Shown: positions 1 to 64,000 of the stretch, one piece after another
Layout: every line of letters begins with the position of its first letter
How positions within the stretch are numbered: position 1 is the first letter of the stretch
Assembly (NCBI RefSeq): GCF_000420305.1
Contig: NZ_ATUR01000002.1
Coordinates: 248,001-312,000 of the forward strand
Origin: Novosphingopyxis baekryungensis DSM 16222
GTDB taxonomy: Bacteria; Pseudomonadota; Alphaproteobacteria; Sphingomonadales; Sphingomonadaceae
Direction: 5' to 3'
DNA: 64,000 nt
The notes under the pieces: generated by a model
Database searches by the model: none
What the model saw: only the letters and a program-made list of their open reading frames with translations
What the model was told of the DNA's origin: nothing
Translations under genes and position numbers: made by a program

Positions 1-1
1 C

Positions 2-199
2 GGATCGGGCGACATCGACGGGCGGCAGCTGACCACCGACGTGGCGGATGTCTCGATTGCCGGATCGGGCGGCGTCAAGCTGCGATCGGACGGTAGGGTC
101 GAGGCGAGCATCATGGGATCGGGCGATGTCGACGTGACGGGCTCGGCCACCTGCGAAACGAGCGCGATGGGATCGGGCAAGGCGCGCTGCGGACGTTAA
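2..199 (+). CDS. GIN-domain (DUF2807) envelope protein, 3' end only
   Basis: The gene enters from the left edge, so only its last 65 codons are visible, ending in TAA. The fragment is built from repeated short strands punctuated by GSG turns (GSGDI, GSGGV, GSGDV, GSGKA), the pattern of the right-handed beta-helix 'head GIN' / DUF2807 family, whose members are exported envelope proteins of unknown biochemical role. A second protein of the same style follows 100 bp downstream on the same strand, so this is probably a tandem pair. Start and signal peptide lie outside the window. Confidence 0.7.
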   Translation, partial: GSGDIDGRQLTTDVADVSIAGSGGVKLRSDGRVEASIMGSGDVDVTGSATCETSAMGSGKARCGR

Positions 200-299
200 A
201 CACGCGGCGGTACACGGCATGCATGGGAAAACTTTGCCCGTCACGCCAAACTGGGTCATGATGGCGGCTCGTGCCGCGGCACCAGATAGATAGGCTGTC

Positions 300-1022
300 A
301 TGACCCGTATTGTTCTGATTATTCTTTGGGCCCTCGTCGCTGCTGCACCTGCTTCGGCCAAGGAGCGCAGCTTCATTCTGGGCGGGTTCGAGCGGATTGT
401 GGTGGAAGGCGATATCGTGGTGCATATCACCACGGGCGTATCGCCCTCCGCCGCAGCCGAAGGCACGCTGGATCAGCTGGACCGGGTGCGGCTGGTGCGC
501 AACGGCAATATGGTAACCGCCAAGCTGCTGTCCCCGGTACGCACCAGCGGCAATGAACGCAGCGACAGCGGGCCCTTGGTCGTCAACCTCTCCACCCGCC
601 GCCTTGCGGAGATTACGACGCGCGGCAATGGCGTGGTGACGGCAGACGCGATGGAGGATCGGACGGTCCGAATCTTCCAGAATGGCAGCGGACAGATCAC
701 CGTGGGCCGCGTCGACGCGGACATGCTGTATCTCAATCTGGTCGGCGCAGGCTCCTTGACGATCAGGGGCGGCATAGCGCGCGAAGGGCAGGCGCAACTG
801 ACCGGCGCGGTCAGATGGCGCGCGCCGGACCTGATGCTGGACCGGCTGGACCTGACCCATAGCGGGCCGGCCACAAGCGCGGTGATGGTGGACGAATTCG
901 CCCGCATTACGAACAACGGCACCGGACAGATCGATATCGGCGGCACCGCGGACTGCGATATTCGCTCCACTGGATCGGCGCGGATCATCTGCGGCAATGG
1001 CGAGAATTTCCGCCAGCGCTGA
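300..1022 (+). CDS. GIN-domain (DUF2807) exported protein
   Basis: 240 aa. The N-terminus (MTRIVLIILWALVAAAPASA) is a clear Sec signal peptide with an AxA-type cleavage site near residue 20. The mature part starts with the family-typical 'FERIVVEGDIVVHI' strand and continues as short beta repeats with G-N-G, G-S-G and G-A-G turns up to about residue 235. DUF2807 proteins are predicted periplasmic or surface beta-helices with no known catalytic activity. It follows the end of a related gene at 2-199. No enzyme motif is visible, so function stays open. Confidence 0.8.
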   Translation: MTRIVLIILWALVAAAPASAKERSFILGGFERIVVEGDIVVHITTGVSPSAAAEGTLDQLDRVRLVRNGNMVTAKLLSPVRTSGNERSDSGPLVVNLSTRRLAEITTRGNGVVTADAMEDRTVRIFQNGSGQITVGRVDADMLYLNLVGAGSLTIRGGIAREGQAQLTGAVRWRAPDLMLDRLDLTHSGPATSAVMVDEFARITNNGTGQIDIGGTADCDIRSTGSARIICGNGENFRQR

Positions 1023-1052
1023 CTGTCCGGTAATTCCGGGCACTGCGCGCGA

Positions 1053-3152
1053 TCAGTCTCCGTAGACGCGATCGGCCTGGGCGACAGCGTCGGATGCGCG
1101 GGTGGCCGAGACGATCCGCATCAAATGCTGCAGATCATGCACCTCCAAGTCGATCTCGAACGTCTGGAATGGCCCGTCCCGGCCCACCAGGCGGATATTC
1201 AGGATATTGGCCTTGTGCAGCCCGAAGATGCCGGCGACTTCGGCCATGGAGCCGGGCCGGTGCTGCAGCGTGATCCGGAGGCGCGCCGCCGCGCCTTCGC
1301 TGTCCGGCCCCCAGCGCAGATCGATCCAGTCGGCATCGGTGCCATCGGCCAGCCGCGCGCAATCGATGGCATGCACCACCACGGTCTCGCCCTTGCGGCG
1401 CAGGCCGACGATCCGGTCTCCCGGCACCGGCAGGCAACAATCGGCCAGTTCATAGGCGACGCCCGGCGTCAGTCCGCGGATCGAGATGGCCCGGTCCTGC
1501 CCCGGATAATCGCGGTCCTTCCAGTCTGCGGAATGGCCGGGGATCAGCGCCTCGGTCACGTCGCGATCGGACAGGCGGCGCATGCCGATGGCGTGCATGA
1601 GATCGTCCTCGCTGCCGATATCGAGGCGTTCCACGGCGGCCGCCAGCGCCTTTTTACCGATCTTGGTCGGCAGCCGATCTACAATCTCCTCATACATCAT
1701 CTGACCGAGCTGGATCAGCTCGCTGCGTTCCTGATGGCGCACATAGCGGCGGATGGCGGCGCGGGCCTTGCCGGTGGTGACATAGCTCAGCCAGCTTGGC
1801 TGCGGCGCCTGATTGGCCGATTTCAGGATCTCCACCATGTCGCCATTGTCGATCGGCGTGCGCAGCGGGACATGGCGGCCATTGATCTTGGCGCCGACGG
1901 TGCGGTCCCCCAGATCGGTGTGGACGGCATAGGCAAAATCGATCGGCGTGGCGCCTTTGGGCAGCTGGTGCAGCGCGCCCTTGGGCGTGAACGCGAAAAT
2001 GCGGTCCTGGTACATCGCCATGCGGGTATGCTCGAGCAGCTCCTCGGCATCCTGGCTCGTCTCCAGAATTTCCACCAGATCGCGGATCCAGCTGGCCTGT
2101 CCATCCGGCCGTTCGGACTGCTTGTAGCCCCAATGCGCCGCCAGACCGACTTCGCTGTCCCGGTGCATGTCCTTGCTGCGGATCTGCACTTCGACCCGCC
2201 GGTTGCGATCGAACATCAGCGTGGTGTGGATGGATTTATAGCCATTGCGCTTGGGGGTGGAGATATAATCCTTGAAGCGACCGGGCACCATCTTCCAGCG
2301 GCCATGCATCACGCCCAGCGCCTTGTAGCAATCCGCCACATTCGGCGTGACGATGCGAAAGGCGATGATGTCGGTCAGCTGCTCGAAGCTGACATGGCGC
2401 TCCTGCATCTTCTTCCAGATCGAATAGGGATGTTTCTCGCGGCCCTCCACCTCGGCCTCGATGCCCTTTTCCTCCAGCGCGAAAGCGATGGCATTGGCCA
2501 CCGCGATCAGCTGGTCCCCGCCTTCTTCGCGGATTGCGGCCAGCCGGCCGGTGATGGTCTTGTAGGCGTCGGGTTCCAGCTGTTCGAAGGCGAGCAGCTG
2601 CATCTCGCGCATATATTCATACATGCCCACGCGCTCGGCCAGAGGGGCGTAGATATCCATGGTCTCGCGCGCGATGCGGCGGCGTTTGTCTTCCGAACGG
2701 ATATAGTGGAGCGTGCGCATATTGTGCAGCCGGTCGGCCAGCTTGACCAGCAGCACGCGCAGATCGTCCGATATGGCGAGCAGGAACTTGCGCAGATTTT
2801 CCGCCGCCCGCTCGTCCTCGGTCTGCGCTTCGATCTTCGATAATTTGGTCACGCCATCGACCAGGCGGGCGACATCCTCGCCGAACTTCGCGCCGATTTC
2901 CTCCACCGTCGTCAGCGTGTCTTCCACCGTGTCGTGGAGCAGCGCGGTGATGATGGTGTCTTCGTCCAGTTTCAGATCGGTCATCAGACCGGCCACCTCG
3001 ATCGGGTGGCTGAAATAAGGGTCGCCGCTGGCACGTTTCTGGCTGCCATGTTTGGCAACCGAAAAGACATAGGCGCGGTTCAGCCGGTCTTCGTCGACCG
3101 ACGGGTGATAAGCGCGCACGCGCTCGACGAGTTCATATTGGCGCAACATCAC
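1053..3152 (-). CDS. rsh: Bifunctional (p)ppGpp synthetase/hydrolase (RelA/SpoT homologue)
   Basis: 699 aa, full family length. It makes (p)ppGpp from ATP and GTP/GDP and hydrolyses it, controlling the stringent response in the cytoplasm. The N-terminal HD hydrolase domain has the metal-binding HDTVED motif at residues 73-78, followed by GVTKLSKI. The synthetase domain carries the substrate-binding stretch KRNGYKSIHTT near residue 305. A TGS domain (about 390-450) and a C-terminal ACT domain (about 625-695) complete the long Rsh architecture. The intact HD motif argues that hydrolase activity is retained, as expected for a single alphaproteobacterial Rsh. Either of two adjacent ATG codons could be the start. 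Confidence 0.96.
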   Translation of the reverse strand: MMLRQYELVERVRAYHPSVDEDRLNRAYVFSVAKHGSQKRASGDPYFSHPIEVAGLMTDLKLDEDTIITALLHDTVEDTLTTVEEIGAKFGEDVARLVDGVTKLSKIEAQTEDERAAENLRKFLLAISDDLRVLLVKLADRLHNMRTLHYIRSEDKRRRIARETMDIYAPLAERVGMYEYMREMQLLAFEQLEPDAYKTITGRLAAIREEGGDQLIAVANAIAFALEEKGIEAEVEGREKHPYSIWKKMQERHVSFEQLTDIIAFRIVTPNVADCYKALGVMHGRWKMVPGRFKDYISTPKRNGYKSIHTTLMFDRNRRVEVQIRSKDMHRDSEVGLAAHWGYKQSERPDGQASWIRDLVEILETSQDAEELLEHTRMAMYQDRIFAFTPKGALHQLPKGATPIDFAYAVHTDLGDRTVGAKINGRHVPLRTPIDNGDMVEILKSANQAPQPSWLSYVTTGKARAAIRRYVRHQERSELIQLGQMMYEEIVDRLPTKIGKKALAAAVERLDIGSEDDLMHAIGMRRLSDRDVTEALIPGHSADWKDRDYPGQDRAISIRGLTPGVAYELADCCLPVPGDRIVGLRRKGETVVVHAIDCARLADGTDADWIDLRWGPDSEGAAARLRITLQHRPGSMAEVAGIFGLHKANILNIRLVGRDGPFQTFEIDLEVHDLQHLMRIVSATRASDAVAQADRVYGD

Positions 3153-3186
3153 CTACCTAGATGCGCGCGCGTCGCCGCGATGCAAC

Positions 3187-3221
3187 AAAAAAGCGCGCGG
3201 GAGGCGGCCCCCCACGCGCTC
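3187..3221 (-). terminator. Intrinsic terminator after the small exported protein gene
   Basis: Read on the minus strand, an AGCGCG...CGCGCT stem with a G/C-rich inner part is followed directly by a run of T. It lies about 20 nt beyond the stop codon of the gene at 3241-3582 and before rsh, so it should separate the two minus-strand units. Confidence 0.75.
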
Positions 3222-3240
3222 CTTTATTCATGACCGTCGA

Positions 3241-3582
3241 TCAGGCGCGCTTGTTGCACTTTGCCAGATCGTCCGCATCCAGCGCGTCGCCCTGCGCGGT
3301 GAACACGGTGACCGCGCCGAATTCGCGAACGAAGCTGGCGCAGACGATGGATGCGCGGCTGTTGGTCTTGGTGCCGACGCAGGACGTGCCATCGCAGCTG
3401 AACAGGGCGCCGCGCAGGATTTCCTGACGCGTTTCGACCGGCGTCGCCAGCTCGGCCGTGTAGAAGGGGCCTTGCGCTGCGGCATGAGCCTGCGGCGCTG
3501 CGATCAGGAGGAGCGAGGAGAGGCTTGCGGCGCCGAGAAGGATGGCGGCCCGACCGGTAAGCTTGGAGAGGATGTTTTGCAC
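3241..3582 (-). CDS. Small exported protein, CC_3452-like family
   Basis: 113 aa with a long hydrophobic signal peptide ending in APQAHAAA near residue 36. The mature domain of about 77 residues has four cysteines (FSCDGTSC, IVCAS, KCNK), suggesting two disulfides in the periplasm. It resembles the small uncharacterised exported proteins annotated as CC_3452 family in caulobacters and sphingomonads; this assignment is from memory of the motif around 'GALFSCDGTSC'. It is followed by its own terminator. No function is known. Confidence 0.7.
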   Translation of the reverse strand: MQNILSKLTGRAAILLGAASLSSLLLIAAPQAHAAAQGPFYTAELATPVETRQEILRGALFSCDGTSCVGTKTNSRASIVCASFVREFGAVTVFTAQGDALDADDLAKCNKRA

Positions 3583-3620
3583 AGGATGGTCCTTTGCTTT
3601 GGGAGAGGATGCACCTTTTT

Positions 3621-3666
3621 AGGTTGCGAATCAGTACCTACCTAACTTAGTTGCAATGAGCAACCT
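3621..3666. promoter_or_regulatory. Inverted repeats in the divergent spacer before the HxlR gene
   Basis: The spacer between the divergent genes at 3582 and 3733 holds AGGTTGC (3621-3627) matched by GCAACCT (3660-3666), and a tighter TTGC-AATGA-GCAA repeat at 3651-3663. HxlR regulators usually bind such repeats next to their own gene, so this is a plausible autoregulatory operator. No footprint or consensus supports it yet. Confidence 0.4.
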
Positions 3667-3732
3667 TAATCGAGTTTTGTTTGCATTCACGCCCGGCCCC
3701 CCGTCTACTGACGGTCCATCAATGGAGCGAAT

Positions 3733-4242
3733 ATGGGAAAATTGCGCGAACCTCTTCGTGATATCGCGGAATGTGGACTGCCTGCTGCGCTGGAGGCGGT
3801 CGGTGAACGCTGGTCGTTCATGATCCTGCGCGCCTCGTTCAATGGGCTGCATCACTTCGAGGAATTTCTCACCGAGCTGGGCATTGCCCGCAACATCCTG
3901 TCCGGCAGGCTGGTCAAGCTGGTGGAGGTGGGCATCCTGCAGCGCACGCCGAGTCCGGACGACCGGCGCAAGGTCATCTATCAGCTGACCGACAAGGGGC
4001 TGGACCTGTTGCCGGCCATGATCGCCCTGCGCCAATGGGGCGAGCGCTGGGAAACCGGCGTGCCGTCCAACCCGGTGCTGTGCGACGAGCGCGACCGGCG
4101 ACCGATCAATCCGATCAGTATCCGGGCGCATGACGACCGGGAGATCGACCATCACGGCCTGTGCTGGATCGACGAGGGCGAACTTAATGCGGATCGCGAC
4201 CAGGATAACGAGCAGCCTGTGAAGAATCTCGGCGCTATGTGA
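3733..4242 (+). CDS. HxlR-family winged-helix transcriptional regulator
   Basis: 169 aa. The first 105 residues match the HxlR fold: 'AALEAVGERWSFMILRASFNGLHHFEEF' then 'GIARNILSGRLVKLVEVGILQR', the recognition helix and wing, and 'YQLTDKGLDLLP'. HxlR proteins are small dimeric DNA-binding regulators, often sensing electrophiles, aldehydes or redox state. The C-terminal about 50 residues, including 'LCDERDRRPI', follow the usual end of such proteins. It is divergent from the small exported protein at 3241-3582, and inverted repeats lie in the spacer. The inducer is not apparent. Confidence 0.88.
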   Translation: MGKLREPLRDIAECGLPAALEAVGERWSFMILRASFNGLHHFEEFLTELGIARNILSGRLVKLVEVGILQRTPSPDDRRKVIYQLTDKGLDLLPAMIALRQWGERWETGVPSNPVLCDERDRRPINPISIRAHDDREIDHHGLCWIDEGELNADRDQDNEQPVKNLGAM

Positions 4243-4267
4243 TTGAGCGGGCAGGACATTCCAACGA

Positions 4268-4648
4268 TTAAAAGGGCGTTTTTACTCGAAACATCAGCCG
4301 GTTGCTCTGGATCCCTGGAGCAATCTCAATCGCCTCTGCCTCGACGGCCCCGCGCGCGCCGCCTGGCAATCCGAATTCCGCCTTGCCATCCTCTTCAAAG
4401 CGAAGATCTAGTGTCTGGTTAACTCGATATTTCGCCTGGTCTGCACGTACGATGATGATATCCTCGTCTTCAGGCGGGGGGCTGCTGTGAAGGTTCGTAA
4501 GATCGAAGCTCTCCATTTGCGCCAATTCCGACCGCTCCGCTGGCGGCGCCGCCGGTATATTCGCTGAAGCTGTTTGCAGCAGGAGCACCAGCGGCAAGAT
4601 CACGCGGCGCGCCGTCCGCAGACATCGCCCAGCGACCGGCGCAAACAT
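4268..4648 (-). CDS. Hypothetical exported protein
   Basis: 126 aa. Residues 12-30 (RTARRVILPLVLLLQTASA) look like a Sec signal peptide. The mature region has an acidic proline-containing stretch (PPPEDEDIIIV) followed by a predicted beta-rich domain ending MFRVKTPF. I do not recognise the family. It lies between an HxlR gene and a histidine kinase gene on the opposite strand, with stop codons close to the HxlR stop (convergent). Codon use fits the region, so it is probably real. Confidence 0.55.
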   Translation of the reverse strand: MFAPVAGRCLRTARRVILPLVLLLQTASANIPAAPPAERSELAQMESFDLTNLHSSPPPEDEDIIIVRADQAKYRVNQTLDLRFEEDGKAEFGLPGGARGAVEAEAIEIAPGIQSNRLMFRVKTPF

Positions 4649-4745
4649 GATGGCGGCAATGGCTCCATGCGTAATCTCTCCGCCAGTCAGTGATATATAA
4701 CAGCTTGGAGAACGGCCGCGCTAAATAATTTGGGGCCGCCACGGC

Positions 4746-5912
4746 TTGGCGCTATGGATTGCCGGGATGGCGATTGTCGAACTGTCTATCGAACCGTTCT
4801 TTTCGAACAAGAACAGGGCATTCTGGAACTTGCACAGCGCGGGCTGGGCCGGGGCGCTGATCTTTCGCGCGGGTACGGCGATTGCCAATCAGGTGTCGCT
4901 CGACAAGCTGGTGCCGCTGCTGATCTCCACCATCACCGGCTATTCGATCTCGCTGATCCTGTCGGTGGTCTATCGCATCGTGTTCGATCGGCGGCCGCTG
5001 GTCATCTGGAGCGGCGTGCTGGCCAGCCTGACGGTGGCCATCATGGTCTATGCCTTCATGGATGCCTGGGTCTTTCAGCTCACGGCGGTGACGGAACGCG
5101 GCTTTACCAGCATCCTTGCCGGATCGCTGCTGTTGCCCGGCATGACGCTCTCGGCATGGTCGGCCTTGTACTTTGCCATCAACTTCTATGTCCGCGCCGA
5201 AGAGCAGGCCGATCAGCTGTTTCGGCTGGAGGCGCAGGCCACCAGCGCTCAGCTGACCATGCTGCGCTACCAGCTCAACCCGCATTTCCTGTTCAACACG
5301 CTGAATTCGATTTCCACGCTGGTGCTTCTGAAGCAGACGGAGCCGGCCAATGCCATGCTGTCCCGCCTTTCTTCTTTCCTGCGCTTCACGCTGGTCAACG
5401 AGGCCTCCGCGCGCGTGACGGTGGCCAAGGAAATCGAAACGCTGAAACTGTATCTGGATATCGAGAAGATGCGGTTCGAGGAGCGGCTGCGTCCGGACTT
5501 CGATATCGAAGATGCCGCCTGCGATGCGCTGATCCCCTCGCTGCTGTTGCAGCCGCTTGTCGAGAACGCGATCAAATACGCCGTGACGCCCAAGGAGGAA
5601 GGGGCGGACATCCATGTGCGGGCACAGCGCATCGGGGACCATGTACGCATATCCGTGATCGATACCGGCCCTGGCCTGCAGATGGCCAAGCCGGACAAGG
5701 CGATGACATCCACCGGCGTCGGCATGGCGAACACGCGCGAGCGCCTGATGCAGGCCTATGGAACCAACCATCGTTTCGACATTTCCTCTCCGCCGGGCGG
5801 CGGATTTGAGGTGATCGTCGAGATACCCTATGAACTTCCTGTCGCGCCGGGGAGCGAGACTGGATTGACTGCCGGGGGCACACCCGAAAGCAGAGGAATG
5901 ATAAACGCATGA
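4746..5912 (+). CDS. LytS-type sensor histidine kinase
   Basis: Up to 388 aa. Four hydrophobic helices fill the first 150 residues (sensor and membrane part), followed by the His_kinase domain of the LytS/YehU class with the phospho-acceptor in 'YQLNPHFLFNTLNSI', and a HATPase domain with 'LVENAIKYAV' (N box), 'DTGPGLQMA' (G1) and 'GVGMANTRERL' (G2). The start is uncertain: TTG at 4746 gives 388 aa, and ATG at 4767 starts cleanly with MAIVELS. The stop overlaps the next start by ATGA, so it is translated with its response regulator. The signal sensed is unknown. Confidence 0.9.
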   Translation: MALWIAGMAIVELSIEPFFSNKNRAFWNLHSAGWAGALIFRAGTAIANQVSLDKLVPLLISTITGYSISLILSVVYRIVFDRRPLVIWSGVLASLTVAIMVYAFMDAWVFQLTAVTERGFTSILAGSLLLPGMTLSAWSALYFAINFYVRAEEQADQLFRLEAQATSAQLTMLRYQLNPHFLFNTLNSISTLVLLKQTEPANAMLSRLSSFLRFTLVNEASARVTVAKEIETLKLYLDIEKMRFEERLRPDFDIEDAACDALIPSLLLQPLVENAIKYAVTPKEEGADIHVRAQRIGDHVRISVIDTGPGLQMAKPDKAMTSTGVGMANTRERLMQAYGTNHRFDISSPPGGGFEVIVEIPYELPVAPGSETGLTAGGTPESRGMINA

Positions 5913-6706
5913 CCATCCGCACCATCGTCGTCGACGACGAGAAGCTGGCCGTACAGGGTCTCGAACTGCGGCTCGAAAAGATCGAGGATGTGGAGGTCGT
6001 GGCGACCTGCAACAATGGCCGCGAGGCTATTCGCAAGATCAAGACGCTGAAGCCCGATTTGGTGTTTCTGGACATCCAGATGCCGGGCTTCGACGGTTTT
6101 TCCGTGGTGCAGGGCGTCATGGATATCGATCCGCCCATGTTCGTGTTCGTGACGGCCTATTCGGACCATGCCGTGCGCGCTTTCGAGGCCAACGCCATCG
6201 ATTATCTGATGAAGCCGGTGGAGGAAGACCGGCTGGCCGATACGATGGTGCGCATTCGCGATCGCATGAGCCAGCGCAAGCAGTCCGAGGAGGTTGAGCG
6301 GCTGCGCGAGGTGATCAACGAGGTCGCGCCGGAGGCGGCCGACAATATCGCCAATGACGAGGAGCTGCAGGCCGGGCGCTATGAGCAGCTCATCAATGTC
6401 AAAGACCGGGGACAGATCTTCCGCGTGGATGTCGACACGATCGAGCGGATCGATGCGGCGGGCGACTATATGTGCATCTATACCGCGGACAATTCCCTGA
6501 TCCTGCGCGAGACCATGAAGGACCTGGAAAAGCGCCTGGACCCCCGCGTTTTCCAGCGGGTCCACCGGTCCACGATCGTCAATCTCAATCAGGTGCGGCA
6601 GGTGAAGCCGCATACCAATGGCGAATGTTTTCTGGTGCTGGGATCAGGCGCGCAGGTAAAGGTCAGCCGCAGCTATCGCGAAGTGGTGGCCCGGTTCGTC
6701 CACTGA
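5909..6706 (+). CDS. LytTR-family response regulator
   Basis: 265 aa. An N-terminal receiver domain carries the acidic pair in 'VVDDEKLA', the phospho-acceptor Asp in 'LVFLDIQMPG' and the conserved Lys in 'DYLMKPVEED'. A linker of about 45 residues leads to a C-terminal LytTR DNA-binding domain ('RVDVDTIERIDAAGDYMCIYT', 'FQRVHRSTIVNLNQV'). It is the cognate partner of the LytS-type kinase upstream, coupled by a 4-nt ATGA overlap. LytTR regulators bind paired direct repeats in target promoters. Targets cannot be read from this window. Confidence 0.94.
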   Translation: MTIRTIVVDDEKLAVQGLELRLEKIEDVEVVATCNNGREAIRKIKTLKPDLVFLDIQMPGFDGFSVVQGVMDIDPPMFVFVTAYSDHAVRAFEANAIDYLMKPVEEDRLADTMVRIRDRMSQRKQSEEVERLREVINEVAPEAADNIANDEELQAGRYEQLINVKDRGQIFRVDVDTIERIDAAGDYMCIYTADNSLILRETMKDLEKRLDPRVFQRVHRSTIVNLNQVRQVKPHTNGECFLVLGSGAQVKVSRSYREVVARFVH

Positions 6707-6735
6707 TCCGGTTGTTTCCAACGAAAGTCCGATCG

Positions 6736-7191
6736 TCATCGCCGTGACTGGAAGAACTGCCTGAGCAGGTCTGCGGCTTCCTCTTCGCCGATGCCGCCAT
6801 AGACCTCCGGCTGGTGGTGTACGGTCGGCTGATCGAACAGCCTTGGCCCGTGCGCGACCGCGCCGCCCTTGGGGTCGGGCGCACCATAATAGAGGCGCCG
6901 GATGCGGGCATGGGCAATGGCGCCGGCGCACATCGCACAAGGCTCCAGCGTGACATACAGATCGCAACCCGTCAGCCGATCGTCGCCCGATAGCGCGGCG
7001 GCCTGCCGCAGGGCTAGGATTTCGGCATGGGCTGTTGGGTCGTGATCGCGGCGGGGGGCATTGGCACCGCGCCCGATGATGCGATCTCCACGCACGACAA
7101 GTGCGCCGACCGGAACTTCGTCCCGGTCGCGCGCTTCACAGGCGAGCACCAATGCCTCGCGCATCCAGTGGCTCGCCCTTTTCAGTGGCAT
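6736..7191 (-). CDS. tadA: tRNA adenosine(34) deaminase TadA
   Basis: 151 aa, normal TadA length. It converts adenosine to inosine at the wobble position of tRNA-Arg(ACG). The zinc site is complete: the 'TAHAEILALRQAA' motif supplies the histidine ligand and the proton-shuttling glutamate, and 'PCAMCAGAIAHAR' supplies the two cysteines. The substrate loop 'GAPDPKGGAV' is present. It is convergent with the LytTR regulator gene and probably ends the minus-strand group that starts with the lipoprotein gene at 7638. Confidence 0.95.
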   Translation of the reverse strand: MPLKRASHWMREALVLACEARDRDEVPVGALVVRGDRIIGRGANAPRRDHDPTAHAEILALRQAAALSGDDRLTGCDLYVTLEPCAMCAGAIAHARIRRLYYGAPDPKGGAVAHGPRLFDQPTVHHQPEVYGGIGEEEAADLLRQFFQSRR

Positions 7192-7195
7192 CGGT

Positions 7196-7363
7196 CTATT
7201 CGGTCAGGACCACATAGACGGCATAGATCTGGCCAGGCAGATACAACAGGATCGTCAAGATCAGGTCGATCCAGAAGGGCTTGGAAACACCCTTGTGCAC
7301 CAGCACCGCAATAGGCGGCAGCAGGATCGCCAGTATGATCAGCAGGATTTTTGCTACGGTCAT
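7196..7363 (-). CDS. YqaE/Pmp3-family small membrane protein
   Basis: 55 aa, encoded ATG (7363-7361) to TAG (7198-7196). It is two hydrophobic helices: 'AKILLIILAILLPPIAVLVHKG' and, after a short polar turn 'VSKPFWID', 'LILTILLYLPGQIYAVYVV'. The LLPP..V...G turn and the LPG-IYA second helix are the YqaE/Pmp3 (UPF0057) signature; family members are stress-related inner-membrane peptides. Its ATG shares a base with the TGA of the upstream lipoprotein gene (TGATG), indicating translational coupling. Confidence 0.88.
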   Translation of the reverse strand: MTVAKILLIILAILLPPIAVLVHKGVSKPFWIDLILTILLYLPGQIYAVYVVLTE

Positions 7364-7623
7364 CAGTTGGCTGGTTCGACGTCTACGGTGGGCACCTCAA
7401 CGGTCTCTTCCGTCGTATTCACGTCCACGTCCGGCACATCCACCGTCTGCGTTTCGGTGCCGACATTCACATCGGGGGTGTCGACATCATATTCGGGAAG
7501 CTCGCCTGCGTCGGCATCGACATCCATGGTCGGCGCTTCGCCATCTTCGGTCTTGTCCACGCTGCAGGCGGCCATGGTAAGGCCAAGGGACAGGGCGGAC
7601 GCCACGGTCAAGATCTTGCGCAT
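7363..7623 (-). CDS. Small acidic lipoprotein with Asp/Val repeats
   Basis: About 86 aa from the ATG at 7623 (a more upstream ATG at 7638 adds MENII). The N-terminus 'MRKILTVASALSLGLTMAAC' is a lipoprotein signal with a lipobox ending in TMAAC. The mature part is almost entirely acidic with valines at alternate positions (VDVPDVDV, EVPTVDVEP), likely an extended, unstructured or beta-prone tail. No domain is recognised. It is coupled by TGATG to the YqaE gene, so both are probably expressed together under envelope stress. Confidence 0.75.
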   Translation of the reverse strand: MRKILTVASALSLGLTMAACSVDKTEDGEAPTMDVDADAGELPEYDVDTPDVNVGTETQTVDVPDVDVNTTEETVEVPTVDVEPAN

Positions 7624-7828
7624 GATGATATTCTCCATTCGTTTCGGGTTCGATCTAATCCTTCAACGGGCGCATCGGGTGCCGGTTCCTTCGCCGATGT
7701 CCTTGTCCGCTCTGCGCTATCCGATCTGGGGCGGAGAAACCGGCCCCCTGGGCCCGCTCTCAAGCTGCTGCCCGGTCGCTAAATGCATCACCAGTTGCTC
7801 ATTGGACAGAGGGGCGCGATAAGCGGCA

Positions 7829-8509
7829 ATGGTCAAAACAACATCAACCGATACCGCGCCGATCACCCGTATCCAGCAAAATGTCCTCGCGCGAAGTGAG
7901 CGGCGGCTGCTCAACTGGATCTGCCCCCGGCTGCCCATGTGGGTGACACCGGATGTCCTGACATCGATCGGCCTGGTGGGCGCGGTGATGATCTTCGCCG
8001 GTTATGCCGCCAGTCTGGACGGGCCGGAATGGCTGCTGCTCGCCATTGCCGGCTACGGCGTGCAGTGGTTCGGCGATTCGCTGGACGGCAGCATTGCGCG
8101 CTGGCGCAAGATCGAGCGACCGCGATTCGGGTATTTTATCGATCATAGCTGCGACGGCATCACCACGCTGCTGATCCTCGCAGGCATCGGGGCCAGCCCC
8201 TATGTCCGGCTGGACATCGCCTTCACGGCCATGATCGGTTACCTGCTATTGTCCATCCATGCCTATCTCTCGGTGCATGTCATGGGCGAGATGAAGCTTT
8301 CCTATCTGGCGGCCGGGCCAACCGAGCTGCGCTTCGTGCTGATTGCCATGACCATCCTCATGATGTTGCTTGGCCCGGGGGAAAACTGGCAGGGTCTGCT
8401 GTCCGGCTTCGACATGTTCGTGGGCGCTGTCGGCGCGCTGTTCATCATCCTGTTCCTCATTCAGACGGCCCGGGTGGGACGGCAGCTGGCCCATCAGGCC
8501 AATCCCTAG
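7829..8509 (+). CDS. CDP-alcohol phosphatidyltransferase family protein
   Basis: 226 aa integral membrane enzyme. The catalytic signature D-x2-DG-x2-AR-x8-G-x3-D-x3-D is intact: '[11 protein letters not shown]' followed by '[11 protein letters not shown]' at about residues 82-110. These enzymes move a phosphatidyl group from CDP-diacylglycerol to an alcohol such as glycerol-3-phosphate, serine or inositol. Six hydrophobic segments span the protein. The alcohol cannot be assigned from sequence, and the gene stands alone rather than in a known phospholipid operon. It is divergent from the lipoprotein gene. Confidence 0.85.
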
Positions 8510-8627
8510 AATCCGCCCCGATGGGCCTTTTCATAGCGGCCATGATCATGCAGCGCCGTTGACGCGTCGCTCTACCAGCGCTAAGGCCCATCGCTTTCCA
8601 CCCATAGATGATAATCGGGAACGAACG

Positions 8628-8918
8628 ATGTCGCGCATTTGCGAATTGACTGGCAAGGGCCGCATGGTCGGCAACAATGTCAGCCACGCCAACAACAAGA
8701 CCAAGCGGGTATTCCTGCCCAACCTGCATGACGTGACGCTGCTGTCCGATGCGCTGGACCGGGGCATCAAGTTCCGCGTGTCCACCGCCGGCCTGCGCTC
8801 CGTCGAGCATAATGGCGGGCTGGACAACTGGCTGATGAAGACGTCCGACAGCAAGCTGAGCGACAATGCGCGCAAGGTGAAGAAGGACATCGCGAAGAAG
8901 CTTTCCGCCGCCGCCTGA
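8628..8918 (+). CDS. rpmB: 50S ribosomal protein L28
   Basis: 96 aa, typical of alphaproteobacterial L28, which is longer than the E. coli protein. It begins '[29 protein letters not shown]', the family hallmark, with a lysine-rich tail '[11 protein letters not shown]'. The ATG at 8628 is chosen because all L28 proteins start at this motif; longer upstream readings are not L28-like. A strong terminator follows about 40 bp after the stop, so the gene is probably monocistronic. Confidence 0.97.
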
Positions 8919-8956
8919 TCGGGCGCGCCAACCGCTTTTTCCATCGCGACCTGTCG

Positions 8957-8989
8957 AAACCCCCGTTGCCTGCTGGCGCCGGGGGTTTT
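8957..8989 (+). terminator. Intrinsic terminator of rpmB
   Basis: AAACCCCCG (8957-8965) pairs with CGGGGGTTT (8980-8988) around a 14-nt loop, and the 3' arm runs into TTTT. It sits 39 nt past the rpmB stop codon. Confidence 0.85.
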
Positions 8990-9015
8990 GTCGTGTCCGC
9001 CGTCTGGGTGGCCAG

Positions 9016-9067
9016 CGCGCAACGAACTGACGCAACGTTGCCCGCGCAACGAACTGGCGCAAAGTTG
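9016..9067. repeat. Two 25-nt imperfect direct repeats, period 27
   Basis: The units at 9016-9040 and 9043-9067 both read CGCGCAACGAACTG-x-CGCAA-x-GTTG and differ only at the two x positions. They lie in the 330-nt spacer between rpmB and the minus-strand phytase-like gene (8919-9247). The same spacer also has two copies of TTTCCTACA (9109-9117 and 9155-9163). I see no gene in this spacer; the repeats could be regulator sites or a dispersed genomic repeat. Confidence 0.75.
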
Positions 9068-9247
9068 ACAAAGTGAACACGGATCGATTGCCGGCGCGCG
9101 ACCGAATATTTCCTACAGGATCAAAGAGCGCTAACGCCCGATAGGGTCAGCAAATTTCCTACATTGCAAGCCTGCACGGCGGCGCTGGCTGGCGCCGTTA
9201 TCCGCCGCTCTCGCCATCCCCAAAACACGCAGCACCGGCGGCGTGCG

Positions 9248-10297
9248 TCAGTCTGACAGGCTCTCGAACCCCGGCGCGCCGCCGCGATCGGCACGGAGGC
9301 CGGGCAGCGCGAACTTCATCAGCAGCGTGCGCTGGAAGGCGTTGAAATTGTCATCGGAGATGATCCAGACGATATCGCGCCCATCCTCCTGCGTCACCGC
9401 CAGCCCTTCCATATTGTCCACGGCCAGGGGCGATTCGAGCCGCGCGAGTTCGGTCGCCTGCCAGACCTTGCCGGGGCGGATGTCCGCCGGATCGGCGATA
9501 CCGATGGAGGCGCTGAGCCCGCTGGGAAAGGCGAGGCGGCGGTGCAGGATGACCACGCGGCCATCGGGCAACACGTCCGCGTCCGTGGCCTTGAAGCCGT
9601 CAGGCGGACGATAGCCGAAGCGAATCGGGCGCATGCCCGGTTCCGGTGCGCGCGGATAGAGCAGCGCATCATAGCTGCCGTCCGGGCCCTTGCCGCCTTC
9701 GCTCAATATCAGGAACCGGCCATCGTTCAGCCGGGCAAGCGATTCGGCACCGCTGTTCGTGGGCCAGGCTTTCATCGCCTTGGGCCGCAGGGTCAGTTCC
9801 TCCTTGGTGAAATCGGCCGAATATCGCCGCAAGGATGGGTGATTTTCGAAACTGACCCAGAATTTGCCGGTTCGCGGATCGCGCAGCGCGGCTTCCGAAT
9901 CGCGCTCTTCGAATTCCGGCTCTTCCTCCTGATTGCCGCGCCAGGGCAAAGGGCGGATGAACGGGTCCACGATGCGCGCGTCCCGGCCAAGCCCGAAGCC
10001 GATCACGGTGCCCGCATCCCCGATGGCGATGAAATGCTTGTCCGGCAAAGCGATCAGGCCACTGATGCCGCCAAAGCGGTCATTCTCGCTGGTCAGCGCC
10101 CATGCGCCCAGAAAGCGCAATTGGCCTAGCTCGGTGCGTGCGGGGCTGCGCGGATCGAGCGGAAGGGCTTCGGCGGCGATCGCCTGATCGTTGTTCGGGC
10201 GATGTTGCCGTTCGCCACCGGTGGCAAAGGTGCTGAGCAGGATCAGCAGCGCGATGGCCAGCAGGGTCCAGCGGCGTTTGAATGTCAATCTGTTCAT
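9248..10297 (-). CDS. Esterase-like activity of phytase family exported protein
   Basis: 349 aa from the ATG at 10297, chosen because a GAGG sits 9 nt upstream and the hydrophobic signal/anchor (about residues 9-27) then starts near the N-terminus; an ATG at 10315 would add six residues. The body matches the beta-propeller-like 'esterase-like activity of phytase' domain (PF13449 type): 'FGGISGLIALPDKHFIAIGDAG', 'NSGAESLARLNDGRFLILSEGG', 'VDNMEGLAV' and 'IVWIISDDNFNAFQRTLLMKF'. Such proteins are periplasmic or secreted and their substrates are poorly known. No operon partner is apparent. Confidence 0.85.
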   Translation of the reverse strand: MNRLTFKRRWTLLAIALLILLSTFATGGERQHRPNNDQAIAAEALPLDPRSPARTELGQLRFLGAWALTSENDRFGGISGLIALPDKHFIAIGDAGTVIGFGLGRDARIVDPFIRPLPWRGNQEEEPEFEERDSEAALRDPRTGKFWVSFENHPSLRRYSADFTKEELTLRPKAMKAWPTNSGAESLARLNDGRFLILSEGGKGPDGSYDALLYPRAPEPGMRPIRFGYRPPDGFKATDADVLPDGRVVILHRRLAFPSGLSASIGIADPADIRPGKVWQATELARLESPLAVDNMEGLAVTQEDGRDIVWIISDDNFNAFQRTLLMKFALPGLRADRGGAPGFESLSD

Positions 10298-10472
10298 GTT
10301 CAAGGCCCTCAACATGAACCAATGATAAAAGCGCCATTCAGCGCCCGCTCAACGCCGCCCGTCCATACCAAGCTCATCGACGGGGCAAAGCAACTTCGCG
10401 TTTCGAAGCCAGCCTGCCTTGTCGCTTTCTCTATGCCGTTCGCCGCGTTTCGGCGGATGGCTGGAGGGGGAA

Positions 10473-10528
10473 ACCCCCGCGTTGCGTAACCGGGGGTGGG
10501 GGTCGGCACGTCGAGACGTCGGCCCCCA
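10473..10528. repeat. Two consecutive GC-rich hairpins in a divergent spacer
   Basis: The first hairpin pairs ACCCCCG (10473-10479) with CGGGGGT (10491-10497). The second follows directly and pairs TGGGGGTCG with CGGCCCCCA, with an inner ACGT-CGAG-ACGT helix (10497-10528). The spacer 10316-10746 separates divergent genes, so terminators are not expected. I see no coding sequence in it; the short reading frames across the hairpins look like by-products of GC content. Confidence 0.6.
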
Positions 10529-10746
10529 TTTCCCCGCCCGGCTGCACGCCGTTCGACTTCCCGCTTCGCCAATCTGTTGTTCCGCTTCTGCCGGATGCCG
10601 GGCGATGGCCTTGGCAAAAAGCTGATATAGGTTGGCCAAGTCTCTGCTTTCCTTGCACGACCCCCCGCCATCATGCGATTGGGAGCCTATCGGACGTTCG
10701 AACCATTCTATCGGCATTCCTTACACGTCCAGGACTATGGAGTTTC

Positions 10747-13734
10747 ATGATCACGAGTGACGACCTGCGCGGCGAGCTGCGCGACCTTCATCGCAAAGCC
10801 GAGCCTGAAGTGCTCGCTCCCCTCGTCATGCAGGCCAAGACAGGGCCGGACGAACGGGCGCTGATCCTATCCAAGGCGCAGCGTCTGCTGGTCGATCTGC
10901 GGGCGGGCCAGTCCAAGGGCTGGGTCAATCAGTTCCTGCAGGAATATCGCCTCGGCACGGAAGAAGGCACGGCGCTGCTGTCGCTGGCCGAAGCGTTTTT
11001 GCGCGTGCCCGATGCCTATACGTCGGATCGCCTGATATCGGACAAGATGGGCGGCGCGGATTGGGGCGCACATGCCGGTGCGTCCGCCAACAAGATGGTC
11101 AACAGCGCCACCTGGGGTTTGGTGCTCGGCAAGGCCGTGGTCGGCGCATCGCCGGAGGCCAATGTGCTGCGCCGACTGGTGGCGCGCAGCGGGGAGCCGT
11201 TCGTCCGCCGCGCCGTCAGTCAGGCGATGAAGCTGATGGGCGAAGTGTTCGTCATGGGCCGCAATATCGAAGAAGCCATCGGGCGCATGAACAAGCGCGA
11301 GAATCGCGGCTTCGTCGCCAGCTTCGACATGTTGGGCGAGGCGGCGCGCACGATGGACGATGCCTATCGCTATTTCGAATCCTATCGCCACGCCGCCGAT
11401 GTGGCGGGCGCTGCGGGCAATGGACACAGCATCTCGGTCAAGCTCTCCGCGCTGCATCCACGCTATGAGCCTGCACGCGCGGGCATCTGCATCCCGATCA
11501 TTTCCGAGATGGTGCTCGATCTGGCGCTGCGGTGCCGCGAATCCGGCGTGGCGCTGACCGTCGATGCCGAGGAATCCGAGCGGCTGATGATCAGCCTGGA
11601 CATCATTCGCGATGTCGCGCGCCATCCCTCGCTGGAAGGTTGGGACGGCTTCGGCATGGCGATTCAGGCCTATTCCAAGCGCGGCCTCGCGGTCGTGAAA
11701 TGGGCCGATGCGCTCGGCGCGGAAACGGGCAGCAAGATCAACACGCGGCTGGTCAAAGGCGCCTATTGGGACACCGAGATCAAGCATACGCAGGAAATGG
11801 GCCTCAGCGATTTCCCGCTGTTCACCCGCAAGATCGCCACCGATGTCAGCTATCTGGCCTGCGCGCGCGAGATGATCCGCAGCCGCCATCTGGTGCCCGC
11901 TTTCGCCACTCATAATGCACTCACCATCGCCACGCTGCTGCACTGGACGTCCGAAGCCGGTCTGCCCAAGGACGGGTACGAATTCCAGCGCCTGCACGGC
12001 ATGGGCGAGGGACTGTATGAGCGCATGGCGCGCGACGAGGGCTATCGCGTGCGCACCTATGCGCCGGTCGGCGGTCATGCCGATCTGCTGGCCTATCTCG
12101 TCCGGCGACTGCTGGAAAATGGCGCCAATACGAGCTTTGTGCATCAGTTCACCTCCAGCGACGTGAACGAGGATGAACTGCTGGCGGACCCGGTGGACAA
12201 GGTCGAGGCCGTGGGCGGCACGCGCCACCCCGGCATCGCGCTGCCGCAGGACCTGTTCATGCCCGAGCGCAAGAACAGCATCGGGCTGGATCTGGAGGAC
12301 CGCGAAAATCTGCAAGGCTTGGCCGAGCGTTTGCGCAAGCCGGTCACCGTGGCGCTGCGCGGCGAGAAGGATGTCGATGAATGTATCGACACGTGCCACC
12401 GGGCGTTCCGCGACTGGTCGATGACCTCGATCGACAAGCGTGCCGCCTGTCTGGAAAAATTCGCCGATCTGATGGAGGAGCGCCGCGAAGAGCTGATGGC
12501 GGTGCTCGTCCAGGAGGCGAATAAAAACATTCCCGACGCGCTGGGCGATGTGCGCGAGGCAGTGGATTTCTGCCGCTATTATGCCGCGCAGGCGCGCGAA
12601 AAGCTGAAGCCGATCGAACTGCCGGGGCCGACGGGGGAGCAGAATATCCTGCGCATGGAGGGCCGGGGGGTATGGGCCTGCATTGCGCCGTGGAACTTCC
12701 CGCTGGCGATTTTCGTGGGGCAGGTGGCCGCCGCGCTGGTGACGGGCAACACGGTGGTGGCCAAGCCCGCCCCGCAGACGCCGCAGATCGCTGCGCTGGC
12801 CGTTCGCCTTGCCCGTGAGGCCGGTGTGCCGCGCGGCGCGCTGCAGCTGGCCGTCGGCGGCGCGGAGACCGGCGCGGCGCTGACCTATGACCGGCGCATC
12901 GCGGGCATCGCCTTCACCGGCAGCAACGCGACGTCCAAGGTCATCGCGCGCAGCCTTGTGGCCGAGGACGACCGCCCGCTGATCCCGCTGATCGCGGAAA
13001 CCGGCGGCATCAACACCATGATCGTCGATTCCACCGCGCTGACCGAGCAGGTTGTGCGCGACGTGATCATTTCCGGTTTCCAATCCGCTGGCCAGCGCTG
13101 TTCGGCCATGCGGCTGCTGCTGATTCAGGAAGAGGTCTATGATCGCACGATCGAGATGCTGAAGGGCGCGATGGATGCGCTGGTGATCGGCGATCCGCAT
13201 GAGCCCGATACCGATATCGGCCCGGTGATCGACGAGCCGAGCTATTACAAGCTCAACGCCTATCGCGAAGCGTGGCACAAGAATGTGATCCACAGCTGCG
13301 CGGTGCCGGGCAAGGACAAGGGGCTGTTCGTGCCGCCCACGCTGATCCATCTCGATTCGATGGACGATCTGGACAAGGAATGGTTCGGCCCGATCATCCA
13401 TGTCGCCACCTGGAAGGGCGGCGAGCTGGACCGCACGGTCGATCGTGTGAACGCCAAGGGATACGGCCTGACCATGGGGATCCACAGCCGCATCCTGCGC
13501 GCCGCCGATCAGGTGGAAAAACGCGCCGAGGTCGGCAATCTCTACATCAACCGTTCGATGATCGGCGCCATCGTCGGTTCGCAACCCTTTGGCGGGGAAG
13601 GGCTTTCGGGCACCGGGCCAAAGGCTGGCGGGCCGCATTATCTCTATCGCTTCTGCGCCGAACGCACCACGAGCACGGACATGACCAGCGCGGGCGGCAA
13701 CGCCACCCTGCTGAGCATGGGCGACGGCATTTGA
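10747..13734 (+). CDS. putA: Bifunctional proline dehydrogenase / glutamate semialdehyde dehydrogenase
   Basis: 995 aa. It oxidises proline to glutamate in two steps with substrate channelling. The PRODH barrel (about 170-470) shows 'LVKGAYWDTEIK', 'YEFQRLHGMG' and 'RTYAPVGGHADLLAYLVRRLLENGA'. The aldehyde dehydrogenase half (about 520-970) shows 'APWNFPLAIF', the NAD-site 'FTGSN', the general base in 'AETGGIN' and the catalytic cysteine in 'SAGQRCSA'. There is no N-terminal ribbon-helix-helix domain, so this PutA does not regulate its own gene. The stop overlaps the TTG start of the next gene. Confidence 0.97.
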   Translation: MITSDDLRGELRDLHRKAEPEVLAPLVMQAKTGPDERALILSKAQRLLVDLRAGQSKGWVNQFLQEYRLGTEEGTALLSLAEAFLRVPDAYTSDRLISDKMGGADWGAHAGASANKMVNSATWGLVLGKAVVGASPEANVLRRLVARSGEPFVRRAVSQAMKLMGEVFVMGRNIEEAIGRMNKRENRGFVASFDMLGEAARTMDDAYRYFESYRHAADVAGAAGNGHSISVKLSALHPRYEPARAGICIPIISEMVLDLALRCRESGVALTVDAEESERLMISLDIIRDVARHPSLEGWDGFGMAIQAYSKRGLAVVKWADALGAETGSKINTRLVKGAYWDTEIKHTQEMGLSDFPLFTRKIATDVSYLACAREMIRSRHLVPAFATHNALTIATLLHWTSEAGLPKDGYEFQRLHGMGEGLYERMARDEGYRVRTYAPVGGHADLLAYLVRRLLENGANTSFVHQFTSSDVNEDELLADPVDKVEAVGGTRHPGIALPQDLFMPERKNSIGLDLEDRENLQGLAERLRKPVTVALRGEKDVDECIDTCHRAFRDWSMTSIDKRAACLEKFADLMEERREELMAVLVQEANKNIPDALGDVREAVDFCRYYAAQAREKLKPIELPGPTGEQNILRMEGRGVWACIAPWNFPLAIFVGQVAAALVTGNTVVAKPAPQTPQIAALAVRLAREAGVPRGALQLAVGGAETGAALTYDRRIAGIAFTGSNATSKVIARSLVAEDDRPLIPLIAETGGINTMIVDSTALTEQVVRDVIISGFQSAGQRCSAMRLLLIQEEVYDRTIEMLKGAMDALVIGDPHEPDTDIGPVIDEPSYYKLNAYREAWHKNVIHSCAVPGKDKGLFVPPTLIHLDSMDDLDKEWFGPIIHVATWKGGELDRTVDRVNAKGYGLTMGIHSRILRAADQVEKRAEVGNLYINRSMIGAIVGSQPFGGEGLSGTGPKAGGPHYLYRFCAERTTSTDMTSAGGNATLLSMGDGI

Positions 13735-14366
13735 GCGCGGCGGCATCGATCACGCTATGGGGGCGGGCCAATTCCATCAATGTCCAGAAGGTCATCTGGA
13801 CGCTGGAGGAACTGGGCTGCACCTATGAACGGATCGATGCCGGCGGTGCCTTTGGCGGCACCGACACGGCCGATTTTCGCAGCATGAACCCCGGCGGGCT
13901 GGTGCCCGCCCTGCGCGATGGCGATTTCAGCCTGTTCGAATCGAACAGCATCTGCCGCTATCTGTGCGATGCCAAAGGCGGCGCGGCGTTGTTTCCCGCA
14001 TCGCTGGAGGCGCGTTATGTCTGCGAAAGCTGGATGGACTGGCAGGCCAGCCTGTTCTGGCCCGCCATGCGCAGCGCGTTCATGCAGACCGTGCGCACGG
14101 CTGCGGCCGACCGGGACGAGCGTGCGATCGCAGCATCGGTTGCGCAGAGCGAGACGCTGCTGGCGGCGATGGAACGGCGGCTCAGCGACAACGCCTATCT
14201 GGGCGGCGCGGCATTCACGCTGGCGGATATTCCCGCCGCGCTGACGCTCAACCGCTGGTATCAGCTGGATATCGCCACCCGGCGGTTCGCGCAGGTGGAG
14301 GCCTATTTCGAACGGCTGCAGCAGCGCGCACCGTTCGCCAGCATCATCGCCGCGCCGCTGAGCTGA
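13731..14366 (+). CDS. Glutathione S-transferase family protein, coupled to putA
   Basis: 211 aa from a TTG that overlaps the putA stop (TTGA). The N-terminal thioredoxin-like domain reads 'ITLWGRANSINVQKVIWTLEELG' and 'NPGGLVPALRDGDFSLFESNSICRYL', where N-P-G-x-V-P and E-S-N-x-I are the glutathione-binding elements. The helical C-terminal domain includes 'LGGAAFTLADIPAAL'. The only in-frame start near the domain is this TTG. The tight coupling suggests detoxification of an aldehyde or by-product linked to proline use, but this is inference; GST substrates cannot be predicted from sequence. Confidence 0.85.
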   Translation: MSAAASITLWGRANSINVQKVIWTLEELGCTYERIDAGGAFGGTDTADFRSMNPGGLVPALRDGDFSLFESNSICRYLCDAKGGAALFPASLEARYVCESWMDWQASLFWPAMRSAFMQTVRTAAADRDERAIAASVAQSETLLAAMERRLSDNAYLGGAAFTLADIPAALTLNRWYQLDIATRRFAQVEAYFERLQQRAPFASIIAAPLS

Positions 14367-14418
14367 CGATCGGCGCCGCGCGGGCGGCAGAGCCGGGTTG
14401 GCCCCCCTCCGTTACTCC

Positions 14419-15339
14419 TCAGTAGCCGCGGTCCAGATCGACCACATTCTGCATCGGCTCACCGGCCAGATATCGCTTCAGATTTTCCAGAAACAGGGCG
14501 CCGGCCCGCTGGAACATCTTCTGCGTCGATCGGCCCGACAGATGCATGCTGTGCAGCGTGTTCGGCGCGTCCCACAGCGGATGATCGGCGGGCAGCGGCT
14601 CCGGGTCGGTCACGTCGAGATAGGCCCCGGCCAGCCGCCCGCCCTTCAGCGCCGCGATCAGCGCGTCCTGATCCAAGATGTCGCCGCGCGCGATGTTGCA
14701 CAGGAGCGCGCCCGTCTTCATCGCGTCGAATTCTTGCTGGCGGATCAGCTGCTCGGTTTCGCTGGTCGATGGCAGGGCGATCACCAGCCAGTCGAACTCT
14801 CCCAGCCGCGCGCGCCAGTCATCCTGACCGATCACGCCCTGATCCGGGCGCGGGCTTCGCGCAACGCCGGTCACCTCCACGCCAAAGGCGCGCAGCCGGT
14901 CGCCGATGGCCGCGCCGATCGCGCCATAACCCAGGATCAGCGCCTTGCTTTCATACAGCTCGCGATTGCCGGGGGGGCTGTCGGTCCACGCATGCCGGTC
15001 GGCCAGCCGCACCACCTCATCATAGCGCTTGGCCAGTGCGAGCATGCCGAGCACCGCATATTCGGCCACCGAAATCGTGTTGATGCCCACGCCATTGGTC
15101 AGCATCACGCCCTCCCGGATCAGTTTCTCGATCGGGAAATGATCGAGCCCGGCATAGATGGTGGAGAGCCATTTCAGATGCGCCGCGCCGTCCAGCGCGG
15201 CGCGCATCGCGGTTTTGTCGTTCATGTCCAGCCACCCGATTTCGGCGTCCTTCGCCCCGGCAACGGCCTCCTCGCGGCTGGCAAACCAGTGCACGTCCAG
15301 CCCGGCGGGCAGATGCGGTTCGATCAGCGGGCGGGCCAT
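14419..15339 (-). CDS. D-2-hydroxyacid dehydrogenase (NAD-dependent)
   Basis: 306 aa from the ATG at 15339. The Rossmann motif is 'LGYGAIGAAIGDRLRAFG'. The catalytic arginine is in 'NIARGDILDQDALIAAL' and the glutamate in 'DVTDPEPLP'; the usual C-terminal histidine region reads 'NTLHSMHLSGRS'. Such enzymes interconvert 2-keto and D-2-hydroxy acids. Start choice is uncertain: an ATG at 15462 overlaps the end of cysS by 41 nt with a non-homologous N-terminus, while 'ITKAVLPA' just upstream of 15339 looks like the genuine N-terminus but begins with an ATC codon that has a good AAGGA site before it. Confidence 0.88.
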   Translation of the reverse strand: MARPLIEPHLPAGLDVHWFASREEAVAGAKDAEIGWLDMNDKTAMRAALDGAAHLKWLSTIYAGLDHFPIEKLIREGVMLTNGVGINTISVAEYAVLGMLALAKRYDEVVRLADRHAWTDSPPGNRELYESKALILGYGAIGAAIGDRLRAFGVEVTGVARSPRPDQGVIGQDDWRARLGEFDWLVIALPSTSETEQLIRQQEFDAMKTGALLCNIARGDILDQDALIAALKGGRLAGAYLDVTDPEPLPADHPLWDAPNTLHSMHLSGRSTQKMFQRAGALFLENLKRYLAGEPMQNVVDLDRGY

Positions 15340-15421
15340 GGCGGGCAGGACGGCTTTGGTGATGGCGGTTTTCCTTTTTCGGCTATGCGCGGGGTCTGCG
15401 CTATGTTCGGCTACGCGAAGA

Positions 15422-16873
15422 TTACAGGCTGAGTTTCCATTCCCACCCGAGCGGGTCGCCATCCATCAACTCGATGCCGGCATCGGTCAGTTCGTCGCGA
15501 ATCCGGTCGGAGCGTTCGAAATCGCGTTCATCGCGCGCCGCCTGCCGCTCCATCATGCGCGCAAGGACCTCTTCCTCGGTCAGCTGCGCGTCTGCCGGGC
15601 GGATCCGCAGATCTTCACGGTCCAGATGCAGCAGATCGAGGCCCAGCACCTCGTCCATCTGCATCACCAGGCGATAGCGATCACCGTCGCACACGCGCTT
15701 CATGGCGATGACCTGTTCCACCGTGATCAGCGCCTTGGGCGTGTTCAGATCGTCCGACATGGCGGCCTCGAAGTCCGCTTTGGCCTGCAGGATCAGCGGA
15801 TGCGATATATCGCGTTCATCCTCATGCTCCTTGAGCTTTTGTGCGCCGAGCACCAGCCGCTTCAGGCGGGTCAGCGCCGCCGCCAGATTGTCCCAGCTGA
15901 ACTCCAGCTCGCTGCGATAATGCGCCTGCAGGCACATCAGCCGATAGGCGAGGGGGTGCACGCCTTTCTCGATCAGCAGCGGCAGACGCAGGAATTCTCC
16001 GCTCGATTTGCTCATCTTGCCGGTGCGGTCGATCAGGAAATTATTGTGCATCCAGATATTCGCGCCGCTGCCGCAGGCATGCCCCCCCGCCCCGCAAAAC
16101 GCCTGATTCTGGGCGATCTCGTTGGGGTGGTGGATTTCGCGATGGTCGATGCCGCCGGTGTGGATATCGAAGGGCAGGCCGAGCAGCTTCTCGCTCATGA
16201 CCGAGCATTCCAGATGCCAGCCCGGCGCGCCCTTGCCCCAGGGGCTGTCCCATTCCATCTGCCGTTTCTCGCCGGGCGGAGTCTTGCGCCAGATGGCGAA
16301 ATCCTGCGGCTGGCGCTTGCCGTCCACGCTGTCGATCCGGCCTTCCAGATCATCGGTCTTGTGGCGGGCAAGGCTGCCATATTGATCGATGGAGGAGACA
16401 TCAAAATAAAGCCCGCTGTCCAGCTCGTAACAATGCTGCGCAGCAATCGTCTCGGCAAATTCAATCATCTGCGGCACATAGTCCGTGGCGATCGACCAGT
16501 GCGCAGGCTCGCGGATATTCAGCGCGGCGATGTCCGCCCAATAGGCCTCAGTATAATGTTTCGCGATGTCCCAGATCGATTGCGTGCTGGCGGCGGCGGC
16601 CTTTTCCAGCTTGTCCTCACCGGCATCGGCATCGTCCGTCAGATGGCCGACATCGGTGATGTTGATCACATGGGTGAGGGCATAGCCCTTCAGGCTGAGC
16701 GTGCGGCCCAGCGTATCGGCAAACACATAGGCGCGCATATTGCCGATATGCGGGTAATTATACACTGTCGGCCCGCAGCTATAGACCTTGGCCTGGCCCT
16801 TGTGGACGGGATGGAAGACCTCGGTCTTGCGGGTCAGGCTGTTATAGAGCTTGAGCGGTGTGGTGTGCGGCAT
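15422..16873 (-). CDS. cysS: Cysteinyl-tRNA synthetase
   Basis: 483 aa class I aminoacyl-tRNA synthetase charging tRNA-Cys. The HIGH-type motif is in 'YNYPHIGNMRAY' after the zinc-site cysteine of 'YSCGPTVYNYPHIG'. Other zinc ligands are in 'LECSVMS' and 'HTGGIDHREIHHPNEI'. KMSKS is exact in 'GKMSKSSGEFL'. The start at 16873 (MPHTTPLKLYNS) matches the normal N-terminus; the longer reading to 16939 adds a non-homologous basic leader overlapping the upstream spacer. It lies directly upstream of the hydroxyacid dehydrogenase gene on the same strand. Confidence 0.97.
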   Translation of the reverse strand: MPHTTPLKLYNSLTRKTEVFHPVHKGQAKVYSCGPTVYNYPHIGNMRAYVFADTLGRTLSLKGYALTHVINITDVGHLTDDADAGEDKLEKAAAASTQSIWDIAKHYTEAYWADIAALNIREPAHWSIATDYVPQMIEFAETIAAQHCYELDSGLYFDVSSIDQYGSLARHKTDDLEGRIDSVDGKRQPQDFAIWRKTPPGEKRQMEWDSPWGKGAPGWHLECSVMSEKLLGLPFDIHTGGIDHREIHHPNEIAQNQAFCGAGGHACGSGANIWMHNNFLIDRTGKMSKSSGEFLRLPLLIEKGVHPLAYRLMCLQAHYRSELEFSWDNLAAALTRLKRLVLGAQKLKEHEDERDISHPLILQAKADFEAAMSDDLNTPKALITVEQVIAMKRVCDGDRYRLVMQMDEVLGLDLLHLDREDLRIRPADAQLTEEEVLARMMERQAARDERDFERSDRIRDELTDAGIELMDGDPLGWEWKLSL

Positions 16874-16883
16874 GGCGCCACCA

Positions 16884-17561
16884 TTAGCCGCCAAATCCGC
16901 GCCATTCCACCGTCTCGTCCAGCGAGGCGCGCGAAACATCGAACCTGTTCACGGCATGCGCCGGATCGCGGTGGCCGATGGCCATGCCGCAAAAGAAGAT
17001 ATGCGCGTCGTCGATGCCGAGCAGTTCCTTCACATCCAGCCCCCATTGGGCCCAGATTTCCTGCGGGCAGCTGTCCAGCCCGGCCTCGCGCAGCAGCAGC
17101 ATGATGGTCTGCAGCCACATGCCCATGTCGCTCCACTGCGGGGGCCCCATATATTTGCGCGTATAGGTAAACAGCTGCACCGGCGCGCCAAAACTGTCGA
17201 AATTGCGCATCATCTGGCCGATGCGCGCCGCCTTGTCCTCACGCGCGATCTCCAGCGCGCCGTACATGGATTCGCCCACGCCGACCCGCTCGCGCTCATG
17301 CCGGCCTTCCAGTCCCTCGGGATAGATATCATATTCGGTCTCGCCGCCCTTGGGCGCGGCGGCGACGCGGCGCTTCATCTCGGCGGTAAAATCGGCCAGC
17401 GGCTGGCCTGTGAGGACGATGGCGTTCCACGGCTGCGTATTGCCGCCCGACGGCGAGCGCCGCGCGGTTTCGAGCACCTGCTTCAGCACCGCGGGATCGA
17501 CCGGCTTGTCGAGGAAATGGCGGATCGAGCGGCGGCTGGTGACGGCTTGCGTGACGTCCAT
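16884..17561 (-). CDS. Nitroreductase family protein
   Basis: 225 aa from the ATG at 17561 (MDVTQAVTSRRSIRHF). The FMN-binding signature 'TSRRSIRHFLDKPVDP' and 'ARRSPSGGNTQPWNAIVLTG' are typical of NfsB/NOX-like flavoproteins that reduce nitro compounds or quinones with NAD(P)H. 'WLQTIMLLLREAGLDSCP' and 'LGIDDAHIFFCGMAIGH' are the conserved C-terminal elements. It starts 4 nt after the cobT stop and ends 10 nt before cysS on the same strand, so the three could be co-transcribed. Confidence 0.92.
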   Translation of the reverse strand: MDVTQAVTSRRSIRHFLDKPVDPAVLKQVLETARRSPSGGNTQPWNAIVLTGQPLADFTAEMKRRVAAAPKGGETEYDIYPEGLEGRHERERVGVGESMYGALEIAREDKAARIGQMMRNFDSFGAPVQLFTYTRKYMGPPQWSDMGMWLQTIMLLLREAGLDSCPQEIWAQWGLDVKELLGIDDAHIFFCGMAIGHRDPAHAVNRFDVSRASLDETVEWRGFGG

Positions 17562-17565
17562 CGGC

Positions 17566-19524
17566 TTATTCCTCCTCAAACAGCTCGGCCAGCTGCTCGA
17601 TCATCGTGCCGCCCAGCTGCTCGGCATCCATGATGGTCACGGCGCGCTTGTAATAGCGGGTCACATCATGGCCGATGCCGATGGCGACGAGCTGCACAGG
17701 ACTGCGCGTCTCGATCCAGTCGATCACCTTGCGCAGATGCTGTTCCAGATAGGCACCATGATTGACCGACAGTGTGCTGTCATCCACCGGCGCGCCGTCC
17801 GATATCACCATCATGATGCGGCGTTCCTCGGGCCGCGCGATCATGCGGCTGTGCGCCCAGAGCAGCGCCTCGCCGTCGATATTTTCCTTCAGCAGCCCTT
17901 CGCGCATCATCAGGCCGAGATTGCGCTTGGCCCGGCGCCACGGCTCGTCGGCTTTCTTGTAGATGATATGGCGCAGATCGTTGAGGCGGCCGGGCGAGGC
18001 CGGGCGATCGGCGTTGAGCCAATCCTCGCGCGACTGGCCGCCCTTCCAGGCGCGGGTGGTGAAGCCGAGAATCTCGGTCTTCACACCGCACCGTTCCAGC
18101 GTACGCGCCAGGATCTCGGCGCTGACGGCGGCGATGCCGATGGGTCGCCCGCGCATGGAGCCGGAATTGTCGATCAGCAGGGTGACGATGGTGTCGCGAA
18201 ACTCGGTCTCGCGCTCGCTCTTGTAACTGAGCGAATGGCCGGGGCTCACGACCACGCGGGCCAGCCGCGCGGCATCCAGCAGGCCCTCTTCCTGATCGAA
18301 ATCCCAGCTGCGGTTCTGCTGCGCCATCAGGCGGCGCTGCAGGCGATGGGCCAATTTGGTGACGGTGCCCTGCAGATTGGCGAGCTGCTGATCGAGGAAC
18401 TGGCGCAGGCGGGTGAGCTCTTCCTCATCAACCAGATCGGCGGCCTCCACGATCTCGTCGAACCGGTCGGTCCAGACGTCATAGCCGAGATCGGGCGACT
18501 GGTCCCAGTTGGGGCGGTTGGGGCGGACGGGCTGCATGCCCTCATCGCCCATATCGCCTTCCATCATCTCGCCATCGTCGTTCATCTCGCCGTCGGTCTG
18601 CTCTTCGCTGTCCCCTTCGGCATTGTCGTCGGATTCGGCGCGCATTTCGGTCTGGCCGCTGTCGCCCTGCTGCTCGTCCTCGTCTTCCTGTTGGTCTTCG
18701 GACAGGTCGTCTTCGTCCTCGTCGCCGCCATCCTCGCCCTGATCGGGTTCGATGTCGCCCTGAGTCAGATCAAGATGTTCCAGCATGGACTGGGTGAGCG
18801 CGGCAAAAGCGCGCTGATCGTCCAGCGCCATGCCCAGCGAATCCAGATCGTCCCCGGCGCGCTCCTCGATCCAGTCCCGCACCATATCCAGCCCGGCCTG
18901 CGCCGCCTTGGGGGCAGGCTGCCCGGTCAGCCGCTCGCGCACGATCAATTGCAGCGCGGTCGACAGCGGCACATCGTCGCGCGATTTCGCGCGCGTGATG
19001 GCATCGGAGCGCAGCCGCTGCTCCAGCGCAGCGGCCAGATTGTTGCCGACGCCTTCCATGCCGCGCGATCCCAGCGCGTCGATACGGGCATTCTCCACCG
19101 CATCGAACGCTGCCGACGCCACCGCTTCGGGCGGGCGGGCGGCGGCGTGGGCGGAGGCATCGTGATGGCGCATGCGCAGCGCGAACTGATCGGCATAGCC
19201 GCGCGCCTCGGCAATCTGCTCGGGCGGCAGATCGCGCGCGGGCATGGGCAGCTTCATATGGCCGCGCGATGCAGATGGCGCATCGGCGGTCCACGCCACG
19301 TCCAGCTCGGCATCATGGGCCATGGCGCGTGCGCAGCCGGCCAGCGCGGACTTCAGATCGTCAAGGCGGGTACGGTCGGTGATAAGGCGCGCTCGCTTAC
19401 TGGCCTGCCGCCACGCTTTCGGGCAGATCCTTGCCGAAGACGCGCTGATAATATTCGGCGACCAGCTGACGCTCGGCCTCATCGCATTTGTTGAGGAAGC
19501 TGAGGCGGAAGGCGAAGCCGACAT
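17566..19524 (-). CDS. cobT: Cobaltochelatase-type CobT subunit (VWA domain)
   Basis: Up to 652 aa. CobT partners CobS and CobN in aerobic cobalt insertion into hydrogenobyrinate diamide. The N-terminal third is helical ('[20 protein letters not shown]'). A long acidic linker (about 260-330, rich in D/E/Q) precedes a VWA domain with the MIDAS motif 'DNSGSMRG' and 'ISDGAPVDD'. The start is unclear: about 45 codons before 19383 overlap cobS and do not look like CobT, and the first family-like residues follow an ATC codon. No cobN or other corrin biosynthesis gene is in this window, so its role here is uncertain. Confidence 0.9.
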
Positions 19525-20389
19525 CGTTGAAGATGGTGGTGTTCTGCGCCCAGCTGATCACGGTGCGCGGGCTCATCACGGTGGAGATATCGCCATTGAC
19601 GAAGCCCTGCCGCGACAGGTCGGCGACCTTGATCATCTTCTGCACGGTGTCTTCCGGCGTATCGCTCACCTTGCTCAGCACCACCTTGGCTTCGGTCGCG
19701 GCGGGCAGATAGTTGAGCGTGATCACGATGTTCCAGCGGTCCATCTGGCCCTGGTTGATCTGCTGCGTGCCGTGATACAGCCCGCTGGTATCGCCCAGAC
19801 CCACGGTGTTGGCGGTGGCGAACATGCGGAAATATTTGTTCGGGCGGATGACGCGGTTCTGATCCAGCAGGGTCAGCTTGCCCTCGGTCTCTAGCACGCG
19901 CTGGATCACGAACATCACGTCCGGGCGGCCGGCGTCATATTCGTCGAACACCAGCGCGGTGGGGGTCTGCAGCGCCCAGGGCAGCAAGCCTTCGCGAAAT
20001 TCGGTGACCTGCTGGCCGTCCTTCAGCACAATGGCATCGCGCCCCACCAGATCGATGCGGCTGATATGCGCATCCAGATTGATGCGGATGCACGGCCAGT
20101 TGAGGCGCGCGGCCACCTGTTCGATATGGGTCGATTTGCCCGTGCCGTGATAGCCCTGCACCATCACGCGGCGGTTATAGGCAAAGCCCGCCAGGATCGC
20201 CGCGGTGGTATCCGGATCGAACACATAGCTCGGGTCCAGATCGGGCACGCGCTCGTCCGCCTCGCTGAAGGCGGGCACCTGCATGTCGAACGGAATGCCG
20301 AACAGCTCTTTCGCATCGACCATCTTGTCGGGCGCATCCATCACCGTATCGGCGCGGCTGTCGGGCTGGGAGTTTGGCAAGTCGGTCAT
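19397..20389 (-). CDS. cobS: Cobaltochelatase-type CobS subunit (AAA+ ATPase)
   Basis: 330 aa from the ATG at 20389 ([14 protein letters not shown]). It is a MoxR-like AAA+ ATPase with Walker A 'GYHGTGKST', Walker B '[10 protein letters not shown]' and the sensor stretch '[14 protein letters not shown]'. The N-terminal '[11 protein letters not shown]' is the CobS signature. CobS and CobT form the ATP-driven part of the cobalt chelatase. It overlaps the 5' part of cobT on the same strand. Length and motifs are normal. Pairing with CobT is certain; the CobN partner is not visible here. Confidence 0.95.
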
Positions 20390-20483
20390 GGAAATTCCTG
20401 GCGCGGGGGAGAGTCGAAAGAAGGAGGTAAAGGTTGAGGTTTCAGGTTGCAACGCATCAGGGCGCTGCAATGTCCGTCGCCGT

Positions 20484-21176
20484 TCAAAAGTCGCTGCTTG
20501 CTGCGCCGAAACAGTCGGCAAAACGCATGGCGAAATCGAGATCGCCCTCCACGCTGAGCTGGTCGGCAGCGGCCAGCATGGCCTCTTCGCCTTCCCCGAA
20601 CAGCCATCCGGCCAGCACGTCCGGCGCGCCGGCGATGGAGACGCGCCACCGGTCCGGCGTGCCGCGCGCGAGGCGGATGTCCTCACCATCCTTGGTCCAC
20701 GAAAAATCCTCGCCATCCAGCGTCAGGCGGATGGTGCCCTCCAGCGGCGCGGCCGCCGCGCCGTCGATCATGCTGCGCAGCGTCAGCAGCAGGGCGGTGG
20801 CGCTGAGCGGGCGGCGGTGATCATGGCCGGGCGAGCGTGCACCCCATTGGCCCATCGCGTCGAACAGCGGCAGCGCGGCGTGGCCCCAGCGTGTCAGTTC
20901 ATAGACCGGCACGGAGGCGGGCGGCGGCAAGGTGGCGCGGCGCAGAACGCCCCCCGCCTCCAGCGACCCCAGCCGCTGGGTCAGCAGATTGGCGCTGATG
21001 CCGTTGATGCTGTTCTTGAGATCGCCGAAGCGGCGCGGCCCCAGCATCAGCTCGCGCATCACCGGCAGGGCCCAGCGCTGGCCGATGATATCCATCGCAT
21101 GCGTGGCGGCGCAGCCTTCATCATAGCGGCGGCTGGCCGGTTTGCGGGGGGCGGTGGTTAGCTTTTCTGATGTCAT
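20484..21176 (-). CDS. HxlR-family regulator with a C-terminal SCP2-like domain
   Basis: 230 aa from the ATG at 21176 ([10 protein letters not shown]). Residues 15-125 are HxlR-type winged helix ('[20 protein letters not shown]', '[21 protein letters not shown]', '[12 protein letters not shown]'). Unlike the common ~120-residue HxlR, it carries about 100 extra residues ('[15 protein letters not shown]', '[10 protein letters not shown]', '[15 protein letters not shown]') resembling a sterol-carrier (SCP2) fold, which may bind a hydrophobic ligand. It is divergent from a GST gene starting at 21320, the usual layout for a regulator and its target. Confidence 0.85.
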
Positions 21177-21319
21177 GCTTAGCGGAATAGAACCGCTGCC
21201 ATGCCGGCGGCAAGCCATCCGGTCCATCTTTCCGGCGTTGCACGTGCCGCGGCAGGGGCGCATGACGGGGGCGGCAGAGGAGCGGCCAATCGCTCCCGCC
21301 GTGACAGGAGAGATGCCCG

Positions 21320-21976
21320 ATGATCCAGCTTTATGGCCACCGCTTCGCCGCCTTTGTATGGAAACCGCTGATTGCGCTGTACGAGCGATCCGTCCCGTTC
21401 GATTTTCGCATGGTCGATGCCGGCCATCCGGACAACAGCGCAGCGGTGATGGACATGGCCCCCGCCGGGCAGTTTCCGATCCTGGTCGATGGGGACCGCA
21501 CCGTGCTCGAAAGCTCGTCCATCGTGGAATATCTGGATGCCGCGCAGGGGTCTGCCGGGCCGATGATCCCTGCCGATGCGCTGAAAGCCGTGGAAGCGCG
21601 GCAGATGGACGGGTTGTTCGACGATTATATTGCCGCGCCGATGCAGATCATCACCGGCGATGCCGCGCGGGACGCGGCGCAGCGCGATGCCCATGGCGTG
21701 GCGCAGGCACGGGCCAAGCTGGACAAGGCCTATCGGTGGTTCGACCAGTGGATGGCAGAGCGCGACTGGGCCGCCGCCGGGCGCTTCACCCTGGCCGATT
21801 GCGCCGCCGCGCCCGCGCTTTTCTATGCCGACTGGGCGCATCCGATAGCGGACGATTGCACCGCCTTGCGCGATTATCGCGCGCGCTTGCTGGCGCGGCC
21901 ATCGGTGGCCCGCGTGGTGGATGAGGCGCGGCCCTTCCGGCATCTTTTTCCGCTCGGCGCGCCGGACCGGGACTGA
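21320..21976 (+). CDS. Glutathione S-transferase family protein
   Basis: 218 aa. The thioredoxin-like half reads 'IQLYGHRFAAFVWKPLIALYE', 'MAPAGQFPILVDGDRTVLESSSIVEYLD', with the cis-Pro in QFPIL and the E-S-S glutathione contact. The helical half ends with 'AAAGRFTLADCAAAPALFYADW'. It is likely a cytosolic detoxification enzyme. A divergent HxlR gene with a ligand-binding-like domain lies 143 bp away and is the likely regulator. The substrate is unknown. Confidence 0.88.
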   Translation: MIQLYGHRFAAFVWKPLIALYERSVPFDFRMVDAGHPDNSAAVMDMAPAGQFPILVDGDRTVLESSSIVEYLDAAQGSAGPMIPADALKAVEARQMDGLFDDYIAAPMQIITGDAARDAAQRDAHGVAQARAKLDKAYRWFDQWMAERDWAAAGRFTLADCAAAPALFYADWAHPIADDCTALRDYRARLLARPSVARVVDEARPFRHLFPLGAPDRD

Positions 21977-21996
21977 GGCAGCGCAACAGCGGCGGC

Positions 21997-22587
21997 TCAG
22001 CTGAAGGCGGGGCTTTTCTTCAGCCGCTCATAGGCCTTGATCGCCGTCTGCAGCTTGTCCTCATGGCTGCGGTCCCCGCCATTGCGATCGGGGTGATAGC
22101 GGCGCACCAGCTCCGAATAGCGGCGGCGGATGGTCTTGCGGTCCGCGTCATGGGCAAGGCCCAGCGTCTTGAGCGCGCGCGCATCGGCATCGCTGAGCGG
22201 TGTGCCTTCCGGCGTGGCGCGCGACATGGTGCGGCGGAAGCGCGCGCCGATGGCGTCCAGCGGATCATCGAAATCCTGCCAGCGCGGCGGCGGCGATGCG
22301 CCCGCGCCCCAGGACCGCGTGCTGTAATAGCCGCCCATGGGGGACTGGGCGTGATAGATCTCGTCCGCGCCCATGCCGTCGAAAAAATCATAGCCCGCAT
22401 TGAACGCGCGGACATGGTCCAGGCACAGCCAGCGCCACTGGCCCGGCCCATCGCCGCCATGGCCGCCGGGCGGCGGCGCGCGAAACTCGCCCGCCTCGTC
22501 GCAGGCCGGGTGGTCGCACAGGCGCTGGCCGTCGCCCACTCGTCCATGGAAGCGATCGCGGCGGGTACGATGGGAATTGGAAGACAT
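21997..22587 (-). CDS. J-domain (DnaJ-like) protein
   Basis: 196 aa from the ATG at 22587 (MSSNSHRTRRDRF). The J domain is at the C-terminus (about residues 130-192): 'DARALKTLGLAHDADRKTIRRRYSELVRRYHPDRNGGD', with the HPD tripeptide needed to stimulate an Hsp70 ATPase. The N-terminal half has two possible metal-binding Cys positions ('RLCDHPACDEAGEFRAP' and 'WLCLDHVRAFN') typical of this alphaproteobacterial family. It is divergent from the bolA gene and convergent with the GST at 21320. Confidence 0.93.
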   Translation of the reverse strand: MSSNSHRTRRDRFHGRVGDGQRLCDHPACDEAGEFRAPPPGGHGGDGPGQWRWLCLDHVRAFNAGYDFFDGMGADEIYHAQSPMGGYYSTRSWGAGASPPPRWQDFDDPLDAIGARFRRTMSRATPEGTPLSDADARALKTLGLAHDADRKTIRRRYSELVRRYHPDRNGGDRSHEDKLQTAIKAYERLKKSPAFS

Positions 22588-22642
22588 GAGGTAGAGAAGC
22601 GCGGCCTTTGGGAATGCTGGGAAGCGGGCTATATAGGCAGGC

Positions 22643-22927
22643 ATGACACAGGATTCAAAAGGGCCGGTACAGGCCGAGATCGAAACCCGCCTGAGCGCGG
22701 CCCTATCGCCCACCCATCTGGCCGTCAGCAATGACAGCGCGCAGCATCGCGGCCATGCCGGGGACGACGGATCGGGCGAAAGCCATTTTTCGGTGGTGGT
22801 GGAAAGCGCCGCATTCGAAGGCAAGACCCGCGTGGAACGGCAGCGCATGGTCAACCGCGCGCTGGGCGATCTGATGGACGAGAGGGTGCACGCCATGCAG
22901 ATCAAGGCCCGCGCGCCGGGCGAATAG
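22643..22927 (+). CDS. BolA family protein
   Basis: 94 aa. The class II KH-like fold shows 'IETRLSAALSPTHLAVSNDSAQH' and 'SHFSVVVESAAFEGKTRVERQRMVNRALGDLM', including the conserved S/H residues and the 'R..R...V...L' helix. BolA proteins work with monothiol glutaredoxins in Fe-S and iron regulation. The divergent J-domain gene is a frequent neighbour in sphingomonads and related genomes. A GST gene follows 63 bp downstream. Confidence 0.93.
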   Translation: MTQDSKGPVQAEIETRLSAALSPTHLAVSNDSAQHRGHAGDDGSGESHFSVVVESAAFEGKTRVERQRMVNRALGDLMDERVHAMQIKARAPGE

Positions 22928-22990
22928 CCGGAACGCCCGCCGCGCCCGCCCATTCTCCTTGCATTCCCCAAGCAAAGGAGCGCGCAGCTT

Positions 22991-23698
22991 ATGTCTTACG
23001 ATCTGTGGTATTGGCCCAGCATTCAGGGGCGCGGCGAATTCGTCCGGCTCGCGCTGGAGGCTGCCGAGATTGCCTATACCGACCGTGCGCGGGAGGACGG
23101 TGCCGAGGCGCTGCTGGACGATATGGACGCGCGCACCGGCATCAAGCCCTATGCGCCGCCCTATCTGGTCGATGGCGATCTGTGCATTGCGCAGACCGCG
23201 CATATCCTCAGCTGGCTGGGCGCGAAACATGGCTTCTGCGGAGCGGACGAGCGCGAGACGCTGGGGCTGATCCAGCTGCAACTGGTCGTCACCGATATCG
23301 TGGCCGAGGCGCATGACACGCACCATCCCGTCGCGACCGGCGATTATTATGACGAGCAGAAGGATGAGGCAAAGCGCGCCGCCAAGGGCTTTCGCGATGA
23401 GCGCATGCCCAAATATTTCGATCATTTCGAAAGCGCGCTGAGCGCCAGCACCGGCCCCTTCGTCACCGGCGCATCGTGGAGCCATGTCGATACCTCGCTG
23501 TTCCAGCTTGTGCGCGGGCTGCAATATGCCTTTCCCAGGCGCATGGCCGCGCTGCTGCCCGATTATCCCAAACTTGCCGCCTGCGCCGACGCGGTCGAGG
23601 CGCTGCCCGGCATCCGCGCCTATCTCGACAGGGACCGGCGGATAGCCTTCAACGAAGACGGCATCTTCCGGCATTATCCGGAGCTTGATGAAGCATGA
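22991..23698 (+). CDS. Glutathione S-transferase, sigma-like
   Basis: 235 aa. It begins 'MSYDLWYWPSIQGRGEFVRLALE', the tyrosine-type GST N-terminus with the activating Tyr and the R-G-E-F/x-R helix seen in sigma-like GSTs, followed by 'YAPPYLVDGDLCIAQTAHILSWLG'. An AGGAG-like site lies upstream (GCAAAGGAG). Its stop overlaps the pirin gene start by ATGA, so GST and pirin are probably made together. It is the third GST gene within about 10 kb. Confidence 0.88.
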   Translation: MSYDLWYWPSIQGRGEFVRLALEAAEIAYTDRAREDGAEALLDDMDARTGIKPYAPPYLVDGDLCIAQTAHILSWLGAKHGFCGADERETLGLIQLQLVVTDIVAEAHDTHHPVATGDYYDEQKDEAKRAAKGFRDERMPKYFDHFESALSASTGPFVTGASWSHVDTSLFQLVRGLQYAFPRRMAALLPDYPKLAACADAVEALPGIRAYLDRDRRIAFNEDGIFRHYPELDEA

Positions 23699-24609
23699 GC
23701 GACATGACCCTGCAGACGATCACACCGACCACCCATGATCTGGGTGACTTCAAGGTCAGGCGCACCTTGCCATCGCGGGCGCGCACCATGGTGGGGCCGT
23801 TCATTTTCGTCGATCAGTTCGGTCCCGCGCAATTCGATCTGGGCGGCGGGATGGACGTGCGGCCGCATCCGCATATCAACCTGTCGACCGTGACCTATCT
23901 GTTCGAAGGCGCGATCGATCATCGCGATTCGATCGGCACCTTTGCCACCATCCGCCCCGGCGCGGTGAACCTCATGACGGCGGGCAGCGGCATCGCGCAT
24001 TCGGAGCGCTCGCCGGATGCCGAGCGGCAGCGCGCCGACGGCAGCGGAATGGGCCGCATTTCCGGCATGCAGACATGGCTCGCGCTGCCCGATGGAAAGG
24101 AAGAGCTGCCGCCCGCCTTCCAGCATGTCGGCGCGGACGATCTGCCGATGCTTCGCGATACCGGCGTGGAGGCGCGCATCATCATGGGATCGCTGTGGGG
24201 CCAGAGCGCGCCGACCACGCAGCATGCCGAGACGATCTACGCCGATATCCTGCTCGATGCCGGAGCCTGCGTACCGATCGAGGCGGCGGCAGACGAGCGC
24301 GCGGTGCTGGTGGCGCTGGGTGATGCCACGCTGGACGGCGATGCGCTGGAGCGGCACACGCTCTATGTGCTGGCGCCCGGTCAGGCCATGACGCTGAAGG
24401 CCGCCAGCGATGCGCGGGTCATGCTGCTGGGGGGCGAGGCGTTCACCACGCCGCGCCACGTCTGGTGGAATTTCGTCAGCAGCTCGCGCGATCGCATTCG
24501 GCAGGCCGGCGAGGATTGGAAATCGGGCGCATTCGATGCGGTGCCCGGCGACACCGAAGAACATATCCCGCTTCCGGATGGACAGCCCAAAACAGTCAGC
24601 TATCCTTGA
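23695..24609 (+). CDS. Pirin family protein (bicupin)
   Basis: 304 aa. The N-terminal cupin has 'FIFVDQFGPAQFDLG', 'DVRPHPHINLSTVTYLFEGAIDHRDS' and 'VNLMTAGSGIAHSE'; the histidines of HPHI and the H..E of AHSE are the metal ligands of pirin. The second cupin (about 190-270) retains 'LLLGGEAF'. Some pirins oxidise quercetin-type substrates and others bind transcription factors, so the role is open. It is coupled to the upstream GST by a 4-nt overlap. Confidence 0.92.
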   Translation: MSDMTLQTITPTTHDLGDFKVRRTLPSRARTMVGPFIFVDQFGPAQFDLGGGMDVRPHPHINLSTVTYLFEGAIDHRDSIGTFATIRPGAVNLMTAGSGIAHSERSPDAERQRADGSGMGRISGMQTWLALPDGKEELPPAFQHVGADDLPMLRDTGVEARIIMGSLWGQSAPTTQHAETIYADILLDAGACVPIEAAADERAVLVALGDATLDGDALERHTLYVLAPGQAMTLKAASDARVMLLGGEAFTTPRHVWWNFVSSSRDRIRQAGEDWKSGAFDAVPGDTEEHIPLPDGQPKTVSYP

Positions 24610-24636
24610 GCCCAAATAGACCGACAGGAGAGTTTG

Positions 24637-25542
24637 ATGCCCGTTAGCGTGCCCGAATATGAACTGACCCGCCACAGGCTGGCCACCGGCGTGGAGATCG
24701 ACACCGTCGACGTGGGGCCGAAGGATGCGCCGGTGCTGATCTTCCTGCACGGTTTTCCCGAAAGCCACCGGACCTGGCGGCATGAGATCGAACATTTCAG
24801 GGACCGTTTCCGCTGCATCGCGCCGGATCAGCGCGGCTATTGCGGATCGTCCAAGCCGCAGGACGTGGCGAGCTATTCCGCGGACAAGCTGATCGGGGAT
24901 ATCTTTGCGCTGGCCGATGCCTGCGGCGTGGAGACGTTCACCGTGGTCGGCCATGATTGGGGCGGCGCGATCGCCTGGGGCGTGGCGCTGACCGGGCAGG
25001 GCAATGGCCGGGTGGAGCGGCTGGTGATCGCCAATGCGCCGCACCCCTGGCTCTATCAGCGCGCGCTGATCAACAGCCCGCAGCAACGCGAAAGCGCGCA
25101 ATATATCCGCGCTTTCCGCGACACCGACAATGACGAACTGGTGCGCGAACACGGGCTGGTTGGCCTGCTCGCCAAGGCGGTGAAGTGGCAGCGCAGCGAT
25201 GCCATGCCCGATGAGGAACGCGACCGGATGCTGGCCGACTGGAAGGACCGGGATGCCGCCTTCGGCATGCTCAACTGGTATCGCGCCTCGCAGATGTTCG
25301 TGCCCGCGATGGACGAGGATGCGACCATGCCCGATTTCGCCACGCGGGCGTTTCCGAAGATCACGATTCCCACGCTGGTGGTCTGGGCGCTCGACGATCT
25401 GGCGCTGCCGCCGGTCAACACCGATGGCATGGACGATCTGGTGACGGACCTGACGCTGGTGAAAATTCCCGGCAGCGGCCATTTCGTGCCGTGGGAAGCA
25501 CCGGACAAGGTGATCGACGCGATGGACGGATTTCTGGGATAG
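24637..25542 (+). CDS. Alpha/beta hydrolase, epoxide-hydrolase-like
   Basis: 301 aa from the ATG at 24637, preceded by CAGGAG. The oxyanion motif is 'FLHGFPES', the nucleophile is the Asp of 'VVGHDWGGAIAW', the acid is in 'VVWALDDLALP' and the histidine in 'PGSGHFVPWEAPD'. An Asp nucleophile with HGFP is typical of soluble epoxide hydrolases and haloalkanoate dehalogenases rather than serine esterases. The cap domain contains 'FGMLNWYRAS', whose Tyr fits the epoxide-opening residue. It follows pirin and GST genes, consistent with a detoxification cluster. Confidence 0.9.
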   Translation: MPVSVPEYELTRHRLATGVEIDTVDVGPKDAPVLIFLHGFPESHRTWRHEIEHFRDRFRCIAPDQRGYCGSSKPQDVASYSADKLIGDIFALADACGVETFTVVGHDWGGAIAWGVALTGQGNGRVERLVIANAPHPWLYQRALINSPQQRESAQYIRAFRDTDNDELVREHGLVGLLAKAVKWQRSDAMPDEERDRMLADWKDRDAAFGMLNWYRASQMFVPAMDEDATMPDFATRAFPKITIPTLVVWALDDLALPPVNTDGMDDLVTDLTLVKIPGSGHFVPWEAPDKVIDAMDGFLG

Positions 25543-25575
25543 CATGCCTTTCCCGGCGGGGGAGGGCGCTATCTG

Positions 25576-25956
25576 TCAGCCCCGCCACTCCATCCAGGCA
25601 CCATAAGCGTGCGCTGTCGCCAGCAGCCTGGGGTCTTCGCCGCCGGGCCAGTAACGCGCGGTCAGCGCGTGGCCCAGCAGGCTGCGATCCGCCTCCAGCG
25701 ACAGCCATGCGAGCGGACCGTCCGCCCTGCCGCTGCGCCGCTGGATTCCATCGCGCAACGGCAGGGCGTCCGCCAGTGCCGGTCCCTGCCAATCGAGAAC
25801 ATGTCGTCCGGTCTCGGTCGATCGGTCCAGCGCCGCCGCCAGCGCGCCCACGACAGCCGCGGTGATCGGCGCGTCGTTCGCCCGGCAATAGCTCACCTGA
25901 TTGGCGAAAGCGGCCTGCGGGGTGTCTGCAGCCATCATTTCCGGGTCCTGCTTCAT
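25576..25956 (-). pseudogene. DUF2332 gene with a large internal deletion
   Basis: 126 aa. Residues 1-70 ('AFANQVSYCRANDAPITAAVV', 'LDRSTETGRHVLDWQG') match the N-terminus of DUF2332 proteins and residues 85-126 ('PLAWLSLEAD', 'YWPGGEDPRLLATAHAYGAWMEW') match their C-terminus, while the usual ~200 central residues are missing. The frame is kept across the join near 'LPLRDGIQRR'. Full-length members are about 320-350 aa. The simplest reading is an in-frame deletion that left a non-functional remnant; a functional mini-protein is less likely. An alternative ATG at 25938 has a better ribosome site. Confidence 0.7.
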
Positions 25957-25993
25957 TGTGCTTTGATATCCCATTCTCTACATCGCGGCCATC

Positions 25994-26662
25994 ATGGACC
26001 GTCCAATCATCTTCGCCATCCCCAAGGGCCGCATTCTCGATGAGGCGCTGCCCGTCATGAAAGCCGCCGGCATCGAGCCGGAGCCGGGCTTTTTCGACAA
26101 ATCCAACCGCGCGCTGGAATTTGCCACCAATCGCGACGATGTGCGGCTGATCCGCGTGCGGGCCTTCGATGTGGCGACTTTCGTGGCGCATGGCGCGGCG
26201 CAGATCGGCATCGTCGGATCGGACGTGATCGAGGAGTTCGGCTATTCCGAGCTTTATGCGCCCGTCGATCTGGGCATCGGCCAGTGCCGACTGTCGGTGG
26301 CCGAGCCAAAGGATGCCGACCCCGCCGAGGCGCTGAGTGCACTCAGCCATGTGCGCGTCGCCACCAAATATCCGGCGCTGGCCCGCCGCTGGTTCGCCGC
26401 CAAGGGTGTGCAGGCCGAGCTGGTGAAGCTGAATGGCGCGATGGAACTGGCCCCGGCGCTCGGCCTGTCGCGGCGCATCGTCGATCTGGTGTCGACCGGC
26501 AAGACGTTGAAGGAAAACGGGCTGGTCGAAACCGAGACCATCATGGATATCTCCGCCCGCCTCATCGTCAATCGTGCGGCGTTCAAGATGATGTCCGGCA
26601 CGCTGCCCGCATTGGTCGAGCGGTTCCGCGAGATTGCAGGAGCGTCCCGTGAAGCGGCTTGA
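25994..26662 (+). CDS. hisG: ATP phosphoribosyltransferase, short form
   Basis: 222 aa. It catalyses the first step of histidine synthesis, joining PRPP to ATP. '[17 protein letters not shown]' and the PRPP loop '[14 protein letters not shown]' are clear, with '[18 protein letters not shown]' before it. The length fits the short HisG that lacks the C-terminal regulatory ACT-like domain and depends on HisZ; no hisZ is in this window. hisD follows with a 14-nt overlap, so hisG-hisD form an operon. Confidence 0.96.
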
Positions 26663-27938
26663 TGCAGGCGACCCAGGGTTCGCCGGGGCGTTTCAGTCCA
26701 TCGTCACCGCGCGGCGGGAAAGCGACCCGGATGTGGCGCGCGATGTGGCCGGTTTCCTTGCGCAGGTCCGCAGCGATGGCGATGAGGCCGTGGCCGCGCT
26801 GACCCGGCGTTTCGACAAGCATGATCTGAACCAAACCGGCTGGCGGATCGACCGCGACCTATGCGACGCCGCCCTGCGCGATCTGGACCCGGACCTGCGC
26901 GGCGCGCTCGAACTCGCGGCCACGCGCATCCGCGCCTATCATGCGGCGCAGCGGCCCAAGGATAGCGAGAGCGTGGACGATGCCGGGGTGCGCCTTGGCG
27001 CGCGCTGGCTGCCGGTGGATGCTGCGGGCGTCTATGTGCCCGGTGGCCGCGCGGCCTATCCCAGCTCGGTGCTGATGAACGCCATTCCTGCCAAAGTGGC
27101 GGGTGTCGAGCGTATCGTGATGGTAACCCCCACGCCGGGGGGCGAGGTTAACCAGCTGGTGCTGGCCGCCGCCGCGCTGGCCGGCGTGGACGAGGTCTGG
27201 CGCATCGGCGGCGCGCAGGCGATTGCGGCGCTGGCCTATGGCACCGAGACGATCGCGCCAGTGGATGTCGTCACCGGGCCGGGCAATGCCTGGGTGGCCG
27301 AGGCGAAGCGGCAGCTTTACGGCGTTGTCGGCATCGATATGGTCGCCGGCCCCAGCGAAATTCTGGTTATCGCGGATGGCCAGAACGATCCGGCGATCGT
27401 CGCCGCCGATCTGCTGAGCCAGGCGGAGCATGATCCCACCAGCCAGTCGATCCTGATCACCGACAGCCCGGCCCTTGCGAGCAAGGTAGAGGATGCGGTG
27501 GAGGTGCAGGCGGCGGCGCTGGCCACGCGTACATCCGCCGAGGCAAGCTGGCGCGATCATGGCGTCATCATCACCTTGGCCGCGCTGGACGACGCGATCC
27601 CGCTCGCCAACCGGCTGGCGGCCGAACATCTGCAACTGTCCGTGGCCGATCCCGAACGCCTGTTCGCGGGCATCCGCCATGCCGGATCGGTGTTTCTTGG
27701 CCGCCATACGCCCGAAGCGGTGGGCGATTATGTCGCCGGGCCAAATCACGTCCTGCCCACCGGGCGGCGCGCGCGCTTCTCCTCGGGGCTTTCGGTGCTC
27801 GATTTCATGAAGCGCACCAGTTTCATCCAGCTGGATGAGGCCGCGCTTGGTGCCATTGGCCCGGCCGCAGTGACGCTGGCCGATGCCGAAGGTTTGCCCG
27901 CCCATGCCGAAAGCGTGCGGCGGCGGCTGGAAAAATAA
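26649..27938 (+). CDS. hisD: Histidinol dehydrogenase
   Basis: 429 aa from a GTG at 26649, chosen because AGGAG lies 7 nt upstream and homologues start 'xKRLDAGDP'. It oxidises histidinol to histidine in two NAD-dependent steps. Family signatures: '[23 protein letters not shown]', '[16 protein letters not shown]', '[16 protein letters not shown]', and the zinc/catalytic region '[17 protein letters not shown]'. 'AEHLQLSV' and '[14 protein letters not shown]' complete the active site. It overlaps hisG by 14 nt. Confidence 0.97.
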
Positions 27939-27992
27939 GCTAAACAGCACCGCAGACCTTCGCTTTCGGTTACTTTTGAATTGGTAGAATCC

Positions 27993-28448
27993 ATGTCCAA
28001 CACCCGCTCCCAACCCCGTTCCGCCGCCCGGCTGGCCGCCGTGCAGGCCCTGTATCAGAAGGATATGGAAGGCCTCGGCATCGCGCGGCTGCTGCGGGAA
28101 TTTCACGAGCACCGTCTGGGCGAAGCGATCGAGGAAGAGCCGATTGCCGAGGCCGAGCCCGATTTCTTCGACGATGTGGTGACCGGCGTCGATGCGCGGC
28201 GGGACGAGATCGACATATTGATCGGCGTGCGGCTGGCCGATGGCTGGAAGCTGGAACGGCTCGACAAGACCATGCTGCAGGTGCTGCGCTGCGGCACGTA
28301 CGAGCTGCTGGCGCGGGCCGACGTGCCGACCGGGGCGATCGTGAACGAATATGTCGATGTTGCGCATGCCTTTTTCGACGAGAAGGACGCCAAGTTCGTG
28401 AACGGGCTGCTCGATGCCATCTCGAAGGATGTGCGCAAGGGCGAGTAG
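27993..28448 (+). CDS. nusB: Transcription antitermination protein NusB
   Basis: 151 aa from the ATG at 27993 (MSNTRSQPRSAARLAAVQALYQ). NusB binds boxA RNA with NusE (S10) and supports rRNA antitermination. The RNA-binding 'ARLAAVQALYQKDME' N-terminal helix and 'LDKTMLQVLRCGTYELLARADVPTGAIVNEYVDVAHAFFDEKDAKFVNGLLD' region are typical. The gene sits between hisD and thiL, and nusB-thiL is a common bacterial pairing. Confidence 0.95.
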   Translation: MSNTRSQPRSAARLAAVQALYQKDMEGLGIARLLREFHEHRLGEAIEEEPIAEAEPDFFDDVVTGVDARRDEIDILIGVRLADGWKLERLDKTMLQVLRCGTYELLARADVPTGAIVNEYVDVAHAFFDEKDAKFVNGLLDAISKDVRKGE

Positions 28449-28530
28449 GCCGGTAGGCCGGGCGCGCACAATATCGCGCGCAGCGGGACTTTTTCGACAA
28501 GCCGGCTCTCAACGGTCTAAGACAGGCGCC

Positions 28531-29439
28531 ATGTCTGCCGAAACCACCTATATCGACCTGCTCCGTTCGCTGGCGACGCATCCGGGCGCGCGCGCCTTTG
28601 CCGACGACGCGGCGCTGCTGCCCGTGGGCGGCGAAACGCTGATCCTTACGCATGATTCCATCGCGGAGGGGGTGCATGTCCGCCATGGCACCGATCCCGC
28701 CGATGTCGCGTGGAAGCTGATCGCCACCAATCTGTCCGATCTTGCCGCCAAGGGGGCGGAGCCGCTGGGCGTGCTGACCAGCCATGCGCTGGGCGCGGCG
28801 GACTGGGATGCGGGCTTTGTGGAGGGCCTGCGCGCCGTGCTCCACCGCTATGACGTGCCGTTGCTGGGCGGCGACACGATCCGCTTGCCCGCCGATGCGC
28901 CGCGCGTGTTCGGCTGCACCGCCATCGGGCGCGCGACATGCGATCCGGTGCCCGCACGGTCCGGCGCGCAGCCGGGCGATGGTTTATGGCTGATCGGCGC
29001 GATCGGCGATGCCTTTGCGGGGTTCACGCTGTTGGAAGCGGGGGACGTGCCGCATCGCAGCCTTGCCGATGCCTATCTGCGCCCCAGGCCTTTGCTGGAT
29101 GAGGGCCGCGCGCTGGCGCCGCTCGTCAACGCCATGATGGACGTGAGCGACGGGGTGCTGGTCGATGCCGCCCGCATGGCCAGGGCCAGCGGCCTTTCGC
29201 TCGATATCCGGCGGGACGCGATCCCCCTGTCGCAGGCCGCCCGCGCCGCCGTCCCGGACCGGCTGGAGGAGGCGATCCGCTGGGGGGACGATTATGCGCT
29301 GCTGGCCGCCGCGCCGCCAGAGGCCAGGTTGCCGGTGCCCGCCACCTGCATTGGACGCTTCGGCGCGCCGTCAAGTAGAGGCGTGGCATTGGATGGACAG
29401 CGATTGGACGAGGCGGCAACGGGCGGGTATCTGCACTAG
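28531..29439 (+). CDS. thiL: Thiamine-monophosphate kinase
   Basis: 302 aa from the ATG at 28531. It phosphorylates thiamine monophosphate to thiamine diphosphate. PurM-like ATP-binding motifs are present: 'ADDAALLPVGGETLILTHDSIAEGVHVR' with the metal-binding acidic residues, 'IATNLSDLAAKGAEPLGVL', 'LLGGDTIRLP' and 'MMDVSDGVLVDAARMARASG'. The spacing nusB-thiL is 82 nt. hppA follows after 112 nt. Confidence 0.95.
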   Translation: MSAETTYIDLLRSLATHPGARAFADDAALLPVGGETLILTHDSIAEGVHVRHGTDPADVAWKLIATNLSDLAAKGAEPLGVLTSHALGAADWDAGFVEGLRAVLHRYDVPLLGGDTIRLPADAPRVFGCTAIGRATCDPVPARSGAQPGDGLWLIGAIGDAFAGFTLLEAGDVPHRSLADAYLRPRPLLDEGRALAPLVNAMMDVSDGVLVDAARMARASGLSLDIRRDAIPLSQAARAAVPDRLEEAIRWGDDYALLAAAPPEARLPVPATCIGRFGAPSSRGVALDGQRLDEAATGGYLH

Positions 29440-29551
29440 ACCATGTCTGGCGTTTACGCCTTGTCAATTGGCCCGCTTCGGTTACTCCTATGGTCAAGTT
29501 GCCCGAAAATGAGGCGACAGTTCAGGGATTCACGAGAGGAGGTCTGAAGCC

Positions 29552-31690
29552 ATGTCCATCACGACCATTGCGATCATTTGCGGCATTATCGCCGTACTTT
29601 ACGGGTTCATTACCAGCAGGCAGGTGCTCGCCGCCCATGCCGGTAATGAGAAAATGCAGGAAATCGCCGCTGCCATCCAGACCGGGGCGCAGGCCTATCT
29701 TGGCCGTCAATACCGCACCATCGCCCTGGTTGGCGTGGTGGTTGCGATCCTGGTCTTCGTTTTTCTCGGGCTGACATCGGCCATCGGCTTTGCCATCGGT
29801 GCGATTCTGTCCGGGGTGGCAGGCTATATCGGCATGAACATTTCGGTGCGCGCCAATGTGCGCACCGCGCAGGCGGCATCGACCAGCCTGCAGAGCGGCC
29901 TGACGGTGGCTTTTCGGGCGGGCGCTGTCACTGGCATGCTGGTGGCGGGGCTGGCGCTGCTCGCGATCTCGGTGTTCTTCTGGTACCTCACCGGCCCCGC
30001 CGGTCTGCGGCCGGACAACCGCACGGTGATCGACGCGCTGGTGGCGCTGGCCTTTGGCGCCTCGCTCATTTCAATCTTCGCACGGCTGGGCGGCGGCATC
30101 TTCACCAAGGCGGCGGATGTCGGCGCGGATCTGGTCGGCAAGGTGGAGGCGGGCATTCCCGAGGATGATCCACGCAATCCCGCGACCATCGCCGACAATG
30201 TGGGCGACAATGTGGGCGATTGCGCTGGCATGGCCGCCGATCTGTTCGAGACTTACGTGGTGACCGTGGGCGCGACGATGGTGCTGTCTGCGCTGCTGGT
30301 CGACGTCGGCAATGCGGCGCTCCTCAACCTGATGAGCCTGCCGTTGCTGATCGGCGGCGTGTGTATCATCACCTCCATCATCGGCACCTATTTCGTCCGG
30401 CTCGGCACATCGCAGAACATCATGGGCGCGCTGTACAAGGGGTTTCTGGTCACCACCATTTTGTCGATCCCGGCCATCTATCTGGCGACGCAGTTCGTGT
30501 TCGGTGACATGAACACGCCGATCGGCGGCGACATGGCGACCGATGGTTTCACCACCGAAGTCAGCGCGGCCACCGTGGCGACCTTCACCGGCATGGATCT
30601 CTTCTTTTCCATGATGGTGGGACTGGCCGTCACCGGGCTGATCATCTGGATCACCGAATATTATACCGGCACGGCCTATCGCCCCGTCCGCTCGATCGCC
30701 AAGGCGTCCGAAACCGGGCATGGCACCAATGTGATCCAGGGGCTGGCGATATCGCTGGAATCGACCGCCTTGCCCACGCTGGTGATCGTGGTGGGCATCG
30801 TGATGGCCTATCAGCTGGCCGGCCTCATGGGCATCGCCTTTGCCGCCACTGCCATGCTGGCGCTGGCGGGCATGGTCGTGGCGCTGGACGCTTATGGTCC
30901 GGTGACCGACAATGCCGGCGGCATCGCCGAGATGGCCGGTCTGGAGGAGAGCGTGCGCGAGAAGACCGACGCGCTGGATGCCGTCGGCAACACCACCAAG
31001 GCGGTGACCAAGGGCTATGCCATCGGCTCGGCCGGGCTGGCCGCACTGGTGCTGTTCGGCGCGTACACCACCGATCTGGACGAGTTCTTCCCCGATCTCG
31101 ACGTCGATTTTTCGCTGAGCAACCCTTATGTCATCGTCGGCCTGCTGCTGGGCGCCTTGCTGCCCTATCTGTTCGGCGCGATGGGGATGACCGCGGTGGG
31201 CAGAGCCGCCGGGGCCGTGGTCGAAGAAGTGCGCGGGCAGTTTCGTGACAATCCCGGCATCATGGCGGGAACGTCCAAACCGGATTACGGCCGCACGGTC
31301 GATCTGGTGACCAAGGCGGCGATCAAGGAGATGATCATCCCGTCGCTGCTGCCGGTGCTGGCGCCGATCGTCGTCTATTTCGTCATCACCTGGGTGGCCG
31401 GGCAGGCCAATGGCTTTGCCGCACTCGGGGCGTTGCTCCTCGGCGTGATCGTGTCCGGCCTGTTCGTCGCACTGTCGATGACGGCGGGCGGCGGCGCCTG
31501 GGACAATGCCAAGAAATATATCGAGGACGGCAACCATGGCGGCAAAGGTTCCGAGGCGCACAAGGCCGCGGTAACCGGCGACACCGTTGGCGATCCGTAC
31601 AAGGACACCGCCGGGCCGGCGGTCAATCCGATGATCAAGATCACCAATATTGTCGCGCTGCTGTTGCTTGCGGCGCTCGCTGCGGGATAA
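29552..31690 (+). CDS. hppA: K+-independent proton-pumping membrane pyrophosphatase
   Basis: 712 aa with about 16 membrane helices. It couples PPi hydrolysis to H+ export across the inner membrane. The substrate site is '[13 protein letters not shown]' with '[29 protein letters not shown]'; a second acidic cluster is '[17 protein letters not shown]'. The Lys in '[10 protein letters not shown]' is the residue known to mark K+-independent enzymes (Ala in K+-dependent ones). A GGAG site lies upstream of the ATG. A GC-rich hairpin follows the stop. Confidence 0.97.
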
Positions 31691-31700
31691 GGGGGGCAAG

Positions 31701-31724
31701 GGCCGCCGGTTTGCGCCGGTGGCC
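31701..31724 (+). terminator. Hairpin after hppA
   Basis: GGCCGCCGG pairs with CCGGTGGCC (one G-U) around the loop TTTGCG, 10 nt after the hppA stop. The following TTAGCC is only weakly U-rich, so termination may be partial. Confidence 0.5.
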
Positions 31725-31782
31725 TTAGCCAAATCTTTCCAATTATGGCCTAGGCGGCTTGCATGGAGCGCGCCGCTTGAAC

Positions 31783-32961
31783 ATGATCACCCAACCTATC
31801 GTGCCGGATGGAGCCCATAAAGCGTTCAGCGCTCAGGCTGATGCGCCGCAGGCCGAGTGCATTGGCGCATCCGCTATCGCCGAGGCATTGCTGCTGGGCT
31901 GGCAGTCGCTCGAGCAGCGTCTGCGCGAACCGAATATCTTCTGCGAAAGCCGGTTTCTGCCAGCCGCGCTCTCCCATTGCGATCCGGAGGGTCGGGCCAG
32001 ACTTTTCGTGCTGTGGGCGGGTGCCCCCCGGTGCAGCCCGCTGCTCGGCCTCATGCCACTCTCGCTCGAGCGTCTCTACGGTAGCCGGCGGCTGCCGAAC
32101 TGGCAGAACTGGCAGCATCCCAACGCCTTTCTGGGAAATCCACTGATCGCGCCGGGGCATGAACGGGCTTTCTGGCGCGCGCTGCTCGACATGCTCGACC
32201 GATCGGCCGGCATGGGGCTGTTCTTTCACATCGACAATCTGGCGCTGGACGGTGCCGGCGCTGAGGCCCTGCAGGCGCTGTGCCGTGAAGAGGGACGGCG
32301 CTGCGATCTCGTGCGGCGGCATGAGCGGGCCTTTCTGCGGTCCGATCTTGGCGGCGAGGCCTATTTCGAACAGGCGGTGCGCGGCAAGAAACGCAAGGAA
32401 CTGCGGCGTCAGAAACGGCGGCTGGAGGATATGGGCACGCTGCGTTTCCTGCGCAGCGATGGGCGGCAGGATCTTGACGGCTGGATCGACGCCTTCCTGA
32501 CATTGGAGGCATCCGGCTGGAAGGGGCAGGAACAGAGCGCGCTGGGCAGCCAGGACCGCACGCGGGCGCTGTTTTGCGACATGCTTGGCGCGATGGCCCA
32601 GGCGGGCAAGCTGGAGCTGTTGTCGCTGGAATTCGAGGGCGCGCCGATTGCCATGCTGGTGAACCTGCAATCGGGGGACGGCATCTTCAGCTTCAAGACG
32701 ACGTTCGACGAGTCCTTTGCGCGCTTCTCACCCGGCGTGCTGCTGCAGATCGAAAATTATGCCATGCTGGACCGGCCGGATATCCATTGGGCCGATAGCT
32801 GTGCGGCGCCGGACCATCCGATGATCGACAGCCTCTGGACCGAACGCCGTGCGATCGGCCGCCTGTCGATCGCGATTGGCGGCCCACTGCGCCGCAAGGC
32901 GTTCGACGCGCTGCGCTGGATGGAGGATCATATGGCCAAACGGCAGGGGAGCAAGGGATGA
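31783..32961 (+). CDS. GNAT/FemAB-like N-acetyltransferase
   Basis: 392 aa from the ATG at 31783; eight further in-frame codons upstream are also open. The C-terminal half matches the BioF2-like acetyltransferase_6 domain: 'ARGKKRKELRRQKRRLEDMG'-type basic helix (about residues 205-225), 'FLTLEASGWKGQEQSAL', 'LSLEFEGAPIAMLVNLQSGDGIFSFKTTFDESFARFSPGVLL'. Related proteins transfer acyl or aminoacyl groups in envelope or polysaccharide synthesis. The substrate is unknown. The stop overlaps the start of the cupin gene by ATGA. Confidence 0.85.
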   Translation: MITQPIVPDGAHKAFSAQADAPQAECIGASAIAEALLLGWQSLEQRLREPNIFCESRFLPAALSHCDPEGRARLFVLWAGAPRCSPLLGLMPLSLERLYGSRRLPNWQNWQHPNAFLGNPLIAPGHERAFWRALLDMLDRSAGMGLFFHIDNLALDGAGAEALQALCREEGRRCDLVRRHERAFLRSDLGGEAYFEQAVRGKKRKELRRQKRRLEDMGTLRFLRSDGRQDLDGWIDAFLTLEASGWKGQEQSALGSQDRTRALFCDMLGAMAQAGKLELLSLEFEGAPIAMLVNLQSGDGIFSFKTTFDESFARFSPGVLLQIENYAMLDRPDIHWADSCAAPDHPMIDSLWTERRAIGRLSIAIGGPLRRKAFDALRWMEDHMAKRQGSKG

Positions 32962-33803
32962 CGAAGGTTTTCGATGACGCGACGATTGCGCGCTTTGCGA
33001 ATCACTATCCCGAAACCCCGCATCGGCTGGACCATCATTTGCCCGCGCACGCGCTGCTGACGCTGGAGGCGATTGCGCGCCTGGGCGAGAGCTTGCCCGC
33101 TGCCAGCGTGGAATATAATCCCGGTGACCTGCCCGTCGGCATCGATGCCGAAGCGGTGCCCGCCAATGGCCTGTCCATCGGCGAAACCATCCGCACCATC
33201 GATGTCTGCAAGAGCTGGGCCGTGCTCAAGAATATCGAACAGATGCCCGAATATCGGGCGCTGCTGCTGCAGCTTCTGGCCGAACTGCAACCGTCGATCG
33301 AGGCCAAGACCGGGCGGATGTTGCGCCCGCAGGGGTTCATTTTCGTATCCTCGCCCGGATCGATGACGCCCTATCATTTCGATCCGGAGCACAATATCCT
33401 GCTGCAATTGCGCGGCAGCAAGACGATGACGCAGTTTCCGGCGGGCGACGCGCGTTTTGCCGATCCCACCGCGCATGAAGCCTATCATTCGGGCCATCAG
33501 CGCAATCTGGCCTGGCATGATGACTTTGCCGGGGACGGACTCGCCATCGATCTGGCACCGGGGCAGGCGGTGTTCGTACCCGTGATGGCCCCGCATTTCG
33601 TGCGCAACGGGCCGGAGCCGTCGATCTCACTCTCGATCACCTGGCGCAGCGACTGGAGCTTTGCCGAGGCCGACGCCCATGGCCTGAACCGTTTGCTGCG
33701 GCGGGCCGGCCTCAAGCCCAAAGCCCCCGGCCGCTTTCCGCAAAGCAACAGCGCCAAAGCCTATGCCTTTCGCGCGCTGCGCAAGATCGGACTGGCCGGG
33801 TAG
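32958..33803 (+). CDS. Cupin-like (JmjC-type) domain protein
   Basis: 281 aa. The central region has a 2-oxoglutarate/Fe(II)-type H-x-D: 'SPGSMTPYHFDPEHNILLQLRGSKTM', followed by the distal histidine in 'VFVPVMAPHFVRNGPEPSISLSITW'. This places it in the cupin_8/JmjC group, which includes protein or RNA hydroxylases; database entries for this subfamily are often called transcriptional regulators without proof. It is translated with the upstream GNAT gene (ATGA overlap), suggesting the two act on one pathway. Confidence 0.82.
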   Translation: MTKVFDDATIARFANHYPETPHRLDHHLPAHALLTLEAIARLGESLPAASVEYNPGDLPVGIDAEAVPANGLSIGETIRTIDVCKSWAVLKNIEQMPEYRALLLQLLAELQPSIEAKTGRMLRPQGFIFVSSPGSMTPYHFDPEHNILLQLRGSKTMTQFPAGDARFADPTAHEAYHSGHQRNLAWHDDFAGDGLAIDLAPGQAVFVPVMAPHFVRNGPEPSISLSITWRSDWSFAEADAHGLNRLLRRAGLKPKAPGRFPQSNSAKAYAFRALRKIGLAG

Positions 33804-33815
33804 CAGGCCTGCCGT

Positions 33816-34481
33816 TCAACCCGCCAGCAGTCGCGGCTCCTCCACAGTCTGAGCCGCCGCCTCTTCTTCCGGCGCATCGCTGCCGCCTTTCCAGCGGGCG
33901 ATCATGGTCAGCGCGATCAGCTCGATGGTCAGCAGCGCGGCGGGAAGGGCGGCGCTGCGGGCTTCCTGCATCAGCACGCTGGTGAAGATGGCGATGGTGG
34001 TGATGATGGCGGCGGCAAAGCGCTGGGCCGTGCCGACGCGGGCCCAGTCGCATTCCAGCAGAAACCAGGCGGTGATCAGCGGGCGGGCCGACAGGATCAG
34101 GAACAGCACCGTCAGCGTCTGCATGGAGAAGCGGTTGCCGTCGTTCACGCCGCCGGGCATCCATGCGGGCGCGGCATGCGGCTGCAGGCCGAAGAGGTGG
34201 ACGAAAGGATAGCCGGCAAGCGCGCCGGAAAACAGAATGAGGGCGCTTGGCAGCAGGATGAAGGCCGCCACGGCATAGCGGGACAGGGTCTCGCGCCCCT
34301 CGGCATGGCGCGGCATCTCCCGCAGCGCCCTCAGGAGGCAGCGAAAGGCAAAAGCGAGCGGGTGGCCCGCCTCATCGGCCTCGCGGAAGCCTGCCAGCAT
34401 GTCACGCGCCCAATCCTGCCGACTGTTGCCGAGGCAGGCGATGGCAATCACCATGAGGATCTTGGCCAGCGTATTGCTCAT
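33816..34481 (-). CDS. Hypothetical multi-pass membrane protein
   Basis: 221 aa from the ATG at 34481 (MSNTLAKILMVIAIA). At least four hydrophobic segments are visible: 'AAFILLPSALILFSGALAG', 'QTLTVLFLILSARPLITAWFL', 'FAAAIITTIAIFTSVLM' and 'ALPAALLTIELIALTMI'. A polar stretch of about 60 residues follows the short N-terminal hydrophobic part. I do not recognise the family. It is convergent with the cupin gene (12 nt between stops) and sits downstream of the TonB-dependent receptor gene on the same strand. Confidence 0.7.
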   Translation of the reverse strand: MSNTLAKILMVIAIACLGNSRQDWARDMLAGFREADEAGHPLAFAFRCLLRALREMPRHAEGRETLSRYAVAAFILLPSALILFSGALAGYPFVHLFGLQPHAAPAWMPGGVNDGNRFSMQTLTVLFLILSARPLITAWFLLECDWARVGTAQRFAAAIITTIAIFTSVLMQEARSAALPAALLTIELIALTMIARWKGGSDAPEEEAAAQTVEEPRLLAG

Positions 34482-34636
34482 GCGGTGCCGCCGGCAGGGC
34501 AGGCGCGAGCGGTGCGGTGATCGGCGGGCTGCCGGCAAGCCGATGGAAAGCCTGCCGGTGTGATATGGAAACTGACCATGCGGCCATAGTGGCAGAGCCG
34601 CCGGGGCTCCGCAATCGGATCATGCGGCGGCAAGCC

Positions 34637-37342
34637 TCAGAACCGTTTGCGGAAATCGATCTCGATATAGCGGCCCACCGGATCGACGAATCCCGGCTGA
34701 TAGCGCAGCGGCGTCACCCCGCTATCGTCGCGCACATCCTGGATCGCGCCGAACAGATTGTCGACGCGCAGGGACACACGGGTCCCCTTGAAGAAGCCGT
34801 TGTCCTTTTTCAGGACCTGTTCCAGATTGGCGAACAGGCGCAGATCGAAGGTGGCGATATCGCCGAAGAACAGATCGCTGCTGCCGGTCAGCGGATCACC
34901 GTTCACGCGCGTGGCGGACCGATAATTGCCCGCCAGACGGACCCCCATGCCCTTGTAGAACAGGCCGCTTTCCAGTTCGATCTGGTGTCGGGCCGTGCCA
35001 CCGGATGCCCCCACGGCGTCGCCATCCAGCAAGTCCAGCACGGGCACGCCGGGACGGATCAGAATGTCATCCTTCAGCGTGTAGGTGTGATAGAGCGAGA
35101 CGCGCCAGCGTCCCTTGCCGTCATCGCCGCCAAATGGATTGCCACCGCGGCGCCCGCGGCGGGGCTGCGGCTCGGCGGCAGGTTCGGGCGCTGCCGCCGC
35201 CTGCCCGCCATCGGAACTGTCCTGCTTCGCGGGCGCGCCGTCGCCCGGGGGCGTGGCCGCCGCCGTGCCATCGCCAGCCGGTGCGCTGCCCGTGGTCCGC
35301 CCTTCGGCGGCATCGGGACGACCGCGGTGGCGCGTATCGCCGCCGTCTGCAGCGCCATTGGCTGCGCCGCGCTCTCCGGCACCGGACGGCGCATCATTGC
35401 CGCCAAACTCGCCGCTATAGTTGATGCCCCAGCGGATGCGGTCGCTATTCACCTCGCTGAACGTCACCGGGCGCGCATCGAGTGCGATCAGACGCCCATC
35501 GGGCCCGCGCGTCACACGGTCGGCAAAGGCGGCTTCGATCGCGGGTGTGAGAAGCGGAAAGCTGTTGGTCACATCGCGCGACCGGTTGCGGTTATATTCC
35601 GCCTCGATCCGGAAATCCTCCAGGAAACCCGGCTCCCAGCCGATGTTGAATTTGATATCGCCCCGGCTCTCGGCAATCAGCGCGGGATTGCCGCCGCTGG
35701 TCCGGTCGATCAGCACCGATTGCCCGGTGGTGAAATCGAAAATCGGCACATTGGGCGTTATGATGATCGGCGATCCCAGATTGGAGATCGAGGGGGCCGC
35801 TTCCTCGCCGATATAACTGAACAGCAAACGCAGCGTCTCGGTCGGCTGCCAGGTGAAACCGCCGCCATAGCTGGTGATACCGCCGAAATCGGTGAGGTCT
35901 TTATAGCCGGCATTGGCGTTCAGCGTCAGATCGCCGATCGCGTCCAGCACCCCGTCGCGGCGGCTGGAAATGGGCAGCGAGATATTGCCGCCGATGCTGC
36001 CGGTCCCCCGGCCAAGATCGGTGGCGGTGGCGATGCCCGATCGCACGGCCAGGCCGGTGATATCCTGCCGGTTATAGCCGCCATTGACGCTGAGCCGCGC
36101 TTCACCGGCGGGCAGTGCAAAGAGTGCGCCCGATGTTTCGGCGGTCAGATCGGCGGTGCTCACAAGGCTGTCGGTCAGGTCCGGCTGAACGAAGCGCAAG
36201 TCCGCGCCGATATCGGCGGCAAAAGGATCGGCCAGGCCAGCGGCGACCAGCGCCTGCAACGCGGCGCCGTCCAGCGACCGGTCCGTCAGGACATGGCTGT
36301 CCACCTCGGAATAATTGGCGTTCACGGACCAGCGCCAGTCGTCCAGAGTGCCATTCAGTCCGGCGCTGGCCGATCCGGTCTGGGTGGTGGTCCTGCCCCG
36401 GAGCGGCTGGGGATCGGTGAACAGCCGCGTGACCGTGTCGCCCGTACCGGGAATGGTCAGGCCGAGCGACGGCAGGCCGTTCAGCGAAACACTGTCCTGC
36501 AGTTCATAGGCTCCGTTCAGCGACAGTGTGGTCTGTTCGCTCAAATTGCGGCTGTAGCTGGCGTTCAGCTTCCACTCGTCGCTCTGGCCGAGGAGGGTGC
36601 GGAACTGGCCCAGATCGGTCACCCCGGCGGGCAGCACCACATTGGCACCGACGGCAGGCTGAATGATACCGCGTTCGGCCTCCAGCAACGGGCTCTGGTG
36701 GGAATATTCCGCATCCAGGTTGAAACGGAAATCATCGCCGATGCGGGTGAGGCCCACTTCCGCTTCCTGCTTGGACCGTCCGCCGGCCCATGGCTGACCA
36801 TATTCCACCTCGCCGATCACCGACGCGAAATTGTCCACCAGGATGAAGTTGAGCACGCGCTGGTCCGGCCGATAGCCATATTGCAGCGCCAGCTCTTCCG
36901 GAAAGATCTGCACACGGGCGATGGCTTCCGGCGGCAAATCGCGCAGTTCGCGGAAGCTGGAAATGCGGCGGCCGTTCAGGAGAATCACCGGTCGGCCGCC
37001 CCCACGACCACGCGCCGAACCGGCCTTGGGGCCCAGCAGATCGACCAGCTCGGTGATGGAAGACGCGCCATAGCCCGCAATCTCCTCCGGACTGATTTCT
37101 TCCAGCACGGGAATATCGGTGTCGATCTCGCCCTTCAGCCGGGTGGCGCGCACCACGATCTCGTCGCCATCATAGGCCTGTGGATCCACCGTTTCGCTGG
37201 GATCATTGTCGGCGGCGGTATCCGGAACGGCCAGATCCTGCGCCTGCGCGGCGGACCCGGCGATCAACGCCAGCGGCGCGGCCGAGGCGGCCAGCAGCGA
37301 TCTGGCCAGGATGGATTTCGAATAGGAAAGGGGGAGGGTCAT
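34637..37342 (-). CDS. TonB-dependent receptor with low-complexity insert
   Basis: 901 aa from the ATG at 37342. A signal peptide ends at 'GSAAQAQ' near residue 34. The plug domain has a TonB-box-like 'DEIVVRATR', 'GASSITELVDLLGPKAGSARGRGGGRPVILLNGRRI' and the barrel ends in 'YIEIDFRKRF' with a C-terminal Phe as expected for outer-membrane insertion. Residues about 640-740 are an A/P/G/D/R-rich stretch ('GAANGAADGGD', 'PRRGRRGGNPFGGDD') that interrupts the barrel, probably as a surface loop. The ligand is unknown; no adjacent transporter or regulator identifies it. Confidence 0.9.
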   Translation of the reverse strand: MTLPLSYSKSILARSLLAASAAPLALIAGSAAQAQDLAVPDTAADNDPSETVDPQAYDGDEIVVRATRLKGEIDTDIPVLEEISPEEIAGYGASSITELVDLLGPKAGSARGRGGGRPVILLNGRRISSFRELRDLPPEAIARVQIFPEELALQYGYRPDQRVLNFILVDNFASVIGEVEYGQPWAGGRSKQEAEVGLTRIGDDFRFNLDAEYSHQSPLLEAERGIIQPAVGANVVLPAGVTDLGQFRTLLGQSDEWKLNASYSRNLSEQTTLSLNGAYELQDSVSLNGLPSLGLTIPGTGDTVTRLFTDPQPLRGRTTTQTGSASAGLNGTLDDWRWSVNANYSEVDSHVLTDRSLDGAALQALVAAGLADPFAADIGADLRFVQPDLTDSLVSTADLTAETSGALFALPAGEARLSVNGGYNRQDITGLAVRSGIATATDLGRGTGSIGGNISLPISSRRDGVLDAIGDLTLNANAGYKDLTDFGGITSYGGGFTWQPTETLRLLFSYIGEEAAPSISNLGSPIIITPNVPIFDFTTGQSVLIDRTSGGNPALIAESRGDIKFNIGWEPGFLEDFRIEAEYNRNRSRDVTNSFPLLTPAIEAAFADRVTRGPDGRLIALDARPVTFSEVNSDRIRWGINYSGEFGGNDAPSGAGERGAANGAADGGDTRHRGRPDAAEGRTTGSAPAGDGTAAATPPGDGAPAKQDSSDGGQAAAAPEPAAEPQPRRGRRGGNPFGGDDGKGRWRVSLYHTYTLKDDILIRPGVPVLDLLDGDAVGASGGTARHQIELESGLFYKGMGVRLAGNYRSATRVNGDPLTGSSDLFFGDIATFDLRLFANLEQVLKKDNGFFKGTRVSLRVDNLFGAIQDVRDDSGVTPLRYQPGFVDPVGRYIEIDFRKRF

Positions 37343-37546
37343 GATAGGAAGGCACTCTTGTTTTTCTGCGATTGCGGACATTTCCGCTTTTTGCCCCGCA
37401 TGGCGTCGATCTAGCCCCTTCCAGACGCGCACGTAATGGCAATTCCTGTAACCAATTGTCGCCTGTCGGTTCTCAACCCATATTCATCGAACAGCAGTCC
37501 ATCTTTCCTTTTGCTTGCAAGCGGTCTAGGGGGCGAACAATCTGTG

Positions 37547-37575
37547 GGGGCCACGGGTTTGAATCCCAATGCCCC
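37547..37575 (+). promoter_or_regulatory. Hairpin in the infA leader
   Basis: GGGGC (37547-37551) pairs with GCCCC (37571-37575), enclosing an inner GGG/CCC helix with the 7-nt loop TTTGAAT. The structure lies 21 nt upstream of the infA start. The inner part resembles a tRNA T-arm, but no full tRNA can be folded around it. It could affect infA translation. Confidence 0.4.
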
Positions 37576-37596
37576 GAAACCCAAGTTTGGATGAGA

Positions 37597-37815
37597 ATGG
37601 CGAAAGAAGAACTATTGGAAATGCGCGGCCATGTCCGCGAACTCCTGCCCAACGCGATGTTCCGTGTGGAGCTGGAAAACGGTCATGAAATCCTTGGCCA
37701 TACTGCAGGCAAGATGCGCAAGAACCGTATCCGCGTGCTGGTGGGCGATGAGGTGTTGGTGGAGCTGACCCCTTATGATCTCACCAAGGGCCGGATCACC
37801 TATCGCTTCAAATGA
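37597..37815 (+). CDS. infA: Translation initiation factor IF-1
   Basis: 72 aa, the standard IF-1 length. '[35 protein letters not shown]', '[32 protein letters not shown]' is an OB-fold that binds the ribosomal A site. The ATG at 37597 is fixed by the universal N-terminus. It starts a compact plus-strand run infA-maf-RNase E/G-yacG with small gaps or overlaps. Confidence 0.98.
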
Positions 37816-37822
37816 GGCTGGC

Positions 37823-38413
37823 ATGAGTGCACCCGGCGCTGGCCCGGCGCTGGTCCTTGCCTCGTCCAGCCCGCGCCGCCGGGAATTGCTGGCACGGATC
37901 GACGTTGCGCCGGCGCGTGTGGCGTCCCCCGATATCGACGAGACACCCTTGCCGGGCGAGCTTCCGCGCGACTATGCGCTGCGGCTGGCCGAGCAGAAGG
38001 CGCGCGCGATTGTACGCGGCGAGGGCGAGTTGGTCCTTGCCGGGGATACCTGCGTGGCCCCGGGGCGGCGCATCCTGCAGCAGGCCAGCGATGCGGACAT
38101 GAACCGGCGCTTCCTGGAGCTGCTTTCCGGCCGGCGGCACCGCGTCTACAGCGCGGTCAGCCTGATCGATGCCGATGGCGTGCAGCGCAGCAAATGCTCC
38201 GAAAACATCGTGAAATTCAAACCGCTGCATGCCGACGAGATTGCGGCCTATGTTGCCAGCGGAGAAGGCCTGGGCAAGGCGGGCGGCTATGCCATTCAGG
38301 GACGCGCCGAGGCGCTGATCCTGTGGATGTCCGGCAGCCATTCGGCGATCATGGGTCTGCCGCTCTATGAGACCCGGCTGCTCCTGAAACAGGCGGGCTA
38401 TCCCATTGGATGA
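37823..38413 (+). CDS. Maf-like nucleotide pyrophosphatase
   Basis: 196 aa from the ATG at 37823. 'LVLASSSPRRRELLARI' is the Maf signature at the N-terminus, with 'DIDETPLPGE' and 'EQKARAI' following. Maf proteins hydrolyse non-canonical or modified nucleoside triphosphates and can affect septum formation. 'LAGDTCVAPGRRIL' corresponds to the catalytic-acid region, where many homologues have A-D-T-x-V. It starts 7 nt after infA and its 3' end overlaps the RNase E/G start by 8 nt. Confidence 0.93.
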   Translation: MSAPGAGPALVLASSSPRRRELLARIDVAPARVASPDIDETPLPGELPRDYALRLAEQKARAIVRGEGELVLAGDTCVAPGRRILQQASDADMNRRFLELLSGRRHRVYSAVSLIDADGVQRSKCSENIVKFKPLHADEIAAYVASGEGLGKAGGYAIQGRAEALILWMSGSHSAIMGLPLYETRLLLKQAGYPIG

Positions 38414-39395
38414 GTGGCTGTACGAGGACGGCATCGGCGAGGCGCGCGCGCTCCAGCTGGTGAACGGCGCGGTTGCGGCCATCCGGATCGAGCGGCAGGG
38501 CTGGCCGCGTGCGGGCACCGTGATCGGCACGGCGCGCCTGCGCAAGAAGCTCGGCCACCGCGCGCTGGTGGATATCGGCCATGACCGCGAAGCGCTGCTT
38601 TCTCCTATCCCGCCGGGCGCGACCGAAGGCGCCGATCTCACCGTTGAAATCACGCGCGAGGCGATGCGCGAGCGTGGACGGCCCAAGCTGCCGCTCGCCA
38701 GACCGAGCGCTGCGCCCGCATCCGCCGGGCAGGACCTGCGCGCGCGGATTGGCGAGGAAGGTGCGGTGCGGGATCTGCGCGCCGATGGGGCCGAATCGCT
38801 TGGCGATCATGGCTGGGACGATCTTCTGGAACAGGCGCGGCAAGGCCTGATTCCGTTCGACGGCGGCAGCCTGCGGATCGAGCATACGGCCGCCTTTACC
38901 TGTATCGATGTGGACGGCGATCTGCCGCCGCGTGCCCTGGCCCTCGCCGCAGCGCCGGAGGTGGCCCGCGCGATTGCGCTGTTCGATCTGCAGGGCAATA
39001 TCGTGGTCGACTTCCCGACCTTGGCGGACAAGGCGGATCGCGCGGCACTGGCGGCGCTGTTCGATGACCGCTGCGGCTTTGCCTGTGAGCGGACGGCGGT
39101 CAACGGTTTCGGGCTATTGCAGATCGTGCGCCGCCGTGTACGCGCGTCGGTCAGCGAGACATTGCAGGGCCACGCCCCGGCCAGCACCGCCATCGCGCTG
39201 CTACGCCGGGGAGAACGGTCCGGCGGCCGCGGACAGCTGACGCTGCGCGCGCATCCGGCGGTCATCACATGGCTGGAACGCCATTTCCCGCTGGTCGAGG
39301 AGTTGGCGCGGCGTGTCGGCCGACCGGTGGTGATGGACCGTGAGCCAGACTTTCCCGTGCACGGGGCCGAAACGATCAACGAGGTGGAAGCATGA
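38406..39395 (+). CDS. Short ribonuclease E/G family protein
   Basis: 329 aa starting with TTG at 38406, inside the end of maf. It aligns with RNase E/G catalytic parts: an S1-like N-terminus ('[21 protein letters not shown]', '[16 protein letters not shown]') and the DNase-I-like acidic site ('IVVDFPTL' with the preceding '[10 protein letters not shown]'). It is much shorter than full RNase G (~490 aa) and lacks the zinc-link and small domain, as in alphaproteobacterial Rng-like proteins in the infA-maf context. Activity is plausible but unproven. It overlaps yacG by ATGA. Confidence 0.85.
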
Positions 39396-39565
39396 ACGCC
39401 CCCAAGTGCCCGGCCTGTGGCAAGCCGGTGAGCAAGGATGCCGCGCCCTTCTGCAGCGCCGGCTGCAAGGACCGCGATCTGCTGAAATGGCTGGGCGACG
39501 GATATCGTATCCCCGGCCCGCCCGTGCCGCCCGAGAGCATCGGGCAGGAGTATGACGAGGATTGA
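39392..39565 (+). CDS. yacG: DNA gyrase inhibitor YacG
   Basis: 57 aa zinc protein. The four cysteines are in '[30 protein letters not shown]', the YacG Cys4 zinc finger. YacG binds GyrB and blocks DNA binding by gyrase. The ATG overlaps the RNase E/G stop. A GCGCAAA-AAAC-TTTGCGC hairpin (39568-39585) follows the stop. Confidence 0.94.
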
Positions 39566-39567
39566 GC

Positions 39568-39585
39568 GCGCAAAAAACTTTGCGC
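39568..39585 (+). terminator. Hairpin after yacG
   Basis: A perfect 7-bp stem (GCGCAAA / TTTGCGC) with a 4-nt AAAC loop directly after the yacG stop. There is no U-tract, so it may stabilise the 3' end rather than terminate. Confidence 0.4.
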
Positions 39586-39687
39586 CCATGTTGAGGGCGA
39601 AAGGGGGCTGGACAAGCCTGCCCGCCCCCGACTATAGGCCCATCTTCCGCAGGCGGCGGAGCGTAGAGCTTCCCGCATAAGCGATGT

Positions 39688-39763
39688 GCCCGAGTAGCTC
39701 AGTTGGTAGAGCATACGACTGAAAATCGTAGTGTCGGTGGTTCAATTCCTCCCTCGGGCACCA
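39688..39763 (+). tRNA. tRNA-Phe (GAA)
   Basis: 76 nt including the encoded CCA. The acceptor stem GCCCGAG pairs with CTCGGGC; the D-arm is GCTC-AGTTGGTA-GAGC; the anticodon loop CTGAAAA gives anticodon GAA; the T-arm has GGTTCAATTCC. All stems fold normally. No integrase gene is adjacent. Confidence 0.98.
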
Positions 39764-39783
39764 TTTTCTGAAAAGACAGAAAA
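39764..39783. terminator. Short hairpin between tRNA-Phe and regA
   Basis: TTTTCTG-AAAAGA-CAGAAAA directly after the CCA of the tRNA and 41 nt past the regA stop on the other strand. The AT-rich stem has T-runs on both strands, so it may end both converging transcripts. Confidence 0.55.
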
Positions 39784-39824
39784 CGGCCACGCTAGGCGTC
39801 TCCTTGGGATGAGGTCTGCTGCGG

Positions 39825-40358
39825 TCAGTTGACCGGGCGTTTTTCCAGCTTCCGCGCCAGGGTGCGCCGGTGCATGCCCAGGCGGCGGGCGGTTTCGGAT
39901 ATGTTGAAATCGGTTTCGGCCAGAACCTCGTTGATCCGTTCCCACTCCATCGTCTTGATCGACGTGGGCCGCCCTTCAATCGGTGCGGCGGCATCGCCGG
40001 TCTGTTGACCGAAGGCGGCCTCGATCTCATCGGTATTGGCCGGTTTGGCGAGATAGGAGGTCGCGCCGAGCTTGATCGACTGTACAGCGGTGGCGATGCT
40101 GGCATAGCCCGTCAGCACGATGATGATCATGTCCGGGTCATACGCATGCAGCGTTTCCACGCAGCTGAGCCCGGATGCCTGCGCCAGTTTCAGATCGACG
40201 ACGGCATAGCGCGGCGTGCGATCCGCCAGCACCTGGTCCACGTCCGCCGGGCTTGCGGCCAGAACGGCCTCATAGCCACGCCGTTCGAACGAGCGTTGCA
40301 ATGTGCGCGCGAAAACCGCGTCATCCTCGACGATCAGCAGCAGTGGTTGGTCCGGCAT
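39825..40358 (-). CDS. regA: RegA/PrrA/ActR redox response regulator
   Basis: 177 aa from the ATG at 40358, the normal length. Receiver: 'LLIVEDDAVFARTL', phospho-acceptor Asp55 in 'YAVVDLKL', Lys105 in 'YLAKPAN'. The C-terminal Fis-like helix-turn-helix reads 'FNISETARRLGMHRRTLARKL', nearly identical across the RegA family. RegA controls respiratory and energy genes in response to quinone redox state. It is the last gene of the cyo operon, just after its kinase RegB. Confidence 0.96.
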   Translation of the reverse strand: MPDQPLLLIVEDDAVFARTLQRSFERRGYEAVLAASPADVDQVLADRTPRYAVVDLKLAQASGLSCVETLHAYDPDMIIIVLTGYASIATAVQSIKLGATSYLAKPANTDEIEAAFGQQTGDAAAPIEGRPTSIKTMEWERINEVLAETDFNISETARRLGMHRRTLARKLEKRPVN

Positions 40359-41661
40359 CCTGTTCTCCCAAGCGAAGGGCGTCGAGCGGCAGGCGCAGCT
40401 GAACTTCGGCGCCGGCGCCGTCCGGCAAGTTGCGCGCGGCAAAGCTGCCCCCAAGCTTGCGCGCCACATTGCCTACCAGAAAAAGGCCCAGCCCGCGGCC
40501 CGGTTCCGCCTTTGCGCTATTATAGGGCTTGCCCAGACTGCTCAGCTGCGCGGCGGGAAAGCCGGGGCCATGGTCGCGCACGCGCAGGATCAGCCCGTCC
40601 TCGGCGCGCGACAGCGCCACATCGATCCGCGCGGGCGAAACCTCGGCGGCATTGTCGAGCAGATTGAAGACCGCCTGCTGCAGCACCAGATCGGACGCGA
40701 TGGGCATATCCGGCCCGAAACTGTCCACATAGTGCAGATTGGCGAAGCTACGCGCCTTTGCCCAGTCCGCGACGATGCGATCGAACAGCACACGCACGGT
40801 CGTGGCGGCGGACTGCTCGCCCCGTGCATCGCCGGATGACAGGAGAATGCCGGTCACGATGCCTTTGCAGCGCTGCACTTCGGCCTGCATGTCCTCGACA
40901 TCGCGCAGCAGCTCCGGATCGCTGCGGATCGCGTCGATATGCCGCCAGTCGCCCAGAATGACGGACAGCGAGGACAGCGGCGTGCCCAGCTCGTGCGCCG
41001 CGCCGGACGCCAGCATGCCGATGCGCACGATATGGTCTTCCTCGATCGCCTGCCGCCGGATGGCGTCCAGAGACGCATCCTGCGCGCGCAGATTGCTGTT
41101 GATGCGGGTGACGAACATCACCAGCAGCACAGCGACCAGCGCGAAGCACACCCAGCTGCCCTGAATATACAGGGTGAACAGATCGGTCTGGAGCTGCGGG
41201 GGCAGGGCGATCGGGTGATGAAAGACGGTCAGAAGAGCAAAGGCGAGGGTGGTTGCGCATACCAACGCCCAGCTCGACCAGCGATCGAGCAGCACCGAGC
41301 CGAGCACGACCTGCAGGAGGAACAGGGAGACGAACGGATTGGTCGCGCCGCCGCTCCAGTAAAGCTGGGCAGACAGCGCCGCGACATCGAGCAGCAGGGC
41401 GCCGAACAGCGCGCCATTGCGGATCGCACTGCCGCGGCGCACGAGCGGCAGGCTGACCAGATTGAGCAAGACTAGCCCGATGAGGACGCCCAGCATCGGT
41501 GCGAGTGGCAACAGGATACCGAAGGCGAAATGGGTCAGCAGGATGGTGGCCAGCTGCCCGGCCACCGCCAGCCAGCGCAGCTGGATCAGCTGCAGCAGGT
41601 TCTTGCGTCCGGCGCTGTCCGGCGCGTCATCGTCCAGCGACTGGAGAAGCGCCGTGCTCAT
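40321..41661 (-). CDS. regB: RegB/PrrB/ActS redox sensor histidine kinase
   Basis: 446 aa from the ATG at 41661. Six membrane helices fill the first 190 residues and hold the quinone-binding heptad GGATNPF at 104-110. The phospho-acceptor is His223 in 'AAHELGTPL', and the redox-active Cys265 of the redox box is present in 'VQRCKGIV'. The ATPase domain shows 'NLLDNAAEVS', 'DHGPGFP' and 'GLGLFLVGNV'. It overlaps the SURF1 gene by 4 nt and regA by 38 nt. All residues known to sense quinone and oxygen state are kept. Confidence 0.96.
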   Translation of the reverse strand: MSTALLQSLDDDAPDSAGRKNLLQLIQLRWLAVAGQLATILLTHFAFGILLPLAPMLGVLIGLVLLNLVSLPLVRRGSAIRNGALFGALLLDVAALSAQLYWSGGATNPFVSLFLLQVVLGSVLLDRWSSWALVCATTLAFALLTVFHHPIALPPQLQTDLFTLYIQGSWVCFALVAVLLVMFVTRINSNLRAQDASLDAIRRQAIEEDHIVRIGMLASGAAHELGTPLSSLSVILGDWRHIDAIRSDPELLRDVEDMQAEVQRCKGIVTGILLSSGDARGEQSAATTVRVLFDRIVADWAKARSFANLHYVDSFGPDMPIASDLVLQQAVFNLLDNAAEVSPARIDVALSRAEDGLILRVRDHGPGFPAAQLSSLGKPYNSAKAEPGRGLGLFLVGNVARKLGGSFAARNLPDGAGAEVQLRLPLDALRLGEQDAGPTTAADRRG

Positions 41662-42350
41662 GCTGCGCCACCGCCTGTCGGGCGGCGGCGGTTGCGGGTC
41701 AGATAGATGAGGGCAGCGGCGGCCATGGCGGCCAGAATATACCATGTGATGGCATAGACGAGATGATTGTTGGCAAAGTGTATTATGGTGAGCCCGCCGA
41801 TCGGCTGTCCCGGCACAGGCGCGCCCGCTTCCGCATCGATGAAATAGGGCGCGATATCGCTCAGCCCGCGTTTGGCGGCGATGGCGGGCACATCGCGCGA
41901 ATACCAGCGATCGGCAGCGGGATCGTTATCGCGCAGGAAGCCGCCGTCCGGTTCGCTGAGCCGCAGCAGGCCGGTCACCCGTTGCTCGCCCGTCGGTACG
42001 GGCGGGACGCGGCGCTCATTCACGAAACCGCGGTTGATGAGGATCGTCTGCCCGCTATCGGCAATCAGCGGAGAGAGCACCCAATAGCCCGAGCCGCGCG
42101 CGGTCGCGGCCTGCGTCAGGCTGGAGGCATCGGGAAGATAGCGCCCGCGGACGGTGACGCGGGTATAGGCATCGTCAGCGGAAATGGTGGCGGGCGGGGC
42201 GACCGGATCGGCATGAACCCGCGCATCGACCTGCGCGATAAGGGCTTCCTTCCAGGCCAGCCGCTGCACCTGCCAGGTGCCCAGCGCCAGCAGCGCTGCG
42301 ATGACGAGCAGGCCCGCGATCAGCGCGAGCGCCGGGCCTGCACGCTTCAT
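41658..42350 (-). CDS. SURF1 family oxidase assembly protein
   Basis: 230 aa from the ATG at 42350. Topology is SURF1-like: an N-terminal helix ('LALIAGLLVIAALLALGTWQVQRLAWKEALI') and a C-terminal helix ('YAITWYILAAMAAAALIYL') flank a periplasmic domain with 'GYWVLSPL', 'ILINRGFV' and 'NNHLVYAITWY'. SURF1 helps insert haem into oxidase subunit I. Here it sits in a bo3 quinol oxidase operon. Its start overlaps the cyoD stop (TGATG) and its end overlaps regB. Confidence 0.93.
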   Translation of the reverse strand: MKRAGPALALIAGLLVIAALLALGTWQVQRLAWKEALIAQVDARVHADPVAPPATISADDAYTRVTVRGRYLPDASSLTQAATARGSGYWVLSPLIADSGQTILINRGFVNERRVPPVPTGEQRVTGLLRLSEPDGGFLRDNDPAADRWYSRDVPAIAAKRGLSDIAPYFIDAEAGAPVPGQPIGGLTIIHFANNHLVYAITWYILAAMAAAALIYLTRNRRRPTGGGAA

Positions 42351-42766
42351 CACATATCGCTCATCGCCTGCATCGGCATCATGTTGGCGTTCATATGGTA
42401 CGTGACCCAGAGCGATCCGCTCAGGGCGATGATGACGATCACCACCGTAAAGATCAGCGCCATGATCGACCAGCCGCCCTCGGCGCGCCGGTTCATGTGC
42501 AGAAAGAAGATCATGTGTACCACCATCTGCACGGCGGCAAACAGCATGATGATCAGCGCGGTGGCCTGGGTTGTCAGCGGGCGTGTCATCACCAGCCAGA
42601 AGGGGATGGCGGTAAGGACCACGGACAGGCCGAAGCCGATCATATAGCCCTTGCGCGATCCATGGCTTTCTTCATGCGCCAGCGCGTGATCAAGATCGTG
42701 ATCGTGATCGTGCGCGCCATGGGCGGCATGTTCGGCCGGCCCGGCTTCGTGCGTGGTCGTGCTCAT
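42350..42766 (-). CDS. cyoD: Cytochrome o ubiquinol oxidase subunit IV
   Basis: 138 aa from the ATG at 42766, longer than E. coli CyoD (109 aa). Three membrane helices ('[19 protein letters not shown]', '[22 protein letters not shown]', '[21 protein letters not shown]') match CyoD. The extra N-terminus is strikingly His/Asp-rich ('[21 protein letters not shown]'), a likely metal-binding tail. It overlaps cyoC by 4 nt. Confidence 0.94.
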
Positions 42767-43386
42767 CGCAGCATCCCCATCAGATAGACAAAGGTGAAGA
42801 CGCCAATCCAGATGACGTCGAGAAAGTGCCAGAACAGGCTGAGGCACATCAGCCGGCGCTGATTGGCGGCAATCAGGCCCTTTTGCTGCACCTGTACCAT
42901 CAGCGTCACCAGCCAGATGATGCCGAAGGTGACGTGCAGGCCATGGGTGCCGACCAAAATGAAGAAGGACGACAGAAACGCGCTGCGTTGCGGCCCAGCG
43001 CCTTCCATGATCAGATGCGCGAATTCGTACATCTCGATGCCCAGAAAGGCCAAACCGAACAGGCCGGTGATGGCCAGCCAGCCCTGCGTCGCGCCCTTCT
43101 TGCCATCGGTCATCGCCAGCATGGCAAAGCCATAGGTGATCGAGGAGAACAGCAGCATCGCTGTGTTTAGCGCGACCAGCGGCAGCTCGAACAGCTCCTT
43201 CGGCCCCGGTCCGCCGGCATAGCTGGTGCCCAGCACGCCATAGGTCGCAAACAGCATAGCGAAGATCAGGCAATCGCTCATCAGGTAGAGCCAGAAGCCG
43301 AGCATGGTGCTCGATCCCTCGGGATGATGCGGCTCTTCCGGCAGCTGGAAGGTGTCGCGGTCGAAATCGACAGGTAGCTCGTTCAT
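42763..43386 (-). CDS. cyoC: Cytochrome o ubiquinol oxidase subunit III
   Basis: 207 aa from the ATG at 43386, which overlaps the cyoB stop by ATGA. Five membrane helices are visible, with the COX3-type '[22 protein letters not shown]', '[25 protein letters not shown]', '[14 protein letters not shown]' and '[20 protein letters not shown]'. CyoC supports stability of the proton-pumping bo3 complex in the inner membrane. Confidence 0.96.
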
Positions 43387-45401
43387 GCCACGGCCTCCGA
43401 GAGCAGGCGCGTTCGCCCTTCTTCCTGCGCCACGACTTCCTCCTTGGGGATGTAGAAATCCCGCTTGTAATTGAACGTATGCGCGATCGAGACGGCGATG
43501 ATGCCCAGGAAGCTGAGCCCCGCAAGCCACCACAGATACCAGATCATGCCGACGCCAAAGGCCACGCTGAGCCCGGCCAGAATGATCCCGGCGGCGGTGT
43601 TGGACGGCATGTGGATGGCCGCAAAACCGTGCTCCGGACGCTTGTAGCCGCGCGCCTTCATGTCCCACCAGGCATCGCTGTCATGCACCACGGGGGTGAA
43701 GGCGAAGTTATAGTCCGGCGGGGGCGAGGAGGTGGCCCATTCCAGCGTGCGTCCATTCCATGGATCGCCCGTGGTATCGACCAGCTGCTTGCGGTCCCGC
43801 ACACTGACAAAGAACTGCATCAGCATGGCCGCGATACCCAGCGCCACCAGGAAGGCACCGAAACCGGCAATCAGGAACCAGATCTGCAGGCTCGGATCGT
43901 CGAAGGTGCGCAGGCGGCGGGTGACGCCCATCAGGCCGAGCACATAGAGCGGCATGAACGCGAAGTAGAAACCCACGACCCACAGCCAGAAGGAGCGCTT
44001 GCCCCATTTGGTGTCCAGCTTGAAGCCGAACGCCTTGGGCCACCAGTAATTGATCGCCGCGAAGGCACCGAACAGCACGCCGCCGATGATGACATTGTGG
44101 AAATGCGCCACCAGGAACAGCGAGTTGTGCAGCACGAAGTCGGCTGGCGGCACGGCGAGCAGCACACCGGTCATCCCGCCCAGCGTGAAGGTGATCATGA
44201 AGGCGATCGCCCACATCATCGGCAGCTCGAAGCGCACGCGGCCGCGATACATGGTGAACAGCCAGTTGAAGATCTTGGCCCCCGTCGGGATCGAGATGAT
44301 CATGGTGGTAATGCCGAAGAAGCTGTTCACGCTGGCGCCGGAGCCCATGGTGAAGAAATGGTGCAGCCAGACCAGATAGGCCAGGATGGTGATCACCAGC
44401 GTGGCGTAAACCATCGAGGTATAACCGAACAGACGCTTGCCGGAGAAGGTGGACACCACCTCGCTGAATACGCCGAACATCGGCAGGATCAGGATATAGA
44501 CCTCCGGATGGCCCCAGATCCAGATGAGGTTGACGTACATCATCGGGTTGCCGCCAAGCGTGTTGGTGAAGAAGGCCGTGCCGACATAGCGATCAAGGCT
44601 GAGCAGAGCGAGCACGGCGGTCAGCACGGGGAAGGCCGCCACGATCAGAATGTTGGTGCACAGGGCGGTCCAGCAGAAGATCGGCATCTTCATCATGCGC
44701 ATGCCCGGCGCGCGCATCTTGACGATGGTCGCGATCAGGTTGACGCCGGATAACAGCGTGCCGACGCCCGCTATCTGCAAGGCCCAGATATAATAGTCCA
44801 CGCCGACGCCGGGACTGTAGCTGATGCCGGACAGGGGCGGCATGGCCAGCCAGCCGGTCTGTGAGAATTCCCCTACGAACAGGCTCATCATGACGATGGC
44901 CGCGCCAGCGGCGGTCATCCAGAAGCTGAAATTGTTGAGGAAGGGGAAGGACACGTCCCGCGCGCCAATCTGCAGCGGCACGACATAGTTCATCAGGCCG
45001 GTGACGATGGGCATCGCCACGAAGAAGATCATGATCACGCCATGGGCGGTAAAGATCTGGTCGTAATGATGGGCGTTCAGATAGCCTTCGGACCCGCCAA
45101 AGGCCATGGCCTGCTGCAGGCGCATCATGATGGCATCGGCAAAACCGCGCAGCAGCATGATGATGCCCAGGATCATGTACATGATGCCGATCTTCTTGTG
45201 ATCGACCGTGGTGAACCATTCTTTCCAGAGATAGCCCCAGAGCTTGAAATAGGTCAGCGCCGCGATCAGCGCCGCGCCGCCCAGCGCCACGACGGCAAAG
45301 GTCGTGACCACGATCGGTTCGTGCAGCGGCAGGGCGTCCAGCGTGAACCGTCCGAAGATGGGGCTGACATTGAGCGGGGAGAGTGAGTCTGGTTGGGCCA
45401 T
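43383..45401 (-). CDS. cyoB: Cytochrome o ubiquinol oxidase subunit I
   Basis: 672 aa from the ATG at 45401 (E. coli CyoB is 663). It is the catalytic haem-copper subunit that reduces O2 with electrons from ubiquinol and pumps protons. Haem and Cu ligands are in '[15 protein letters not shown]', '[15 protein letters not shown]' (Cu-B His and the cross-linked Tyr), '[12 protein letters not shown]' and '[12 protein letters not shown]'. About 14-15 helices are expected. It lies directly after cyoA. Confidence 0.98.
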
Positions 45402-45402
45402 G

Positions 45403-46509
45403 TTACTTGTTCCGCGTGGAAGGAATAGCGAGCGCGCCGGGGGACGGGCGGCTCCGGTTGTCGGCGTCGGCAGGGCTGCGCGGCGGTCCCTCGCCGGCAT
45501 CGGCGCCGTTGAGCGGTTCTTCCGGCCTGCGCCCCATCGGCATGGACATGCCGCTTTCGTCATCCATCGATGATGGGTCGCCCCTGTCCATTTTCATCAT
45601 GTCGCTCATGCAGACATCGCCCGGTTTGACACAGTGATTGACCACCAGGTCGAACAGGTTCGGTGCCACCTCGCCAAAGCGCATGACGGGCACATTCTCG
45701 GTCGGTTTTTCCAGCTTCAGATAGCTGGCACGGGTCAGCGCGCCATCGGCGGTCTGATTGCGCGCCACCCACTGATCGAACCCGGCCTGATCCATGCCGT
45801 AAAAGCGAAAACGCATGCCGGAAAAGCCGGCGCCGCTGTAATTGGAGGAGAAGCCGGCATAGTCGCCGGGCTCGTTGATCACCGCATGCAGCTGCGTTTC
45901 CATCGACGGCATGGTGTAGATCATGCCGACCAGCGTGGGGACGTAGAAGGCGTTCATCACCGAGGAGGAGGTGAGGCGGAACTTGATCGGCCGGTCCACC
46001 GGCGCGGCCAGTTCATTCACCGTGGCAAAGCCATATTCGGGATAGATGAACAGCCATTTCCAGTCGAGCGCGACCACCTGCACTTCGAGCGGCTTGACGT
46101 CGGCAGCCACCGGTTCACCCTTCGAAATCCGTTCGATCGGCCGATAGGGATCGAGCAGATGGGTGCCCGTCCAGGTCGCCGCGCCCAGGCAGATGACGAT
46201 CAGCAGCGGGGCCGACCAGATCACCAGTTCCAGCATCGTGGAATGATCCCAGTCCGGATCATAAGCGGCATCCTTGTTGTCCGCGCGATATTTCCAGGCA
46301 AAGATGCCGATCAGCGCGATCACCGGGATGACGATGAGCAGCATCAGCGCCAGCGCGAACACCAGCAGATTGCGCTGCTGCTGCGCCACATCGCCCATGG
46401 GGTTGAGCACCACCATGTCGCAGCCGGACAGAAGAGCCGCCAGGCCGATGACGGGGACGAAGCGAAGCGCCGGCCGCAGCTGACGCAGGAGAGGGAAGGG
46501 TCTTGCCAT
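45403..46509 (-). CDS. cyoA: Cytochrome o ubiquinol oxidase subunit II (lipoprotein)
   Basis: 368 aa, longer than E. coli CyoA (315). The lipobox is 'LAALLSGC' near residue 30, followed by two helices ('[29 protein letters not shown]', '[23 protein letters not shown]') and the cupredoxin-like periplasmic domain ('[26 protein letters not shown]') without the Cu-A ligands, as in quinol oxidases. The last 60 residues are a polar, proline- and Met-containing tail ('[12 protein letters not shown]') absent from the E. coli protein. It heads the operon. Confidence 0.95.
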
Positions 46510-46542
46510 GGGGCTTATCTAGCAAATTATATTGCAGTGCCA

Positions 46543-46563
46543 CATTGGACATTTTGTCCAATG
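46543..46563. promoter_or_regulatory. Perfect 21-bp palindrome between cyoA and an MFS gene
   Basis: CATTGGACA (46543-46551) and TGTCCAATG (46555-46563) are exact inverted repeats with a 3-nt TTT spacer, 34 nt upstream of the cyoA start and 74 nt upstream of the MFS start. A third partial copy (TGTCCAA, 46563-46569) follows. This has the form of a dimeric repressor/activator operator for the divergent genes. Confidence 0.6.
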
Positions 46564-46636
46564 TCCAACATTTGCCGGATCGGCCATAAGGCATCCATGG
46601 ACCAATGGATTCTCTTGATCGCAGGACAGGAAGAGC

Positions 46637-47992
46637 ATGACAGCTGAGACCGGCACGGCCGTTCCGAACGATCGCCCCCTCAACGCTTCGCAGCGTGCCG
46701 AGCGGGATGCCCGCGCCATCAACACGCGTGACAGCCATGTCGCGCCAAGCGAGATCGCCATCGGCGTGATCATTGGCCGGACGTCGGAATTTTTCGATTT
46801 CTTCGTCTATGCCATCGCGTCGGTGCTGGTCTTCCCCTCGTTGATCTTCCCCTATGTCGATCCGCTGACGGGCACCTTTTATTCCTTCGCGATTTTCGCG
46901 CTGGCGTTCATCGCACGGCCCATCGGATCGCTGATCTTCCTGCGAGTCGATGAGGTTCTGGGACGTGGCACGAAATTGACCATCGCGCTGTTTCTGCTGG
47001 GCGGATCGACCGCTGCCGTGGCGTTTCTGCCGGGCTATGAAACCATCGGCGCATGGTCGGCGATCCTGCTGGCCATTTTCCGCATCGGGCAGGGCATTGC
47101 GCTGGGCGGCGCGTGGGACGGGCTGGCATCCCTGCTGGCGCTGAACGCGCCGGAAAAGAAGCGCGGCTGGTACGCGATGATCCCGCAATTGGGCGCGCCG
47201 CTGGGCCTGATCGTGGCGAGCGGGCTGTTCGCCTTCTTCCTCGTATCGCTGTCGACCGAGGATTTCCTCTCCTTCGGCTGGCGCTATCCTTTCTTCGTGG
47301 CCTTTGCGATCAACGTGGTGGCGCTGTTCGCGCGGCTGCGCATGGTGTCCACGCCCGATTATACCGCGCTGTTCGAAAGCAAGGATCTGCAGCCCTCGCG
47401 CGTTATCGATACATTGCGGAGCGACTGGCGCAGCATCGTGATCGGCGCGTTCGCCCCGCTTGCCAGCTTCGCCCTGTTCCACATGGTCACCGTGTTCCCG
47501 CTATCCTGGGTCGCGCTGTTCACGCCGGAAAAGCCGGCGCAGTTTCTGGTGATCGAGATTGTCGGCGGTATCGTCGGCCTCGTGGCCATCGTGCTGTCGG
47601 GCATGGCGGCCGATCGGTTCGGGCGCCGCTATGTCCTTGGCGTGTCGGCGGCGGGTATCGCAGCTTTCAGCGGCTTCGCACCGCAACTGCTCGATGGCGG
47701 CAATGCCGGCGAGCTGACCTTCATGATCCTGGGCTTTGCGCTACTCGGCTTCGCCTTCGGCCAGTCGTCCGGCACCGTGGCTTCCAATTTCGGCACGGCA
47801 CGGCGCTACACCGCATCGGCGTTGACGTCCGATCTGGCCTGGCTGGTCGGTGCCGGTTTCGCGCCGCTGGTAGCGCTGGTGCTCGCCAGCCAGTTCGGCC
47901 TGATCGCGGCGGGCGGCTATCTGCTCTCCGGCGCACTGGCCACGCTGATCGCGCTGGGCATCAACAAGGAACTCGGTCGGCGGATGAGCTGA
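46637..47992 (+). CDS. MFS transporter, metabolite:H+ symporter subfamily
   Basis: 451 aa, twelve predicted helices. Residues 43-60 'IAIGVIIGRTSEFFDFFVYAIA' is the MHS-type TM1 with the acidic residue used by citrate, proline/betaine and shikimate symporters. The family loop motif appears as 'GRGTKLTIALFLLGGST' and again as 'MAADRFGRRYVLGV' in the C-terminal half. The substrate is not deducible. It is divergent from cyoA across a palindrome, which may couple its expression to respiration. Confidence 0.9.
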   Translation: MTAETGTAVPNDRPLNASQRAERDARAINTRDSHVAPSEIAIGVIIGRTSEFFDFFVYAIASVLVFPSLIFPYVDPLTGTFYSFAIFALAFIARPIGSLIFLRVDEVLGRGTKLTIALFLLGGSTAAVAFLPGYETIGAWSAILLAIFRIGQGIALGGAWDGLASLLALNAPEKKRGWYAMIPQLGAPLGLIVASGLFAFFLVSLSTEDFLSFGWRYPFFVAFAINVVALFARLRMVSTPDYTALFESKDLQPSRVIDTLRSDWRSIVIGAFAPLASFALFHMVTVFPLSWVALFTPEKPAQFLVIEIVGGIVGLVAIVLSGMAADRFGRRYVLGVSAAGIAAFSGFAPQLLDGGNAGELTFMILGFALLGFAFGQSSGTVASNFGTARRYTASALTSDLAWLVGAGFAPLVALVLASQFGLIAAGGYLLSGALATLIALGINKELGRRMS

Positions 47993-48050
47993 GGGCCGGC
48001 TCGGCGACAGCCCGGCACCTGGCGACCATCACATGATAGACGCTTGATCG

Positions 48051-48081
48051 GCGCGGGGCGGACCATGGGTCTGCCCCGCGC
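48051..48081. terminator. Bidirectional terminator between convergent transporters
   Basis: GCGCGGGGC (48051-48059) pairs with GCCCCGCGC (48073-48081), with an inner GACC-AT-GGTC helix, followed by TATTTTC. It lies 59 nt past the MFS stop and 7 nt before the BCCT stop on the other strand. Confidence 0.8.
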
Positions 48082-48087
48082 TATTTT

Positions 48088-50076
48088 CTATTGCAGGTGC
48101 CGCGTCTGACGGAAGCGGGCGTAGCGTTTCAGGATATCGTTGATGACCTGTTCGCTGGAAAAGCCGGTCACATCGTGCGGCTGATCGCCATCGGTGGACC
48201 GTGCGATGGCCCGGTGGTGACGGCGTGTCTTGCCGGCCGCCTGCCGTGTTTCGGCCCAGGCGAAGCTGGGCGCGCTGAAACTGCGGTTGCGAACCGTGTA
48301 GCGGAACTGATCGCCGCCCTGATGGGCGACGCTAAGGCTGATCTCGCCGTCCGAGCGCACCACCTCTGGCGATATGCCGCTTGGCGTCATCTGTTCGGCC
48401 ACGGCGTCCAGCGCATCGGCGGCGGTGCCGGCGATATAAGCCTCGATCTCATCTGCCTGATAATGGCGCGTGATCGTGGCCAGCCGCTTCTGCCAGCCTG
48501 CCTTGGCATCTGCGAAGATGGAGGCGCCGGGATCGGACAGGTCCATCGGTGCGGTGATGCCTTCAGTCTGCAAGGCGCGCAGCAGGCCATAGCAAATGAA
48601 GATCAGGACCACGGCAAAGGGCAGGGCGCTGGCGATGGCGGCGGTCTGCAGCGCCTGCAGCCCTCCGGCAACCAGCAGCACGGCGGCCACGGCACCGGCG
48701 CTCACCGCCCAGAACACCCGCTGCCACACGGGCGGGTCCTGCGCCGCGCCCGAGGTGATCATGTCGATCACCAGCGCGCCGGAATCGGCGGAGGTCACGA
48801 AGAAGGTGATGATCAGCAGCGTCGCCAGCGATGAGGCGATGATCGACAGCGGGAGCTGGTCCAGCATCTCGAACAGCGCCACCGGCAGATTGTCGGACAC
48901 CGTTTCCGCCAGGGGTACGGCGCCGCTCAGATCCATGTTGATCGCCGTGTTGCCGAACACCGTCATCCACAGGAAGGTGAACAGGGTGGGCACCAGCAGC
49001 ACGCCGCCGACGAATTCACGGATCGTGCGACCACGGGAAATGCGGGCGATGAACATGCCGACAAAGGGTGACCAGGCGATCCACCAGCCCCAGTAGAACA
49101 GCGTCCAGTTGCCAAGCCATGGATTGGGTTCATAGGCGTACATGCGGAACGTGCGCTGCACCACGGAGCCGAGATAGGTGCCGATATTCTGCACAAAGGC
49201 CTGCAACAGGAAAATGGTGGAGCCGGACACCAGCACGAACAGCAGCAGCAGCGCTGCCAGGATGATGTTGAGCTCCGAAAGCCGCTTCACGCCCTTGTCC
49301 AGGCCCAGCACGACCGACATGGTCGCCAGCCCGGTGATGCCCGCGATCAGCAGGATCTGCACGGTCGTGTTGGAGGGCAGGTCGACCAGATAGTTCAGGC
49401 CCGCATTCACTTGCAGCACGCCCAGGCCGAGCGACGTGGCGACGCCGAACATAGTGCCGAGCACGGCAAAGATATCGATCGCATGCCCGATCGGCCCGTA
49501 AATTCGGTTACCGATCAGTGGGAAAAGGGCGGAGCGCACGGTGAGCGGCAGGCCCCGGCGGAAGGCAAAATAGGCCAGCGCCAGACCAACGATGATGTAG
49601 ATGGCCCAGGCATGCAGGCCCCAATGAAAGAAGGTGAGCGTCATCGCCTCGCGCGCCGCTTCGATCGTGCGGCCATCGCCCACGGGGGGCAGCGCATAAT
49701 GCTGCATCGGCTCGGCCACGCCGAAGAAGATCAGGCCGATGCCCATGCCCGCGCTGAATAGCATCGCGAACCATGACAGATAGCTGTAATCCGGTTCGCT
49801 ATCATCCGGCCCCAGGCGTACATCGCCATATCGGCTGAACATCAGAAACAGCGCAAAGATCAGGAACCCGGCGACCGATGCGATATAGAACCAGCCAAAG
49901 TCGAAAATGATGAGCGCCTGCACCGCGTTGAACACCCGCTCGGCCTGCTCTGCAAACAGCGCGCCATAGAGCGCGAACGCCAGAATAAGACCGGCAGAAA
50001 TGTAAAAGACGGGCGGATTGACCGACATCCGCCGCCAGCTGGGAACGGGTGTGGCTTCAGGTAGTGCGTTTTTCAT
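48088..50076 (-). CDS. BCCT-family choline/betaine/carnitine transporter
   Basis: 662 aa with twelve helices and a long cytoplasmic C-terminus, as in BetT (677 aa). The glycine-rich TM segment 'MGIGLIFFGVAEPMQHYALPP' and the Trp-rich 'FYWGWWIAWSPFVGMFIARISRGRT' substrate/coupling motif are diagnostic. 'FFVTSADSGALVIDM' is also typical. Residues after 530 form a soluble tail that in BetT-like proteins senses osmolarity. No betaine metabolic gene is nearby. It is convergent with the MFS gene. Confidence 0.95.
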   Translation of the reverse strand: MKNALPEATPVPSWRRMSVNPPVFYISAGLILAFALYGALFAEQAERVFNAVQALIIFDFGWFYIASVAGFLIFALFLMFSRYGDVRLGPDDSEPDYSYLSWFAMLFSAGMGIGLIFFGVAEPMQHYALPPVGDGRTIEAAREAMTLTFFHWGLHAWAIYIIVGLALAYFAFRRGLPLTVRSALFPLIGNRIYGPIGHAIDIFAVLGTMFGVATSLGLGVLQVNAGLNYLVDLPSNTTVQILLIAGITGLATMSVVLGLDKGVKRLSELNIILAALLLLFVLVSGSTIFLLQAFVQNIGTYLGSVVQRTFRMYAYEPNPWLGNWTLFYWGWWIAWSPFVGMFIARISRGRTIREFVGGVLLVPTLFTFLWMTVFGNTAINMDLSGAVPLAETVSDNLPVALFEMLDQLPLSIIASSLATLLIITFFVTSADSGALVIDMITSGAAQDPPVWQRVFWAVSAGAVAAVLLVAGGLQALQTAAIASALPFAVVLIFICYGLLRALQTEGITAPMDLSDPGASIFADAKAGWQKRLATITRHYQADEIEAYIAGTAADALDAVAEQMTPSGISPEVVRSDGEISLSVAHQGGDQFRYTVRNRSFSAPSFAWAETRQAAGKTRRHHRAIARSTDGDQPHDVTGFSSEQVINDILKRYARFRQTRHLQ

Positions 50077-50149
50077 GGCGCACGCCCTACCAGTTTGCCC
50101 GCAAGATCACAGGGTTTTTCCCGCAACGCTCCCCGCCCCCGCATGATTC

Positions 50150-50350
50150 CAGGCCCTGTTGGCAGATGATGTGGTCCGGAGGCGTGCGGCTGCGATATCT
50201 ATGAAGCGCATAGCTTGCCGAGATTTTGTCCTATCGCGCCGCAATGCTGCGTGGGCATTTGAGCTTGGCAAAGCAGCGCTCGATGCAGCTTCGAAAGGCG
50301 CAGGTGACGGTGTCGAGCGGGATCGCCGCCTTTTGCGCCTGCTACCGCGA
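50150..50350 (-). pseudogene. Decayed IS5-family transposase, C-terminal fragment
   Basis: One minus-strand frame reads 'FRSCIERCFAKLKCPRSIAAR', then an in-frame TAG, then 'DKISASYA'; shifting frame continues as 'FIDIAAARLRT'. Together this is the typical end of an IS5-family transposase (I-E-R-x-F-x-K-L-K, then I-A-x-R-Y-D-K). The stop and the frameshift show it is dead. Upstream transposase parts are missing. Confidence 0.75.
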
Positions 50351-50605
50351 TGATAGGCGTTCCGCCGTTCGGCGATCAGCGCCGCCAGCATGCCATTCTC
50401 GTTCCCAAGCGACTTCAACCGCCTGGCCTCGGGAGCCGAAGGCGTGCGCAGCACACACTTCCGGCCCGCCATAGTCAGAGTTCCAGTTGTAAAGTGGCGC
50501 CTCCGAGACACTGTACCGCCGGGCAAGGTTGGCTGTCTTCGCTCCCGCCTCGGATTTCTTCAGTGCGCCGATGATCTGCTCTTCCGTAAAGGTTGCTCTC
50601 TTCAT
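50350..50605 (-). pseudogene. Decayed IS3-family OrfA (IS407-like)
   Basis: From the ATG at 50605 the frame reads 'MKRATFTEEQIIGALKKSEAG' and 'VSEAPLYNWNSDYGG', the HTH end of an IS3/IS407-type OrfA. It then shifts frame near 50464 and continues as 'EARRLKSLGNENGMLAALIAE' (the leucine-zipper-like part). OrfB is absent. The fragment abuts an IS5-type remnant, so this is a graveyard of insertion sequences at the edge of the B12 locus. Confidence 0.8.
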
Positions 50606-50934
50606 CCTGTAAGTCCTTCCACAAGGGGCGGGCTCTAATCGAACTTGTAAGAAACTCAGGGGGGCAACGCACCGGCGTTGATGGCGGCCCATCCCAGGCT
50701 TTTGGGGCTACCGTAATATGCCGGGCGGAGACGGCGGGGGTGGAACGTAGCCTTCAGGCATGGGCGGTGGTGGCGTTGGGTTGAGGATGCTTTCCTCTGA
50801 TCGGAACTCGATCTGACGACCTTTTTCGCCCGGTCCATCAAAGAGCACGGGTCGTTTGGAGAAAATCCAGATTGAACCGCGCCGCTTGCGACCCTAGACG
50901 ACCGTGCGTTGGCGGTTTTTCTGTCGCCGACATT
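50606..50934. other. Spacer with no supported gene
   Basis: This 329-nt stretch between the IS3 remnant and the cobalamin riboswitch holds only short unsupported reading frames. The end of the IS element probably lies near 50670, where GGGGGGCAACGC resembles the C-rich inverted-repeat tips of IS3-family elements read on the other strand. The promoter for the riboswitch leader should lie near 50890-50930. Confidence 0.5.
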
Positions 50935-51130
50935 CGCATCGGTAACGGGAACACAGTGCGAGCATGTGCTGCTCTAATCTGAGGCTGTCCCTGCAACTGT
51001 AAGCGGTGAGCGAGAAGCATCCGCGGCCTTCACAAGGGGCCGCAGCCACTGGGCAATTCCGTCTGGAACGGAAAGCCTGGGAAGGTGTGCCTCCAGCGTC
51101 GACCCGTGAGCCAGGAGACCGACCGATGCG
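50935..51130 (+). ncRNA. Cobalamin (AdoCbl) riboswitch upstream of btuB
   Basis: All conserved boxes occur in order: GGTAACGGGAAC, GCTGTCCCTGCAACTGTAAGC, the B12 box part GCCACTGG, GGGAAGG and GAGCCAGGAGACC. The outer P1 helix is perfect: CGCATCGGT (50935-50943) with ACCGATGCG (51122-51130). The 180-nt region after it contains candidate expression-platform helices, for example GTCGCTC/GAGCGAC (51132-51138 with 51182-51188) and GGCTGGC/GCCAGCC (51222-51228 with 51245-51251). It should repress btuB when cobalamin is abundant. Confidence 0.95.
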
Positions 51131-51310
51131 GGTCGCTCTTGCCTGGCTCATGGGATTGGCCGGGCGCGAACCCTTTCGTCTGAGCGACGATTAGCGGCTG
51201 GGGCCGCATCGGGATTGGCCCGGCTGGCGCCCCTGCGTCCGCTTGCCAGCCATCCCGGCCGTTCTCGCGGACGCCCCGGCCTTGTTGCTCGACGCCTGGG
51301 ATAAAAACTG

Positions 51311-53251
51311 ATGACCATTGTCTTGCGTAGCTTTTTGCTCGCCACCACCGCCGTACCTGGCGTCCTTTCCGCTCAAATAGCCCCCGACATCGAAACGGAT
51401 TCCGATCCTGCCGATGCCCGAACCTTCGTGGTTACGGGTACCCGCTCTGCCGATCCCTTGCCCGCCGATCGCATTGGAAGTTCTGTTACGGTGCTTGATG
51501 AGACCATTCTTGAACGCCGGCAGGTGCGGCAAGTCTCGGATGTGCTGCGCGATGTGCCCGGCATCGCAGTCAGCCATGTGCCCGGCCAGACGCAGATCCG
51601 CATCAGAGGCGCGGAAGCCAACCACACGCTGGTGCTGATCGATGGGATCGAGGTGTCCGACCCCTTTGTCGGTGAGTTCGATTTCAGCGGATTGATTGCT
51701 GATGAGGCGGCGCGCATCGAAGTGCTGCGCGGGCAACAAAGCGCGATCTACGGCTCAGACGCGATCGGCGGGGTGATCCAGTACATCACGTTGACGGGCC
51801 GCGAAGCGCCCGGCATCAGCGGCCGGATCGAAGCGGGGTCCTTCGGCACGGTCAATGCCGCTGCGCGATTGGCAGGCGTGGCAGGAACCGTCGACTATGC
51901 GTTGTCGGCCACGCTCAACAGCACCGATGGAACGCCCGATGCCCGCAATGGCACACGGGATCTTGCAAACGATACCGGAGCGCTTTCGTTAAAGTCCACC
52001 TGGAGCCCGAGCGAGGCTTTCCGGCTGACGGGCGTGGCGCGCTATTCTCGCGGCGAGGTGGAGACCAACGACAGCGATAATGATCCTTCCAGCCCGACAT
52101 TCGGCTATCAGATCGACACGCCCGGCAGTGAAGTCGAAAGCGAGGCCTTTTACGGTCTGCTGCGCGCAGAGCTCGGCTTGCTCGATGGTCGCTGGACCCA
52201 TGCCCTGACCGGGCAGTTCGTCGATACTTCGCGCAATGGGTTCGACGCCGGCATGCGGGATTTCGGCAACAAGGGGCAGCGCCTCAAAGGCTCGTACGAA
52301 ACGACCTTTCGCTTCGATACTTCAGGCCTGCAGCATCGCCTGACCGGCGCGCTCGATGTGAAACGTGACCGGTTCCGCAATACCGACCCGTCCGGGTTCG
52401 CATTTTCAGGCGAGCGCGGCATCGATAATCTTGGTTTGGTCGCACAATATGACGCATTGATTGGCGACAATGCCAGTTTCGGTGCATCCATCCGGCGGGA
52501 CGACAACGACCGCTTCGCCGACACCACCACCTACCGCCTGCAAGCGAGCTACCGTTTCGACACGGGCACAAGGCTGCGCGCGGCGGCAGGGTCCGGCGTG
52601 AAAAACCCCACCTTTTACGAACTGTTCGGATATTCCGACGGGCGCTATATCGGCAATCCCGACCTGAAGCCCGAGCGGTCGGAAGGCTGGGAAGTCGGCG
52701 TGGAGCAAGACGTCGCCGACGGGGCTGCGACGCTGGGTGTGACCTATTTCGAAAGCGATCTGGAAAGCGAGATTTTCACCACTTACCCCGCGCCCACCTT
52801 CATCGCCACCTCCGCCAATCGAGACACTATGTCGACGCAGAACGGGGTCGAAGCTTTTGCGCAAATGAGGGGCGGGAAGGCCTGGAGCGTGAATGCGTCC
52901 TACACCTATCTGAATGCGCGCGAGGACGGAGTTCGGGAAATCCGCCGGCCGGAGCACATGGGCAGCGTCGCGGTCGACTGGCGTGCGCCGGCCGAGGCAG
53001 GCGGGGTGACATTGGTCGCGCGCTATAATGGCGAGACAGGCGATAATGCCTTTACCGATCCATCTTTTATCCCCGTGCGCGTGCGGTTGGATGACTATGT
53101 GCTCGTCAATCTGAATGCCGACGTGCGGCTGAATGATCATGTCGATCTGTTCGGTCGGATCGAAAATCTGGCAAATGAGGATTATGAGGACGTCTTTAGC
53201 TTCGAAACGCCCGGCCGTTCCGTCTTCATCGGTGCCCGCGCGCGGTTCTGA
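51311..53251 (+). CDS. btuB: TonB-dependent cobalamin receptor BtuB
   Basis: 646 aa outer-membrane receptor. A signal peptide ends at 'VPGVLSAQ', a TonB-box-like 'ARTFVVTGTR' follows near residue 37, then the plug ('QVSDVLRDVPGIAVSHVPGQTQIRIRG', 'HTLVLIDGIEVSDP', 'IEVLRGQQSAIYGSDAIGGVIQYIT') and a 22-strand barrel ending 'VFIGARARF'. The plug follows BtuB, and the AdoCbl riboswitch in its leader makes the substrate assignment strong. Its stop lies 4 nt from the stop of the converging PP-loop gene. Confidence 0.96.
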   Translation: MTIVLRSFLLATTAVPGVLSAQIAPDIETDSDPADARTFVVTGTRSADPLPADRIGSSVTVLDETILERRQVRQVSDVLRDVPGIAVSHVPGQTQIRIRGAEANHTLVLIDGIEVSDPFVGEFDFSGLIADEAARIEVLRGQQSAIYGSDAIGGVIQYITLTGREAPGISGRIEAGSFGTVNAAARLAGVAGTVDYALSATLNSTDGTPDARNGTRDLANDTGALSLKSTWSPSEAFRLTGVARYSRGEVETNDSDNDPSSPTFGYQIDTPGSEVESEAFYGLLRAELGLLDGRWTHALTGQFVDTSRNGFDAGMRDFGNKGQRLKGSYETTFRFDTSGLQHRLTGALDVKRDRFRNTDPSGFAFSGERGIDNLGLVAQYDALIGDNASFGASIRRDDNDRFADTTTYRLQASYRFDTGTRLRAAAGSGVKNPTFYELFGYSDGRYIGNPDLKPERSEGWEVGVEQDVADGAATLGVTYFESDLESEIFTTYPAPTFIATSANRDTMSTQNGVEAFAQMRGGKAWSVNASYTYLNAREDGVREIRRPEHMGSVAVDWRAPAEAGGVTLVARYNGETGDNAFTDPSFIPVRVRLDDYVLVNLNADVRLNDHVDLFGRIENLANEDYEDVFSFETPGRSVFIGARARF

Positions 53252-53255
53252 CGGA

Positions 53256-54116
53256 TCAGAGGCAATCCGGTTTCGGCGGGGATGGCGACCACGTTATGCG
53301 TGTGTGAAATTCTCCATTCTCGCCGAACGGATCGACATGAGCGGGCAAGCGTGCTTGCAGCTTTGCATCGAACACATCGCCAACAGCGATCTGCGACAGA
53401 TCGGGGGCGACCGCGCTGACGATGCTGGTGGCGCCCGACGCATGCAGATCCGTCAGCAGCATGTCGTAATCCGCATTCCATAGCGGGAAGACCAAATCCA
53501 GATCCGCTGTGCGCGGATGGTGGGCGAACGCCTGTTCGCGCCATGCGCGAATATGCGCCAGATGGAGATCGCCGAAGCAAAGGCGTTGGCAATCGGGCAC
53601 CAGATCGAGCGCGGCGGCGATTTGCTCCACATAATCGGCTCCCGGATGAAGCGGTACGCCGATCAGCGGCACATCGAGATGCGCGGCCTGTTCTACCACC
53701 ACGTCGATCGCAAATTCCTGATGCGCGATGGTTCGGCTGTGCGCATCGAAGGTGGTCAGCAGAACGATATTGGCATGACCCTCACGTTGCAGGGCGCGCA
53801 AGGCCAGATAGCTGTCCTTTCCCCCGCTCCAGAACAGCAGCGTCACCGCAGCATCCGTCCGCTCGGGCGCATCCGTCAGCCATGCGGCTTGCTGTATCTT
53901 TTGGGCACGCGCCGCAAGTTTCACAGCATCATGATCGAACGGGCAATGGCGGCAACCGGCACCGCAGCACCGTTCGCGCTGTAAAAGCCCAAGGCGGGTA
54001 AACACGACATAGCCGGTATCGGGATCATTATAGGTGAAGTCCCCGCGCGCGCAGGCCGCTTCATGCAATTCCCAACAGCTCGGCTCAGGCAAGTTCAAGG
54101 AATTCCGCCACCGCAT
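53256..54116 (-). CDS. DUF5522 / PP-loop ATPase fusion (diphthine-ammonia-ligase-like)
   Basis: 286 aa from the ATG at 54116; an in-frame TTG at 54101 is possible, and a longer reading to 54215 runs further into the upstream gene. Residues about 20-60 are a DUF5522-type Cys module: 'FTYNDPDTGYVVFTRLGLLQR' then 'CCGAGCRHCPFDH'. Residues about 88-275 are a PP-loop ATP pyrophosphatase: 'LLFWSGGKDSYLALRALQREG' with SGGKDS, plus 'VPLIGVPL', 'FGDLHLAHIRAWRE' and 'FPLW'. Such ATPases activate a carbonyl by adenylation. As the last gene of a riboswitch-controlled B12 operon it may modify a cobalamin derivative; that is inference. Confidence 0.85.
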   Translation of the reverse strand: MRWRNSLNLPEPSCWELHEAACARGDFTYNDPDTGYVVFTRLGLLQRERCCGAGCRHCPFDHDAVKLAARAQKIQQAAWLTDAPERTDAAVTLLFWSGGKDSYLALRALQREGHANIVLLTTFDAHSRTIAHQEFAIDVVVEQAAHLDVPLIGVPLHPGADYVEQIAAALDLVPDCQRLCFGDLHLAHIRAWREQAFAHHPRTADLDLVFPLWNADYDMLLTDLHASGATSIVSAVAPDLSQIAVGDVFDAKLQARLPAHVDPFGENGEFHTRITWSPSPPKPDCL

Positions 54117-54903
54117 CCGACAGCATGGCCATGCTGGGCAGCAAGGCCGGGCTGGGGCGGCTGAAATGCATATGTCCGTCCAGAAACAGAACCGGGCAAT
54201 CGAGCGGGACGGCATCTGCCTTTGCTCGATCTTCGTCCATGCCGCAGCAGGCGACGATGACGATGTCCGGCGCGGCCTTCGCGATCCGATCCCATTCCAC
54301 CTTGAAGGATGGTTCGCCGCTTTTGCCCAGAAGGCAGGTCATGCCCAAAGCTTCGATCATGTCCGGCATCCAGTGACCGGCGACGAACGGCGGATCGAGC
54401 CAGTCGAGAAACACCACGCGAAGTTTGCTGCCCGAATGGCGGCCCCGATAGTCGGCCAGCGTTGCATCCCATTTCTCGTGAAGCTCGGCAGCAGCGTGCT
54501 CCCTTCCGATGGCATTGCCCACCTGGTCGAAACACAGCGGCACATCGGCCAAACTGTGGGGCGACAGATCGACCAGACGCGGGCTGCTCGGCAGCGACAG
54601 CACGGCTTCCTGCACATCGCCGGCGGGCACCGCACATACATCGCAAAGCGACTGGCTCACCACGACATCGGGCGCCAGCCGTTCCAGCGTGGCGATATCC
54701 AGCTCGTACAGCGGCCGGGTCGCGGTGCTGACCTGGCGGTCGATCTCTGCTGCCGATGCCTTGGTGTCGATCCAGGTGCTGGTCAGCTTGGGCAGGTGGT
54801 CCCATTCGCCCGAACAGCTGTGACTGACCCCGACAAGATCGTCTGCCGCGCCCAGCGCGACGACGATGTCAGTGGCGCTGGGCAGTAGAGAAACGATCCG
54901 CAT
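54085..54903 (-). CDS. Cobalamin-binding (BtuF-like) protein without signal peptide
   Basis: 272 aa. The fold is that of class III substrate-binding proteins: 'MRIVSLLPSATDIVVALGAADDLVGVS', 'LERLAPDVVVSQSLCDVCAVPAGDVQEAV' and 'GMTCLLGKSGEPSFKVEWDRI'. BtuF homologues in the periplasm have an export signal; here the domain starts at residue 1, so the protein should stay in the cytoplasm. No BtuC or BtuD is nearby. It overlaps the DUF6580 gene upstream by 35 nt and the PP-loop gene downstream by about 30 nt. Confidence 0.9.
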   Translation of the reverse strand: MRIVSLLPSATDIVVALGAADDLVGVSHSCSGEWDHLPKLTSTWIDTKASAAEIDRQVSTATRPLYELDIATLERLAPDVVVSQSLCDVCAVPAGDVQEAVLSLPSSPRLVDLSPHSLADVPLCFDQVGNAIGREHAAAELHEKWDATLADYRGRHSGSKLRVVFLDWLDPPFVAGHWMPDMIEALGMTCLLGKSGEPSFKVEWDRIAKAAPDIVIVACCGMDEDRAKADAVPLDCPVLFLDGHMHFSRPSPALLPSMAMLSDAVAEFLELA

Positions 54904-55399
54904 CGAATGCTCCCGTCAACGCAATCACGCCGAATGCGGCGCCACCATATATGGCATTGGCGACTATGCCCTTCAGCAGAAATGGCAGGCCTGCGACATA
55001 GCAGGCTATCCAGCCTTCCAAAGTGTTCGGAAAGAACCCCATGGCCATCGTAGTGAGGTTGGAGATCAGGTAGAAAACGACAGCACTACCGATCGCCGCC
55101 AAGCCGACCGAAGACACGCCGATCTTGCCCAGCACAGGGCGAACCGACACCGCCGCGAGCAGGTGCCCGACATAGACGAAGCTCATCGCCAGAAGGCTGT
55201 AAAACCCGTTGACTGCATCGATGAAGAAGATGGTCGCCAATACCGGGGCGAGCATCAATTTGCGCGGCAGGAAAGCCGCCGCAACCATGCCGATCGCTCC
55301 GACGGTCGATAGGCCCATAGGGTGCGGCAGAGCATGGGATAATATGCCCGCAAGCGCGAGCATTGCGGCCAGAAGGCCGTTCTTCAAGTGGTGGTTCAT
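54869..55399 (-). CDS. DUF6580-family small membrane protein, candidate cobalamin transporter
   Basis: 176 aa from the ATG at 55399, first gene of the minus-strand riboswitch operon. Five to six hydrophobic segments: 'NGLLAAMLALAGILSHALP', 'GLSTVGAIGMVAAAFLP', 'APVLATIFFIDAVNGFYSLLAMSFVYVGHLL', 'SVGLAAIGSAVVFYLISNLTTMAMGFFP', 'WIACYVAGLPFLLKGIVANAIYGGAAFGVIAL'. The size and the Gly/Pro-rich 'HPMGLSTVGAIGM' loop recall DUF6580 and vitamin ECF S-components. Its control by an AdoCbl riboswitch and the lack of BtuCD suggest it moves B12 across the inner membrane. Confidence 0.82.
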   Translation of the reverse strand: MNHHLKNGLLAAMLALAGILSHALPHPMGLSTVGAIGMVAAAFLPRKLMLAPVLATIFFIDAVNGFYSLLAMSFVYVGHLLAAVSVRPVLGKIGVSSVGLAAIGSAVVFYLISNLTTMAMGFFPNTLEGWIACYVAGLPFLLKGIVANAIYGGAAFGVIALTGAFDADRFSTAQRH

Positions 55400-55448
55400 G
55401 GCACCAGTTCCATAAGCCGCCAGTCCCCGGACGGTGATTGTATCAGGT

Positions 55449-55594
55449 TCGAGTGGCCGGTCTCCGGACTTCACGAGTTTCGATCGGCAACGCCTTCCCA
55501 TCCCTGAGGACAGTGACATATTGCTGCAGATCACTCGATTACCGTTGCGAGGTCAGTACCGGATTTGCACCGGTTTCCCGTTCACCAAGCTCGA
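55449..55594 (-). ncRNA. Cobalamin (AdoCbl) riboswitch upstream of the DUF6580 operon
   Basis: Read on the minus strand the boxes are in order: TTGGTGAACGGGAAACCGGTG, CAAATCCGGTACTG, CCTCGCAACGGTAA, TCACTG, GGGAAGGCG and GAAGTCCGGAGACCGGCC. P1 pairs TCGAG (55594-55590) with CTCGA (55453-55449). The gene start is only 50 nt downstream, so translational control by hiding the ribosome site is likely; AGTCC in the last box could pair with GGGACT just before the start region. Confidence 0.95.
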
Positions 55595-56124
55595 TTGCGC
55601 GATTATTCGCGAATACATCATAACGCGTTCGCGGCTCGCGCCAAGAGGAATTTCTCGCTGGGCGTCGCGCTAGAGACAAGGCGACGCTGCAGCGCAATCG
55701 TGTGGTTCGTCAATATTATGTGTTCGCGCTGGAACTGGCTGTAATGGTTCCGCAAGCCTTTTTGTACGCACTTGGGCCGAACGGATATAGTCCGCCGTCG
55801 CTTGTCAGATCGCATCAAGCGGCCTGTGGGGCAGCACGGCGCGAAGCTGCCAGCGGGACGAACTTGGGCGATCGCGAGGAAAGCGATGGCTCTGCCCTGC
55901 ATTGAAGAACTCGCAAAAGTAAGGTCGGATCAAAGAGCGAAGCCAGGTCCTCTTTCTCCAAGGAGTGGTCCAATTGCACTGATGCATATCGCCGCTGCGC
56001 TCTCTTTTTCGGCACCTACCGCCTCTCCGTCTTTTCCGGTCTTATGCTGTTTTTTGGACCGATCGCAGAACGACACTGTGCACGTTCGCGTTAGCGCAAG
56101 ACTTCCTTTGGTTCGGAGCGTGGA
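55595..56124. other. 530-nt stretch without a supported gene
   Basis: Several short reading frames cross this stretch on both strands but none has a domain, a consistent codon pattern or a good start. Its left part must contain the promoter for the minus-strand riboswitch operon. Confidence 0.6.
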
Positions 56125-56574
56125 ATGTCAGGAACGCGAATTCTGGTCCCCGCTGCGGGATCGGCGACTTTGTTGGGTTGCACCACTGCCTCCGCCAAGC
56201 AGGCTGGAACGATTGAGGACGCCAATATCGCCGGCGATTTTTCGCAGTCGCGAGGCACATTGTCGCGCATGGAGGGGTTCGATACATCGGGCAGCGGCGA
56301 TCCAGAGCCGGATCTGCGCGAGCATGAGATCGCTTTCTCAACCGATCAGGGTTTTTGGTCCGACATCATGCGTATCGGCATCGGTTTGGGCGATGAAAAA
56401 TGTGCCCTGCAAGCCCACATCTGCGGCTTGTCCGATGCGGCATGGATGTTCGATGTGGCGACACTGACCAGTTCGCCAGTTTTTCACATTACGCCCGAAG
56501 GGCTGATCGTGGACGATTCCATCATGGTGGCTGGGACAGGTCTCGCGCCGTCGCCCGTTCACATAGCCGAATAA
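56125..56574 (+). CDS. Hypothetical protein, possible lipoprotein
   Basis: 149 aa. A GGAG lies 6 nt upstream of the ATG. 'ILVPAAGSATLLGCTTAS' near the N-terminus could be a lipoprotein signal with Cys19, although the leader is short of positive charge. The rest is soluble and mildly acidic ('FDTSGSGDPEPDLREHEIAFS', 'FHITPEGLIVDDSIMVAGTG'). I do not recognise it. It is 90 nt upstream of the glycosidase-like gene on the same strand. It may be a real small gene or a chance frame. Confidence 0.35.
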   Translation: MSGTRILVPAAGSATLLGCTTASAKQAGTIEDANIAGDFSQSRGTLSRMEGFDTSGSGDPEPDLREHEIAFSTDQGFWSDIMRIGIGLGDEKCALQAHICGLSDAAWMFDVATLTSSPVFHITPEGLIVDDSIMVAGTGLAPSPVHIAE

Positions 56575-56663
56575 TCGCGCCCGGTTCTTCGCGACCACAA
56601 CAGGGCTTTAAGTGAACACCGCAGCGTCTTGCGAACGATAGAGATAAACGAAGAGGCATTTAT

Positions 56664-58703
56664 ATGAACAGGCGCAACCTAATTAAAACCGGGATCGCAG
56701 CAGCTGGTGCAGGACTGGCCTTTTCGGCGGGCGGTTTGCGAATGGCCTTCGCAAGTGCCGCTAGCCCATCCTCTGACTGGTGGAGAGGACGGGCAATCCG
56801 CTGGTTGCAAACCAATCTGCGAGAAACTGACGCAGCGATAGATCCCGTCATATTTGTCGATGAGATCGAGGCGCTTCATGTCAACACAGCGCTAGTGAAT
56901 GCTGGTGGCATCACGGCCTATTATCCAACCGATATCGAGTTCGCACATGTCAGCGAGTACCTTCCGGAAGGTCGCGATCTCTTCGGCGAAATACTCACCG
57001 AAGCGCACGCGCGCGGTATTCGCGTGGTCAGTCGCTGGGACTTCAGCAAGGCTCGCCGCGAAGTTTACCAGGCTCATCCGGAATGGTTTTTCAAGATGGC
57101 GGATGGCGGACCGGCGATCCACAACGGCCTGTACCAAGTCTGCATAAACGGCGGCTGGATACAGGAGAAAGCCGTAGAGATACTTGGCGAAGGTCTCGAC
57201 CGTTACGATGTGGACGGGTGTTTCTTCAACAACTTCCTCAATCCGTCGCGCGACTATGCGGGCCGGGATCTGGGTATCTGCCAGTGCGAAAACTGCCAGA
57301 CCTTGTATCGTAAAGAATACGGCACGCCGGTACCGATGGAGCGGACCCCGGAATATCAGGGGTTCATGCAGGATTGCGGCCGGAGAACGTCGGAAAAGAT
57401 CATCTCCCTGCTGCGCAAGAAGCGTCCCTCGGCGGCCCTTATCGGCGGCACGCCTTCACTCACCGATATTGTCTATGGAGAGTCGAGCACCGCTGTCGAC
57501 AATCCCCTCCCGCTCTGGCCCTATATGGCTAGCGACAATGTGAACAAATGGCGGAATTCCTATCCGCAGGCCGAGGTGATGTGCCAGTCGATGCAATTCC
57601 TCGATTTTCCGTGGCGCTTCTCGTCCGTTCCGAGGCAGGAAATCGCGAGCCGTATCTGGCAAAGCGTGTCGCATGGCGGTTTTGCCGCGATGAGCCTGAA
57701 CGGTACGATAGGCGATCTCAAGAACCGGTCAGCCGTCGAGGTGGGCGAGCCGATCTACGCGTGGCTCAAGGACCATGAAGAGCATTACCACAGTCAAGTG
57801 AACGAAGCGCGCGTCATGCTGCTCACGCCATCGCAGGGCGGGCAATCAGGCGCTGGTTTCGCTGGATCGACGGAATCCTACAGGGGCATGTTCCGGCTGC
57901 TTTCGGAGCAGCATATTCCGTTTGCCGGAATGACGCATCTGGACTGGCTTGGAACGCGGCCTTGCGACCTCATCATCACAACCGGTCCGGTGCCGCTTGC
58001 GCTGCAGGATTTCATCAGGAAAGGCGGCAATGTCATAGCCACCGGTACGATGGAACCCGAGTTCGAGATTGCACCCGTCGTGCAACGCCACGATGATCTG
58101 GACGGCGCTTATGTCACTATCCGCGACAAGGACCTGTTCGCCTCGCTGGAAGACCTCGACGTCGCAATGCTGGACGGGGAGTTCCTTGAGCTTTCCGCGA
58201 CAGGCCAGGACGCCCTGACCTTCGTTCCGCCCGCGTTTTACGCGCCGCCGGAGTTTGTCGGCGCAGGCTGGGAAGATACCGGCAAGCCCGCAATGGTGAT
58301 CAAACGGATCGGTCGAGGGACGATTGCATGGATCCCATGGGATATATCGGGCCTCTATCATCGCTATAGCCTGGAGAGCCACCGGGGTATCCTCCGCGAT
58401 CTGATCGATCGCATGCTGCCGGGCGGAAGAGATCTGCGCACCAACGCGCACTCCATGGTGCAAATGTCTCTCATGCGGCAAAACAATCGGCACCACCTGC
58501 ACATGATCAACATGTCCGGTCATTCCGGCACAGCCTATCATGAACCGCTGCCCGTCGCCGGCTTCGAAGTCGAAGTGAAAGGCAATTTCTCCAGCGCCCG
58601 AGCCTTGCGCTCCAACCAATCAATGCCTGTCTCGCGGCGCGGCGAATTTATCGTGCTCAATATACCCCGCGTTGAAGACTATGAAATCATCGAACTTACG
58701 TGA
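56664..58703 (+). CDS. Tat-exported hypothetical glycoside hydrolase (GHL6-like)
   Basis: 679 aa. The N-terminus 'MNRRNLIKTGIAAAGAGLAF' is a twin-arginine signal (R-R-N-L-I-K). The first 350 residues look like a TIM-barrel glycosidase of the hypothetical GHL6 type: 'DEIEALHVNTALVNAGGITAYYPTD', 'GRDLFGEILTEAHARGIRVVSRWDFSK', 'VDGCFFNNF' and a Cys pair 'GICQCENCQTLY'. Residues about 385-600 resemble the beta-galactosidase trimerisation/GATase-like domain ('EARVMLLTPSQGG', 'GNVIATGTME'). Catalytic residues cannot be fixed with confidence. No sugar transporter or regulator is nearby. Confidence 0.75.
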   Translation: MNRRNLIKTGIAAAGAGLAFSAGGLRMAFASAASPSSDWWRGRAIRWLQTNLRETDAAIDPVIFVDEIEALHVNTALVNAGGITAYYPTDIEFAHVSEYLPEGRDLFGEILTEAHARGIRVVSRWDFSKARREVYQAHPEWFFKMADGGPAIHNGLYQVCINGGWIQEKAVEILGEGLDRYDVDGCFFNNFLNPSRDYAGRDLGICQCENCQTLYRKEYGTPVPMERTPEYQGFMQDCGRRTSEKIISLLRKKRPSAALIGGTPSLTDIVYGESSTAVDNPLPLWPYMASDNVNKWRNSYPQAEVMCQSMQFLDFPWRFSSVPRQEIASRIWQSVSHGGFAAMSLNGTIGDLKNRSAVEVGEPIYAWLKDHEEHYHSQVNEARVMLLTPSQGGQSGAGFAGSTESYRGMFRLLSEQHIPFAGMTHLDWLGTRPCDLIITTGPVPLALQDFIRKGGNVIATGTMEPEFEIAPVVQRHDDLDGAYVTIRDKDLFASLEDLDVAMLDGEFLELSATGQDALTFVPPAFYAPPEFVGAGWEDTGKPAMVIKRIGRGTIAWIPWDISGLYHRYSLESHRGILRDLIDRMLPGGRDLRTNAHSMVQMSLMRQNNRHHLHMINMSGHSGTAYHEPLPVAGFEVEVKGNFSSARALRSNQSMPVSRRGEFIVLNIPRVEDYEIIELT

Positions 58704-59064
58704 CTTCGCGTCCTTTCGGAGCCATCTTGGCTCACCGATGATCGCGAGAAACGTTTGTGGCCGATAGGCTGCAGGGCTGTGCTTGGCGAACGCAGCTAAG
58801 AGTGTCCTCGCCCGATATGTCGAGGTCTAGGATCCGCCAGCATTTGCGGAACCGATGGCAGTTCTTAGGAAGATAGTACCGTAGGCGAGCGACCGGAACG
58901 GAGAGTCCAATTCCCATTCCAGCGACCCTGGACGAATGGCAGCGTACAGGTCACGCTATGCAGCCTCGAGTGATTACAATTGGGGCGCTCAGCGGACCGG
59001 CCGGAACTGGGCCGACAGTGGACTGGCGGCTCGTAGCTTTTCGATTAGTCAAAGCGGTCGAAAT
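58704..59064. other. 361-nt stretch without a supported gene
   Basis: Lies between the convergent ends of the glycosidase-like gene and the PepSY gene. Only fragments of open frame are seen, with no domain, no clear terminator hairpin with a U-run and no repeat that I can support. Confidence 0.6.
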
Positions 59065-60408
59065 TTAAGTGCTAATTTTTGTGCATCGGTCGCGTTCAGA
59101 TGATGGGCCTGGTTTAAGTTTGTTTCGCATGCCCCAGAGTGCCGATAGCGTGATAGTCAGGCCAAGGCCGACCCAGAAGATCGCGATAAATGGAGCGTCA
59201 TTGCCAAGCGTGATGCGGGCAAAGGCCGTGGCGAGCAGCATGGCTGGGCACCCCCACACCACGCCGTGCCATGCGGCGTGCAGGGCCGGCTCCACATGGC
59301 CTTTGCGGCGGCGTTTCGCGAGCCAAATAAACATGCCCGTCGCACACACGACACTCAGCGCGGCTCCGAATACCAGATAAGCGATCTTAACGGGTAAGCC
59401 GCCGAAATTGCCGAAATGCAGTTTATAGTTGGAGGCGGCAGCCTGACGTCCGATGTCACCATCGGCGAGGCCGGCTGTGCCGCGGAAATTGCCCTCGGCA
59501 TCAAATTCATAATATTCCCCGAAAATAAGGCGTCGGGAATGTTCTGCGACGACCTGGACGTGCTGGCCCGGCTGCAGCGGATCGTGCAGAATGGCATAGG
59601 TCGGAAGCACATCCGGGTAGTTCGATTGCATCTGTGACAGTGGCCCAGCCACGTCCGGCATGCCCGTGAAGCTTTTGCGGCCCGCGCGCTCTTCCCCGAA
59701 AATCGAGCTGAATACTGCCTGCGTGTCTCCATCATAATCGACCTTCGCGATGGTCCAGGCCCCGATCGAGCCGAGACCAATGGCAGCACCCGTAAAGCCG
59801 AGCGCCAGTGCAAATGGCAGCGTCCAGGTGCTCAGGCGATTGTGCCAATCGGCCAGCGCTACGCCGCTGCCACTGCGCGCCTTTAATCTGAACGCGTCAC
59901 GGAAAATGCGCGGCAACGCAACCACCCCGGTCATCGCCAGCGCTATCAGCATGACGCCCAGCACACCGACCAAAGTTAGCCCCCAGATGCTCGGCAGGCT
60001 TAGCGTATAATGGAGTGCGATGAGGAAATCAGACCAGGCAATTTGCTCGGGCATGGCGATCGATCCGTCGCGATCGATGTGGACGGCGCCGCTATCCGTC
60101 GTGATTGTGGTGCGTGGTAGATCTTCGGCGGGAAGGTGGACGTAGAGATGCGTCGTTGGCGCTACGCCGGCAGCGCGTTCCTGCGTTAGCACGTTCTCGA
60201 CCGCTTTTTGCACCATGCCTGGGGCAATCGACGTCATTTCAGGGGCGTTCGGCTGTTCCAACCGTTGCAGTTCGGGATACAACACAGAAACCGCGCCGGT
60301 GACGCAGACGATGTATAGCAAGGCGCTGACCACCAGTCCGATAGCCGAATGGGCGGAAAGCACCTTCTTTACCGCTGCCAAGGATGATGACGCTGCAGTT
60401 TCGCTCAT
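59065..60408 (-). CDS. PepSY-associated transmembrane protein
   Basis: 447 aa from the ATG at 60408 (MSETAASSSLAAV). The architecture is that of PepSY_TM proteins: helix 1 'AIGLVVSALLYIVCVTGAVSVL', a periplasmic PepSY region, 'LHYTLSLPSIWGLTLVGVLGVMLIALAMTGVV', 'LSTWTLPFALALGFTGAAIGLG', and late helices including 'AYLVFGAALSVVCATGMFIWLAKRRR'. Members occur beside siderophore receptors and are thought to act as inner-membrane ferric-siderophore reductases. It is the last gene of the receptor operon. Confidence 0.9.
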   Translation of the reverse strand: MSETAASSSLAAVKKVLSAHSAIGLVVSALLYIVCVTGAVSVLYPELQRLEQPNAPEMTSIAPGMVQKAVENVLTQERAAGVAPTTHLYVHLPAEDLPRTTITTDSGAVHIDRDGSIAMPEQIAWSDFLIALHYTLSLPSIWGLTLVGVLGVMLIALAMTGVVALPRIFRDAFRLKARSGSGVALADWHNRLSTWTLPFALALGFTGAAIGLGSIGAWTIAKVDYDGDTQAVFSSIFGEERAGRKSFTGMPDVAGPLSQMQSNYPDVLPTYAILHDPLQPGQHVQVVAEHSRRLIFGEYYEFDAEGNFRGTAGLADGDIGRQAAASNYKLHFGNFGGLPVKIAYLVFGAALSVVCATGMFIWLAKRRRKGHVEPALHAAWHGVVWGCPAMLLATAFARITLGNDAPFIAIFWVGLGLTITLSALWGMRNKLKPGPSSERDRCTKIST

Positions 60409-60416
60409 GATAATCC

Positions 60417-60971
60417 CTATCCTAGCGCTGGAATGACACAAGCAAGGCAAGCGGCGAGAACACCGAACTGCTGCTTGCGTGACGTCAGAATGAGCAGCAC
60501 AAATGTTAGGATCGCCCAGAGAACTGGCAGCAGCAACAACATCGCCGCATTGGCGTCAGCATCGCTATTGCCCGCCGTTTGAAAGAGCAATCGGACGCCG
60601 AGAGCCAAAGCTAGGGAAGCCGCCAAGGCACCAATCGTCAGGATAAGAAAGGTGGTGAGGCGTCGGCTGATATCGCGCTGCTCTACCGGCGGTGCTGTGC
60701 TGCGTGCAGCACGATATCTGACAGAAGCAGATCGGGGTGACCGCCATGCGGCAACCGCTAACAGACCAAGCGCCGTCCCGATCGGCCAAAGGCTCGTAAC
60801 AGTGACGCCCCATGCTCCCGCGCTATTCGCGGCGCCGACCATGGCCAACGAGAGGGCGGCCCAACCAGCTGCGACTGGCCATTTCGGCCGGCGTCTCCAT
60901 GCGCTGCGTAAGAGTAATATAGCGATGACCGCTAGGGCTGCGAAAAGTGATAGAGGCTGCGATGGCAACAT
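60417..60971 (-). CDS. Hypothetical membrane protein in a siderophore-receptor operon
   Basis: 184 aa. Five to six hydrophobic segments: 'SLFAALAVIAILLLRSAW', 'WPVAAGWAALSLAMVGAANSAG', 'SLWPIGTALGLLAVAAW', 'FLILTIGALAASLALALGVRLLF', 'AAMLLLLPVLWAILTFVLLIL' and 'GVLAACLACVIPAL'. The start overlaps the receptor stop (TGATG) and the next gene starts 8 nt on, so all three are one operon. The family is unassigned; the position suggests a role in iron uptake. Confidence 0.78.
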   Translation of the reverse strand: MLPSQPLSLFAALAVIAILLLRSAWRRRPKWPVAAGWAALSLAMVGAANSAGAWGVTVTSLWPIGTALGLLAVAAWRSPRSASVRYRAARSTAPPVEQRDISRRLTTFLILTIGALAASLALALGVRLLFQTAGNSDADANAAMLLLLPVLWAILTFVLLILTSRKQQFGVLAACLACVIPALG

Positions 60972-63112
60972 CAGAAGCCCTGGGTCAGCGTAATGAACAC
61001 ATTGCGCACGGCGCCAAGAAAGCAGTCGCCCCGTGCCAGACAGGCAGCAGGGTAGCGCTCGTCAGTCAGGTTGGTGGCATTGACTGCAATGCTAGTTTTC
61101 TGAAAGGCAATTCTAGCAAAAGCATCGAAGGTCGTCACGTCAGGCGTGCGGACAATGTTGACCGCGCTGCGGGAGAAGTTCTCGCCAGCATAGCGCGCAC
61201 CGCCGCCAAGTTCGAGCGACCAATCATTTATCGGGATCAGTTTGGAGAGCCACAGTGAGGCATTGTGTTTGGGCACATTTTCCAGCTGCTCGCCGATCTG
61301 AAAGGCAGCGCTTGCCTGCGTCAATTCTGCTTCATTGTAACTGTAGTTGGCCAGCATGGTGAAGTTGCCAGGCAGGATACGCCGTGCTTCGAACTCTACG
61401 CCGCGCGATTGCAGCTCACCTGCCTGGATCCGGTTCGTCGGATCGGCCGGGTCGTTGATCAGCCGGTTCTGTTCGGTGATGTCATAACCCGTCACGGTAA
61501 CCAGCGTATAAGAGTCAGGCCGCCATTTGGCACCGATCTCAAACTGCTTGCCACGCTGCGGACGGAAGCCATTACCATCGCGGCCGAACCCGGCGACTGG
61601 CAGGAAGCTCTCGGTGTAGCTGAAGAACGGGTGGACGTTGAAAGCCAGCTCACCGATGATGCCGGCCCGCCAAGTGAAAGCATCCGTCTCCTGCTCGACA
61701 CCGGTGGTGCCTAGATCATCGACCCAATCCTTTCGGCCACCAATCACGATATGCACGCGATCGCCAATGGAAATCTGATCCTGTGCGTAGATCCCGAGCT
61801 GCTCCTGGGAGGAGACACTGGCATCTCCGAGCGCCGGCGCCGGAAAACCGTTGCTGATGGTATCGGCATAAAGATCGATGGTATCGACGGCAAAACCGCT
61901 GCGCCTGGTGGTTTCATTCCATAGATAATCAACGCCTACCAACAGCTCATGGCGAATGGCTGCGCCAGTGTTGAAGTTCAAACCTAGGCCGGTATCGGCT
62001 GAAAAGACGTTGATACCACCCTGATCCGCCGCGCTGTAGCGACCAATGATACGCTGATCCGCATCTAAAAACGGATTGAACGGATTGCTGTAGTTATTGG
62101 GGTAGCGAACAACGGAATTGATGTCGCTGTCGATATATCGAACGCGCGACCGCAATGCGGCAACATCGTTGAAACGATGTTCGAGCAATGCGGTGCCTGA
62201 CAGGATACGCCCGTCATAGGGATCGCCAGGCTCGCCAATGAATGTGGAGAAAGGCAGGCGGCCATTCGGGTTGGGATCGATATCCTGCGCGCTGCCCGGT
62301 TCATTATCGGAGATGACGGTATTGAGCGGCAGGAACTGTTGCACCGATCCGCCGTCATCTTCCTGGTAATTGCCAATAAGCGTGATGCTGGTATCCATCG
62401 TTGGCTGCCAGGTGATCGATGGTGCAATCAACAAACGATCATCGGTTACGAAATCAGTCTGTGTATTGGAATCGCGTAACCGACCGGTCAGGCGAACCGC
62501 AACCGTATCGCTGACGGGCCCGGTGATATCAGCCAGCACTTCCTTGCGATCGAACGATCCATAGCGCACCGACACCTCACCACCGAATGCGAATTCCGGC
62601 TTCTTCGATACCAGATTGATCAGCCCTCCGATGCTGCCCTGACCGAAAAGCACAGAGGCCGGGCCGCGCACGACTTCCACGCGGGAAAAGGCATAAGGGT
62701 CAGCAGGAATGCTGTTATAAAATCCAAATAGCTCACGCATGCCATCGCGATACTGCACCGGATTGATGGCACGAATGAACTGTGAATCCACACGGCTGTC
62801 CAGTCCATAAGCCGAGCTTTGCACCCCAGAGACATAGCGCAGGGTCTCCGCAATATTCAGCGAACCTTGGTCTAGAAAGATATCGTCCGGAATGACGCTG
62901 ACAGGCTGTGGAACCTCGATCAATGGTGTGTCTGTTTTTGTGCCAGCTGTGACCGTCTCGAAATAGCCACTGACAACAATTTCATTATCGTCACGTGCGG
63001 GTGGATCGGCTTGCTCAATCTGGGCGTGCGCGATGCCGGCAGGCGCAATCATGGCAAGCGCGAGGGCAATTTTGGAAGAGGCAGACATTCGAATATCCCT
63101 GTTAGGCGTCAT
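60971..63112 (-). CDS. TonB-dependent siderophore receptor
   Basis: 713 aa from the ATG at 63112; an ATG at 63088 is also possible. A signal peptide ends at 'PAGIAHAQ'. The TonB box is 'DNEIVVSGY', the plug is FhuA/FpvA-like ('QPVSVIPDDIFLDQGSLNIAETLRYVSGVQSS', 'VEVVRGPASVLFGQGSIGGLINLVSKKPE') and the barrel ends 'VFITLTQGF' with a C-terminal Phe. It brings a ferric siderophore into the periplasm. A Fur-box-like palindrome lies 23 nt upstream, consistent with iron control. Confidence 0.94.
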   Translation of the reverse strand: MTPNRDIRMSASSKIALALAMIAPAGIAHAQIEQADPPARDDNEIVVSGYFETVTAGTKTDTPLIEVPQPVSVIPDDIFLDQGSLNIAETLRYVSGVQSSAYGLDSRVDSQFIRAINPVQYRDGMRELFGFYNSIPADPYAFSRVEVVRGPASVLFGQGSIGGLINLVSKKPEFAFGGEVSVRYGSFDRKEVLADITGPVSDTVAVRLTGRLRDSNTQTDFVTDDRLLIAPSITWQPTMDTSITLIGNYQEDDGGSVQQFLPLNTVISDNEPGSAQDIDPNPNGRLPFSTFIGEPGDPYDGRILSGTALLEHRFNDVAALRSRVRYIDSDINSVVRYPNNYSNPFNPFLDADQRIIGRYSAADQGGINVFSADTGLGLNFNTGAAIRHELLVGVDYLWNETTRRSGFAVDTIDLYADTISNGFPAPALGDASVSSQEQLGIYAQDQISIGDRVHIVIGGRKDWVDDLGTTGVEQETDAFTWRAGIIGELAFNVHPFFSYTESFLPVAGFGRDGNGFRPQRGKQFEIGAKWRPDSYTLVTVTGYDITEQNRLINDPADPTNRIQAGELQSRGVEFEARRILPGNFTMLANYSYNEAELTQASAAFQIGEQLENVPKHNASLWLSKLIPINDWSLELGGGARYAGENFSRSAVNIVRTPDVTTFDAFARIAFQKTSIAVNATNLTDERYPAACLARGDCFLGAVRNVFITLTQGF

Positions 63113-63134
63113 TATGCGAGCCCCCTTAGAGATA

Positions 63135-63151
63135 TTGGGAAGCATTCGCAA
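63135..63151 (-). promoter_or_regulatory. Fur-box-like inverted repeat upstream of the receptor
   Basis: Minus strand TTGCGAA-TGC-TTCCCAA: the 7-nt arms match in 6 of 7 positions around a 3-nt spacer. It lies 23 nt before the receptor start, where an iron repressor would block transcription or early elongation. The resemblance to Fur-type GAAT/ATTC half-sites is partial. Confidence 0.5.
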
Positions 63152-64000
63152 TAAGCACGTTACCTTCTTTTGCTATCATTGACCGAGTCCAGCCTAAGCC
63201 ATCGTTTAGCTGCCACTTCCGCGATTTTGAACGAACGGCAGCTTTCTGGAAACCGCCGGGCCGTCTCGAATGACCAAATTATGGGGCGCAAAGCTGACAT
63301 TTGCGCGCTCAATCGCCGCGCGGCTCCCTCACCGCTGAGGTTTTCCAGATTGGCGCAACCGAAGGATCTGCAGACAATCGGCAAACTAAACGCAATTCGA
63401 AATCTGGCGAGCACACCCTACCCCGAGAACTCGGGACTTAAGTCATTATAAGTTATGACGAAATCAAGTTTGGGCGAAATCAATTCGTCTACGGGTAGAG
63501 CGGGTTTGCGCCGAGCCGTAGACAACTCATCGCGGGACAAGGTTCTGAAATGGCGATTGAATTTTGCCAATCTCCACGAGTTGTCTGTGAACCATAAAGT
63601 CCGGCCTCCTCAAGCAGGCATTCGCCATTGCTCAAGCTCTAACTTCTAACTGAACCTGATGCCTGAATGCAGGTCAGGCGCGCAAAAAGCGGCTTGCTTG
63701 CGCTTCATGCTAGCGCATCCGGAAGGTAGGACCCGCGAAAATCTGGACTGCCAGCCGCTCGAGTTCTGCTGGCCTATAGTAAGGGCCCCGATGCTGCGCA
63801 TCGGACCCAGCAAAGGGGGACACAACCCACGCACGCATGAATAACGGGATTCTGCCACTTTTGGGGCACGCCATTAGCATTTCCCTATAAGAGTTCATTC
63901 AGGAATGGGGGAATTCTAACGATTTTCGAGCATGCTATTGGCATCCCCGGACTCAAGGCCTTCGCGATTATCGATTGCTGGATGGCAGGAAAACGGCGGC
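63152..64000. other. 850-nt right end without a supported gene
   Basis: Short frames on both strands lack domains and plausible starts. The last ~95 nt have one open plus-strand frame that could be part of a gene continuing beyond the window, but too little is visible to name it. Confidence 0.5.

Follow-up and report, generated by a model that had tools for sequence, protein, structure and literature searches.

The window analyzed here, a 64,000-nucleotide stretch of the Novosphingopyxis baekryungensis DSM 16222 genome (genome G000, C2:248001-312000), probably contains a second riboswitch-controlled locus for corrinoid uptake and salvage, in addition to a BtuBFCD operon at another genomic site. 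The best explanation as a whole, which we consider likely, combines a solitary DUF6580 carrier, a cytosolic trap, and remodeling by a PP-loop enzyme. Riboswitch control, a BtuM-like predicted shape, and presence in many B12-using genomes where the usual pump was not found together suggest that DUF6580 may be a missing inner-membrane B12 carrier.

Two cobalamin riboswitches (RF00174) flank the locus, as proposed in an earlier note for positions 50,935 to 51,130 (plus strand) and 55,449 to 55,594 (minus strand). The covariance matches were slightly wider, and both exceeded the curated gathering score of 31.5 bits across the whole model (1–189), with 77.2 bits (E = 2.9e-17) at 50,923 to 51,141 on the plus strand, upstream of btuB, and 93.1 bits (E = 8e-22) at 55,438 to 55,622 on the minus strand, upstream of the DUF6580 operon. 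The minus-strand match ends ∼39 nt ahead of the DUF6580 ATG, and folding of the stretch from the aptamer to the DUF6580 start revealed nothing notable (z 0.29). Domain matches confirmed all four genes described previously, namely btuB and a three-gene operon. The btuB-type TonB-dependent receptor (51,311 to 53,251, plus strand) is the second btuB of the genome and 29% identical to the first; its best NCBIfam match, TIGR01779 (TonB-B12), reached 214.9 bits against a cut-off of 599.7, and the first btuB also fell under that cut-off (276.6 bits). The operon, on the minus strand, encodes a DUF6580 membrane protein with a predicted six-helix ECF S-component fold (54,869 to 55,399; PF20221, E = 5e-26, 92.3 bits against a gathering score of 27), a leaderless BtuF-like protein (54,085 to 54,903), and a protein in which DUF5522 is joined to a Dph6-like PP-loop domain (DUF71-B12; Diphthami_syn_2; 53,256 to 54,116). 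The start codon of the last gene is uncertain (ATG at 54,215 or 54,116, or TTG at 54,098, 54,092, or 54,068).

The BtuF-like protein scored 54.5 bits against Peripla_BP_2 (gathering score 27.5), with the match starting at residue 3, and had no match among PDB sequences at E 0.1. Only four codons separate an in-frame stop from its ATG at 54,903, leaving no room for an export signal; the protein is therefore predicted to be cytosolic, as the earlier note suggested, with cobalamin or cobinamide as its putative ligand in that note. The PP-loop protein carries SGGKDS and ENGEFH, the latter being the signature of the DUF71-B12 subgroup of COG2102, which is defined by ENGEF/YH in place of EGGE/DxE and was predicted in 2012 to have a B12 role, acting in pseudo-B12 salvage (parts of PMC3541065). 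The tailoring or salvage role predicted earlier for this enzyme agrees with that assignment. Both motifs and the B12 gene neighbors are shared with the subgroup; unlike it, the window protein is fused to DUF5522 (CCxxxCxxCP), a name not found in the literature searched.

The earlier note took BtuC and BtuD to be missing, which holds inside the window and fails for the genome. A third cobalamin riboswitch lies at C2:168888-169091, ∼80 kb from the window, and is followed in a row by btuB, a BtuF-type protein, btuC, and an ABC ATPase, so that absence of BtuCD from the genome was rejected. This btuC scored 250.9 bits against FecCD, and its best NCBIfam name was BtuC, at a score under the cut-off of that family. 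ECF-T (EcfT, CbiQ family, PF02361) had no match in the genome, and a classical ECF transporter was rejected as the identity of the window system. Compared with BtuCDF, the window locus likewise places an inner-membrane corrinoid step, as predicted here, under a cobalamin riboswitch; it differs in having no permease or ATPase on site and in the leaderless BtuF-like protein.

With BtuBFCD present, the window locus could be redundant, horizontally gained, and decaying, with BtuBFCD carrying the B12 flux and the DUF6580 copy lost or changed in function. This explanation is possible, though we favor it considerably less. Within the host's own family, DUF6580 was found in 1 of 64 sampled genomes, a transposase piece adjoins the locus, and the window copy sits on a very long terminal branch (5.3 changes per column), having lost R22, N29, T31, P32, W118, and Y123, which are kept in 57 to 58 of 58 relatives. 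Against decay, the frames are open, both riboswitches are complete and well scoring, no clear composition shift was seen at the locus, the AlphaFold model of the window protein is still confident (pLDDT 90), and H26, D61, Y76, F109, N114, G129, and C133 are retained. Neither a plasmid search (tblastn with the window DUF6580) nor viral contigs yielded a match or relative of the window copy. N29, T31, and P32 fall within the pattern [LVI]PHP[WPM][NG][FLI]T[PT][VIL], by which loci L019–L098 were found, and constancy of that stretch among these loci is accordingly built in. In the 11 sequences (window included) from an HMM search that preceded the pattern, and thus free of its bias, Pro-His is invariant.

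A six-helix ECF S-component fold was assigned to DUF6580 from predicted models. In structural searches, the 19 top rows for the window model (Z 9.4–12.8; BtuM 8c7p at Z 12.0) and the 20 top rows for a typical member (model pLDDT 96; Z 9.8–14.4) were S-components. For the typical member, BtuM took ranks 1 and 2 (Z 14.4 and 14.3; 16% identity and an rmsd of 3.0 across 160 residues), on a par with the other S-components 4huq_S (Z 14.2) and 7nnt_C (Z 13.6), while Foldseek E-values to S-components were nonsignificant (best 0.068). The entries 4huq_S, 4hzu_S, and 4m58, whose titles say only "transporter", we take to be S-components. Loops 1, 3, and 5 of the window protein are free of Lys and Arg, which occur at the ends and in loops 2 and 4. 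Directly below the S-components came MreD, a non-transport membrane protein (Z 9.2 and 9.0 for the window and typical models), followed by matches at 7.1 and 7.0 and less. This ranking, together with the 32 of 80 DUF6580 loci without a B12 link, some of them in Balneolales and candidate phyla, leaves some room for a reading in which DUF6580 is not a carrier but takes part in corrinoid handling as a membrane enzyme or assembly partner; we regard this as the least probable of the alternatives, as the best structural matches are S-components, with BtuM first for the typical member, and genomes with BtuB and without FecCD still need an inner-membrane step.

A carrier function would be reminiscent of BtuM, a solitary S-component-like B12 transporter with an invariant cobalt-ligating Cys in loop 3 (parts of PMC6072759). 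DUF6580 resembles BtuM in size, six helices, and fold, in its occurrence in genomes without ECF-T and without BtuC, and in its proximity to btuB or adenosyltransferase genes. In contrast, the loop-3 Cys is missing, the corresponding column in 59 sequences holding H in 40, Y in 9 (Y67 in the window protein), S in 6, T in 2, D in 1, and a gap in 1. No sequence match to BtuM was detected either, as a DUF6580 profile found no chain at E up to 10 among PDB sequences, which include BtuM chains; DUF6580 was moreover seen in many phyla, often beside BtuF-like and DUF71-B12 genes. ECF-CbrT likewise has a B12 S-component, and cbrT clusters with pduO, but CbrT is nonfunctional without its ECF module (parts of PMC5997447), and an ECF-T match was absent from the host genome and from 19 of 21 other DUF6580 genomes.

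Linkage of DUF6580 to cobalamin riboswitches was used as evidence in place of riboswitch presence per genome, which is uninformative within Sphingomonadales (at least one in 140 of 147 genomes). Of 13 Sphingomonadales genomes with DUF6580, 12 carry a riboswitch upstream of it in the same orientation, 0.06 to 2.1 kb from the DUF6580 match; the locus of the 13th genome is on a broken contig. The same arrangement was found in 27 of the 78 loci examined (of 80) in a multi-phylum sample, at distances of 0.1 to 4.2 kb. B12 partners near DUF6580 include BtuB-type proteins, PduO, and BtuG-type DUF5074, whose PDB relatives include 3dsm, given as BtuG2 in PMC6143338; locus L041 has a neighbor from a B12-binding family, a DUF4465 protein.

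Full-length FecCD permeases were absent from 43 of 62 DUF6580 genomes; by the search's own cut-off, FecCD matched in 33 of 62, and in 19 the match was only weak and partial (∼20–37 bits). Among 35 riboswitch-linked genomes, 14 had a full-length FecCD and 21 did not, nine of the latter lacking any FecCD match and 12 having a weak one, whose single best hit per genome was an ABC-3 permease in 11 and BPD_transp_2 in one. All 21 encode B12-binding domains, and CbiC was absent from each. ECF-T (PF02361) matched in two of the 21 (2/22 genomes overall) and SbmA/BacA in three, leaving 16 without a match to FecCD at full length, ECF-T, or SbmA/BacA, BtuM not being among the families sought. One of these 16 is a complete chromosome and another a genome rated 100% complete, completeness being known for a minority of the 21. 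The earlier note's proposal of DUF6580 as an alternative B12 carrier of the inner membrane thus retains strong indirect support from linkage, from B12-using genomes without full-length FecCD and CbiC, and from fold, and loses its premise that the host has no BtuCD. Counting against the proposal are the host's own BtuBFCD, the strong divergence of the window copy, the 32 loci without a B12 link, the nonsignificant Foldseek E-values, the missing BtuM Cys, and the riboswitch-linked genomes that do have full-length FecCD, ECF-T, or SbmA/BacA.

An unlikely alternative is that DUF6580 carries a corrinoid building block (cobalt, α-ribazole, or a lower ligand such as dimethylbenzimidazole) for remodeling with the DUF71-B12 enzyme, and no whole corrinoids. 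The S-component fold serves many substrates, including cobalt in CbiM, and 23 of 80 loci have PP-loop genes in the vicinity of DUF6580; a function in pseudo-B12 salvage is predicted for DUF71-B12 proteins. However, several loci (e.g., L094, L068, L038, and Sphingomonadales loci) pair DUF6580 with BtuB or PduO with no PP-loop gene found nearby, the 16 genomes above would then be without a corrinoid importer among the families sought, and, since CbiC was found in none of 22 tested genomes, these are not expected to require cobalt for corrin ring synthesis.

For the favored corrinoid carrier, we infer transport, its substrate and direction, trapping, and repression in the following scheme. DUF6580 proteins would be small (∼170–190 aa) solitary carriers of S-component fold, analogous to BtuM and separate as a family, that bind corrinoid at the periplasmic face via loops 1, 3, and 5 and carry it across the inner membrane with no need for an ECF ATPase module. 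On the cytosolic side, the leaderless BtuF-like protein, replaced in other genomes by a neighboring adenosyltransferase PduO, would hold the corrinoid, such that trapping pulls transport forward, and the DUF5522/DUF71-B12 enzyme may remodel or amidate it. A broader proposal, for which we see the chances as evenly balanced, is that DUF6580 comprises phylum-spanning solitary corrinoid carriers distinct from BtuM, which replace BtuCD in many Gram-negative B12 auxotrophs, with PduO or a leaderless BtuF-like protein as the cytosolic sink that drives them. In this proposal, cobalt could be ligated by the His conserved in loop 1 and by the His frequently present in loop 3, in place of the BtuM Cys.

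The name DUF6580 appeared in no paper of the literature searched, an earlier prediction under another name being possible, and a search of that literature for BtuN gave nothing relevant. Rodionov 2003 (JBC) is said to be the source of the predicted alternative transporters cited in PMC6072759. Passages of PMC2211319, PMC12478193, PMC6970198, and PMC7733943 contained no earlier claim for DUF6580; in the last of these, cbiR of A. muciniphila is described as adjoining putative transport genes. About half of B12-auxotrophic bacteria are predicted to possess BtuCDF, and many Gram-negative auxotrophs have BtuB in its absence (parts of PMC6072759). If true, a second riboswitch-controlled family of solitary carriers would fill part of this gap, for example in Bacteroidota, Verrucomicrobiota, and Ignavibacteriota. 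It would also be relevant to the question of how large ligands are moved by S-component folds that have no ATPase.

The cobalamin locus of the window exhibits two opposed riboswitches flanking a btuB-type gene and a three-gene operon, as an earlier note had described, and both match the Rfam cobalamin family RF00174 well over the gathering score. The first (50923–51141, +) heads the btuB-type TonB receptor gene (51311–53251, +). The second (55438–55622, −) heads an operon encoding, in order, the small membrane protein DUF6580 (54869–55399, −), a Peripla_BP_2 (BtuF-like) protein (54085–54903, −), and a Dph6-like PP-loop protein (53256–54116, −) whose PP-loop domain is fused to DUF5522, with the Cys motif CCGAGCRHCP. 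The DUF6580 and BtuF-like frames overlap by 35 bases, which suggests translational coupling. The BtuF-like frame is closed four codons 5′ of its ATG, so that an export signal, as judged from sequence, cannot be accommodated, in agreement with the earlier note. An HTH_Tnp_1 transposase piece directly upstream of the btuB riboswitch (50345–50692, −) is in keeping with past mobility of the locus. Taken singly, these riboswitches and genes are ordinary; the interest rests with DUF6580.

DUF6580 had been proposed as an alternative inner-membrane B12 carrier on the premise that BtuCD is missing, which holds inside the window and fails for the genome (G000; 3.06 Mb, 99.99% complete). Both btuC and btuD were found elsewhere: the single match to FecCD, the domain of BtuC-type permeases, lies at C2:171975–172886, downstream of the third and best-scoring riboswitch of G000 (C2:168888–169091), which is followed by btuB, a BtuF-type gene, btuC, and an ABC ATPase gene, i.e., a riboswitch-btuB-btuF-btuC-btuD operon (C2:168888–174000). 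Its BtuF-type protein has by eye a lipobox-like start (LSAC), and a thioredoxin reductase-like frame, also recognized by eye, follows the operon. The species is therefore not reliant on DUF6580 for lack of BtuCD, and support for the proposed carrier comes from riboswitch linkage, genomes without matches to the importer families sought, and a predicted S-component fold.

DUF6580 was detected in 13 of 147 Sphingomonadales genomes, with G000 the sole carrier among 64 sampled genomes of its own family. The suggested survey of co-occurrence in the order showed that in 12 of the 13 the DUF6580 match is preceded, on its own strand and contig, by a riboswitch 0.06–2.1 kb away; the contig of the thirteenth (G073) is broken. 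Nine of these loci, inspected at greater length and some of them cut by a contig end, had btuB ahead of DUF6580, and eight had a BtuF-like gene after it. The locus of one 100% complete genome (G011) consists of riboswitch-btuB-DUF6580 only.

A contig scan returned 442 DUF6580 relatives, the best 80 of which (loci L019–L098) were analyzed and are spread over many phyla; these are partly non-independent, L019 and L020 appearing to be G082 and G090 again, with a few further near-copies. Among the 78 loci covered by the Rfam scan (L077 and L095 left out), 27 had a same-strand upstream riboswitch 0.1–4.2 kb away; L023 instead has one just downstream of DUF6580, before a TonB gene, and L039 one on the opposite strand and more distant. 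Profiles built in this analysis, of which that for BtuB may also catch other TonB receptors, placed a BtuB-type, BtuG-type, or PduO gene within 6 kb in 29/80 loci. Either such a gene or a riboswitch occurred in 44/80, and B12-linked loci rise to 48/80 once BtuF-like or PP-loop genes also count, leaving 32 with none of these nearby. The window order of DUF6580, BtuF-like, and PP-loop genes recurs in L028, L034, L040, L045, and L074, and four of these five loci are headed by a riboswitch. L094 reads riboswitch, BtuB, DUF5074 propeller (kin to solved BtuG-type chains), DUF6580. In L041 a riboswitch precedes a DUF4465 protein, described as a B12-binding family (PMC13398666, PMC12751083), with a PP-loop gene and DUF6580 further along. 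L044 (393–7549) holds two systems, a riboswitch with BtuF, BtuC, and BtuD adjoining riboswitch-BtuB-PP-loop-DUF6580. In six loci of Lysobacterales and relatives (L038, L052, L054, L055, L058, L072), DUF6580 is followed within 0.4 kb by pduO, much as btuM, encoding the known solitary B12 transporter BtuM, is described together with btuR (PMC6072759). Eight Balneolales loci (L029, L035, L051, L053, L076, L083, L088, L098) share a mostly constant gene order, and neither a riboswitch nor a B12 gene was found near their DUF6580; perhaps these proteins have a different substrate or are unregulated. In two candidate-phyla genomes (L079, L095) DUF6580 adjoins, by eye, glycosyltransferase-like genes, and a B12 role is not evident. 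A secreted-looking protein (by eye) stands after the riboswitch and before the PP-loop gene or DUF6580 in L024, L025, L026, L037, L050, and L071; the L077 copy had no Pfam match, and the protein is a candidate new B12-binding surface protein.

The search for FecCD covered 62 DUF6580 genomes, 13 of the order and 49 behind 50 chosen loci (the riboswitch-bearing ones known then, plus others with and without a riboswitch). A full-length match (>200 bits) was present in 19 and absent in 43, with some match in 33 at the search tool's default cut-off. Among the 35 riboswitch-linked genomes (G073 included), 14 had full-length FecCD and 21 did not; nine of the 21 yielded zero FecCD matches, while the remaining 12 gave weak ones, the best of which was ABC-3 (11 genomes) or BPD_transp_2 (1). 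The 21 and G000 all contain B12-binding domains (G150 by one weak match only); CbiC occurs in none of these 22, ECF-T in two (G157, G191), and SbmA/BacA in three, all Pelagibacterales. Sixteen of the 21 had no match to full-length FecCD, ECF-T, or SbmA/BacA, the three importer families sought, including G156 (the source of L094, titled as a complete genome), G011, and G093 (93% complete).

The AlphaFold model of the window DUF6580 is helical (pLDDT 90.2), and its VIA-align rows 1–19 were all ECF S-components (RibU, ThiT, FolT, PanT, BioY, CbiM, and others), followed by MreD (Z 9.2) and then 7.1 and lower; the BtuM structure 8c7p is among these top rows, at Z 12.0 (rmsd 3.6 over 160). With the model of the typical member from L094 (pLDDT 96.2), cobalamin-bound BtuM took the first two ranks (Z 14.4 and 14.3, at 16% identity and an rmsd of 3.0 over 160), in effect a tie with 4huq_S (14.2) and the S-component for folate, 7nnt_C (13.6), both less than one unit behind. 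Rows 1–20 were S-components, then MreD (9.0) and 7.0 and lower; the 4huq, 4hzu, and 4m58 chains, whose structure titles read only "transporter," we take to be S-components. Foldseek put S-components at the top for the L094 model, with a best E of only 0.068, and merely amid noise for the window model. Because helical bundles can reach Z near 13 by chance, the fold argument rests on how uniform the top rows are and on the drop in Z beneath them. A DUF6580 profile had no match to BtuM among PDB chains at E up to 10, and the loop-3 Cys of BtuM is missing: 40/59 have His in that column, and the window protein has Tyr. The latter carries its positively charged residues at its ends and within loops 2 and 4, so conserved loops 1, 3, and 5 would face outside; BtuM is described as binding cobalamin near the periplasmic surface (PMC6072759).

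The window PP-loop protein contains SGGKDS and ENGEFH, the latter the signature of the DUF71-B12 subgroup, for which de Crecy-Lagard and others put forward a link with B12 salvage in 2012 (PMC3541065); the salvage idea raised in the earlier note is therefore already published. ExGE[FY]H occurs in 28 of 30 PP-loop matches of the 80 loci, the remaining two being fragments from one locus. Two distinct DUF71 PP-loop paralogues (GEFH-type and GEYH-type) flank or adjoin DUF6580 in L022, L024, L025, L026, and L050. For BtuM, BtuR has been proposed as a trap; by analogy, the leaderless BtuF-like protein might be a cytosolic trap driving facilitated diffusion.

The window DUF6580 clusters with seven rows from Sphingomonadales (99/100). 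Its branch is very long (5.32), and the protein deviates at several positions conserved in 57–58 of 58 relatives. BtuBFCD being present, this copy may serve another corrinoid, have a salvage role, or be in decay. DUF6580 as a whole is probably a second family of solitary corrinoid carriers of the S-component type.
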